36,306 bases of DNA from a virus: the IMG/VR virus record IMGVR_UViG_3300030104_004046, positions 1-36,306 of that record; one strand, given 5' to 3'. Below the pieces are notes generated by a model. That model ran no database searches. It was not told the DNA's origin and worked only from the letters and a program-made list of their open reading frames with translations. Below, piece after piece: positions 1 through 36,306 of this stretch. The translations under genes and the position numbers were made by a program. The first letter of the stretch is position 1. The number at the start of each line of letters is the position of its first letter.

Positions 1-475
1 AGAATACGATTGTGCTGCGGTGAAGCCAGTAGAAATCTGCATTGATGTTATTGGTGTTGGTGCGGGTGTCGTTGATATTTGCGCCAGCACGCATAACCTT
101 CCTGTTCGCGGAGTGAATGTAGCCGAACGGCCTGCAATCCACAGCGATAAGTATGAACGCCTTCGTGATGAATTGTGGTTTCAGATGAAGGAATGGTTTG
201 GCGGGTATCAATGCAGTTTACCTAAAGCCCAGTCTGAAGATGTAGAAAAATTGATGGATGTGTTTATTGATGAAATGACATCGCCACGTTTTGCCTTTAC
301 GCCTTCTGGAAAATTAAAAGTTGAATCAAAACCACAAATGAAGGCACGCGGTCTGAAATCACCTGACCTTGCTGAAGCCTTTCTGATGACGTTTGCCAGT
401 CAATCAACTGGAGAACGTTCTAATGCCTGGTATTCCGATGCACCAATTGAAGTGGATCACACAGGCGTTTTTTAA
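1..475 (+). CDS. terL: Terminase large subunit, C-terminal part (gene wraps around the window ends)
   Basis: This is the end of the packaging motor gene whose start lies at the other end of the window. Codons run in frame from base 2 (EYDCAAVKPVEICIDVIG) and contain the RNase H-like nuclease half of TerL: the acidic run around CIDVIGVGAGVVD and the late motif KSPDLAEAFLMTFA, both typical of phage terminase nuclease domains that cut concatemeric DNA. Joined to 35313-36290 the frame stays open and the full protein is about 483 aa, a normal TerL length. The ATG at base 20 is not in this frame's natural start; no start is expected here. Downstream a 63-base gap leads into an inserted AT-rich gene instead of directly into portal. 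Confidence 0.9.
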   Translation, partial: EYDCAAVKPVEICIDVIGVGAGVVDICASTHNLPVRGVNVAERPAIHSDKYERLRDELWFQMKEWFGGYQCSLPKAQSEDVEKLMDVFIDEMTSPRFAFTPSGKLKVESKPQMKARGLKSPDLAEAFLMTFASQSTGERSNAWYSDAPIEVDHTGVF

Positions 476-538
476 ACCTACGTAATTTGTAACGTTTCAG
501 TCGTCACGCTGTAAGTGTGTACCGATGGAGTTGTCCTT

Positions 539-1393
539 ATGAATCAAATGAGTCTTGATTTCAGTAAACAACAGCCATCAAATGTGTCCTATGCATTAAA
601 CGATAATGATATAGATAATGATATTTCTATAGCATTATACCAAGAACTCCTTTCTCATTCAGGTGTCATTAAAGAATTTTTAAAAAATACCGATAATTTT
701 TTGAATAGATTAAAATTTGAGAAGGTGAATATGGAATGCTACAAAAGTATGTATTCTAATATTAATAGCGGAGATGTAATTCCACCATTAGATAGTTTTT
801 ACGATAAGATAGATGGCTTAAAGGAGTTAAATGATTCTGCATATAAGTTTTTCATGAAACCAAGAAATAATTCCATTAAAGAACTTGATGTTCAATTAGG
901 TGATAAATTTGATGAAGTTTTAATAAATTTTTTAAATCAAAAAAATATTAGAGCATCCAGAGCAGATCAAAAAAATAAAAGACTGCCAGACATCAAAGTA
1001 TTAGATAAAAATAAAAAAATTAAAGCATATATTGAACATAAATATCATAATGCACCATTTATGTTATCTCATAAATTAATAGATAGAGAATCATATGAAG
1101 GATCAATTACGCTTGATTTTAAAAAAATACAAAATCAAATAATTGTATGTGAATCAGAAATACCAGATAAACCAGTTTACATTGTGCATTGGGTAGATTT
1201 TCATCATCTTAAAGGTGTATTTTTTAATACGCTTGAACAAATCAAATATTATATTCAGCATAATGATACGTTTACCAGAAAAGATAGAAGTGGTGACTAC
1301 AAACTAACAAAAAAAATTGGCTATACTGAAAAATTTTATCCCCCACTTCATGAAATGGGTGATTTTAATGAACTTTTAATAAAGTTAAAATAA
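539..1393 (+). CDS. Predicted PD-(D/E)XK nuclease, AT-rich insertion between terminase and portal
   Basis: I do not recognise a named family. The 284-aa product carries a convincing PD-(D/E)XK signature: Glu126 in a preceding helix, Pro150-Asp151 (RLPDIKV), then Glu166-His167-Lys168 (YIEHKYH) on the next strand, the pattern of restriction-type and repair nucleases. Start chosen at ATG 539 because GGAG at 527-530 sits 8 bases upstream; the longer reading from GTG 515 lacks such a site. It is much richer in A/T and Lys/Asn/Ile than its structural neighbours, which suggests recent acquisition. TerL and portal usually adjoin, so it looks like a moron. It could be an exclusion or restriction enzyme, or a homing-type nuclease; no methylase partner is visible. 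Confidence 0.6.
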   Translation: MNQMSLDFSKQQPSNVSYALNDNDIDNDISIALYQELLSHSGVIKEFLKNTDNFLNRLKFEKVNMECYKSMYSNINSGDVIPPLDSFYDKIDGLKELNDSAYKFFMKPRNNSIKELDVQLGDKFDEVLINFLNQKNIRASRADQKNKRLPDIKVLDKNKKIKAYIEHKYHNAPFMLSHKLIDRESYEGSITLDFKKIQNQIIVCESEIPDKPVYIVHWVDFHHLKGVFFNTLEQIKYYIQHNDTFTRKDRSGDYKLTKKIGYTEKFYPPLHEMGDFNELLIKLK

Positions 1394-1514
1394 TGAAAAA
1401 TTACACAGCAACATTAACTACATTGCAAACAGTAGTAAATTTCAAAACAATCCTGAACTAATAGCAAAGATAAAAAAAAATAATCCTACAATAGAATTTA
1501 AATATAAACCAAGA
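1394..1514 (+). pseudogene. Possible frameshifted small gene behind the nuclease
   Basis: An ATG overlapping the nuclease stop (TAATG) opens a 22-codon frame beginning MKNYTATL that soon stops. A different frame then stays open to the TGA near 1516 and reads like protein (NYIANSSKFQNN, then PELIAKIKKNNPTIEFKYKPR split across the rest), without its own start codon. A single indel could join the two into a roughly 40-aa protein. It shares the strong A/T bias of the nuclease gene, so it was probably acquired with it. It may equally be non-coding filler; no family is recognised. Confidence 0.25.
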
Positions 1515-1529
1515 TGATTGAGACAACTT

Positions 1530-3767
1530 ATGGCAATGGATGATATAGAATTTAAAGCACTTGTTGAAGGCCAGCTTAATTCAAGTGTAGGTTATATTGG
1601 CGATGCTATTGTTTCAGAACAAACGGCAGCCTTAGATGCCTACTACGGTCAGCCGTATGGCGATGAACAGCAAGGTCGATCACAGATGATTGATCGTACT
1701 GTTATGGATACCGTTGAACAGGCTATGCCGTCATTGATGCGTATTTTTACAGCCAGTAAAAACCTTGTCACCTTCAACGCACAAATGCCTGATCCTGACT
1801 TATATCCTGATCCGATGCAGTACAATCAGATTGTTCAGCAACGAAGTGAAATGGCCCAGCAGGCAACAGACTATGTAAACCATGTCTTTTTCCACGAAGC
1901 GTCATCTAATGGCGGGTTTGGTGTTTTGTATGATTGGTTTAAAGATGCGCTGATACAAAAAGTAGGCGTATGTCAGATGTGGTGGGATGTCAGAAAGGAA
2001 GTTAAATTTCAGACATTTGAAAAACTGACGGAAGACGAATACGCAGCATTACTTGAGCAATTTCCTGATGCAGAAGTTGTTGAAGAAACAAAAGACGTAG
2101 AAAAGCTGGAAGCCACAATTGAAACACCTGGCGACATTACCGACATTGATATTGAAGAAGAACGTGTATCGTATGACATAAAATTAAAATTCATGCGTGA
2201 GAAAAAAGGCATCCGTGTTGATGTTGTTCCTCCAGAAGAATTTTTAATCAGTCGGCATTCACGCGCTATTGATGATCCTGAAACAACAATGGTCGGGCGC
2301 AGAACATTAAGAACACGTTCTGAACTTATCAGCATGGGATTTGATGCGTCAGTTATCAACAATCTGCCAGCAGGCCATTATTATTCTTTCATGGATGACA
2401 CAGATCGCGGTCGTTTTCCTGATGAAACATTTGGTTTATCTTCTGATGAAACAGAACAAAATGCAAATGTGGAAGTTTTTGATTTGTATGTACGTGCGGA
2501 TTTTGACGAAGATAACATTGCAGAAATACGTCATGTGTTTATGGCAGGCGGTGAAATCCTTGTTAATGATGAAGTTGACCGCATACCGTTTTATGAAGTG
2601 TGTCCTATTCCAATACCGCACCGTTTCTTCGGTCTTGGATTAGCAGACATCACCGTTGACTTACAACGTTTGAAAACAACATTATGGCGACAAGTTCTCG
2701 ATAATTTATATTTTACAAACACACCAGAAGTTGTTGCAGGCCCAGGTGTTCGCACACAGGATTTGGCAAGGCGTGTTATTGGTGGTGTTATTCGTGCTGA
2801 TGACGTTAATCAGGTACGCTGGAACAGCGTTCCGTTTACGGCTGGTCAAAGTTTTCCAATGATGGATTACGTTGACAACCAACGTAAACAAAGAACGGGA
2901 ACAGCAGCCGATGTTGCGGCTATGAATCCTGAAGCCTTAAAACGTATTACAGCCGAAGGTGTACGTGAGATCACAACACAGGCGCAAAGCCGACTTGAAC
3001 TGATTGCCCGTATATTTGCTGAAACAGGTGTAAAGCGTTTGTTCCGCGATATGCTGAAGATGATGGTCGAACACCAGGACTTTAAAAAAGTTATACAGAT
3101 ACGCGGCAACCTTGTACCGATTGATCCGTCACGCTGGCCTTCTGATATGGATGTCACGTGTGAGATTGGATTAGGTCACGGTACAGAAATGGAAAAACGA
3201 GCAGCAATTCAACAAGTTCTACAGTTGCAGGAACGATTAGCACAGGCTGGGCCAGATGCACAAGGAATGGTGATGCCTGATAACATTTACAATTCACTTC
3301 AACGTTTAATCCCATTAACAGGTCTGAGTGATATCACACCGTACTTTAATAAACCGACACCGCCTGATCCAAACCAGCAACCTGAACCGACACAGGCTGA
3401 AATCATTATGCAGCTTGAACAGCAAAAAAGTGAAAATGAATTTCGTTTGAAACAACAGGAGATGGATTTACGTCAGCGCAATAATGTTGCTGAACTCGAA
3501 CTGAAACGTCAGGAAATGGGTTTCAAAATGGAACTGGAACGTCAGATCAATAATGAGAAAATCCGTTTAATGCAGGCTGATGCCGCGATAGCAGATGAAG
3601 ACCGCGCAGTTACCCGTGACATAAAACTTGCTGAATTTGCAATGAAGAATGCGGAAGGCCCGACAACTGAAAGTGATTTGAGCAAACGTCTGACAGAAAT
3701 GGAACAGGCCATTGACGAATTAAAAAAAGAAGTAAAACCGAAGGAAGAAGAAACACAAGATGAATGA
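1530..3767 (+). CDS. Portal protein (P22/SU10-like)
   Basis: The dodecameric portal forms the DNA entry and exit channel at one head vertex and binds TerL during packaging and the neck adaptor afterwards. The 745-aa product opens DDIEFKALVEGQLNSSVGY and continues with DRTVMDTVEQAMPSLMRIF, typical of the large portal family of P22-like phages; length fits that group. The last 120 residues are Gln/Glu-rich heptad helix (QLEQQKSENEFRLKQQEMDL and on), likely the barrel or a coiled coil inside the head. Start set at ATG 1530; TTG 1518 and ATG 1536 are alternatives and no strong ribosome site decides. The stop overlaps the next gene by 8 bases. Confidence 0.88.
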   Translation: MAMDDIEFKALVEGQLNSSVGYIGDAIVSEQTAALDAYYGQPYGDEQQGRSQMIDRTVMDTVEQAMPSLMRIFTASKNLVTFNAQMPDPDLYPDPMQYNQIVQQRSEMAQQATDYVNHVFFHEASSNGGFGVLYDWFKDALIQKVGVCQMWWDVRKEVKFQTFEKLTEDEYAALLEQFPDAEVVEETKDVEKLEATIETPGDITDIDIEEERVSYDIKLKFMREKKGIRVDVVPPEEFLISRHSRAIDDPETTMVGRRTLRTRSELISMGFDASVINNLPAGHYYSFMDDTDRGRFPDETFGLSSDETEQNANVEVFDLYVRADFDEDNIAEIRHVFMAGGEILVNDEVDRIPFYEVCPIPIPHRFFGLGLADITVDLQRLKTTLWRQVLDNLYFTNTPEVVAGPGVRTQDLARRVIGGVIRADDVNQVRWNSVPFTAGQSFPMMDYVDNQRKQRTGTAADVAAMNPEALKRITAEGVREITTQAQSRLELIARIFAETGVKRLFRDMLKMMVEHQDFKKVIQIRGNLVPIDPSRWPSDMDVTCEIGLGHGTEMEKRAAIQQVLQLQERLAQAGPDAQGMVMPDNIYNSLQRLIPLTGLSDITPYFNKPTPPDPNQQPEPTQAEIIMQLEQQKSENEFRLKQQEMDLRQRNNVAELELKRQEMGFKMELERQINNEKIRLMQADAAIADEDRAVTRDIKLAEFAMKNAEGPTTESDLSKRLTEMEQAIDELKKEVKPKEEETQDE

Positions 3768-4056
3768 TGATGACATTATTGAACTAAACAAAGATATGCG
3801 TGCGGCAGGCGAAGCTGCATCTGTTTTGAATAACACAGAATTTGTAAAAGCATTTGATGCGCTGGAACAAGATTATATTGGTGCGCTTTTAAACGCAGGC
3901 CCGAAGGATGACGAACACCGCTATCGCTGGCAAGTGGCTATTAATGTTCTTCGGGCAGTGCGGGCGCATTTACACGGTGTTCTTTCCGATGGAGAATTTG
4001 CAAAAACAAAACTTGAAGATATTGGAAAGGTAAAACCATTAAGGTCAATTTTATAG
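3760..4056 (+). CDS. Conserved small phage protein between portal and scaffold
   Basis: This 98-aa soluble protein is predicted helical and acidic-to-neutral, with the stretch RYRWQVAINVLRAVRAHL in the middle. I do not recognise its family. It starts inside the last codons of the portal gene (ATG 3760) and ends 16 bases before the scaffold gene, so it is translationally coupled within the head operon. Position suggests a head-assembly or packaging accessory role, but nothing in the sequence proves it. No signal peptide or membrane segment is visible. Confidence 0.7.
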   Translation: MNDDDIIELNKDMRAAGEAASVLNNTEFVKAFDALEQDYIGALLNAGPKDDEHRYRWQVAINVLRAVRAHLHGVLSDGEFAKTKLEDIGKVKPLRSIL

Positions 4057-4072
4057 AAAAGGAATTAGTTAA

Positions 4073-5140
4073 ATGAATGAAACCATAAGTCCTGAAAACG
4101 CCAATCCTGACACATCAGGAAGCGAATTAAAAGGAACTGGTATTCCCGAAGGCCGCGTCAGTGAAGCTGATGTGGTGCAATTCCTTCAGAACAGTCGTGC
4201 AGGCGATACAGCCGAAGCACAACCGTCTGAAGATGGCGTTACAGAAGAACCTGAAGGTGAAGCAGATCAGCCTGATCTTTTTGAAAGTGAAAGCGAAACT
4301 GAAGCATCGGAAGAAACTGATGACGCAGAACAACAAGACGATCCTGAATTTGTTGATCTGACAGATGATTACACACTTGATGTAAAAGTCTCAGGTGAAA
4401 TGCAGAAGGTTAGTCTTGCAGACTTGAAAGAAAATTATTCAGGTCGTTCTGAATTATCGCGGCAGTATCAGAAGATGCGCGATGAGCAAAACCAAGTTGC
4501 CGAAACACAAAAGCAAGTTAGCGAAGATCGAAATGAGTATGAAGGTTTACTGACTCATGCAAAGTCCATGTTGGAAAGCATGAAAGGAAAACCGCCTGAT
4601 CGTACGTTGCTTGACGATGATCCAACTGAATACCAAAGACGCAAACTCGTCTATGACGACCGCGTTTCTGCTATTGAGCAAATGGATCAAGAAATCAAGA
4701 AAACGCAGGAAGAAAAGACCGAAGAAAATCAAAAGCTGTTGAATGATTACGCACAGCGCGAATATCAGAAAATTGTCCAAATCTTACCTGACTGGGAAAA
4801 GAAAGACAAAGAAGGTAAATTTTTTGTTCGGGAAGCCATACTTAATTATGCAAAAGATGCAGGAGCAAGCGAAGATCAAATTCGTGGTGTTCATCCTGCA
4901 TGGTTATACAAGGCATTGTACGATGCAAGCCAATACAGGAACATTGAAAACAAAAAGCCTGCTATACGCAAACGATCTAAAGCACTTCCGAAAGTTCGTG
5001 TACCTGGAACACAGGCACGCGACAGTGTGAAAACACAGGAAGTCAAAGCAACTCGAAACTTTTTGAAAAGCGGCAAAGGTTCTCAACGCCAACGTGAAGC
5101 TGCAACGATACGACTTATCAGAGAAAACCGAAACCGCTGA
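4073..5140 (+). CDS. Scaffolding protein
   Basis: Between portal and major capsid lies a 355-aa protein with the typical scaffold layout: a very acidic, low-complexity first third (PEGEADQPDLFESESETEAS), a long charged coiled-coil middle (about residues 120-235, rich in Glu, Gln and Lys), and a basic C-terminal tail (KKPAIRKRSKALPKVR and later RNFLKSGKGSQRQREA) suited to bind capsid protein or DNA. Scaffolds guide capsid subunits into a procapsid and then leave or are digested. No protease signature is visible. AAGGA lies 8 bases before ATG 4073. Call rests on position and composition, because scaffold sequences diverge strongly. Confidence 0.8.
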   Translation: MNETISPENANPDTSGSELKGTGIPEGRVSEADVVQFLQNSRAGDTAEAQPSEDGVTEEPEGEADQPDLFESESETEASEETDDAEQQDDPEFVDLTDDYTLDVKVSGEMQKVSLADLKENYSGRSELSRQYQKMRDEQNQVAETQKQVSEDRNEYEGLLTHAKSMLESMKGKPPDRTLLDDDPTEYQRRKLVYDDRVSAIEQMDQEIKKTQEEKTEENQKLLNDYAQREYQKIVQILPDWEKKDKEGKFFVREAILNYAKDAGASEDQIRGVHPAWLYKALYDASQYRNIENKKPAIRKRSKALPKVRVPGTQARDSVKTQEVKATRNFLKSGKGSQRQREAATIRLIRENRNR

Positions 5141-5157
5141 CATAGGAGTATTGAACA

Positions 5158-6147
5158 ATGACAGCACCTACAGGTACTTTACAGACCTATACTGTAAACA
5201 CAAATCGCGAAGATTTACAATCGTTTATCTATAATATCAGCGCATTAGACTGCCCATTATTGGCGCATTTGAGTGAGACTGAAGCATCATCAACTAAGCA
5301 TGAGTGGTCAACAGATTCACTCGCTGCTGCTGCATCTAATTCACAAATAGAAGGTGATGATTACGCAGCATCAACCATAACACCGCCAACACGCGTGTTT
5401 AACTATACACAAATTTCTGCACAAGCAATTTCTGTATCAGGTACACAACGCGCTATGGATACGGCTGGCATGGATGATATGCTTGACTATGCACTTGTCA
5501 AACGCGGCAAAACGCTGAAGCGTGATGTCGAATTTAATTTGATCGGTGTCAACCAGGGATACTTTGCAGGCGCAGCGACTAAACCACGCTTGCTACGTGC
5601 ATGGGATTCTTGGATTTCAACCAACGTCAACATGAATAATGTGACGACTACTGTTCAAGGAGCAACGGCTGCTGCGACAACTGCTGGAGCAAATGCTGGA
5701 GCAGCAACGGCTGGTCGTACTGATGCATCATCTGTACGGGATTTATCTGAAACATATGTGAAAGATGTTTTAGAAAAAGTCTTTACTGAAGGTGGTGATC
5801 CTTCACTTATGATGGTCGGCCCATACAACAAACAAGTTGTGTCAGGATTTACTGGTCGCGCACAAGGTCGTCAGGCTGTTAGCGTAGATACAATAAATGC
5901 TGCGGCTGAAATTTACGTATCTGATTTTGGTGAGATACGTGTGGTCGCATCAAGATTCATGCGTGAACGGGATTGCCATATTATTGATCCTGAATATGCA
6001 TCAGTTGCGTATCTCAGACGTATGCAGGAACAAGACCTTGCAAAAACTGGTGATAGTGACCGTAAGTTTATCACCGTTGAATATACGTTAGCGATGTTGA
6101 ATGAAGGCGCACACGGTAGCGTGTTCGATATTGCAACACAGTCCTAG
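5158..6147 (+). CDS. Major capsid protein, SU10-like (DUF5309 family)
   Basis: The 329-aa product matches my memory of the DUF5309/SU10 major capsid family, an HK97-fold coat protein common in podovirus-like phages: N-terminal YTVNTNREDLQSFIYNISAL and DCPLLAHL, the central LKRDVEFNLIGV helix, the Ala/Thr-rich variable loop around residues 160-185 (GATAAATTAGANAGAATAG), and the late GEIRVVASRFMRERDCHIID strand. Length is usual. AGGAG lies about 10 bases before ATG 5158. A strong terminator follows directly, allowing this most abundant virion protein to be expressed above the downstream genes. Confidence 0.88.
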   Translation: MTAPTGTLQTYTVNTNREDLQSFIYNISALDCPLLAHLSETEASSTKHEWSTDSLAAAASNSQIEGDDYAASTITPPTRVFNYTQISAQAISVSGTQRAMDTAGMDDMLDYALVKRGKTLKRDVEFNLIGVNQGYFAGAATKPRLLRAWDSWISTNVNMNNVTTTVQGATAAATTAGANAGAATAGRTDASSVRDLSETYVKDVLEKVFTEGGDPSLMMVGPYNKQVVSGFTGRAQGRQAVSVDTINAAAEIYVSDFGEIRVVASRFMRERDCHIIDPEYASVAYLRRMQEQDLAKTGDSDRKFITVEYTLAMLNEGAHGSVFDIATQS

Positions 6148-6167
6148 TTGTTAAGATTATGTAGTGG

Positions 6168-6200
6168 AGAAAGGCGTTGAAAAACGTCTTTCTTCTTTTT
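6168..6200 (+). terminator. Rho-independent terminator behind the major capsid gene
   Basis: An 11-bp stem (6168-6178 with 6183-6193, one G-U pair) is closed by a GAAA tetraloop and followed by a T-rich tail (TCTTTTT, 6194-6200). The GNRA loop is a classic stabilised terminator loop. It sits 20 bases after the capsid stop and before the ribosome site of the next gene, so it probably lets only part of the transcripts continue. Confidence 0.85.
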
Positions 6201-6213
6201 AAGGAAGTTGTAT

Positions 6214-6552
6214 ATGAAAAGAATGATTGTAGAAGACAATCCATCAACAGGCATAAAAACAGAACTGATTGATGAACGTCACTTAGAACATTTTAATAAA
6301 GGCAGTCTGCAAGGCATTGTTAAAAGTGTAAAGCAGGATGTCAGACCAATTTTAAAACAAGTTGAAAAAATACGCGATCAAACGCCATCTAAAGAATTTA
6401 GACATTGCGCCAGTGTTCCGTATTACATTTATAACGAATGGCTGATTAAAATGAGGCGTGAAGGATATAACAATATACCTAAATCATGGATTAAAGAATG
6501 GTGTAACGATCCTGATAACGCAGCTTTCAGAACATGGCCTGGTCGATTATGA
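6214..6552 (+). CDS. Conserved phage protein with FRTxPGR-type C-terminus
   Basis: A 112-aa protein whose C-terminal stretch (EWCNDPDNAAFRTWPGRL) matches a motif I recall from small hypothetical proteins encoded after the major capsid gene in many podovirus-like phages. Function unknown. The middle portion, HCASVPYYIYNEWLIKM, is the other conserved patch. ATG 6214 is chosen because AAGGA at 6201-6205 is 8 bases upstream; the in-frame TTG at 6208 is too close. The stop overlaps the next start (ATGA). A minor virion or head-completion role is only inference. Confidence 0.7.
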   Translation: MKRMIVEDNPSTGIKTELIDERHLEHFNKGSLQGIVKSVKQDVRPILKQVEKIRDQTPSKEFRHCASVPYYIYNEWLIKMRREGYNNIPKSWIKEWCNDPDNAAFRTWPGRL

Positions 6553-7310
6553 GTAAGAAAAAAACAAATACAAATAAGAAAAAACATCCACGCATCCTAA
6601 TCGGTATCCCGACTAATGGAACGGTTACGGCTATGTGTATGTTATCCATTGCCCGCACCATGCGCGATTACAAAGGCGAAATTGAAATTTATCATGCACG
6701 ATCTTCAAACCTGGTAATGAACCGCCATGAAATCGTTGCGAATGCATGGGAACAAAAAGCAGATTACATTTACTGGGTGGACAGCGATCAAGGTTTCCCG
6801 CCTTTCGCCTTAGACTGGTTTATTAAAGATAACGTTCCCGTAGTTGCTGCAAACGTAACACGTAAGTCTATACCGCCTGTACCATGTGCCTACATAGAAA
6901 CAGATGATTATGTCGGGCCATTATATACGGAAGAAGCTGATGAAGGCATACAGCAAGTAAAACACGTAGGTATGGGATTGATGCTAACGCATATCAGTGT
7001 GTTTAATAAAATATCAGAAGATCCGCCTGCATTTTGTTTTCAGCCGACAGAAGACGGTTTACGTGTGATGGGCGAAGATGTTTATTTCTGCCGTCAATGT
7101 GAAAAGCATAACATACCTGTTTATGTAGATCACGATGTATCAAAACTTGTTGTTCATATCGGCACACTTGGATTTACAACCCGTCATGCGCTTGCAGGCC
7201 GAAACATTAAGAAAAGAATGGCTGGCGGTGAATTTGAAATCGAATTTGATCCCGAAGATGTTGCACCGTTGAAGAATGGCAAACAAGAACAGGAACAACC
7301 TCATGCGTAA
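6549..7310 (+). CDS. GT-A fold glycosyltransferase-like protein
   Basis: The 253-aa product has a basic start, then RILIGIPTNGTVT (a Rossmann-like first strand and loop), NRHEIVANAWEQKADYIYWV and the DxD-like WVDSDQG at residues 76-82, which in GT-A glycosyltransferases binds a metal and nucleotide sugar. It then continues with a region similar to such enzymes (VAANVTRKSIPPVPCAY). Likely substrate is a nucleotide sugar, but target and product are unknown; modification of capsid, fibre or host surface are possibilities. Start set at ATG 6549, which overlaps the previous stop; ATG 6534 is an alternative. It is translationally linked to the next enzyme-like gene, and this pair between capsid and neck genes recurs in related phages as I remember them. 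Confidence 0.7.
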   Translation: MSKKKTNTNKKKHPRILIGIPTNGTVTAMCMLSIARTMRDYKGEIEIYHARSSNLVMNRHEIVANAWEQKADYIYWVDSDQGFPPFALDWFIKDNVPVVAANVTRKSIPPVPCAYIETDDYVGPLYTEEADEGIQQVKHVGMGLMLTHISVFNKISEDPPAFCFQPTEDGLRVMGEDVYFCRQCEKHNIPVYVDHDVSKLVVHIGTLGFTTRHALAGRNIKKRMAGGEFEIEFDPEDVAPLKNGKQEQEQPHA

Positions 7311-8031
7311 AGTAGGCATACTTGGTCGTTGCGACAACACAAGAAAAGAAGCACCAACCCACGACAAGTCCTGGGAGATGTGGGGTTTAGCCTGGGATAT
7401 GGCATTTGTCGGTGCAAGACATTACGAAATTCACACACCGCCTAGCTGGACAAACGGTACAATATCGGATCGTATGAATTATCCAGACTGGCTTCAGTCG
7501 ATTGCTGACTGCAATGGTGAAGATTTATGGTTGCAGGATACCTACATTGAAAACGCCAAAGTATTTCCATTAGATGATATTCGTAAAATACCGTACTTGT
7601 GTTTACCAGACACACATGAACCGTATCTTGAAAGTTCAATTGCGTGGATGATTGTTCACGCCTTTTTAGAAAAAATTGAAAAGATCGGAATTTGGGGTGT
7701 TGATCTGACAGCCGAAGATGAATGGGCGTATCAACGACCTAACATGGCGTACTTGATCGGAGTGTGTCGTGCAAAAGGAATGCGTATTTTAATTCCTGAA
7801 GCGTGCGCATTGTATGAACTGAAAGAACTTGATTCACAAACATTAGACTTTTGTGATCCTGATATCCCGCGTCATCATCTTGAATACAAACTGGCATTTG
7901 AACGTGTCAAAGGTTTAGAACCAAAACGCAGAAAAGATTTGCTGACATCGTGTTTTACTGATCCGCCACGTTACGGATATTGCGCCATACCGATAACGGA
8001 ATATCTTAGCAAAGGAGTAGCAGCCGAATGA
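7303..8031 (+). CDS. Rossmann-like conserved phage protein paired with the glycosyltransferase
   Basis: The 242-aa product starts MRKVGILGRCDNTRKEAP, a possible nucleotide-binding strand-loop, and later has KIPYLCLPDTHEPYLESSIA and EKIGIWGVDLTAEDEWAYQR, with LIGVCRAKGMRILIPEACAL near the end. The alternating strand and helix pattern resembles DUF115- or sialyltransferase-like Rossmann folds, but I cannot name the family. AGGA at 7291-7294 sets ATG 7303; the longer frame from 7276 overlaps the upstream gene for no reason. It overlaps both neighbours by a few bases. A joint role with the preceding glycosyltransferase in sugar handling is inference. Confidence 0.6.
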   Translation: MRKVGILGRCDNTRKEAPTHDKSWEMWGLAWDMAFVGARHYEIHTPPSWTNGTISDRMNYPDWLQSIADCNGEDLWLQDTYIENAKVFPLDDIRKIPYLCLPDTHEPYLESSIAWMIVHAFLEKIEKIGIWGVDLTAEDEWAYQRPNMAYLIGVCRAKGMRILIPEACALYELKELDSQTLDFCDPDIPRHHLEYKLAFERVKGLEPKRRKDLLTSCFTDPPRYGYCAIPITEYLSKGVAAE

Positions 8032-8657
8032 GTATCACCAATAAAGGAACGTTAAGAACGGCTGTCCTTTCAGAAGTTGTGTGGGATAGTTCACTTGATA
8101 CACGTTGTAATGAATGGATTGATCGTGCAACAGCCGCATTAAATCGTGATTTACGTGTTAAGGATATGCTTGCTTCTACATCAGGAACATTAACAGGCAG
8201 TACCGCAACACTTGCCCAGCCATCAGATTTTCTATCTGTAGAAACATTTTTCCTGACAACAGGTGGTGGAAGTGTCATGCCATCATTTGTAACACCTACA
8301 GCACTTGAACAAGCAGTTCCGTCTGATGCAAGTGGTCAGCCGACACATATAGCCATTGTTGGAAGCAACTTTAAATTAAAACCAATACCTGACTCAAATT
8401 ATGATTACACGTTATTGTATTATCAACGCATACCGGCATTAACAACAGATACAGATACAAACTGGGTTTTAGACAATCATCCAGACGCATATCTGTATGG
8501 ATCGTTAGTGATGGGTGGAATATATCTAAAAGATAGTCGTATTCAGGAATGGTCAACATTATACACACGCGCCTTGCAAGGCATTCGCGGTGAATCAGAT
8601 CGCGCTATGCTACCGCCTGGCAATATACAAGTATCATTGCAAACAACAGTAACATGA
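8028..8657 (+). CDS. Head-tail adaptor (SU10/P22 gp4-like)
   Basis: This 209-aa protein fits the phage adaptor family that docks under the portal ring: short helical N-terminus (GTLRTAVLSEVVWDSSLDTR, then CNEWIDRATAALNRDLRV), a Ser/Thr-rich middle (STSGTLTGSTATLAQPSDFL), YTLLYYQRIPAL, and the terminal DAYLYGSLVMGGIYLKDSRI helix. These are landmarks I associate with SU10-type and P22 gp4-type adaptors. The start overlaps the previous stop by 4 bases. It seals the channel after packaging and receives the nozzle. Gene order portal, scaffold, coat, adaptor, nozzle supports it. Confidence 0.82.
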   Translation: MSITNKGTLRTAVLSEVVWDSSLDTRCNEWIDRATAALNRDLRVKDMLASTSGTLTGSTATLAQPSDFLSVETFFLTTGGGSVMPSFVTPTALEQAVPSDASGQPTHIAIVGSNFKLKPIPDSNYDYTLLYYQRIPALTTDTDTNWVLDNHPDAYLYGSLVMGGIYLKDSRIQEWSTLYTRALQGIRGESDRAMLPPGNIQVSLQTTVT

Positions 8658-8896
8658 CCATACCTATTCCTCCGCAAAGTCCTCCTTGGATGTCGCAGTT
8701 AATTAATGACATCCAAAACGAAATTGATGAACGCACCGTAACGTTGATGGGCGGTAAGGCATTTAGCATAAGTGATTTACCGTCTGCTGCTAATTTTAGA
8801 TACAAGTTTGTTGTTGTGTCTGATGGTGCGTCTAATAAGCCTGCTGTATACAGCGATGGAACAGTATGGCGATATCCTGATGGAGTAGCTGTATGA
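8654..8896 (+). CDS. Small tail-associated protein ending in SDGTVWRYPDG
   Basis: 80 aa. The N-terminal half contains SQLINDIQNEIDERTVTL, a likely trimeric coiled coil, and the C-terminal half YKFVVVSDGASNKPAVYSDG followed by TVWRYPDGVAV, a small beta motif often seen in phage tail-fibre or spike attachment proteins. Overlaps adaptor and next gene by 4 bases each (ATGA junctions). Probably a minor virion protein of the neck or fibre network; unverified. Confidence 0.65.
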   Translation: MTIPIPPQSPPWMSQLINDIQNEIDERTVTLMGGKAFSISDLPSAANFRYKFVVVSDGASNKPAVYSDGTVWRYPDGVAV

Positions 8897-9114
8897 ATGA
8901 ACAGACACATAAATTTAACGCAAACATTGCAGGCATGGTTGATGCTGCTGCGTTTGTTATAGAAGGTGTTGAAAATCTTCTTAAAGAAGGTAGTGAGATT
9001 GTTGACGATAATGGCGTTAAAAAAATTGATGTACCGCCAGCATACTACGAAGAATTACAGGCATCACGCGACACACTCGAACAAATTTCAAATTGGCTTA
9101 TAAACAAGGATTAA
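8893..9114 (+). CDS. Small helical virion-module protein of unknown function
   Basis: 73 aa, predicted all-helical, acidic (NANIAGMVDAAAFVIEGVEN, later YYEELQASRDTLEQISNWLI). No family recognised. Overlaps the upstream stop by 4 bases and ends 3 bases before the fibre gene, so it belongs to the same translation unit. Could be an assembly factor for the fibre. Confidence 0.62.
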   Translation: MNEQTHKFNANIAGMVDAAAFVIEGVENLLKEGSEIVDDNGVKKIDVPPAYYEELQASRDTLEQISNWLINKD

Positions 9115-9117
9115 GAC

Positions 9118-9978
9118 ATGGCTGACAGCACCAGTACCAGACTACTTCTGCGCCTTATGGCTACAGGCGAGCAAAATAATTTATGGGGTGGATACACCAA
9201 TACATCTTTACAAACAATCGGTCGTGCGGCTAAAGGCTATCAGTCTATTGCCTTAACTGGCGATAAAACGATTACACATACAAATTATTCTGCAAGCAAT
9301 GAAGGTGTTGTAGCTTTTATTAAATTTACAGGAACATTATCTTCTGCCGCAAGTGTAACATTTCCATCAACAGAAACCGTATTTGATATATGGAATGCGG
9401 CTGGTCAGGCTGTTACAGTTAAAACATCATCGGGATCAGGTGTTGCTATACCGAATGGAACACGTATTCGTTTAGCGTGTGACGGTTCCGATTTTGTCAA
9501 CACATCATCATCTAATATACCTTCAGCAACAACCATAGCTGGACAGGTTACAGTATCAGGCCAGGTCAAAGGATTAAGTTCTGGTACAGACTCAACCGAT
9601 GCTTTAACGAAAGCCCAAATTGAAGCTGCCATAGCCGCTGCGTCTGTATCAGGATCAAACCTTGTTCTTAATTCAGCAACAGATACAACACCGTCTTATC
9701 TGAACACAAAACTACTTGTTGGTACAGGATTAAGTAAAACAACAAACAGCGCGGGTGCTAATGAAACATTAACACTGGCATCAACAGTCACGCTTGATGG
9801 TAAGGCTAAAGTGTCAAGTAATGATTCAACGCCAGGTTTCCTTAATGGAAAATTAGTAGGCGGTACAAACATTACACTTGTTGAGTCAAGTGATGGTGGT
9901 GATGAACGATTAACAGTCAATGCTAGTGTAGATGCTGACATTGAACAAGCAGCGATAGCAGTCGCAATGTCTATTTAA
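9118..9978 (+). CDS. Tail fibre or spike protein with tandem repeats
   Basis: A 286-aa Ser/Thr-rich beta protein. The start (LRLMATGEQNNLWGGYTNTS and LQTIGRAAKGYQSIALTG) is an N-terminal anchor that I recall from fibre proteins of marine podovirus-like phages. Residues about 175-275 hold two copies of a roughly 40-residue repeat: DTTPSYLNTKLLVGTGLSKT ... NETLTLAS and DSTPGFLNGKLVGGTNITLV ... DERLTVNAS, the pattern of fibre shaft repeats. It ends with an acidic, Ala-rich tail. It likely forms a trimer on the tail and contacts the host surface, alone or with the two following beta proteins. Confidence 0.78.
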   Translation: MADSTSTRLLLRLMATGEQNNLWGGYTNTSLQTIGRAAKGYQSIALTGDKTITHTNYSASNEGVVAFIKFTGTLSSAASVTFPSTETVFDIWNAAGQAVTVKTSSGSGVAIPNGTRIRLACDGSDFVNTSSSNIPSATTIAGQVTVSGQVKGLSSGTDSTDALTKAQIEAAIAAASVSGSNLVLNSATDTTPSYLNTKLLVGTGLSKTTNSAGANETLTLASTVTLDGKAKVSSNDSTPGFLNGKLVGGTNITLVESSDGGDERLTVNASVDADIEQAAIAVAMSI

Positions 9979-9990
9979 AGGAGTAAAAAA

Positions 9991-10314
9991 ATGGCAACGG
10001 CATATAAAAAATTAGGTGCGGCTGATTTATCGGCAACAACAAATACGACCATATACACTGTACCTTCATCCAAAATGAGTATTGTTAATTGTAATGTAAC
10101 TAATAGATCAGCGTCAGCCGTAACGTTTAGAATTGCCGTAGCAGAATCAGGCACACCTGGAAACGAAGATTATTACCAATATGATACATCTTTGGCTGCC
10201 AACGAATCCTTTCAGCGCACTGGAATTATGATGGACACGACAAAAGTATTAGTCGCATACGGCAGTAGTGGAGACATATCAGTAGTTGCTGATGGCATAG
10301 AAGTTGATACATAG
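9991..10314 (+). CDS. Small beta-sandwich virion protein
   Basis: 107 aa with alternating strands: TNTTIYTVPSSKMSIVNCNV, then RSASAVTFRIAVAESG, YDTSLAANESFQRTGIMM and TTKVLVAYGSSGDISVVADG. This arrangement matches a small family of phage tail or head decoration proteins I know only by pattern. AAAGGAG stands before ATG 9991. It lies between the fibre gene and a second receptor-binding candidate, which suggests a tail-tip or decoration role. No catalytic residues or membrane segments. Confidence 0.68.
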   Translation: MATAYKKLGAADLSATTNTTIYTVPSSKMSIVNCNVTNRSASAVTFRIAVAESGTPGNEDYYQYDTSLAANESFQRTGIMMDTTKVLVAYGSSGDISVVADGIEVDT

Positions 10315-10323
10315 GAGATTACA

Positions 10324-10938
10324 ATGGGAATACACGCACCAACAACACCAGCAGTCACGATTTCAGGTTATCCAGAAAATACCTTAGACAATGATAATTG
10401 TTATCCCAGTGACAGCATACAAACAACTTTTAATGGCGATGGTGCATTAGCAGGACAAACTTTATCAGCTAATAATATTTATGCATCGGCATTTATTGCT
10501 CGTAGTAATTTTACGTGTGACGGAATTTCTGTAGAAAACTGGGCAACTGGCGATAGCGGTGATGATTTTGTCATGGGCATTTGGTCCAGTAATGCAACCC
10601 ATCAACCAACTACACTTGTAGGACAAACAGGCGAAGTTACACTTGATGGTAATGCAACTATCAGAACGGCAGCAACAGCATCAGATGTTAGCATCACCAA
10701 AGGATTATATTGGGTTGGTCTTGTTACCAATGGTTCTGCACAATTTGTTAGCCAAACTGCGGGTGATAGAAGATGGAACACAAATTACGGTAACGTAATA
10801 TGGGCTGGTGGAAATTTTGCAGTCAATAATTATGGCCTATCTTGGTACAAAGCCTTCACTTACAACACGACTTTAGCTGATGTAAGTTCAGTTACATGGC
10901 ATACATTCGGCCCTTTTATGGGCCTGCGCGTTAAATAG
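10324..10938 (+). CDS. Candidate receptor-binding beta protein
   Basis: 204 aa, rich in Asn, Thr, Gly and aromatic residues, with a jelly-roll-like strand pattern (SAFIARSNFTCDGISVENWA, DDFVMGIWSSN, KGLYWVGLVTNGSAQFV, SSVTWHTFGPFMGLRV). Such proteins near fibre genes often carry sugar-binding folds. No known family is certain. AGGAG at about 10313-10317 supports ATG 10324. The gene shows no large composition shift from its neighbours. Role in host recognition is inference from fold look and place. Confidence 0.65.
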   Translation: MGIHAPTTPAVTISGYPENTLDNDNCYPSDSIQTTFNGDGALAGQTLSANNIYASAFIARSNFTCDGISVENWATGDSGDDFVMGIWSSNATHQPTTLVGQTGEVTLDGNATIRTAATASDVSITKGLYWVGLVTNGSAQFVSQTAGDRRWNTNYGNVIWAGGNFAVNNYGLSWYKAFTYNTTLADVSSVTWHTFGPFMGLRVK

Positions 10939-10946
10939 GAGATAAC

Positions 10947-11264
10947 ATGGTTGAATATGACAAAGACGGAAACGCAACATCAACATATATTGCACGATCA
11001 GGTATCTTCCCGCGCGTATTGAGTAAAACACAACTGATGGACACATGGGTTGCAAGTGGATTAGCTGGCAGTCGGTTTGGTGAAGTAATAAAAAACATTG
11101 ATGCATCAAGCAACAATGATGTCTTGTACGTTAAAGAACGCTATCATGCAGCACAGACATTTACCTATGACATAACTGATTTAATGTGTGGAACGTTGGT
11201 AACGCAAAGTTTACTGACAAGCGATGAAAAAACAACATTTCTGAATGCGTGGCCTAAAGATTAA
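10947..11264 (+). CDS. Small structural-module protein of unknown function
   Basis: 105 aa, mixed alpha/beta, beginning MVEYDKDGNATSTYIARSG and ending DEKTTFLNAWPKD. No family recognised. AGGAG precedes ATG 10947; its TAA overlaps the ATG of the nozzle gene, so both are translated together. May be a tail or nozzle assembly partner. Confidence 0.6.
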   Translation: MVEYDKDGNATSTYIARSGIFPRVLSKTQLMDTWVASGLAGSRFGEVIKNIDASSNNDVLYVKERYHAAQTFTYDITDLMCGTLVTQSLLTSDEKTTFLNAWPKD

Positions 11265-13396
11265 TGACCTATGTAAAAATACCGCTTGCTGCGGGAGTCT
11301 TCAAAGACGAGTCACCATTAAAGGCTAAAGGTTTTTTTGTGGATGCGTCATGGGCGCGTGTGCATCGTAACGGCATGGAAACAATGGGTGGGTATGAATA
11401 CGCCACAACATCAACGTTTCTAGGTATATGCAGAAAATTACGTGCATGGCAGGACAATGATGCAGGCCGTCATATTTTTGCGGGTACGCATTTACGTACA
11501 TACAGTTATTCTGACGCACAAATATATGACATAACACCAGCAATTAGTCGTGGTGAATTAACAAATCCATTTACCACAAACGGAACAGCAACCGTTACCG
11601 TCACTCATACATCGCATGGCTTAATAACAAACCAAAAAGTTAAGTTTGCAAACGCAAGTGCGGTATCAGGTGTAACTGTAAATGGCGATTATGTCATTAC
11701 ATACGTGGATGCCAACACCTACACAATTGTTGTGTCGAGTTCTGCAAGTGGATCGGCAACAGGCGGTGGTACAGTTGATTATACCTACTATCTTGCACCA
11801 GGTAACGAAGACGGTACAGGTGGTGCGGGTTGGGGTACAGGTACGTATGGATCAGGCACATGGGGTAGTCCATCAACAGAAACCTTGTATCTGAGAACAT
11901 GGTCGGCTGATCCCTGGGGTGAAACAATTTTATACAGTCCGCGTGGTGGCAGTTTGTATGAATTTAATCCGACAGGCGATGGCTACGAAACCAGTCCGAC
12001 AGAAAAAGTAACGAACGGTGCATTTGCATCAGATAGTGACTGGACAAAAGGTACAGGCTGGTCAATTGGTGGTGGCGTAGCAACGGGCAGTACTGCAAGT
12101 GCGGCCTTATCACAAAACCTGACATTGAATCCTGCAAGCTGGTATTTACTCGATTTTGATATTGCAACACGCACGAATGGAACATTACAGCCTGCATGGG
12201 GTGGCTCGAACATTGGTTCAGCTTTGAATGCAGCAGGAACATATAAGACAACGTTCTATTCTGGTGCGGGTGGCACGCAGTCATTTACCTTAACGGGAGC
12301 ATCGTTTAGCGGAACAGTTGATAACGTATCTGTTAAGCAATTAAACTGCGGAAACATTGTAACAAATGCACCGACTGACATTACAACGTTCTTTGTCACG
12401 AATGAACGGTTTGTTGTTTGCTGCGGTGTGAATGACAGCGATGGTAATTTTGATCCGCGATTAATTAAATGGTCATCGCAAGGTAACAATACGTCTTGGA
12501 CACCAACGGCTGCAAACACGGCTGGAGATTATACATTACCGTTCGGTGATCGTATCGTAAAAGGTATTGTCACACGCAACGAAAACATTATCTTTACTAC
12601 AGATACCACATGGTCAATGAAATTTGTTGCTGATCCGACTGTCGTGTATCGTTTTCAGAACATTGCTAAAAACGCAGGATGTATTGGTGCAAACGCAGCC
12701 GTATCAACAGATGTCGGTGTTTTCTGGATGGCACCAGGCGGTGAATTTTACAAATACGCAGGCGGTGTTGTTCAGCCGATTATGTCACCAGTGAGGCGTG
12801 ATGTTTTTGATAACCTTGATTTTGTTCAGCATGATAAAATATATGCGTTCAGTAATGCGGTGTATAATGAAGTGGGCTGGTATTATGCAGACCAGCGTGA
12901 CGTAGGTAATGAATGCAGTCGTTATGTTCTATACAATTACGTTGAAAACAAATGGTCAACAGGTCAGATTGTAAGAACAGCACAAATTGATCGTTCTATT
13001 GAAGCCTTTCCATTTGCAGCAGATGCCAGTGGGTATTTGTATTACATGGAAAAAGGTGATTCTGCTAACGGTGGAAACCTTGATGGATTTTTAACAACTG
13101 GTTATATCGACTTTGGTGATGGCAATACTGATATGTTGCTGAACCAAATGATACCAGACTTTGATGATCTTGCTGGTGGTTTGTCAGTTACAGCCTTTGC
13201 TAAAAATTCACCGAATGGAACACCGTTAATTAGTGGCCCGCATAATGTGACGGCAGCCACAGAATATGTACCGATGCGTCTGCGTGGTCGTAGTTTTCAG
13301 TTTAAGTTTGAGTGGAACGATGCGCCTAGTTTTTTCAGACTTGGTGCAATTCGTTTTGACTTCAGACAAATTGGACAGGACAGACCAGCCGCATAA
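11264..13396 (+). CDS. Tail nozzle / stabilisation protein with inserted beta domains
   Basis: The 710-aa product resembles tail nozzle proteins (T7 gp12, P22 gp10, SU10 nozzle) that close the tail tip and carry DNA out. N-terminal IPLAAGVFKDESPLKAKGFF and the later NIIFTTDTTWSMKFV, GVFWMAPGGEFYKYAGGVVQ and VLYNYVENKWSTG blocks are beta-propeller blades of that family. Two insertions interrupt it: residues about 105-160 (TVTVTHTSHGLITNQKVKFA), an Ig-like module common in phage tails, and about 245-360 (VTNGAFASDSDWTKGTGWSI to FSGTVDNVSVKQL), a carbohydrate-binding-module-like jelly roll. Length is at the upper end because of these. The stop overlaps the GNAT gene start. Confidence 0.8.
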   Translation: MTYVKIPLAAGVFKDESPLKAKGFFVDASWARVHRNGMETMGGYEYATTSTFLGICRKLRAWQDNDAGRHIFAGTHLRTYSYSDAQIYDITPAISRGELTNPFTTNGTATVTVTHTSHGLITNQKVKFANASAVSGVTVNGDYVITYVDANTYTIVVSSSASGSATGGGTVDYTYYLAPGNEDGTGGAGWGTGTYGSGTWGSPSTETLYLRTWSADPWGETILYSPRGGSLYEFNPTGDGYETSPTEKVTNGAFASDSDWTKGTGWSIGGGVATGSTASAALSQNLTLNPASWYLLDFDIATRTNGTLQPAWGGSNIGSALNAAGTYKTTFYSGAGGTQSFTLTGASFSGTVDNVSVKQLNCGNIVTNAPTDITTFFVTNERFVVCCGVNDSDGNFDPRLIKWSSQGNNTSWTPTAANTAGDYTLPFGDRIVKGIVTRNENIIFTTDTTWSMKFVADPTVVYRFQNIAKNAGCIGANAAVSTDVGVFWMAPGGEFYKYAGGVVQPIMSPVRRDVFDNLDFVQHDKIYAFSNAVYNEVGWYYADQRDVGNECSRYVLYNYVENKWSTGQIVRTAQIDRSIEAFPFAADASGYLYYMEKGDSANGGNLDGFLTTGYIDFGDGNTDMLLNQMIPDFDDLAGGLSVTAFAKNSPNGTPLISGPHNVTAATEYVPMRLRGRSFQFKFEWNDAPSFFRLGAIRFDFRQIGQDRPAA

Positions 13397-13836
13397 TGAT
13401 AGTACGCGAAGCAACGCGCGATGACTTTTCCCCGATGTTTGAAATACTGGAGGAAATGGCAGTCGATAACGCGCAGTTTAGTATCAACAGACAAAAATCA
13501 TTAACCTTAATTGCCAACATGATAGACAATCCTGATTCATGGATTTTTTTGGCTATGGATGGTGATGTCATTGCGGGTATGTTTGCCGTAAATAAATCAA
13601 GTCCCTGGTATTCTGATGATCCTATCCTAGACGAAGGTTGGGTATATGTTAGACGGTCACACAGAAAAAGTCGTGCAGTTTTTCATTTAATTAAAGAAGT
13701 TAAATTTTTATCGCAAGCGTTAGGTGATCTTCCTGTCATGGTGGATGTGGTCACAGCGCATCGTTCAGAAGCTAAAGTTAAATTATTTAACCGTTATTTT
13801 AAAGATGTAGGAGAAAAAAATGTGTTTCGGAAGTAG
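13396..13836 (+). CDS. GNAT-family acetyltransferase
   Basis: 146 aa. MIVREATRDDFSPMFEILEE is the usual GNAT beginning; SWIFLAMDGDVIAGMFAV gives strands 2-4; GWVYVRRSHRKSRAVFHLIK provides the acetyl-CoA pyrophosphate loop (RxxRKSR) and following helix; the end (VKLFNRYFKDVGEKNVFRK) matches motif B. GNAT enzymes move acetyl from acetyl-CoA to amines; the target is unknown. It lies between the nozzle and the first ejection protein and overlaps both, so it may modify a virion protein or act in the host at once after entry. Small GNAT genes at this place occur in other marine podoviruses, as I recall. Confidence 0.78.
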   Translation: MIVREATRDDFSPMFEILEEMAVDNAQFSINRQKSLTLIANMIDNPDSWIFLAMDGDVIAGMFAVNKSSPWYSDDPILDEGWVYVRRSHRKSRAVFHLIKEVKFLSQALGDLPVMVDVVTAHRSEAKVKLFNRYFKDVGEKNVFRK

Positions 13837-15298
13837 TTCGGAAGAAAAGCAAGAAACCGTTTCGCAAAACCGTTTGCCCGCATGGGCTGAAGGTGCAGCG
13901 CAAGAACAAGTTGCATTAGGTAATTATCTGACTTCAGGTATGATACCTGGTGCAAGACAATACCGAACTACAGGTGATTTATATGCACCAACAACATTTG
14001 GTGGTGTTGCGCCTGGTCTTGGTGCTGGCCCGTTAGCGGGTGGTGGTATGGCTGGTGGTTACACAGACGTTGGATCAGATTTTATGGGTTCAGGTGTTGG
14101 TGGTGTTCCGACTGGTGGTATGGCGGGTGGTGTTGGCCCAGGCACAGGTGATCCGCTTCCTCCTCCTCCATCGACACGAATTGCTGGTTTTACACCAACA
14201 CAATCAGATGTTTTTCAACAAATTAGAAACTTAGAAGGTAGTAATATTACAGCAGAAGATTTAGGTGCAGATTTTTACCGTGATGTTGCTGGTCGTGGGC
14301 CTTACTTACTTGGTGACACACCAACTGTCAGCGCAGCACAAATTGATCCTACTACTGGTTTTGATGCTGCACAAATTGGAAACGTTGATGATATGATGGC
14401 GGCACAGACACGTAATGTTGCTGATGTTTCGGCTGGTCGCGGTATTGATTATATGAGTGATTATATGAATCCATTTACGACTGGTGTTGTTGATGTAGCA
14501 CTAGGCGATATAGAACGACAACGCGCCAGACAAGCAGCAGCAGCAGGACTTCAAAACGCTGCCAGTTCTGCATTTGGCTCACGCGGTCAAATTCGTCAAG
14601 GCATGATAGACGAAGCCGCGCTTGATGCTGGCGCACGAACAGCCGCACAGTTACGCGAGTCAGGATTTAGAACTGCTGCGGGATTAGGTATGCAGGATGT
14701 CAACAGACTGCTTGCGGCAGGACAGACTAATCAAGCAGCACAATTGCAACGTTCTTTAACAGATGCCAAGTTCCAGCAAGACGCAGCACAGCGTAATCAA
14801 TCAATGGCACAGCAACGTGCATTACAACAGGCAAACTTAACACAGGCAAGTCGTCAACGTCAGGCTGAACTTGCACAGGCCCGCGCAATTGAACAAGCAC
14901 GCTTGCAACAGCAATCGGGATTGACTGAAGCCGATCTTCAAATGCGTGGATTACTTGCAGACCAGCAATCACGACAACTTGCAGATCGTGCGGCATTAGA
15001 AGCACAGCAACTTGCGGGCGCATCAACGTTGACAGCCGATGAACTTGAACGTTCACGATTAATGGATAATCTTGATCTGTTATCTCAAATTGGAAGCCTA
15101 GAACAAGACCTTGAACAAAGACGACTTGATGAACCATTTGATGCACTACAATTCCGCGCTGCATTACTTGGAATGACACCAATGCCAAATCAAACAACTG
15201 GTCGTGGTCGTGTTCAAACACGAAGTTCTACAGGTGGATTACTTGGCGATTTATTAACAGCAGGAGTTGGTGCTGCTGCTGGTGCTGCTGCTGGTTAA
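13820..15298 (+). CDS. Internal virion / DNA-ejection protein A (492 aa)
   Basis: Starts MCFGSSSEEKQE, a short Cys-containing leader often seen in ejection proteins. Residues about 50-115 are Gly-rich and disordered (GGMAGGYTDVGSDFMGSGVG); residues about 230-420 are a long Ala/Gln/Arg helical bundle with coiled-coil character (RQRARQAAAAGLQNAASSAF, QRQAELAQARAIEQARL). The end, LLTAGVGAAAGAAAG, is small and hydrophobic and might insert in a membrane. Ejection proteins leave the head with the DNA and build a channel across the envelope. Function is assigned by place and composition. GGAG precedes ATG 13820; it overlaps the GNAT gene by 17 bases. Confidence 0.68.
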   Translation: MCFGSSSEEKQETVSQNRLPAWAEGAAQEQVALGNYLTSGMIPGARQYRTTGDLYAPTTFGGVAPGLGAGPLAGGGMAGGYTDVGSDFMGSGVGGVPTGGMAGGVGPGTGDPLPPPPSTRIAGFTPTQSDVFQQIRNLEGSNITAEDLGADFYRDVAGRGPYLLGDTPTVSAAQIDPTTGFDAAQIGNVDDMMAAQTRNVADVSAGRGIDYMSDYMNPFTTGVVDVALGDIERQRARQAAAAGLQNAASSAFGSRGQIRQGMIDEAALDAGARTAAQLRESGFRTAAGLGMQDVNRLLAAGQTNQAAQLQRSLTDAKFQQDAAQRNQSMAQQRALQQANLTQASRQRQAELAQARAIEQARLQQQSGLTEADLQMRGLLADQQSRQLADRAALEAQQLAGASTLTADELERSRLMDNLDLLSQIGSLEQDLEQRRLDEPFDALQFRAALLGMTPMPNQTTGRGRVQTRSSTGGLLGDLLTAGVGAAAGAAAG

Positions 15299-15313
15299 GA
15301 AAGGATAAATAGA

Positions 15314-16336
15314 ATGAGTAGTACATTTAGGCAAAGATTTTTAGCTGGTATTAGTGATAGATTAACAGGCTCAAATATTTTAGGTCAGATGGCAACTTCT
15401 GATAGATCATTTAAAAACCTAATGCAAAGTTTTGAACTTGATGAATTTAAAAGACAAGCAGAAGAAGAAAGAAATAAAGCAAAAGCTCAAAACTTGTTAG
15501 AAACATATACAGGCGATGCAAGTAGGAGAAGCCGTATGGCAGATTTGCAAGAAAAGGTTTCTTCTTTAAATTCAGATATTAATTTAGCTGAAAATGCATT
15601 TTCAGACTTTGTTGGCCCACGAACACAACGGCAAGCTGAATTTGAAAACCTTTTAGACACAGATGTTACTACTCCAGGCGTACAATCACCGCCAGGTTTA
15701 CGAGAAGATGTTGATGCATTTGTTGGTATTCAAGAACAATTAGAAGGTAGAACTGAAGCAGATAACCTTGTGGGTTTGACAGATGAAAAAATATTAAACA
15801 TGAGAAATAAAGTATCAGAATTTCCCGCAGAAAAACAAATTGAATTTTGGGCTACAACATTGGGAGATGATTTTGGATCAACAATTGGAATTGAATTAGA
15901 AAAACGAAAACCGAAAACAAGAATAGCAACTCCTGATGAAATAAAATCAGCAGGATTACCTAGTAATAATATTTACCAGGTATCTCCTACAGGACAATAT
16001 CAATTAGTTTATGATCCTCCAGCAGAAATACAAACCTTAACGGAAGATCAAATTCAAGCATTACGTGAAGGAAAATCAGATATAAAAGCCTTTGAAAATA
16101 AGAAAATTAACATACCTTCAAATGCTTTTGTTTTTTACAATAAGGAAACAAAGAAACTAGATTTCAAAAATCCATCAACTCGCGAACAAGATTTACGTGC
16201 TATTAAAAATATTATACTTAGTGAAAAAACAGAACGTTCAAAAGTTTTGTCTGGTGGTAAAATTGATGAAAATAAATTAAATGCTTTAGCCTTAGAAAAA
16301 TATTTTAGAATGACTACATTTAGGCTTCCGCCATGA
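15314..16336 (+). CDS. Internal virion / ejection-module protein B (340 aa)
   Basis: A mostly helical, charged 340-aa protein. It begins STFRQRFLAGISDRLTGSNI and has a coiled coil around residues 45-95 (RRSRMADLQEKVSSLNSDIN). At about 97-112 it carries DFVGPRTQRQAEFENLL, a motif found twice in the next protein, which suggests a common binding partner or mutual docking. The final 60 residues (LRAIKNIILSEKTERSKVLS) are basic. No enzymatic motif seen. AAGGA precedes ATG 15314, and the stop overlaps the next gene by 4 bases. Confidence 0.65.
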   Translation: MSSTFRQRFLAGISDRLTGSNILGQMATSDRSFKNLMQSFELDEFKRQAEEERNKAKAQNLLETYTGDASRRSRMADLQEKVSSLNSDINLAENAFSDFVGPRTQRQAEFENLLDTDVTTPGVQSPPGLREDVDAFVGIQEQLEGRTEADNLVGLTDEKILNMRNKVSEFPAEKQIEFWATTLGDDFGSTIGIELEKRKPKTRIATPDEIKSAGLPSNNIYQVSPTGQYQLVYDPPAEIQTLTEDQIQALREGKSDIKAFENKKINIPSNAFVFYNKETKKLDFKNPSTREQDLRAIKNIILSEKTERSKVLSGGKIDENKLNALALEKYFRMTTFRLPP

Positions 16337-19300
16337 GCAATACCTTATTAACTCCTGAATATATACCGCCTGGAACATACAATCCTTTTCGTTTACAGTT
16401 TGAAAAACTGCAACAAAGGAAACTCGGAAAGGATTTACGAGAAGGTGATCCTGACAAAACTTTTCTTGAATCTGATTATATTGGCCCACGAACCGAACAA
16501 GAACAACTTCTTGAACAAGCAAGACAACAAGTATCACAAGATTTTATTGGCCCACGAACTGAATTGCAACAAAATGTAGAAAGGCAAATGCAAGCTGATG
16601 CAGATGAAAGTTTAGGTTATCGTGTTGGAATTGGTGGATTACGAGATGCATTAGCATTAACAGCAAAGAATTTAAAAAATGTAGCAACAGATTATGCATT
16701 AACACAACTGCAAGCCAATGAAAGATTGCGTGCAAAGCAGCTTAAACAAAACGTTCCATTACCTAATTACAATCAAATTGGATCAGACATAAAAGCACAA
16801 TTAGATGATTCTTTAGTTCGTTTTATACCTGAAGTTCCAGAACCAACAGGTGATATTGCAAAAGCTGGTCGTGATATTGTGACATTTATCTCAACATATA
16901 TCCCAACTGCAAAAGCTATGGGCGCGTTTCAAGGAACAACTGGTCAACAATTTGTTAAAGGCGAACTTGCCGCAGTTATTGCAAGTCAGTTAAATTATGA
17001 TCCAAAAGATGAACGTATAGCAAATTTGGTCAATAAGCTGTCTCAAGACGATTCATTTGTAAATTCTGTATCAGGTTTGCTTGCATCTGATCCGAATGAT
17101 AGCGAAGCAGTTGGAAGATTAAAATTAGCAGTTGAAGATGCTGGTTTGGCTGCGTTGTTTTTTGGCGGTGCAAAAGGCATTGATAAATTAACGACAAAGT
17201 TTTTTTCAAAATATAAAGGAAAGTTTGATAATGTAAGTACAGATGAAGCAAAGAAAATTAAAGATGCTTACACACAAACTCGATCAGATACAAATGCAAG
17301 ATATGCCAGTAATATTAATTTAGATCGGATTAAATCAGAAGAAAGCGTAAAACAATTAATTAATCAACGTATTCTTGATAATCCCGATCAGTACACTGGC
17401 GTTCGTTTTCAAAGTCAGGATGTTACGCGAGAACTTGCGGAGTCAATGGGATTAGATGCAGTTGATAATATCCTTGATTTACCGATTAATGAATCATTTA
17501 AAAGCCCACAAGAAGCATTAGCTGCCCGCGATATATTAGTGACATCTGCTGCAAACATTCGCAACATGGCAAAAGATTACACCGCAGGAAATTTGAGTGA
17601 AAATCAAAAAATAATATTTAAAGAAATGATAGATAAGCACGATGCAATATCTGCAATAGTGCAAGGTAAAACAGCACAAGCTGGTCGCATACTTAACCAA
17701 TATAATATTATGGCAAAAGAAGGGCCGATTAGTTATGTACGTGGATTAGAACAATTACAAAATTCAGCACGACAAGGATCGACAGGTAAAAACCTTGATG
17801 AAATTGCTGAAGCAATAGCATCATTGCCTGATGATGTTTCTGATGCAAGTGCGTCAAGCACAATACAAAAAGCATTAGGATCATTTCATGGTAAGTTCCA
17901 AGAATACTGGATCAACGCATTATTGTCAGGCCCAAAAACGCACATGACAAATATTCTGTCTAACGCAATTGTAGGATTATATAACATTCCTGAAACAGCA
18001 ATTGCCGCAGGCGTAGGTACAATAAGAACAGGTATCAATAAACTTTTAAGAAGACCTTTAACAGATCGTGTATATTGGCGTGAAACTCCTGATAAAATGT
18101 TAGGCGCATTAGAAGGTGGATTAGAAGGATCAAAATTATTTTGGAATACGTTAAAAACAGGTAAACCTCCAGATCATTTAACTAAAGTTGAATTTCAAGA
18201 ACAACAAATTAAAGGTACGCTAGGTAATATAATTAATATACCAGGTCGTGCGTTAATGGCTGAAGATGCATTTTTTAAAGAAGTTGCAAACCGTATGTCA
18301 ACACGGGCATTAACACGCAGGCAAATAAACAGTGAAATAGAACAAGGTTTTTATAAAGTTATTGATCCTGCAAAAGTACAAAAAAAATTAGATTCTGAAA
18401 CTAAACAAGGTTTTTATTACGGCCTTGATAAAAAAACTGGTGAAAAAAATAAAAAAATATTGTTAGATTCTAAAAAAGCAATAAACAAACGTTATGAAAG
18501 TCTATTGTCAACAAGTCCTAAAACAAAAAAAATATTTCTTGATACACAAGATGCAATAGGAAAACGTTACCAAAATTTACTTGATAAACCATCTGATGAA
18601 ATTGTTGCTGCATCAAAAGAATTTGGTAATGTGCAAACATTTACTAATGATTTAACAGGTTTTCCTAAAGCATGGCAAAATCTCGTAGCGTCAAATCGTG
18701 GTTTACGTTATTTAACTCCATTTGTTCGTACACCATATAATATTCTTGCATATTCTGCTAAACGTTCTCCGCTTGGTTTAGCATCAAAAGAATTTCGTGA
18801 TGATTTGATGGCTGGTGGAGCAAAAGCAGATAGTGCGTTAGCGCGTGTAATTATGGGAACATCAACATCGTTAGCTGCTTACGAAGCAACAAAAAGTGGA
18901 TTGATGACTGGTGCAGGATCATCTGATCCTGACCGTTTAGCTGGTGAATATGTAGCTGGGGTGCAGCCTTATAGTATAAATTGGAAAGGTAAACAGTATT
19001 CTTTTGGGCGACTTGAACCATTTGGAACATTGTTAGGAGTCGCTGCTGATATTGCTGCTGCTCAAGATGCTATGTCAGGTGAAGAACAAGAAGAAGCAGT
19101 AGGATTGCTAACTAAATCAATTGCTAAAAATATGACTAATAAAACATTCTTGTTCGGTATTACGCAGGCTACAAATGCGTTATCTGATCCTGAAAGATAT
19201 ATGGATGATTTTTTAACTAATATAATAGGATCAGTCTCACCAAATTTATTAGGCCAATTAACACGCGCACAGTCCGATACAATTTATGATGCACGCGATT

Positions 19301-19752
19301 ATATGGATAAAATTTTAAATCGTGCTGGATTATTACCGATTGCAGAAATGGCAGGATATGATGCACCGCCTGCAAAATTAAATGTTTTTGGAGAAGATAG
19401 AAAACGTCAAGAATTTGCACCTGGCGGTTTTGTATCTGATTTTATCTCGCCAATAGGCAAAGGTGAAATGGTTGATGACAAAACTAAAATTGAAGCTAAT
19501 CGTTTAGATTTACAAATTGCACCATTAGGAAGAAGTTTACGGGGTGTACCATTAACTAATGAACAATATTATAAATTTGCAAAAGATACAGGCCAGCTAT
19601 TGAAAAAAGAATTAGATACTTTTGTTAATAGTAGCAGTTATGATCGTTACCAAGATTATGAAAAAATAAAAGCAATGAAATCTATAATAAGAAATGTACG
19701 CGAAGGTAAAAGAAATGAATGGTTTAGTAAATTTTATTATGATCGTGAATAA
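16333..19752 (+). CDS. Large internal virion / ejection protein C (1139 aa)
   Basis: The largest product. Residues about 50-90 hold two copies of the D(Y/F)IGPRTE motif. The block starting FHGKFQEYWINALLSGPKTH and MTNILSNAIVGLYNIPETAI (about 515-555) is a domain I associate with large polyvalent/ejection proteins of podoviruses; RYLTPFVRTPYNILAYSAKR (about 796-815) and RLEPFGTLLGVAADIAA belong to the same family. Around 680-760 a Lys-rich tract repeats itself (KKAINKRYESLL and QDAIGKRYQNLL). No transglycosylase motif is evident. These proteins are ejected with DNA to form a conduit in the cell envelope. Codons are more AT-rich here than in the coat genes. Confidence 0.75.
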   Translation: MSNTLLTPEYIPPGTYNPFRLQFEKLQQRKLGKDLREGDPDKTFLESDYIGPRTEQEQLLEQARQQVSQDFIGPRTELQQNVERQMQADADESLGYRVGIGGLRDALALTAKNLKNVATDYALTQLQANERLRAKQLKQNVPLPNYNQIGSDIKAQLDDSLVRFIPEVPEPTGDIAKAGRDIVTFISTYIPTAKAMGAFQGTTGQQFVKGELAAVIASQLNYDPKDERIANLVNKLSQDDSFVNSVSGLLASDPNDSEAVGRLKLAVEDAGLAALFFGGAKGIDKLTTKFFSKYKGKFDNVSTDEAKKIKDAYTQTRSDTNARYASNINLDRIKSEESVKQLINQRILDNPDQYTGVRFQSQDVTRELAESMGLDAVDNILDLPINESFKSPQEALAARDILVTSAANIRNMAKDYTAGNLSENQKIIFKEMIDKHDAISAIVQGKTAQAGRILNQYNIMAKEGPISYVRGLEQLQNSARQGSTGKNLDEIAEAIASLPDDVSDASASSTIQKALGSFHGKFQEYWINALLSGPKTHMTNILSNAIVGLYNIPETAIAAGVGTIRTGINKLLRRPLTDRVYWRETPDKMLGALEGGLEGSKLFWNTLKTGKPPDHLTKVEFQEQQIKGTLGNIINIPGRALMAEDAFFKEVANRMSTRALTRRQINSEIEQGFYKVIDPAKVQKKLDSETKQGFYYGLDKKTGEKNKKILLDSKKAINKRYESLLSTSPKTKKIFLDTQDAIGKRYQNLLDKPSDEIVAASKEFGNVQTFTNDLTGFPKAWQNLVASNRGLRYLTPFVRTPYNILAYSAKRSPLGLASKEFRDDLMAGGAKADSALARVIMGTSTSLAAYEATKSGLMTGAGSSDPDRLAGEYVAGVQPYSINWKGKQYSFGRLEPFGTLLGVAADIAAAQDAMSGEEQEEAVGLLTKSIAKNMTNKTFLFGITQATNALSDPERYMDDFLTNIIGSVSPNLLGQLTRAQSDTIYDARDYMDKILNRAGLLPIAEMAGYDAPPAKLNVFGEDRKRQEFAPGGFVSDFISPIGKGEMVDDKTKIEANRLDLQIAPLGRSLRGVPLTNEQYYKFAKDTGQLLKKELDTFVNSSSYDRYQDYEKIKAMKSIIRNVREGKRNEWFSKFYYDRE

Positions 19753-20169
19753 ATGCCAACATTTTCTCCTACGTCACAAGCACGTTTAGATACGTGTCAT
19801 CCAGATATTATTAAGGTCTTTAATGCAGTAGTTGCCGTCACTGATTGTACGGTTATTGAAGGCGAACGCACCATTGAAACACAGCGCGAGTATTTTCGCA
19901 CAGGCAAAAGTAAACTTGATCCAGACAATCCTGATCTGCTTGCAAAAGCCATGCATTGTAAAAGTCCATCGCTTGCTATTGATGTCATGCCATACCCGAT
20001 TGACTGGCAGGATAAAGAACGTATAGCGTGCTATGCAGGATTTGTTTTAGGTACTGCAAACCAATTAGGTATCAAATTGCGGTGGGGTGGAAACTGGGAT
20101 CGTGACCTGACAGTTTTGAATGCCACAGCAGGATTTTTTGATGGCCCACATTTTGAGTTGATCCAATGA
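19753..20169 (+). CDS. Endolysin: M15-family L-Ala-D-Glu type peptidase
   Basis: 138 aa. VIEGERTIETQREYFRTGKS is the hallmark strand and loop of phage M15_4 peptidases; His68 (AMHCK), Asp77 (LAIDVMP) and His133 (GPHFEL) are the three zinc ligands, and Asp84 lies in the usual YPIDW stretch. These enzymes cut the peptide cross-bridges of peptidoglycan at the end of infection. No signal peptide, so export depends on a holin. It follows the ejection gene with no gap and overlaps the first small membrane gene (ATGA), forming a compact lysis cassette. Confidence 0.88.
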   Translation: MPTFSPTSQARLDTCHPDIIKVFNAVVAVTDCTVIEGERTIETQREYFRTGKSKLDPDNPDLLAKAMHCKSPSLAIDVMPYPIDWQDKERIACYAGFVLGTANQLGIKLRWGGNWDRDLTVLNATAGFFDGPHFELIQ

Positions 20170-20372
20170 ATGTAAACATACCTGATAAGCAGGCATACCA
20201 AAAGAACAGACGATATATGGCGTGGGCTGCATTATTCTGCATGATAATTTCCACATTAGCAGTCTGTCATAATCCAGCACGTTTTGAGTCTGCTGAAGCA
20301 ATAATGATGATGATGTATGGATCATTGTCTGCGTTAGTTGCTGCGTATTTTGGTTTCAGTACACGTAAATGA
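20166..20372 (+). CDS. Small two-helix membrane protein, holin candidate
   Basis: 68 aa with a basic N-terminus (KQAYQKNRRY), a first membrane helix MAWAALFCMIISTLAVC, a short polar loop and a second hydrophobic helix IMMMMYGSLSALVAAYFGF, ending STRK. This is the layout of class II holins. It overlaps the endolysin stop and the next tiny membrane gene. Which of the neighbouring membrane proteins is the true holin and which an antiholin cannot be told from sequence. Confidence 0.68.
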   Translation: MNVNIPDKQAYQKNRRYMAWAALFCMIISTLAVCHNPARFESAEAIMMMMYGSLSALVAAYFGFSTRK

Positions 20373-20521
20373 TAGGGCTGACAATTTTCAACAAAATATT
20401 ATCATTTCTAATTTGTATTGCACCAGTATTAATTGCCACAAAAGTTAAAATTTTAAATCCATCATTAACGTCTGCATTTGTTTTTTGTATCAGTTGTATA
20501 TTTTTTGCATTCATTTTGTAA
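20369..20521 (+). CDS. 50-aa double-membrane-span peptide in the lysis cassette
   Basis: A short gene starting at ATG 20369, overlapping the previous stop by 4 bases (ATGA), encodes 50 aa: IFNKILSFLICIAPVLIA, a lysine-containing turn (TKVKILNPSLTS), then AFVFCISCIFFAFIL. Two hydrophobic helices with almost nothing else. Too short to be caught by ordinary length limits, but the coupling and the clean two-span form argue that it is translated. Possible antiholin or partner of the 68-aa protein. Confidence 0.55.
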   Translation: MIGLTIFNKILSFLICIAPVLIATKVKILNPSLTSAFVFCISCIFFAFIL

Positions 20522-20536
20522 ACAAAGGTTTATCCC

Positions 20537-20926
20537 ATGATCTTTTCAGGAATTATTAATGCCGTAGGTTCAGTTGCATCAACATTCATGGAAGGCCAAG
20601 TTGCTAAAAGCAAAGCAAAAGCAAATGTCATGGTAGCTGAAGCTGAAGCGAAAGCAGAAATTATGCGAACTGCTGCAACGCATGATGCTAAATGGGAAAT
20701 GTTAATGGCAAAAGGAAGTCAAGATTCCTGGAAGGATGAAGCATGGACAATTTTGTTTATCGCAATCATCATCGCTTGTTTCATACCAGGTCTTGCACCG
20801 CACATAGAACGTGGTTTCCAGGTACTTGAAAATTCAACGCCTGATTGGTTTGAAGTAGCAATTTATATTTCTATATCTGCTTCGTTTGGTTTACGTGGAT
20901 TTAGTAAATTTATTAACAAAAAATAA
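20537..20926 (+). CDS. Holin-like membrane protein (129 aa)
   Basis: Amphipathic N-terminus (IINAVGSVASTFMEG), a charged helical segment rich in Ala, Glu and Lys (KSKAKANVMVAEAEAKAEIM), then membrane helices AWTILFIAIIIACFIPGLA and FEVAIYISISASFGLRGF before a basic end. It resembles the 3-TM GTA/phage holin group, which makes pores for endolysin release. Its place right behind the endolysin and two small membrane genes supports a lysis role. Confidence 0.65.
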   Translation: MIFSGIINAVGSVASTFMEGQVAKSKAKANVMVAEAEAKAEIMRTAATHDAKWEMLMAKGSQDSWKDEAWTILFIAIIIACFIPGLAPHIERGFQVLENSTPDWFEVAIYISISASFGLRGFSKFINKK

Positions 20927-20937
20927 GGAGTAAGGTT

Positions 20938-21165
20938 ATGAATGATGTAAAAGAAGATACTGATGAAAAAAGAACATTCATGGGCCACGTTCTTGATCGC
21001 ACGCAACTAGACGAACAAATCATTGAAGGATATTCGGCAGCCGAAGCCTTTCTGAAAAAGAAACAATCTAACGTTCAGTTTGTTGCAAAGAACTTTCCAT
21101 ATGCCACTGGTGCTATAATCGCCATAGGATGCGTCACAGGAGTCATAATTGGTCTTTTACTATGA
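20938..21165 (+). CDS. Tail-anchored small membrane protein (ElaB/YqjD-like end)
   Basis: 75 aa, with an acidic soluble first half (KEDTDEKRTFMGHVLDRTQL) and one C-terminal helix NFPYATGAIIAIGCVTGVII. The end (F-PY-tgA-a-G--tG) recalls ElaB/YqjD-type anchors or DUF883. AAGGAG precedes ATG 20938. It is the last gene before the late-operon terminator. Could regulate lysis or be a spanin-like helper; unknown. Confidence 0.6.
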   Translation: MNDVKEDTDEKRTFMGHVLDRTQLDEQIIEGYSAAEAFLKKKQSNVQFVAKNFPYATGAIIAIGCVTGVIIGLLL

Positions 21166-21224
21166 GTGAGTCCATAATTTAATATTCGTTAAATCTGAGT
21201 CATTTAAAACGTGTTTTGATAATC

Positions 21225-21257
21225 GTGCTTCTGAGTCAATCGGAAGCACTTTTTTTT
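21225..21257 (+). terminator. Strong terminator ending the lysis/late operon
   Basis: A 10-bp stem (21225-21234 with 21240-21249, one G-U) with a 5-base loop, followed by eight T (21250-21257). It closes the rightward late transcription unit about 60 bases after the last lysis gene and isolates it from the integration region. Confidence 0.88.
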
Positions 21258-21379
21258 ATGCCTAAACATATTTACATAATTAAATACAGTTTTAGCACTT
21301 AAAAAAGTATCTAAAACGGTAATTACTTTTGATCAATATTACCGTATTCCTTTTCAATTATCAATTCAAAGAAAAGGAG
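21258..21379. promoter_or_regulatory. Regulatory spacer with an inverted ACGGTAAT pair
   Basis: AT-rich spacer before the first excisionase-like gene. ACGGTAAT (21316-21323) and its inverse ATTACCGT (about 21338-21345) face each other across roughly 14 bases, a likely operator or integration-protein site. ACGGT recurs at 21679-21683, 21691-21695, 21818-21822 and 21921-21925. I see no confident -35/-10 pair. Confidence 0.4.
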
Positions 21380-21385
21380 ATGAAC

Positions 21386-21646
21386 TTGGAAACACTTCCA
21401 CAGCTTTTAACCGTAAAAGATTTTAGCAGGATATTTAGCATTAGTGTTCCTATGATCTACAAACTACTTATGAAAGGAGAACTAGAAGCACGTAAGATTG
21501 GTGGAAAGACCGTCATTGATTGTGAAGAAGCCATGCGCTGGAAAAGCAATTTACCACAAAGCAAGCATGAAAGCATTAATGTTAAGAAAAGTCTAAAGCG
21601 AAAAATTGGAAAAAAAATATTGCAAAAAATTCGCTTGATTTTATAA
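21386..21646 (+). CDS. Excisionase-like winged-helix protein (first of two)
   Basis: 86 aa. LPQLLTVKDFSRIFSISVPM and IYKLLMKGELEARKIGGKTV form the helix-turn-helix plus wing of the HTH_17/MerR-like group used by Xis/AlpA proteins; the C-terminus is very basic (KKSLKRKIGKKILQKIRL). AAGGAG at 21374-21379 abuts ATG 21380 but lies 6 bases before TTG 21386, so TTG is the better start. Transcribed toward attP from the other side than the integrase. Likely bends attP DNA and favours excision or controls int. Confidence 0.68.
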   Translation: METLPQLLTVKDFSRIFSISVPMIYKLLMKGELEARKIGGKTVIDCEEAMRWKSNLPQSKHESINVKKSLKRKIGKKILQKIRLIL

Positions 21647-21676
21647 AAGAACAAGGAAGAACAAACATCAAAGTTC

Positions 21677-21697
21677 AGACGGTTTCTTAGACGGTTT
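21677..21697 (+). repeat. Direct repeats AGACGGTTT, possible arm-type sites
   Basis: AGACGGTTT occurs at 21677-21685 and 21689-21697, 12 bases apart (about one helical turn), with a variant AGACGGTAT at 21919-21927 on the far side of the suspected crossover, inside the end of int. Such spacing and flanking are usual for arm-type integrase or Xis binding sites. Binding is not shown. Confidence 0.45.
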
Positions 21698-21755
21698 TTG
21701 TCTAATTATGTTTAATAACGACCTGTTTTGTTCTTTTTTGGCAATTTACCTTTAT

Positions 21756-21779
21756 AAAAAAAATAGCAGAAAACTGCTA
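21756..21779 (-). terminator. Terminator for the leftward integrase operon
   Basis: Read on the minus strand, TAGCAG-TTTT-CTGCTA (21779-21764) is followed by eight T (plus-strand A 21756-21763). It lies 105 bases past the int stop. After integration it might also end the interrupted host gene whose 3' end lies between. Confidence 0.7.
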
Positions 21780-21803
21780 AATAAATGGCAGAAATCTGCT
21801 AAA
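21766..21803. repeat. Tandem 16-base repeat with hairpin form
   Basis: GCAGAAAACTGCTAAA (21766-21781) and GCAGAAATCTGCTAAA (21788-21803) differ by one base and start 22 bases apart, two helical turns. Each is itself a small palindrome. The left copy is part of the minus-strand terminator; the pair may also bind integration proteins. Confidence 0.55.
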
Positions 21804-21806
21804 ATT

Positions 21807-21857
21807 TTAAAGTCCTACGGTAACACCGCCATCAACAGTTATTGTCTGGCCTGCAAT
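21807..21857 (-). other. Probable attP core carrying the 3' end of a host short-chain dehydrogenase gene
   Basis: On the minus strand these bases read IAGQTITVDGGVTVGL and a stop, with a TAG just upstream in frame. That is the conserved C-terminus of SDR enzymes such as FabG-like reductases (consensus (I/V)TGQT-x-VDGG). A bare SDR tail, 26 bases beyond the int stop and with a terminator behind it, is best explained as the phage copy of an attachment site placed in the 3' end of a host SDR gene, so that integration rebuilds an intact enzyme. The exact crossover within or around it cannot be fixed here. Confidence 0.7.
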
Positions 21858-21883
21858 CTACCATCCTCGAAAGTATTTAACAA

Positions 21884-23254
21884 CTACAATAACTTAGCGG
21901 TTTTGGTATTTTGATTTAAGACGGTATTCCGTACGCTTTTTTGGTTAGTGTACTCATCAATACCTTTTGACATTTTTTTAGCCAATTCACTTTTATCAAG
22001 ATGACCATAGATCATAGTAGTTTTTATGTCTGCGTGACCTAATTGTTCTTGAACGTGTTTTAATGTTGCGCCTGATGATAATAATGCTGCTGCTGCTGTG
22101 TGGCGCAATTGGTGTGTTGTCCAATTAATATCATGTGGCTGTAAAATTTGTTTTAAACTACGATGTACTGATTCATTAAGAAATTGTTTATAATCACCAT
22201 ATCTATAACCTCCACACGCTGTACCAAATTTTCCTAATTTATAGTTAAAAACATACATATTATTAATATTATTTTCCAGACGTTCTTGCTTTTTCTTTGT
22301 CAGTAATGCAAATAATTGTGATGTTATTGGTATTGTATAACTATGATTTATTGGGCCTTTTGCTTGTTCCATCGTGATTATGTGGTTATCCCAGTCAATA
22401 TCCTGCCATTGCAAACCTACAGCATTCGCAATACGACAACCTGTAAAAAACTGAAAAAGTAATAAATCACACAAATACGGATTTTTTTCTTCAATAATTT
22501 TAAAACTTTTTACTAACAATTCCTTTGATATATGTTTTGGTTTTATATTACTTTCGCGTTTCATCAGGTCGTAAAACCTTAGACCATTTTCAAAATCTAG
22601 TTGTCTGTAAACTGACTGCGTTGAATCAGGGCTTGGTAAAATATCTGGTGCTTTTACATTCCAGTATTTATGACACCTGTTTATAATTGCTTTTAGCATA
22701 GTAAATGCTTTTTGATTATATGAAGTGTAAGTTTCTTTTCTTTTTACAAGTTTGTAAGTAGCAAATTTCCATATATTTTCAATATTACATGGGTATTCTT
22801 CAGATGTTTCTAATTGATAATTATTTAATTTATCAGCAAATTCTAATAAATTATCGTGAGTAAACGTAAATATTTTTAAATTATCTGGAAAATAATATCT
22901 AAACGCAAGAATACTACGTAATCTTTGAATTTTTACTTTTAACTTAACTTTTGCACGCGGATATTTGATTAAGTCTTTTTCAATACCATCCAATTCCTCA
23001 CGCGCGTACCGTTCATAGCATTCGCGTACAGTCGGTGATTCAATTATTTTACGTTCTGCAAGTTTTTCTGCCCGTTTAATTTCTGCTGGCGAACGGTACG
23101 TTCCTTCAAGTATTTGTAAATGCAACCTTGTTGCTTCAGCTTTAGCAATTCTTTTATCAGTTGTTCTTAACGATTGTTGATATTTACGACCTTTGTGTTC
23201 GCACTTGAACTGCCATATAGTCGTTCCTTTCTTTTTCCATGCATGATCTGCCAT
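21884..23254 (-). CDS. int: Tyrosine-recombinase integrase
   Basis: 456 aa. N-terminal arm-binding part [20 protein letters not shown], a helical core-binding region (about 75-205), and a C-terminal catalytic domain with Arg274 ([15 protein letters not shown]), His381 and Arg384 ([15 protein letters not shown]), His407 (LGHADIKTT) and the nucleophile Tyr416 (MIYGHL). It joins attP to attB and, with Xis, reverses it. Repeated GGAAGG before ATG 23254 gives a strong ribosome site lying inside the upstream excisionase-like gene, so their translation is coupled. The gene ends beside attP, the normal arrangement. Confidence 0.95.
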
Positions 23255-23421
23255 TCCTTCCTTCCTTCCTCGATATATGAATCAACATCATCGGGATCGA
23301 ATTTTTTCGTTCTCCCAATTTTTATATATTTGATTTCACCTGAATTAACAAGTCTGTCAACAGTCCTGTACGAAACAGACAAACGTTCTGCTACTTCATT
23401 TTTGGTTAGTAATTTTCTCAT
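23167..23421 (-). CDS. Excisionase/AlpA-like helix-turn-helix protein (second of two)
   Basis: 84 aa. [20 protein letters not shown] followed by [20 protein letters not shown] is a textbook HTH_17/AlpA winged helix; [12 protein letters not shown] ends the domain near residue 55. The last 30 residues are read from DNA that also encodes the first 29 codons of int in another frame, an 88-base overlap. Start ATG 23421 overlaps the RecT-type gene's stop. Possible roles: excisionase, or regulator of int expression. Which of the two Xis-like proteins performs excision is open. Confidence 0.75.
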
Positions 23422-24116
23422 GTTTTTTTGCTATCCCTTTGTTCTGAATCAACTTTTTCCAATTCAATGATGTCGTCTTCTACTACATCGTCTAGCAAAC
23501 TTTTATCTGCTTCTTTTTTTTCTATTGGTATGTCTTGTAGTTCTTCTTTCACCTGGAAACCGCCTAATGCTTCTGGTACAGCATCGCGGAGCAATCGCGC
23601 ACGCGCACGTAACTGAAGCATACGATCAGGATATTGTGTCCAGGGACCAGGCTTACCCCACAGTTTCGCACGCTTTGCCTGATCAACACTGAATTGTGAC
23701 GTATAGACTTGTTCGCGATCTTTACGCTTTAGTGTGCAGACTGCCGTAGGATTATCGTCATCTTTTGAAGGCGGTGTTTCAGTAAAATGTTCAATCAGTC
23801 CTGATTCATTCGCTAATGCCAATGGGCCATCACCAAATAATGTCGGTTTATTATTAATGACGTAAATAAATTCTAAGGCCCATGACGGATCTTTTCCGAT
23901 AGACATAGCTTTCATCATGCTTACCACTAACATTGCTTTTTTCTTATCTTCAGCAAGTCGGTCTGTTCCCGCTAAATACATTCCTGCTTGTGCAAATTGT
24001 TCTGCAACGTTTGTGCATTGCGTCAGGTTTGTCGGAATTAACGGTCTGATTAATCCTTCGTATTGGATCACTTCATTTTCATTTACAGTGTCGGCTATGT
24101 TTTTTTGTGTCATCAT
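23418..24116 (-). CDS. recT: RecT-type single-strand annealing protein
   Basis: 232 aa. FAQAGMYLAGTDRLAEDKKK at 41-60, SWALEFIYVINNKPTLFGDG at 78-97 and WTQYPDRMLQLRARARLLRD at 159-178 followed by PEALGGF fit the RecT-like family (the YP--ML--RA pattern). These proteins anneal complementary strands exposed by a partner 5'-3' exonuclease. The C-terminal tail after 190 is strongly acidic, as in SSB-interacting proteins. It overlaps the RecE-type gene upstream by 4 bases and the AlpA-like gene downstream, which places recombination and integration in one operon. Confidence 0.8.
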   Translation of the reverse strand: MMTQKNIADTVNENEVIQYEGLIRPLIPTNLTQCTNVAEQFAQAGMYLAGTDRLAEDKKKAMLVVSMMKAMSIGKDPSWALEFIYVINNKPTLFGDGPLALANESGLIEHFTETPPSKDDDNPTAVCTLKRKDREQVYTSQFSVDQAKRAKLWGKPGPWTQYPDRMLQLRARARLLRDAVPEALGGFQVKEELQDIPIEKKEADKSLLDDVVEDDIIELEKVDSEQRDSKKT

Positions 24117-25207
24117 TCAAACATCCAAGGTGGAAAATCTTCATCGGCTAACAGTTCAGGTTCGTCTGTATTGATCCAAGGATCAGCACCATAGGTTTCA
24201 ATATTACGGCAAAAATTAACCTGACCTTCATGCAGTACGTGTTGTCCAGCACTGTACGCAATGCCATCCAACGGAAATTGAAACAATTGACTGACTGGCA
24301 ACCCGCGTGTCTGAAAAAGAAAGAAAAATGCTTTCTCGCGTTTAGCACAATTGTTTACGAACTGTATGAACTGATCGTCACCGATAATTCTTTTTTCAGC
24401 GATTAATGGCAATGCATTTGACCATGCCTGCAAGTACGATGCGACCTGAACATTGTATCGGTAATTTCCTATCTGCTTAGTAATTGTTTTTTTCAATGTC
24501 TCGTTCGGATTTAATGAAAAAGATTTTAGGTCTGTCAGTGTTTGGTTTTTAAGATAATCAAACCGAGCCTTGCATGGTATTCTGTATGCAACTTCTGATC
24601 CGTCAATTTCAGGAATATCGACATGATATAAAACCGATACTTCTGGATACCCGCCTGAGACAGATTTATTTGCGTGTTCATCTAATTGAATTGTTTTAGC
24701 AGCTAACTGTATATCGTGAATTATATGTGACCGTAAAAGTTCTTTATGACCGTGATCAGCTTCGTGATCTTTTTTCTTTTGATCCCAAATCACAGGACGT
24801 TCAGGATGCCGCATGACCATCTGAATATATTCTTCTTTTTTTGCACGACCTTTCGGAACAGCTAGTTTCTTTGCCTGCAACCAGTTAATCATATCCTGAA
24901 CTGTATCTAATGCGTCAGGATAATCTGACTTATCGAGGTACGGTGCGTAGCTTTCATTAAATGCTTCTGCGCCTTCTAAAATATACTTGTGATAGGCACG
25001 ACCTGATTTTTTGGCTTCTGTATCCATTGAATGCTTTGCAGGATTCAGCCATGACTGCGCCCATGCCATCATAGGGCTGTTTGCAGCAGCTTTGAATAAC
25101 GTTTGACTGGCACGCTTAATGTCGTGATAGCGTTCCTCGGGTAATTCGCTGTTCTGATAGACACCATCAGGCATATCACAGCCTGTTTCAATTTTAATAG
25201 TTTTCAT
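24113..25207 (-). CDS. RecE-type exonuclease (PD-(D/E)XK, DUF3799-like)
   Basis: 364 aa. YHDIKRASQTLFKAAANSPM at the start and AYHKYILEG (His73) match RecE/DUF3799-type nucleases; Glu189 (GYPEVSVLY), Asp217 (PCKARFDYL), Asp226-Leu-Lys228 (LTDLKSFS) and Gln254 (YNVQVASYLQAW) form the metal-binding PD-(D/E)XK centre with the RecB-family glutamine. It digests the 5' strand at DNA ends and hands single strands to the RecT-type protein. AAGGAG precedes ATG 25207. Overlaps both neighbours. Confidence 0.8.
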   Translation of the reverse strand: MKTIKIETGCDMPDGVYQNSELPEERYHDIKRASQTLFKAAANSPMMAWAQSWLNPAKHSMDTEAKKSGRAYHKYILEGAEAFNESYAPYLDKSDYPDALDTVQDMINWLQAKKLAVPKGRAKKEEYIQMVMRHPERPVIWDQKKKDHEADHGHKELLRSHIIHDIQLAAKTIQLDEHANKSVSGGYPEVSVLYHVDIPEIDGSEVAYRIPCKARFDYLKNQTLTDLKSFSLNPNETLKKTITKQIGNYRYNVQVASYLQAWSNALPLIAEKRIIGDDQFIQFVNNCAKREKAFFFLFQTRGLPVSQLFQFPLDGIAYSAGQHVLHEGQVNFCRNIETYGADPWINTDEPELLADEDFPPWMFE

Positions 25208-25775
25208 GGTTCTCCTTTGAATGTGTCAATGCTGGTAATTGTAACCAATAAACAGCTTTAGGGCCTTTATTCGGTATGTATTCAGCCGTAAACACAACAC
25301 GATTATCAATGTTAGGTGTTTGTTCTAAGTTTTTAGAAAAATCTATGTCGTCAAATTTTTGATCGTTAATGTGAAAAAAAATGTTCTCATTGTTAAAGGC
25401 AACAAAATTATCAGGTTTTATAAAACCATAACCACAATCTTCAAAATATTTTAAGATCGTACCTTTCTGTAATTCCAGTTTGTTATACGTAAACTTATTA
25501 TTATACATATCGTATGCAATTGCATTATTGCTATCAACCATATCAACTACGGTTTCTGTATAATTATAGTTATCTTGGCCTATTCTTGGTTCAATGAAAA
25601 GTTTATCATTTTCTTTTTGTGCATGAGATAACAACACCCAACAAGCCTTCAATTGTTGTTCAATTTTTATTATATGTTCTTCAGCTTTCTTATATTTTCT
25701 ATAGTATTTATCTCGTTGGCTATATGCACGAATTGTTTTTGCTTGTTCACCTAATAAATCAGCTTTTGATACCAT
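25194..25775 (-). CDS. Coiled-coil protein with C-terminal cold-shock domain
   Basis: 193 aa. Residues 10-60 are a charged helix (YRKYKKAEEHIIKIEQQLKA) likely to dimerise. Residues 103-180 look like a cold-shock domain: KGTILKYFEDCGYGFIKP contains the RNP1-like YGFIKP, NIFFHI at 131-136 is the RNP2-like strand, and KGPKAVYWLQL is the usual last strand. CSDs bind single-stranded RNA or DNA. Standing directly upstream of the exonuclease and annealing protein, it may act as a single-strand binding protein for recombination, or as an RNA chaperone. I know no named phage family with this exact layout. Confidence 0.65.
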   Translation of the reverse strand: MVSKADLLGEQAKTIRAYSQRDKYYRKYKKAEEHIIKIEQQLKACWVLLSHAQKENDKLFIEPRIGQDNYNYTETVVDMVDSNNAIAYDMYNNKFTYNKLELQKGTILKYFEDCGYGFIKPDNFVAFNNENIFFHINDQKFDDIDFSKNLEQTPNIDNRVVFTAEYIPNKGPKAVYWLQLPALTHSKENHENY

Positions 25776-26003
25776 TTAATTCCTTCCTTTTTTATCTGGT
25801 AATTTTCTTTTTACTGCGTACACATAATCGCTGAGTGTGTGTGTTCTCATGTCACCTAAATATGCACCAATTGATGCAACTTCGTTCTTGGTGTCGGCAT
25901 CCATAGCCTGATAATTAGCAATCATGTGTTCCTTCAGCGACTTGAAATGCAGCCGAATTGCTTCGTCTATGTCATTTAGTAATACTTCATCTTTATTGTT
26001 CAT
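25776..26003 (-). CDS. Small leader gene of the recombination operon, unknown function
   Basis: 75 aa, helical, moderately acidic first half (DEAIRLHFKSLKEHMIANYQ) and basic end (VYAVKRKLPDKKGRN). No family recognised. First gene of the leftward operon; its stop touches the start of the cold-shock gene. No ribosome site is visible before ATG 26003, so it may be leaderless or poorly translated. A palindrome lies 19-38 bases upstream. Confidence 0.6.
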   Translation of the reverse strand: MNNKDEVLLNDIDEAIRLHFKSLKEHMIANYQAMDADTKNEVASIGAYLGDMRTHTLSDYVYAVKRKLPDKKGRN

Positions 26004-26210
26004 ATATGCAGATTAATCGGCTTATCGCATTAATGCAATAATAAATCCTTATTGATTTGCAAAAATAAGAAAATAAAAGTGCATTTACGCAATATTATGA
26101 TATTTTTTTGCGAAAAAACTGTTTACAAATGTGTGAATTTGAAGTTAAAATTTTGTTAATAAAATGAATAATAAAAGACGTATATGTTATAATTTACAGG
26201 GACGTTAAAC
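26004..26210. promoter_or_regulatory. Divergent control region with operator palindromes and an extended -10 promoter
   Basis: Very AT-rich. TTATCGCATTAATGCAATAA at 26022-26041 is an 18/20 palindrome, and a diverged copy (core TGCATTTACGCA) lies at 26090-26101: likely operators of the XRE repressor or the LexA-like proteins. On the plus strand TGTTATAAT at 26185-26193 is an extended -10 (TGnTATAAT) just ahead of the 81-aa gene. No confident leftward -35/-10 pair is offered, though the leftward operon must start here. Confidence 0.55.
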
Positions 26211-26456
26211 ATGCCAGAGAATCACTACATGCGGTTGTCGCAGGCTATTTCAAAACGTAAAAGTATTAATCCAACCACGAATAAAGCAAGCTATGACTAT
26301 TTTTTATCAAGTGCAAGACAAAGACTCGCAGCCAGACGAAGTAAGGTAATTGTAGGATCACATATTCAGTGGTTTTTGTTTGGTTTCTTGGTCGCTTTAA
26401 TTGGTGATGGAGTATCACATAAATTTTTAGATTTCTGCATGTGGTTAATCAACTAA
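26211..26456 (+). CDS. Small early membrane protein
   Basis: 81 aa: a basic first half (RLSQAISKRKSINPTTNKAS, later RQRLAARRSK) and one membrane helix IQWFLFGFLVALIGDGV near the end. Expressed from the extended -10 promoter at 26185-26193. Its end overlaps the convergent repressor gene by 12 bases. No family recognised; superinfection exclusion or another lysogeny-related role is possible but unproven. Confidence 0.5.
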   Translation: MPENHYMRLSQAISKRKSINPTTNKASYDYFLSSARQRLAARRSKVIVGSHIQWFLFGFLVALIGDGVSHKFLDFCMWLIN

Positions 26457-27020
26457 TGCATCATTTACTTGTTTATTATCTGATTCTTTAAGGAATTGAT
26501 AATAATGACGCATACGTGACGTTGATTCTTTAGATGTTTGTTTACTGGTATCCCATATCGGATACATTTTATCTTCAAAAAATGGCAGTATTGCTGCGGT
26601 GGCAGTTCCATTAAGGAAATCTTTTTCTGTCCATTCAGAATCGTAGGCAATCTGAGCAGATGCATTGCAAGCTTCATAAAATTCAAAAGCAAGCAGAAAT
26701 TCAGCACGTTCGATAAGCAGTTTAGCTATTAATTCACAGGAATTTTTAAGACACATGCGCCAGCGTGCTTTGTCGCGTTCTAGCCTTCTTAGCTGTGCGT
26801 GTTTACCCGCGCAATTTTCTTTCCAGCTCCATACTTCTAGCTGTTCTGTCCAGGTAATCGTCATCAATTGAACAAGTGCCTGCATTTGATCTACAGCCAT
26901 TTTTCTTGGGTTTTTTTCAAGTCTTGAATATGTTGATGTATTCACGCCCATTGCTGAAGCGCATTCTGATTGCGTGAAACCTTTTCGTGTTCTTACATCA
27001 TACAATGATTCTGCTGTCAT
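26445..27020 (-). CDS. XRE-family repressor candidate without protease domain
   Basis: 191 aa. Residues 6-50 are an XRE helix-turn-helix (LYDVRTRKGFTQSECASAMG and VNTSTYSRLEKNPRKMAVDQ). The rest is helical and not the S24/LexA-type autoproteolytic domain: no Ser-Lys dyad region or Ala-Gly cleavage site is seen. Divergent from the LexA-DBD genes over a 167-base control region, the place of a lysogeny repressor. Without self-cleavage, induction would need an antirepressor or another signal. It may instead be a regulator like lambda CII. Confidence 0.68.
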   Translation of the reverse strand: MTAESLYDVRTRKGFTQSECASAMGVNTSTYSRLEKNPRKMAVDQMQALVQLMTITWTEQLEVWSWKENCAGKHAQLRRLERDKARWRMCLKNSCELIAKLLIERAEFLLAFEFYEACNASAQIAYDSEWTEKDFLNGTATAAILPFFEDKMYPIWDTSKQTSKESTSRMRHYYQFLKESDNKQVNDALVD

Positions 27021-27187
27021 AATTATTAATCCATGTCGGTCTTTTGATGAAGTTTTGTCTAAATTATGTGAAGTTTATACATTATTTATATTATTTTTAC
27101 AAATATTTTGATTTTTATATTGATAAATTATGTGCAAAATTGCATTGTTTTTAAAGTTCAATATGCATATTTACACGGAATTTATTC
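27021..27187. promoter_or_regulatory. Divergent switch region with direct repeats
   Basis: TAAATTATGTG occurs at 27060-27070 and 27124-27134, 64 bases apart; the second copy runs into TGCAAAATTGCA, a near palindrome (27133-27144). The whole spacer is AT-rich with several possible -10 boxes, so I name no promoter. Repeats placed between a repressor gene and the early replication genes are likely operators. Confidence 0.5.
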
Positions 27188-27424
27188 ATGCTTACGTCAA
27201 AAGAAAAACAAGTAATTGATTTTGTTCAAGATTTTATAAAAACAGAAAAATACAATCCATCTATCAAACAAATCGCCAACGGATTAAATAAACACAGGAC
27301 TACAATAAGCAAAATTACAACTAATCTTGCTGACCGCAACATTCTTTCTAAAACGCACAAAGTAATCCAGATTTTGCAAACACCATCACAAGTTATGCAA
27401 TCTGAGAAAATGAATGATAACTGA
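27188..27424 (+). CDS. LexA-DNA-binding-domain-only protein 1
   Basis: 78 aa. LTSKEKQVIDFVQDFIKTEK, YNPSIKQIANGLNKHRTTIS and KITTNLADRNILSKTHKVIQ match the winged helix of LexA (LT--Q--v-dfI, -PS--EIa, --L---G-I). The LexA peptidase domain is missing. Such short proteins may regulate the switch, compete with host LexA, or work as a Cro. First gene of the rightward early operon; its end overlaps the next, similar gene by 11 bases. Confidence 0.65.
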   Translation: MLTSKEKQVIDFVQDFIKTEKYNPSIKQIANGLNKHRTTISKITTNLADRNILSKTHKVIQILQTPSQVMQSEKMNDN

Positions 27425-27674
27425 AAAACAAGCGCAAGTTCTGCAATTTATTGTTGATTATCTAGCAACCAAAAATTATGGGCCATCCATACGCGAGATT
27501 ATGGCAGCAACAGATGCTAAATCAACCAGTTCTGTTGTTGGCATACTTCTGCGTTTAGAAGATCGAGGTTGTATAGTTCGTCTGAAAAAGAAACACCGCG
27601 CCATCGAAATTTTAAAATTGCCAGCAAGGATCGCTTCTGATGACAAAATACAAGTCCAAAAAAATAACGGATAA
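27414..27674 (+). CDS. LexA-DNA-binding-domain-only protein 2
   Basis: 86 aa. ITEKQAQVLQFIVDYLATKN, YGPSIREIMAATDAKSTSSV and LLRLEDRGCIVRLKKKHRAI form the same LexA-type winged helix, and closer to LexA than its neighbour (GPSIREI, the L--LE-RG-I helix and wing, RAIEIL). No peptidase domain. The tandem pair probably arose by duplication and then diverged. It overlaps the DUF1064 gene by 35 bases. Confidence 0.7.
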   Translation: MITEKQAQVLQFIVDYLATKNYGPSIREIMAATDAKSTSSVVGILLRLEDRGCIVRLKKKHRAIEILKLPARIASDDKIQVQKNNG

Positions 27675-27960
27675 CGGATTAACGTTTGACAGCAAGAAGG
27701 AACATAAGCGGTATCACGAACTGCGCCTGCTTGAAATGGGCCATGCCATCAAGAATTTAGAATTACAAAAGAAACATCCACTTGAAGTAAATGGATTTAG
27801 AATTTGTACGTATGTCAGTGATTTCGATTATGACTTACCAGACGGTACACATGTAACGGAAGACGTTAAATCAGAAATAACAGCAAAACTTCCCGTCTTC
27901 AGACTTAAAGCAAAATTATTCAAGGCGATCAAGAAATATGAAATCAGCGTCTATAATTGA
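27640..27960 (+). CDS. DUF1064-family nuclease, resolvase-like
   Basis: 106 aa. TFDSKKEHKRYHELRLLEMG, AIKNLELQKKHPLEVNGFRI, CTYVSDFDYDLPDGTHVTED and VKSEITAKLPVFRLKAKLFK are the landmarks of DUF1064, a PD-(D/E)XK-type phage nuclease thought to resolve DNA junctions: Glu in the helix, D-F-Y strand and E-D-V-K. It would process branched DNA from RecE/RecT recombination or replication. Overlaps both neighbours, so it belongs to the early replication operon. Confidence 0.8.
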   Translation: MTKYKSKKITDNGLTFDSKKEHKRYHELRLLEMGHAIKNLELQKKHPLEVNGFRICTYVSDFDYDLPDGTHVTEDVKSEITAKLPVFRLKAKLFKAIKKYEISVYN

Positions 27961-28183
27961 TCCTGTTCAACGTAATCTCGTACACCAGTTACAAAAACAG
28001 GCGGTCGATAAATACAATCTAGGATCAGTTGCACAGCTTACGTCTGCACAGCAAAACGATAATCTGATACAGGCCCGAACCTGGTGTTACAAAAAACTAC
28101 GTAATGCAGGACTGACGTATTCTCGTATTGCGGATTATTTCAACAAAGAAAAAACGAGTGTCAGGTATTGTCTGAAGAAATAA
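27938..28183 (+). CDS. DnaA domain IV-like small DNA-binding protein
   Basis: 81 aa. The C-terminal half, IQARTWCYKKLRNAGLTYSR then IADYFNKEKTSVRYCLKK, matches the DnaA C-terminal helix-turn-helix that reads DnaA boxes (aR-iamyl----lsy--Ig--f---H-TV--a). ATPase domains are missing. Such one-domain versions occur in phage replication modules. It precedes and overlaps the DUF1376 replication gene and might bind the repeats within it, or mimic host DnaA. Confidence 0.65.
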   Translation: MKSASIIDPVQRNLVHQLQKQAVDKYNLGSVAQLTSAQQNDNLIQARTWCYKKLRNAGLTYSRIADYFNKEKTSVRYCLKK

Positions 28184-28995
28184 AATTATTTTATATGCCT
28201 GTTAATTGGCCTGATTACCATGCTGACACAACGCATTTGGATTGCTGTGAACATGGTGCATATTTTTTATTACTTGGCCGATACTGGATGACTCAAAAGC
28301 CATTACCTGATGATGATTATTTGCTTGCAAAATTTGCTAAATCAACACCTGAACAATGGCAAAAGATACGACCAGTCATACAGGATTTTTTTACTGTTCA
28401 AGATGGTGAATGGTTTCACAAGCGCGTAGATGCAGATTTAACAAAAGCAAAAAATATGTATGCATCTCGTAAACGTGCAGCCGAAAAAACAAATCAAAAT
28501 AAAAAGAAAAATACTAAAAAACTAAATAGTAAAGATAAAGATATATATATAGATATAGATAAGACCGTACCAGTCACCGATACGGTCAGCGATACGGTCA
28601 CCGTAAAAGACCTGTATAATCAAGACTTTATAAAATGGTGGAATCTGTATCCATTGAAGGTTGGAAAGCGAAAAGCAGCCGAATTGTTTTCAAAAAAGAT
28701 CAAATCTACATCACTTGATGCACTTATTGCAGCAACAAACAACTACATCATCACGAAACCTAAAGATCAAAATTACTGTCATCCAACAACGTATCTTAAT
28801 CAGGATCGTTTTGAAGACTTTGAAGAACATGAAGCAACACAAACGAAAATTGATCCCAATTACATATCCAAAGAAAGACTTAAAAAATATAAAAAAGATG
28901 GTACGTGGTATCCAAATATTTACGGCCCTAAACCTGAAAGTGAAGGATGCGAAATACCATTGCATATTTTGAAGGAAGAAGGATTTAGACCTTGA
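28168..28995 (+). CDS. DUF1376 replication protein, origin-bearing
   Basis: 275 aa. FYMPVNWPDYHADTTHLDCC, EHGAYFLLLGRYWMTQKPLP and EQWQKIRPVIQDFFTVQDGE form the DUF1376 winged-helix domain seen in phage replication initiators. A Lys-rich linker (about 110-150) is encoded by the AT-rich and repeat DNA described separately. FIKWWNLYPLKVGKRKAAEL and after it resembles the C-terminal part of phage replication proteins that load a helicase. TTG 28168 is used as start to keep the complete DUF1376 N-terminus; ATG 28195 is the alternative. A helicase loader or initiator role is inferred. Confidence 0.78.
   Translation: MSEEIKLFYMPVNWPDYHADTTHLDCCEHGAYFLLLGRYWMTQKPLPDDDYLLAKFAKSTPEQWQKIRPVIQDFFTVQDGEWFHKRVDADLTKAKNMYASRKRAAEKTNQNKKKNTKKLNSKDKDIYIDIDKTVPVTDTVSDTVTVKDLYNQDFIKWWNLYPLKVGKRKAAELFSKKIKSTSLDALIAATNNYIITKPKDQNYCHPTTYLNQDRFEDFEEHEATQTKIDPNYISKERLKKYKKDGTWYPNIYGPKPESEGCEIPLHILKEEGFRP
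28485..28607 (+). other. Candidate replication origin inside the DUF1376 gene
   Basis: An AT tract with very few G/C (28485-28562, including alternating TA at about 28541-28550) is followed by two adjacent 12-base repeats, GATACGGTCAGC (28579-28590) and GATACGGTCACC (28591-28602), and an inverted half GACCGTAC at 28563-28570. Repeats plus a melting region within the initiator gene is the layout of lambdoid origins. Only two repeats are clear, so this stays a candidate. Confidence 0.5.
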
Positions 28996-29486
28996 AAACA
29001 AAAAAACGTGGCAGACCAAAACGTGAAAAAGGTATTGCACCTACACCAGAAACACTGGCTAAACTGCAACCTAATGTTCTTCCTAGTTTGGTTTACAATG
29101 GCGTGATTGATCTTGACCAGGAAAAAGCAGCAGAAGAAATAGCCCATGTGTATCATACGTTACATCGTGGTTTATTGCCTGCTGGTGGTATTGAGAATGA
29201 CCGAAGTATGGCAACAGGTACGGTACGTGATCCGTTTGCACGTATGACGACTGGTGAACGCAATGCATGGGAATTTAGATATAAACCTTGGGCCAACAAT
29301 GAATCTAAAAAGTTGATACGTAAACGACCGCGTTTGTGTCGATGGAAATTATCGGTTTTAATTACACATGAAAACATAAAACCTGATGTAATTGCTGCAC
29401 AATATCAGGTAGATTATCCAATAATTATTCAACAATTTAAAAACAGTTTGGATCAGTACGTGTATCTTATGCAAAATAATAACTAA
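28992..29486 (+). CDS. AT-hook protein of unknown function
   Basis: 164 aa. The start KKRGRPKREKG contains the AT-hook core GRP flanked by basic residues, which binds the minor groove of AT-rich DNA. Later blocks are YNGVIDLDQEKAAEEIAHVY, MTTGERNAWEFRYKPWA, and a possible helix-turn-helix at the end (NIKPDVIAAQYQVDYPIII). TTG 28992 overlaps the upstream stop (TTGA), the same junction type as at terL. Last gene before a terminator. Could be a late regulator or origin-binding protein; not recognised as a family. Confidence 0.62.
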   Translation: MKTKKRGRPKREKGIAPTPETLAKLQPNVLPSLVYNGVIDLDQEKAAEEIAHVYHTLHRGLLPAGGIENDRSMATGTVRDPFARMTTGERNAWEFRYKPWANNESKKLIRKRPRLCRWKLSVLITHENIKPDVIAAQYQVDYPIIIQQFKNSLDQYVYLMQNNN

Positions 29487-29592
29487 CGTTCGTCATTAGT
29501 TCGTTAAGTGTTCTGAATTAAGTATTGATGTATCTATCAGCCTTGACATAATCCCCGTAATGGATTCATGTCCGTTCCCCTTCTCAACTTTT

Positions 29593-29639
29593 CCCGTCTG
29601 TCCTTCCTTCATCCATCAAACGCAGGCGGGTTTTTTTTT
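29593..29639 (+). terminator. Terminator ending the early replication operon
   Basis: CCCGTCTG (29593-29600) pairs with CAGGCGGG (29623-29630) over a 22-base loop, followed by nine T. It lies about 107 bases behind the AT-hook gene. TTGACA at 29543-29548 upstream looks like a -35 box, but no fitting -10 was found. Confidence 0.7.
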
Positions 29640-29653
29640 ATAAGGATCAAGAA

Positions 29654-30154
29654 ATGATTGATCCAATAACTGCATTTGCTGGCATAAAATCAGCTCATGC
29701 TGCAATCATGTCAGCCGTTAAAATCGGTAAAGACATAAGCAGTTTATCAGGTGCAGTAGCTAAGTATGCGAAAGGTGAAGCGGCACTCCAAGCTAAAAGC
29801 GAAGTAAAGAAAAAATCAATATTTACAAAACTTGGTGGTGCAGAAGCAGAAGCCATAGATAATTTTTTCCGTAAACAAGAAATAGATAATTTACGTGATG
29901 AACTTAGAAGTGCATTCTTGTTGTACGCCAAGCCTGGATCGTGGGAAGCCTTGCAAGCTGAGATTGCTCGCAGTCGTGCAGAACAGAAAAAAGAACTGCT
30001 GAAACAGGCTAAACGTGAACAAATGATGCAGGAAATAGGAATTGCCAGCTTGATTGCCATAGCCGTTGCAACAGTTATCGGTATTGTTGGGTTTATCACC
30101 GTTAAAGCGCAGGCGTATCATGTACCGCCTTATTACATCAACATTAGTTTTTAA
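29654..30154 (+). CDS. Phage protein with C-terminal membrane segment
   Basis: 166 aa. ITAFAGIKSAHAAIMSAVKI and GKDISSLSGAVAKYAKGEAA, a charged coiled-coil middle (EIARSRAEQKKELLKQAKRE) and a membrane helix IASLIAIAVATVIGIVGFIT. I recall similar proteins (start MIDPI, coiled coil, TM, WE-L) from marine tailed phages near the packaging genes, without known function. AAGGA precedes ATG 29654. Its end overlaps a convergent XRE gene by 11 bases. Virion-associated or host-membrane role both possible. Confidence 0.65.
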   Translation: MIDPITAFAGIKSAHAAIMSAVKIGKDISSLSGAVAKYAKGEAALQAKSEVKKKSIFTKLGGAEAEAIDNFFRKQEIDNLRDELRSAFLLYAKPGSWEALQAEIARSRAEQKKELLKQAKREQMMQEIGIASLIAIAVATVIGIVGFITVKAQAYHVPPYYINISF

Positions 30155-30332
30155 AATCACGTTCTACGTAAGCTGCTAACAAGGCAATCGTTTTTGTAAT
30201 ATTATTATGACCGCCTTCATATCTTCTATACATACGTTCACTGACACCTAACAGTTCTGCGGCTTTAACTTGCGTTATGCCTAAACGTTTACGCCATTGT
30301 TTCATTTTAGTCGATGTATCAATTAGTTTCAT
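30144..30332 (-). CDS. Small XRE helix-turn-helix regulator
   Basis: 62 aa, practically only an HTH: MKQWRKRLGITQVKAAELLG and VSERMYRRYEGGHNNITKTI. GGAG, part of the shared leader GGAGACTACACGATG, gives a clear start at ATG 30332. Might control the accessory region's leftward genes or the phage switch. Convergent to the membrane-segment gene. Confidence 0.72.
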   Translation of the reverse strand: MKLIDTSTKMKQWRKRLGITQVKAAELLGVSERMYRRYEGGHNNITKTIALLAAYVERDFKN

Positions 30333-30424
30333 CGTGTAGTCTCCATATTGTTAGGTAAATCGTGGTGTAATCTCCATATTGTGTGGTAGATCATTGTGTG
30401 GTAGATGAGTATATTGATCGGTGA

Positions 30425-30484
30425 TTAGTAACCTCCAATCAATGCGGGCTGGGGTTGATCTCCCAGCCCATCTTGTTTAATCAT
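30425..30484 (-). CDS. Possible 19-aa leader peptide with hairpin
   Basis: ATG 30484 with an ideal GGAG leader opens MIKQDGLGDQPQPALIGGY and a stop supplied by the next leader (GGA GGT TAC TAA). A perfect 8-bp stem GGGCTGGG/CCCAGCCC lies within it (30446-30469). Could be a regulatory leader peptide, or the leftover of a lost gene. Confidence 0.3.
   Translation of the reverse strand: MIKQDGLGDQPQPALIGGY
30446..30469. promoter_or_regulatory. Perfect 8-bp GC hairpin in the leader region
   Basis: GGGCTGGG (30446-30453) and CCCAGCCC (30462-30469) with an 8-base loop, in otherwise AT-rich DNA. No T run on either side, so it is not a standard terminator. It may regulate translation of the tiny frame or pause polymerase. 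Confidence 0.5.
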
Positions 30485-30495
30485 GGTGTAGTCTC

Positions 30496-30690
30496 CTAGT
30501 TAAAAGAATTATTATCAATCATGGTTTTAATTTCGTCAAAAATTTGCTCATTACAATAACCAATATATCTATTTCTATATGTAAAATTATCGTTTTTATT
30601 GTTATGTACTGATATTTCAGTTAATGAATGATGAACAGTAAAAAAGATAAAATAATCTTTATAATCTTTTTGAAATTCGTTAATTATCAT
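30496..30690 (-). CDS. Small accessory protein, unknown
   Basis: 64 aa, rich in Asn, Asp, Phe, Tyr (FQKDYKDYFIFFTVHHSLTE, RNRYIGYCNEQIFDEI). No family recognised. Start set by the shared leader GGAGACTACACCATG (30702-30688). Strongly AT-biased, hence probably a recent arrival. It lies past the terminator of the ArdC/DUF1281 group, so needs its own promoter or read-through. Confidence 0.55.
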   Translation of the reverse strand: MIINEFQKDYKDYFIFFTVHHSLTEISVHNNKNDNFTYRNRYIGYCNEQIFDEIKTMIDNNSFN

Positions 30691-30745
30691 GGTGTAGTCT
30701 CCTGGTATTGTGTGGTTGATGTATAAAAAATCCTAAAAAAAAGGT

Positions 30746-30780
30746 AAAAAAAGACGCGACCAGTTGGCCCAGTCGCGCCC
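30746..30780 (-). terminator. Terminator behind the DUF1281-type gene
   Basis: On the minus strand the stem GCGACT/AGTCGC-like pair (core CGCGAC 30755-30760 with GTCGCG 30772-30777) is followed by a run of seven T (plus A 30746-30752). It starts about 17 bases past the stop of the 162-aa gene and ends the leftward antirestriction group. Confidence 0.7.
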
Positions 30781-30796
30781 GTTTTTCATAATGTTT

Positions 30797-31285
30797 TTAG
30801 ATTTCATTCATCAGGTCCTGCCATTGATAACGAGGATCTTCTTCTTGGTTGAACATCCATTTTATCTTAACAGACTTGAACCTTTTTCTTAGCTCCTGTG
30901 CAACCTCTACTGGTGGCGCCCATGCAGTTTGGAATCTCATGTGAACAGATGTCTCGTCCTCATAAATATCTGTGTTATAGGCATCCCATTTGGTACCCCA
31001 GTTGTCTATGTTCCAGCGATACCATCTGTCATCTGTTTTCCCACAAGGGAATTTCTTAACAGACATGATAACTTCGCCATCCATATTTTTAAGTTCCTCT
31101 ATTTCAGTTGGCAATTCACCATCCTCGTTGGGTGTTGTGTCCCAGTCAGGTGAGGGAATTATTTTGCTGAAGGTAACATCCTCAAATTCAGAACCTTCAT
31201 GCTTGGTTGTCATAAGCTTAACAACTTTAGCTATAGTTTTCTTATTTCCTGATATTTCTACTTCGTTTGTTGTGTGATTTGGCAT
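30797..31285 (-). CDS. YubB/DUF1281-family protein (ferredoxin-like fold)
   Basis: 162 aa. MPNHTTNEVEISGNKKTIAK, FSKIIPSPDWD, WNIDNWGTKWDAYNTDI and MRFQTAWAPPVEVAQEL are the signature blocks of YubB/DUF1281 (MPNHVTN-lei-g, IIPmP, NWGTKWDA, F-TAW-PP). The family occurs on conjugative plasmids and phages and has an unknown, ferredoxin-like fold. Usually found with antirestriction genes, as here with ArdC. GGAG before ATG 31285; terminator behind. Confidence 0.82.
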   Translation of the reverse strand: MPNHTTNEVEISGNKKTIAKVVKLMTTKHEGSEFEDVTFSKIIPSPDWDTTPNEDGELPTEIEELKNMDGEVIMSVKKFPCGKTDDRWYRWNIDNWGTKWDAYNTDIYEDETSVHMRFQTAWAPPVEVAQELRKRFKSVKIKWMFNQEEDPRYQWQDLMNEI

Positions 31286-31286
31286 G

Positions 31287-31559
31287 TTATGCGCTCCGTC
31301 TTAATGGTGTATAACGTCTATAATTTCTTACGTATGAATTTTCCTGGTAGCGTTCTATGACCTTGTAGGCTTCGCCGCGTTGTTTTTTGGCCTTATCCCA
31401 TTTTGACCAGTCGCTATCTTCCTCCAGGTAAACCGTATCACCTTTAATATAGGAAAAATCACTGATTGCATGGTCAATGCCTAGTCGGACCAGTTCGCTG
31501 TATTTTACCTCGATCCAGCCATGAGATGCATCCGTATGACAGATATATTGATCATTCAT
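31287..31559 (-). CDS. Conserved plasmid/phage accessory protein
   Basis: 90 aa. HTDASHGWIEVKYSELVRLG and SDFSYIKGDTVYLEEDSDWS are conserved patches I recall from small plasmid-borne proteins (HGW-EV ... LGI ... iS-YSY ... VYLEED-D). Function unknown. Starts after the GGAGGTTACTA leader and ends 1 base before the DUF1281 gene. Probably works in the same antirestriction or establishment set. Confidence 0.65.
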   Translation of the reverse strand: MNDQYICHTDASHGWIEVKYSELVRLGIDHAISDFSYIKGDTVYLEEDSDWSKWDKAKKQRGEAYKVIERYQENSYVRNYRRYTPLRRSA

Positions 31560-31629
31560 AATAGTAACCTCCAGTTAGTTAAAATTTAATAGTCGTGTTT
31601 GCATATATCTGATCTAAATATATACATTT

Positions 31630-31654
31630 GACAGCTAGGACTGGCCCAGCTGTC
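31630..31654. promoter_or_regulatory. Hairpin between ardC and the following gene
   Basis: GACAGCT (31630-31636) and AGCTGTC (31648-31654) form a 7-bp stem. It follows the ArdC stop on the minus strand but has no T run, so it may be an attenuator, RNA-stability element or protein site. The rest of the gap (31573-31665) is AT-rich without a gene. Confidence 0.45.
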
Positions 31655-31665
31655 TAAGTACATAT

Positions 31666-32631
31666 TTAAGCTACTTGTTTAATATCGTTAGTTTGTAAGT
31701 TGTTTAAAAACTCGACTGACTGCCAAGCTTGATTAAATGCTTCATAGATTAGGTTTTTATCCTTGCGCGCTTGTTTTAACCAACCTTTTAAATATTGCGC
31801 GTGATCTTCGCGCGGTGCATTTGATATACCTAACTGATTACATAAAAACGCGCTGGTACTTTCTGCAATGAGTTCCTCATATGCGTATTCAGTTGAACCA
31901 AAACGCGAACCTTTAAGACGATCTAGCCGCGACTTATGGCCAGTCCAGTGGGCCAGTTCATGCAATAATGTTGAATATTTAGCTTCTGTTTGTGTTGATG
32001 TTTTAGTAGGAATAAAAAGATCATCTTTAGGAATATTAATATAATCATCATTAGGACTATAAAACGCGCCTGGCTTATCAGTTCTTATTGTTGCCATTGT
32101 ATTCTTAACGAATGTATCAACATCATTTAAAACGGCTGGTAATGGCTTTTTAAGGTCTTCTTGTTTGTCTTCTTTTAGTTCCAGGCCCTCGACTTGATCC
32201 GCGTTAAAAACAAAATATTGTTTATAATTACATATAAAAACTTGTTTACCATTCTTATCTAAAACGGGATTTTCATTTTTATCAATTAAGCCAGTTCTTT
32301 TAAAAAAGATTACGGGGACGGCTTTTTGGCCTTTAAGTGAATATTTACAATTTACAATTTTACGGCCTTCACGCTTGCCGCCACCTTTAGTTATGAGCCA
32401 ATGGTTAAATGTTCCCCATTGATTCGACTTATAACCATTAGCGCACGCATATAAAGGTAATAAGAATTGATTAATTCCATTATATTGTTTCCCGCTTGCG
32501 TTCGAAATAGCAACACCGCCACCTAAAGTAATAAAAGGTTTTTCCCAGTGTTCGCTGTTTGCTTTTTCTAATTGGTTTATAATGATATCATTTAATTTAG
32601 TTTTATATGATTCTAATACTTTCTTAGTCAT
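31666..32631 (-). CDS. ardC: ArdC antirestriction protein
   Basis: 321 aa. Residues 1-145 are the N-terminal ssDNA-binding ArdC domain (YKTKLNDIIINQLEKANSEH, GKQYNGINQFLLPLYA, QWGTFNHWLITKGG); the C-terminal half is a zincin-like metallopeptidase with HELAHWTGH at 224-232 (HExxH) and a third ligand in YEELIAESTSAFL. ArdC proteins protect incoming single-stranded DNA from restriction; here it should guard phage DNA after entry. Leader GGAGGTTACTAAATG sets the start. Typical of plasmids, so the group may have come from one. Confidence 0.9.
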   Translation of the reverse strand: MTKKVLESYKTKLNDIIINQLEKANSEHWEKPFITLGGGVAISNASGKQYNGINQFLLPLYACANGYKSNQWGTFNHWLITKGGGKREGRKIVNCKYSLKGQKAVPVIFFKRTGLIDKNENPVLDKNGKQVFICNYKQYFVFNADQVEGLELKEDKQEDLKKPLPAVLNDVDTFVKNTMATIRTDKPGAFYSPNDDYINIPKDDLFIPTKTSTQTEAKYSTLLHELAHWTGHKSRLDRLKGSRFGSTEYAYEELIAESTSAFLCNQLGISNAPREDHAQYLKGWLKQARKDKNLIYEAFNQAWQSVEFLNNLQTNDIKQVA

Positions 32632-32648
32632 TTAGTAACCTCCAGTAA

Positions 32649-32840
32649 TTATAATGTTTTTAAATCTGCAAAATTAGGCGCAATAAGTTCTATTTCATAA
32701 CCTAGTTTTTTTACATTTGTTATGATGTCACTGGTTAAAGTCTTCTTTCCAGCAATAGAACAAAAGGCGCGCGCATTACTACACGCTGGGTAAAGATAAT
32801 CTGTTCCATAATGTGATTTATGTGTAACTTGTATTTTCAT
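32649..32840 (-). CDS. Small conserved plasmid/phage protein next to ardC
   Basis: 63 aa, MKIQVTHKSHYGTDYLYPAC then ARAFCSIAGKKTLTSDIITN. The pattern (THKSHYG---YPAC--A-aF--iaG-KTLT) matches a small protein I recall on plasmids and phages beside antirestriction genes; function unknown. Same GGAGGTTACTAAATG leader as ardC. First gene of the leftward group. Minus-strand TTGACA (plus 32898-32903) upstream is a possible -35 box. Confidence 0.65.
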   Translation of the reverse strand: MKIQVTHKSHYGTDYLYPACSNARAFCSIAGKKTLTSDIITNVKKLGYEIELIAPNFADLKTL

Positions 32841-32841
32841 T

Positions 32842-32852
32842 TAGTAACCTCC
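32842..32852 (-). repeat. Shared leader GGAGGTTACTA (one of four copies)
   Basis: Identical 11-mers on the minus strand at 32852-32842, 32643-32633, 31572-31562 and 30436-30426. The first three each stand directly before a start codon; the last has none. Identity extends beyond what ribosome binding needs (GGAGG), and CT or AT often precedes it. Confidence 0.75.
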
Positions 32853-32917
32853 ATTAATTAAGTTAGTAAACAATCATTACTATAGGACAATATGACCTGT
32901 CAATAGGATTTATACAT

Positions 32918-33391
32918 ATGCGTCAATTAACGATGAAACAACATAAATTCGTAGATGAGTATATTAATACGGGTAATGCAAGTGAGGCATATAGAAGGGC
33001 TTATGACTGTAAGAATAGTACTAATAGAACAATTCAAATAAATGCATCTAAATTACTTAGTAACACTATAGTTGCACTAGCGGTTAAACGTGAAAAGGAA
33101 AGAATAAACAGGGCCAGTCGATTAGGTAGTAAAGATATTGAAGATAATCTTTATTCTATCTTTGAAAGGTCACTTGAAACTGACCAGTTAAACACCGCGC
33201 GCGCGTGTATGATGGATATAGCTAAACTAAACGGCCTTATAATTCAGAAGCAGGAACAACAAATTAATACAACTGTAAACCATGTGTCATTGCTGGAAGC
33301 GGTAAAAGCGCGCAGAACCGTACGCGATACCGTACCAAGTAACCAGTTAGAAAATCAGAACGTATTGTTATTAAAAGATAAATCAGCCTAA
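32918..33391 (+). CDS. terS: Terminase small subunit
   Basis: 157 aa. RQLTMKQHKFVDEYINTGNA and SEAYRRAYDCKNSTNRTIQI match the helix-turn-helix start of Terminase_2-type TerS proteins (LT-kQ--Fv-eYl--gNA--A--rAGy). The middle is helical oligomerisation; the end is basic and variable. TerS recognises the packaging site and recruits TerL. Unusually, about 1.9 kb with ten small genes separate it from terL. AGGA 9 bases before ATG 32918. Divergent from the ardC group. Confidence 0.82.
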   Translation: MRQLTMKQHKFVDEYINTGNASEAYRRAYDCKNSTNRTIQINASKLLSNTIVALAVKREKERINRASRLGSKDIEDNLYSIFERSLETDQLNTARACMMDIAKLNGLIIQKQEQQINTTVNHVSLLEAVKARRTVRDTVPSNQLENQNVLLLKDKSA

Positions 33392-33544
33392 GCAATAGTA
33401 CAGCGAGTAATATCGCTGTTAAAAAAGCGCAGTAATCAGCCAATTTTTCGAGCCTATACCCCCCCAGCCGCTGCGAATTAATGGGTGGGTGTGTACGTAT
33501 ATACCCCCCTCACAAATTTTTTTTTTTTTTTTGAAAGGACTGTC
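33392..33544. other. Noncoding spacer with C runs and T16, possible packaging or promoter region
   Basis: No gene is seen. A 7-bp hairpin ACAGCGA/TCGCTGT (33400-33419) comes first; then TATACCCCCCC (33455-33465) and TATACCCCCC (33500-33509), a GTACGTATATAC palindrome-like stretch (33493-33504), and 16 T in a row (33517-33532) just before the ribosome site. Strand-asymmetric runs next to terS suggest a pac/cos or late-promoter site. T16 could also be partly an assembly error. Confidence 0.5.
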
Positions 33545-33805
33545 ATGGAGAATGATCCAGGTAAAGGTGTTTTGTTTCGGAACGATCATAAGAAAGGTGA
33601 CAATCATCCTGATGTTACGGGTTTTGTGAAGCCGTTGAATTGTACGTGTGGCAAGGAAGTAGCTGAACTTGAGATTGCTGGTTGGTACAACGAGTCAAAG
33701 GATGGCAAGAAGTACATACGGTTAAAGGTGAGTGAGAAGTACAAGCCGAGTGATACGCCAGCGGAACGTGAAGCAAGTGAAAGTGATTCAGGCTGGGGTT
33801 TGTAG
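33545..33805 (+). CDS. DUF736-like small protein
   Basis: 86 aa. GKGVLFRNDHKKGDNHPDVT and ELEIAGWYNESKDGKKYIRL followed by KVSEKYKP resemble phage and plasmid proteins of the DUF736 type (n-GaLFkN--K----hPdy-G, -i-gW-kesk-GkkfisLk), likely an OB-like single-strand nucleic-acid binder. AAAGGA at 33533-33538 supports ATG 33545; earlier starts would read through the T run. First of the small-gene train before terL. Confidence 0.68.
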   Translation: MENDPGKGVLFRNDHKKGDNHPDVTGFVKPLNCTCGKEVAELEIAGWYNESKDGKKYIRLKVSEKYKPSDTPAEREASESDSGWGL

Positions 33806-34003
33806 ATGGCCCATCGCAAGTGGATTCAAAAAGCAATCAAACGACCTGGTGCGTTTAGCAGGAAGGCGAAGGCTGCGAAGATGACCACAACACAATTTGC
33901 AAACAAAGTATTAAAAGCAGGAAGTAAGGCGACTAAGCGCACGAAGGCACAGGCGCGACTTGCTAAAACGCTTATATCAATCCGAAAGAAGAAAAGGAGT
34001 TAG
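33806..34003 (+). CDS. Small highly basic protein 1
   Basis: 65 aa with more than one third Lys/Arg: HRKWIQKAIKRPGAFSRKAK, AAKMTTTQFANKVLKAGSKA, then a KR-rich end. The W-I-q-kAi-kpGa start is one I have seen in small proteins of marine tailed phages. Probably binds nucleic acid or lies with DNA in the head. Starts directly after the previous stop. Confidence 0.65.
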   Translation: MAHRKWIQKAIKRPGAFSRKAKAAKMTTTQFANKVLKAGSKATKRTKAQARLAKTLISIRKKKRS

Positions 34004-34005
34004 TC

Positions 34006-34131
34006 ATGGCTTATGGTGCAGGCACATACGGAAGTCAGCGTGGCAGACCGAGTAATAAGAAAAAGAAGGATATGCGAAAGAAATATACAAAAGCGCAAAC
34101 TAAGAAACGTAAGAAAAAGGCTAAATCGTAA
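34006..34131 (+). CDS. 41-aa basic peptide with AT-hook-like GRP
   Basis: MAYGAGTYGSQRGRPSNKKK followed by Lys/Arg-rich sequence. The RGRPSNKKKK stretch resembles an AT-hook. AGGAG 7 bases before ATG 34006 is a clear ribosome site, and the stop overlaps the next ATG (TAATG), so I regard it as a gene though very short. Confidence 0.6.
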   Translation: MAYGAGTYGSQRGRPSNKKKKDMRKKYTKAQTKKRKKKAKS

Positions 34132-34307
34132 TGGCAAAAGGTGTACCACATTATTTTAGAAGTGGAAGAAAACATACAGGCGGTATGCACAGAATGCCGA
34201 ATGGTGATATGCATTCTGGAAAGACACATACGAAAACAAGCCAAAAGTTATATCATTTGAATGAACTTCCTAAAAAAATTCAAAAACAAATTAAAACACG
34301 GTCATAA
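34131..34307 (+). CDS. 58-aa conserved phage protein (MAKGVPHYF...HSGKTHTKTS)
   Basis: MAKGVPHYFRSGRKHTGGMH and MHSGKTHTKTSQKLYHLNEL, ending in a basic tail. His/Gly/Lys rich; the pattern (KGv-Hy---g--y-G--Hkm-nG-lHsG-tHt--S-kL-h---L) recurs in small phage proteins near packaging genes as I recall. Start and stop overlap with neighbours (TAATG twice). Function unknown. Confidence 0.65.
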   Translation: MAKGVPHYFRSGRKHTGGMHRMPNGDMHSGKTHTKTSQKLYHLNELPKKIQKQIKTRS

Positions 34308-34591
34308 TGGCGACAACAGCACAAGTGAAACGTACACCGTCTGGTCGTTTAACGTATCGTGGTGAATCGTTTTCTGGATACAACAAACCGAAGCGCACTA
34401 AGAATGCGTCTAAGAAGTCTGCTGTCCTTGCGAAGAAAGGCAGTCAGGTAAAGCTGGTACGTTTTGGTGATCCGAACATGAGTATCAAGAAGGATCAGCC
34501 AGCCAGACGTAAAAGTTTTCGTGCGCGACATAAATGTTCAACAGCAAAAGATAAATTCTCAGCCCGTTACTGGAGTTGCAAGGCATGGTGA
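34307..34591 (+). CDS. Conserved basic protein with FRARHKC...RYWSCKAW end (DUF6321-like)
   Basis: 94 aa. A basic, disordered start (KPKRTKNASKKSAVLAKKGS) followed by VKLVRFGDPNMSIKKDQPAR, RKSFRARHKC and KFSARYWSCKAW. The two Cys patches with conserved Trp recall the DUF6321 family of marine phages; the C-terminal block may bind zinc or RNA/DNA. Start overlaps previous stop; end overlaps the next start. Confidence 0.7.
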   Translation: MATTAQVKRTPSGRLTYRGESFSGYNKPKRTKNASKKSAVLAKKGSQVKLVRFGDPNMSIKKDQPARRKSFRARHKCSTAKDKFSARYWSCKAW

Positions 34592-34746
34592 AAAAAGGTT
34601 TATACGCAAACATACATGCGAAAAGAAAACGCATAGAAGCAGGATCGAAGGAAAAGATGCGAAAGAAAGGTGCAAAAGGTGCGCCAACGGATAAGGCATT
34701 TAAGAAAGCTGCAAAGACCGCAAAAAAAAAGAAGAAAAAAACATGA
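34585..34746 (+). CDS. 53-aa lysine-rich protein (KKGLYANIHAKRKRI)
   Basis: MVKKGLYANIHAKRKRIEAG, SKEKMRKKGAKGAPTDKAFK and a poly-Lys end. This KKGLYANIHAKRKRI--GS-EKMRk-G-kGAPT pattern is very widespread in marine tailed phages as I remember, always small and hypothetical. GTG 34588 is an alternative start. Role unknown; nucleic-acid binding or packaging help is plausible from its charge. Confidence 0.68.
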   Translation: MVKKGLYANIHAKRKRIEAGSKEKMRKKGAKGAPTDKAFKKAAKTAKKKKKKT

Positions 34747-34901
34747 CGTACAAGGATTTGCGAACCGCCTTAGAAAAGCATGAACAGGAATGCTTGCGAA
34801 GGTTTATGGATGTTGAAAAGAAAATTGACCGTCTTGATACAAAGTTATGGGCATTGGCTGTTCTTATCGTCATTGCAAGCGGACTGGAGCAATTATTATG
34901 A
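34743..34901 (+). CDS. 52-aa coiled coil plus membrane helix peptide (XhlA-like form)
   Basis: LRTALEKHEQECLRRFMDVE then KKIDRLDTKLWALAVLIVIA: a heptad helix running into a C-terminal hydrophobic segment ending SGLEQLL. The form is similar to haemolysin XhlA-type proteins, but too short to assign. ATG overlaps both neighbours (ATGA). May be a membrane tether. Confidence 0.55.
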   Translation: MTYKDLRTALEKHEQECLRRFMDVEKKIDRLDTKLWALAVLIVIASGLEQLL

Positions 34902-35107
34902 CCTGTGAACGCTGTCATCATTTACATACGCGCATTGATGAAAGCGTGTCACGACCAATTACAACATACAGTTGTACGTTTCATCCTCAATGGATGACAG
35001 TTAAATATCCCGACATACATTACTGCGGTCAGTTTGAAGACACAGTGATGAACACACAGAACGTTGATCTTACCAATGTCAAACAGTTGAAAAGGAAAAA
35101 GAAATGA
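34898..35107 (+). CDS. Small cysteine-rich, zinc-ribbon-like protein
   Basis: 69 aa. MTCERCHHLHTRID gives a CxxC knuckle; TTYSCTFHPQWMTV and YPDIHYCGQFED provide two more Cys, enough for one zinc site. The start is ATG 34898, overlapping the previous stop; a longer frame from 34847 would run through the neighbour. The end is Lys-rich. Function unknown. Confidence 0.62.
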   Translation: MTCERCHHLHTRIDESVSRPITTYSCTFHPQWMTVKYPDIHYCGQFEDTVMNTQNVDLTNVKQLKRKKK

Positions 35108-35316
35108 AAAATGTTATTCCATCCATGCGTGACAAGACACCGCGTATGTCTAATTTTGTCTCATCATCATCCGTGTCAACAAAAGGCCCGTCATTGAAGG
35201 CAGAAACACCAAAGATGCCAACAGTCAGCAAAGGCACAGCTTCCGTTAATCATGGTCGCAGCGTTGGATCACCACACGCGCCAGGCGCACCAGCAAAGCC
35301 TGCCCGCCTGAGTTGA
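35104..35316 (+). CDS. Low-complexity small protein before terL
   Basis: 70 aa, rich in Ser, Pro, Lys and Ala (SNFVSSSSVSTKGPSLKAET, GSPHAPGAPAKPARLS), expected to be disordered. No family. Overlaps previous stop by 4 bases and the TTG start of terL (TTGA). Last of the small-gene train, presumably coupled to terL translation. Confidence 0.58.
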   Translation: MKNVIPSMRDKTPRMSNFVSSSSVSTKGPSLKAETPKMPTVSKGTASVNHGRSVGSPHAPGAPAKPARLS

Positions 35317-36306
35317 CCGTACAAGCAAAGGTATCAAAAGACGATCTTGATGCAATTGAGTATCTTCAAAAGCATCCTGAAGAATTTCCGTACATAGTCT
35401 ATGACAAAGGCCCAGACGGTCAGCCTGTTAAACTTGAAGAATGGCAGACAGAATGTTTGAAAGCGCTTCGTAAAAAAAAACGCATATCCATACGTGCTGG
35501 TCACGGAGTTGGTAAATCTGCGTATCTGACGTTTGTTATTCATTGGTTCATGCTGACGCATTATCCGTGTAAAGTACCGTGTACGGCTAATTCACAAAGC
35601 CAGTTGTTTGATGTTTTGTGGTCAGAACTTGGTGTCTGGCACAGGTGCATGAAACCTGAATTTAAACGGCTTTTGATTCATAAAAACGACCGTATTGAAT
35701 TATCTGAAGATCCTGCAAACAACTTTGCGGTGGCACGAACAAGCAGGCGTGAAAATCCTGAAGCGTTACAGGGATTTCACAGTGAGAATGTTTTGTTTGT
35801 TATTGATGAAGCGTCAGGAATTGACGAGAAGATATTTGAAGTTGCGCGTGGTGCGATGTCAACGCCAGGTGCGATAACTGTTATGACGGGTAATCCGACA
35901 CGGGCCAATGGATTTTTTCATAATGCCTTTACGAAAAACCGTACACGTTGGTTTACAAAAACCGTTAGTTGTTATGACAGCACGCGCGTTGATCCTGATT
36001 ATCCGAAGGAAATTGAAGAAGAATACGGCAAAGATTCAAATGTGTGGCGTATTCGTGTAGCGGGTTTACCGCCTAAAGAAGACGCAGATGCGATTATACC
36101 GCGTCATCTCGTGGATTTGTCGGTAGGTCGGGAAGTGGCACAAGTCGGCCCTGAAATATGGGGTGTCGATGTTGCCCGTATGGGAAATGACCGTTCAGCA
36201 CTCGCCAAAAGGCGCGGTAACGTAATGACTGAACCGATTAAATACTGGCGGGAAAAAGATGCAATTCAGTTAAGCGCACTTATTCGTGAAGAATACGATT
36301 GTGCAG
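35313..36306 (+). CDS. terL: Terminase large subunit, N-terminal ATPase part (continues at base 1)
   Basis: Starts at TTG 35313, overlapping the previous stop; no in-frame ATG precedes the ATPase motifs. Walker A RAGHGVGKSA at 61-70, the Walker B strand VLFVIDEAS at 160-168 (Asp165, Glu166), coupling motif VMTGNPT at 190-196, and the first nuclease Asp in WGVDVARMGNDRSA (Asp286). It pumps DNA into the head with ATP and cuts it. The frame runs off the window at LIREEYDCA and continues identically at bases 2-15 of the window, giving one 483-aa protein. Confidence 0.92.
   Translation, partial: MTVQAKVSKDDLDAIEYLQKHPEEFPYIVYDKGPDGQPVKLEEWQTECLKALRKKKRISIRAGHGVGKSAYLTFVIHWFMLTHYPCKVPCTANSQSQLFDVLWSELGVWHRCMKPEFKRLLIHKNDRIELSEDPANNFAVARTSRRENPEALQGFHSENVLFVIDEASGIDEKIFEVARGAMSTPGAITVMTGNPTRANGFFHNAFTKNRTRWFTKTVSCYDSTRVDPDYPKEIEEEYGKDSNVWRIRVAGLPPKEDADAIIPRHLVDLSVGREVAQVGPEIWGVDVARMGNDRSALAKRRGNVMTEPIKYWREKDAIQLSALIREEYDCA

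Follow-up and report, generated by a model that had tools for sequence, protein, structure and literature searches.

The window analysed here, a record of 36,306 nucleotides (IMG/VR IMGVR_UViG_3300030104_004046), is the complete, circularly permuted, podovirus-like genome of a small bacterial virus. Positions 21807-21857 are, in our assessment, very probably the attP core that this temperate phage uses to recombine with a short-chain dehydrogenase (SDR) gene, at its 3′ end, in a relative of the alphaproteobacterium AG-426-B21. This reading is directly supported by the sequence match between the two gene ends, by the uniqueness of that match, by the place of the core beside the integrase gene in a circular genome and by the restoration of the gene in silico. 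From the sequence we also infer where integration and crossover would take place, and we propose candidate arm sites, a candidate excisionase (Xis) and a likely terminator around the core.

An SDR Gene End beside the Integrase Gene

On the minus strand, positions 21857-21807 read ATTGCAGGCCAGACAATAACTGTTGATGGCGGTGTTACCGTAGGACTTTAA and translate to IAGQTITVDGGVTVGL-stop, i.e., the 3′ end of an SDR gene. Only 16 codons and the stop are present; a TAG codon stands directly 5′ of the tail, and translation of the minus strand gave no other SDR-like sequence upstream of it in the window. An SDR C-terminal end with its stop, without the rest of the gene, had been described in an earlier note on this DNA, and it reads as claimed. 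The same note placed the tail 26 bases from the integrase stop with a terminator directly behind it, and this was also borne out: the gap to the integrase stop (21884) is 26 bases, and on the other side two 22-nt repeats form a minus-strand hairpin (21757-21800) followed by a run of eight T residues. The hairpin folds better than shuffled sequences (z = -3.0) and, together with the T-run, likely acts as a terminator behind the restored gene.

A degenerate pattern for the 11 residues GQTITVDGGVT had no match among 2.9 million viral contigs, searches of viral contigs gave no same or related SDR tail in sister phages, and the att region matched nothing in the phage and plasmid collections.

The Tail Matches the SDR Gene of AG-426-B21

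A codon-degenerate pattern for the 13 residues GQTITVDGGVTVG matched once in 84,980 prokaryote species genomes, in AG-426-B21, an uncultured alphaproteobacterium whose genome we take to be that of a single cell from the tropical surface ocean. The match lies at the exact 3′ end of an intact SDR gene of 251 aa ending ITGQTITVDGGVTVGL-stop, which encodes a Rossmann SDR domain (PF13561, E 9e-63) and also matches FabG-like NCBIfam models, each of those listed with a score under its cut-off. Phage and AG-426-B21 share 47/51 nucleotides of the tail, with 41/42 identical across 21807-21848. Counted from the stop codon, identity extends over 12 bases, is interrupted by a mismatch at 21819, continues for 29 unbroken bases and then breaks up beyond 21848; two of the four differences are silent and two fall in one codon (Ala/Thr). 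In a BLAST comparison of 351 bp of the attP region with the AG-426-B21 genome, the SDR end was found with an E value of 6e-15, against 0.12 for the next best match. A nucleotide-level search for a matching bacterial SDR gene had been set beforehand as the refuting test of the proposal, and this is the match that it found. Exact patterns of 29-30 bases had no match in viral contigs or genome contigs; they missed AG-426-B21 because of one silent difference (GGC/GGT), whereas the degenerate coding pattern found it. The 29-bp segment of unbroken attP/attB identity (21820-21848), which is the most likely crossover segment, occurs once in the window and once in genome G001; L009 has the identical segment at positions 25-53 of the first 120 bases.

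We then considered how far protein conservation could account for this identity. Phage and AG-426-B21 share 14/16 identical codons, compared with 6.0 expected from the codon usage of both genomes (P = 4e-5), and by this estimate the conserved protein sequence is by itself insufficient to explain the nucleotide match. In three same-family genomes, the orthologous SDRs (75-78% amino acid identity) end in GVLVGL and show 6-9 differences to the phage over 29 bases, whereas AG-426-B21 and the phage both have GVTVGL and differ at 1/29. In a sample spanning the class, eight other alphaproteobacterial SDRs with the motif deviated from the phage sequence at 5-6 of 26 bases. That a short SDR-like peptide arose in this intergenic region by chance or coding convergence was rejected in practice and has next to no probability: GQTITVDGG is a recurrent SDR ending, but neither the E value and codon statistics nor the distances to other SDRs fit such an origin, the phage and AG-426-B21 share the diagnostic residue (GVTVGL) where the relatives have GVLVGL, and no such tail occurs in the viral contigs.

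Candidate Recombination Elements around the Core

The gene adjoining the SDR tail encodes a tyrosine integrase of 456 aa (21884-23254, minus strand; PF00589, E 6e-28), with the catalytic residues R..H-x-x-R..H..Y present in the translation. It also weakly matches XerC, XerD and integron integrase models, all below cut-offs. Close relatives of the integrase were found neither in viral contigs and phages nor in the order of AG-426-B21 or the class sample.

The window contains four copies of the motif AGACGGTWT, where 0.34 would be expected, and three of them flank the core. Two are direct copies of AGACGGTTT on one side (21677-21697) and one is AGACGGTAT on the other (21919-21927), inside the 3′ end of the integrase gene; from this placement, which is that of integrase arm sites, we consider them candidate arm-type sites. 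On the far side of the core lies a gene for a small DNA-binding protein of the HTH_17/excisionase family (21329-21646, plus strand; PF12728, E 6e-8), a candidate Xis/recombination directionality factor. The protein also matches TIGR01764 'excise' with an E value of 2e-4, below the cut-off of that model, and the gene start as listed is TTG, with an ATG 17 codons further in.

These surroundings bear on a second explanation, in which the tail is a scrap of host DNA picked up through imprecise excision or illegitimate recombination. It would then have lost any function as attP, and the true site would lie elsewhere near the integrase gene. One mismatch falls within the block, identity is lost upstream and no junction was observed, all of which would fit a captured scrap. 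We nevertheless judge it very unlikely. The tail occupies the expected position of an attP, with the integrase gene to one side, the Xis-like gene to the other and candidate arm repeats flanking it. The match runs from the stop codon to a point within the gene, in frame and with almost the same amino acids, and a likely terminator stands next to it. In addition, nothing else in 21650-22000 matches AG-426-B21 significantly. An attP derived from a tRNA gene was also rejected, since the window has no tRNA according to ARAGORN, a program blind to a short 3′ fragment alone.

Integration Would Restore the Target Gene

The attP reading of the SDR tail suggests the following course of integration. The tyrosine integrase would act on the phage core and the end of the SDR gene, with the crossover falling within about 21820-21848. 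In one junction (attL), the 5′ part of the host SDR gene would then run into the tail brought by the phage and on to the phage terminator, leaving the enzyme unchanged; the other would carry the integrase gene, the core with the displaced original tail and then the host downstream gene. When attL was assembled in silico, the restored 251-aa SDR was identical to the native protein, with no amino acid change. Together with the nucleotide match, this supports the earlier note in placing attP at the 3′ end of an SDR gene and in proposing that the restored end comes from the phage.

Among the available genomes, none of them that of a lysogen, neither a prophage nor an occupied site with attL or attR turned up; the one genome with the gene, AG-426-B21, has an empty site and only a weak integrase match. 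Likewise, no prophage was seen beside the SDR gene in the examined stretches of the three same-family genomes. The lack of attL and attR, the imperfect core and the lack of integrase relatives for att comparison count against the attP reading.

The target SDR is a putative accessory gene that lies directly 5′ of two genes on the same strand. A gene of the carboxymuconolactone-decarboxylase (CMD) family follows it in AG-426-B21 after 39 bases, and a second SDR gene comes next, all on one strand (L013, 6559-8768). In the three same-family relatives, the stop of the SDR gene directly adjoins a RutA-like gene in convergent orientation. The surrounding cluster, with RutA-like, xanthine-dehydrogenase-like, ureidoglycolate-lyase-like and aminotransferase genes, suggests a purine/pyrimidine-degradation-like function, i.e., breakdown of nitrogen heterocycles. 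It is conceivable, if rather unlikely, that lysogeny splits this operon, with the phage terminator ending the transcript of the restored SDR and the integrase gene reading toward the two downstream genes. If true, the prophage would rewire one part of a cluster for the catabolism of nitrogen compounds while leaving every protein intact.

The Phage Genome and Its Relatives

The terminase gene is split across the window ends, and positions 1-15 and 36290-36304 share AGAATACGATTGTGC. Contig L004 runs through the end junction with intact terminase sequence. Because the phage genome is circular, the SDR tail is an internal attP and not host flank. The last bases of the window (AG) differ from the L004 read-through, as in a circular record with an overlap of ~15 bases and a slight error at its end.

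Several virion-related proteins (portal, scaffold, capsid and internal virion proteins) have their matches in families of the podovirus type. The portal protein (1518-3767, plus strand; phrog_1216, E 2e-130), which we used for placement of the phage, has relatives in phages with up to 36.5% identity and prophage-like relatives in the family of AG-426-B21. The nearest named relatives checked, the Pelagibacter phage HTVC106P and the Methylophilales phage Venkman, are related in portal and capsid and similar in gene order; both proteins are only 32-38% identical to those of the window, there is no nucleotide match, and the parts compared contain no homologue of its integrase. In L033 (G063:C27), from a genome of the AG-426-B21 family, a phage region carries a portal with 39-42% and a capsid fragment with 51% identity, the portal value exceeding that of any named phage among the matches listed.

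Two further features of the genome were observed. In contig L005, which is near-identical to the window (neighbouring genes 99-100%), the gene between terminase and portal is replaced (515-1393 in the window, 160-1008 in L005): only a stretch of 75 residues aligns, with 41% identity, and L004 has the version of the window (100%). On this comparison, the difference looks like a cassette swap. The minus-strand gene at 31666-32631 combines an ArdC-type N-terminal domain with a zincin-like MPTase-PolyVal metallopeptidase, and its predicted product would be an anti-restriction-like protein in a temperate phage.

The Probable Host Lineage

The relatives of AG-426-B21 are the probable host lineage of the phage, as judged from the shared gene end. 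The earlier note had expected that the gene with matching last codons would identify the host; this holds for the lineage, through the AG-426-B21 SDR, and fails for the exact strain. Since the tail matches at 47/51 positions, with the mismatch at 21819 and the breakup of identity beyond 21848, the true host must be related to AG-426-B21 without demonstrably being that strain. Portal relatives were found in 5/317 genomes of its order, and all five lie inside its family (73 genomes). This clustering, with a P of about 6e-4 by simple counting, was noticed post hoc in a widespread portal family, and it lends weak support to the proposed host family.

The tail could in principle serve another use, for instance as a decoy or as the site where another phage or satellite enters this phage. 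Alternatively, the phage might target another lineage that shares the SDR gene by transfer. SDR genes do move between genomes, and a sister species in the genus of AG-426-B21 (G005) is without the gene. With the phage's own integrase gene only 26 bases away and the portal relatives within the order confined to the AG-426-B21 family, we regard such explanations as extremely improbable and favor an attP that targets the SDR gene of this lineage.

Comparison with Known Integration Systems

Lambdoid phage 21 and e14 integrate in the 3′ end of icd and rebuild the gene. More generally, integrating elements often reconstitute the gene they enter, and tRNA/tmRNA genes and intergenic sites jointly account for only 56.6% of genomic-island attB, many others lying in protein genes (PMC12884075). 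By these figures, the remark in the earlier note that a protein-gene target is unusual was not borne out. Integration at the 3′ end of a protein gene with restoration is an established strategy, and what is new here is the host link. The window resembles such gene-rebuilding phages and islands, a class described in PMC12884075, in its tyrosine integrase, 3′-end identity block and restoring tail. It differs in its target, an SDR gene that belongs to a purine/pyrimidine-degradation-like cluster of an uncultured alphaproteobacterium. No report of an attB in an SDR or fabG gene was noticed in the titles and abstracts of the literature searched, which is not a full survey.

Marine phages have been connected to uncultured hosts in a similar manner: uvDeep-CGR0-AD1-C123 was tied to the SAR11 single-cell genome AAA218-E13 by an att match (PMC4981710), and roseophage CRP-810 is a second such case (PMC11288001). 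As in the window, the host or integration site followed from identity between the phage and a single-cell or isolate genome. In contrast, those two phages use tRNA genes, whereas the site described here lies in a protein gene and has 29 bp of exact identity versus 55 bp. The host-link rule of PMC4981710 requires >30 bp of 100% identity in a tRNA, and an att site in a protein gene would escape such tRNA-only rules. The SDR gene end thus provides a probable host lineage for an uncultured temperate phage from sequence alone, and the integrase/attB pair may be a starting point for genetic tools in bacteria for which none exist.
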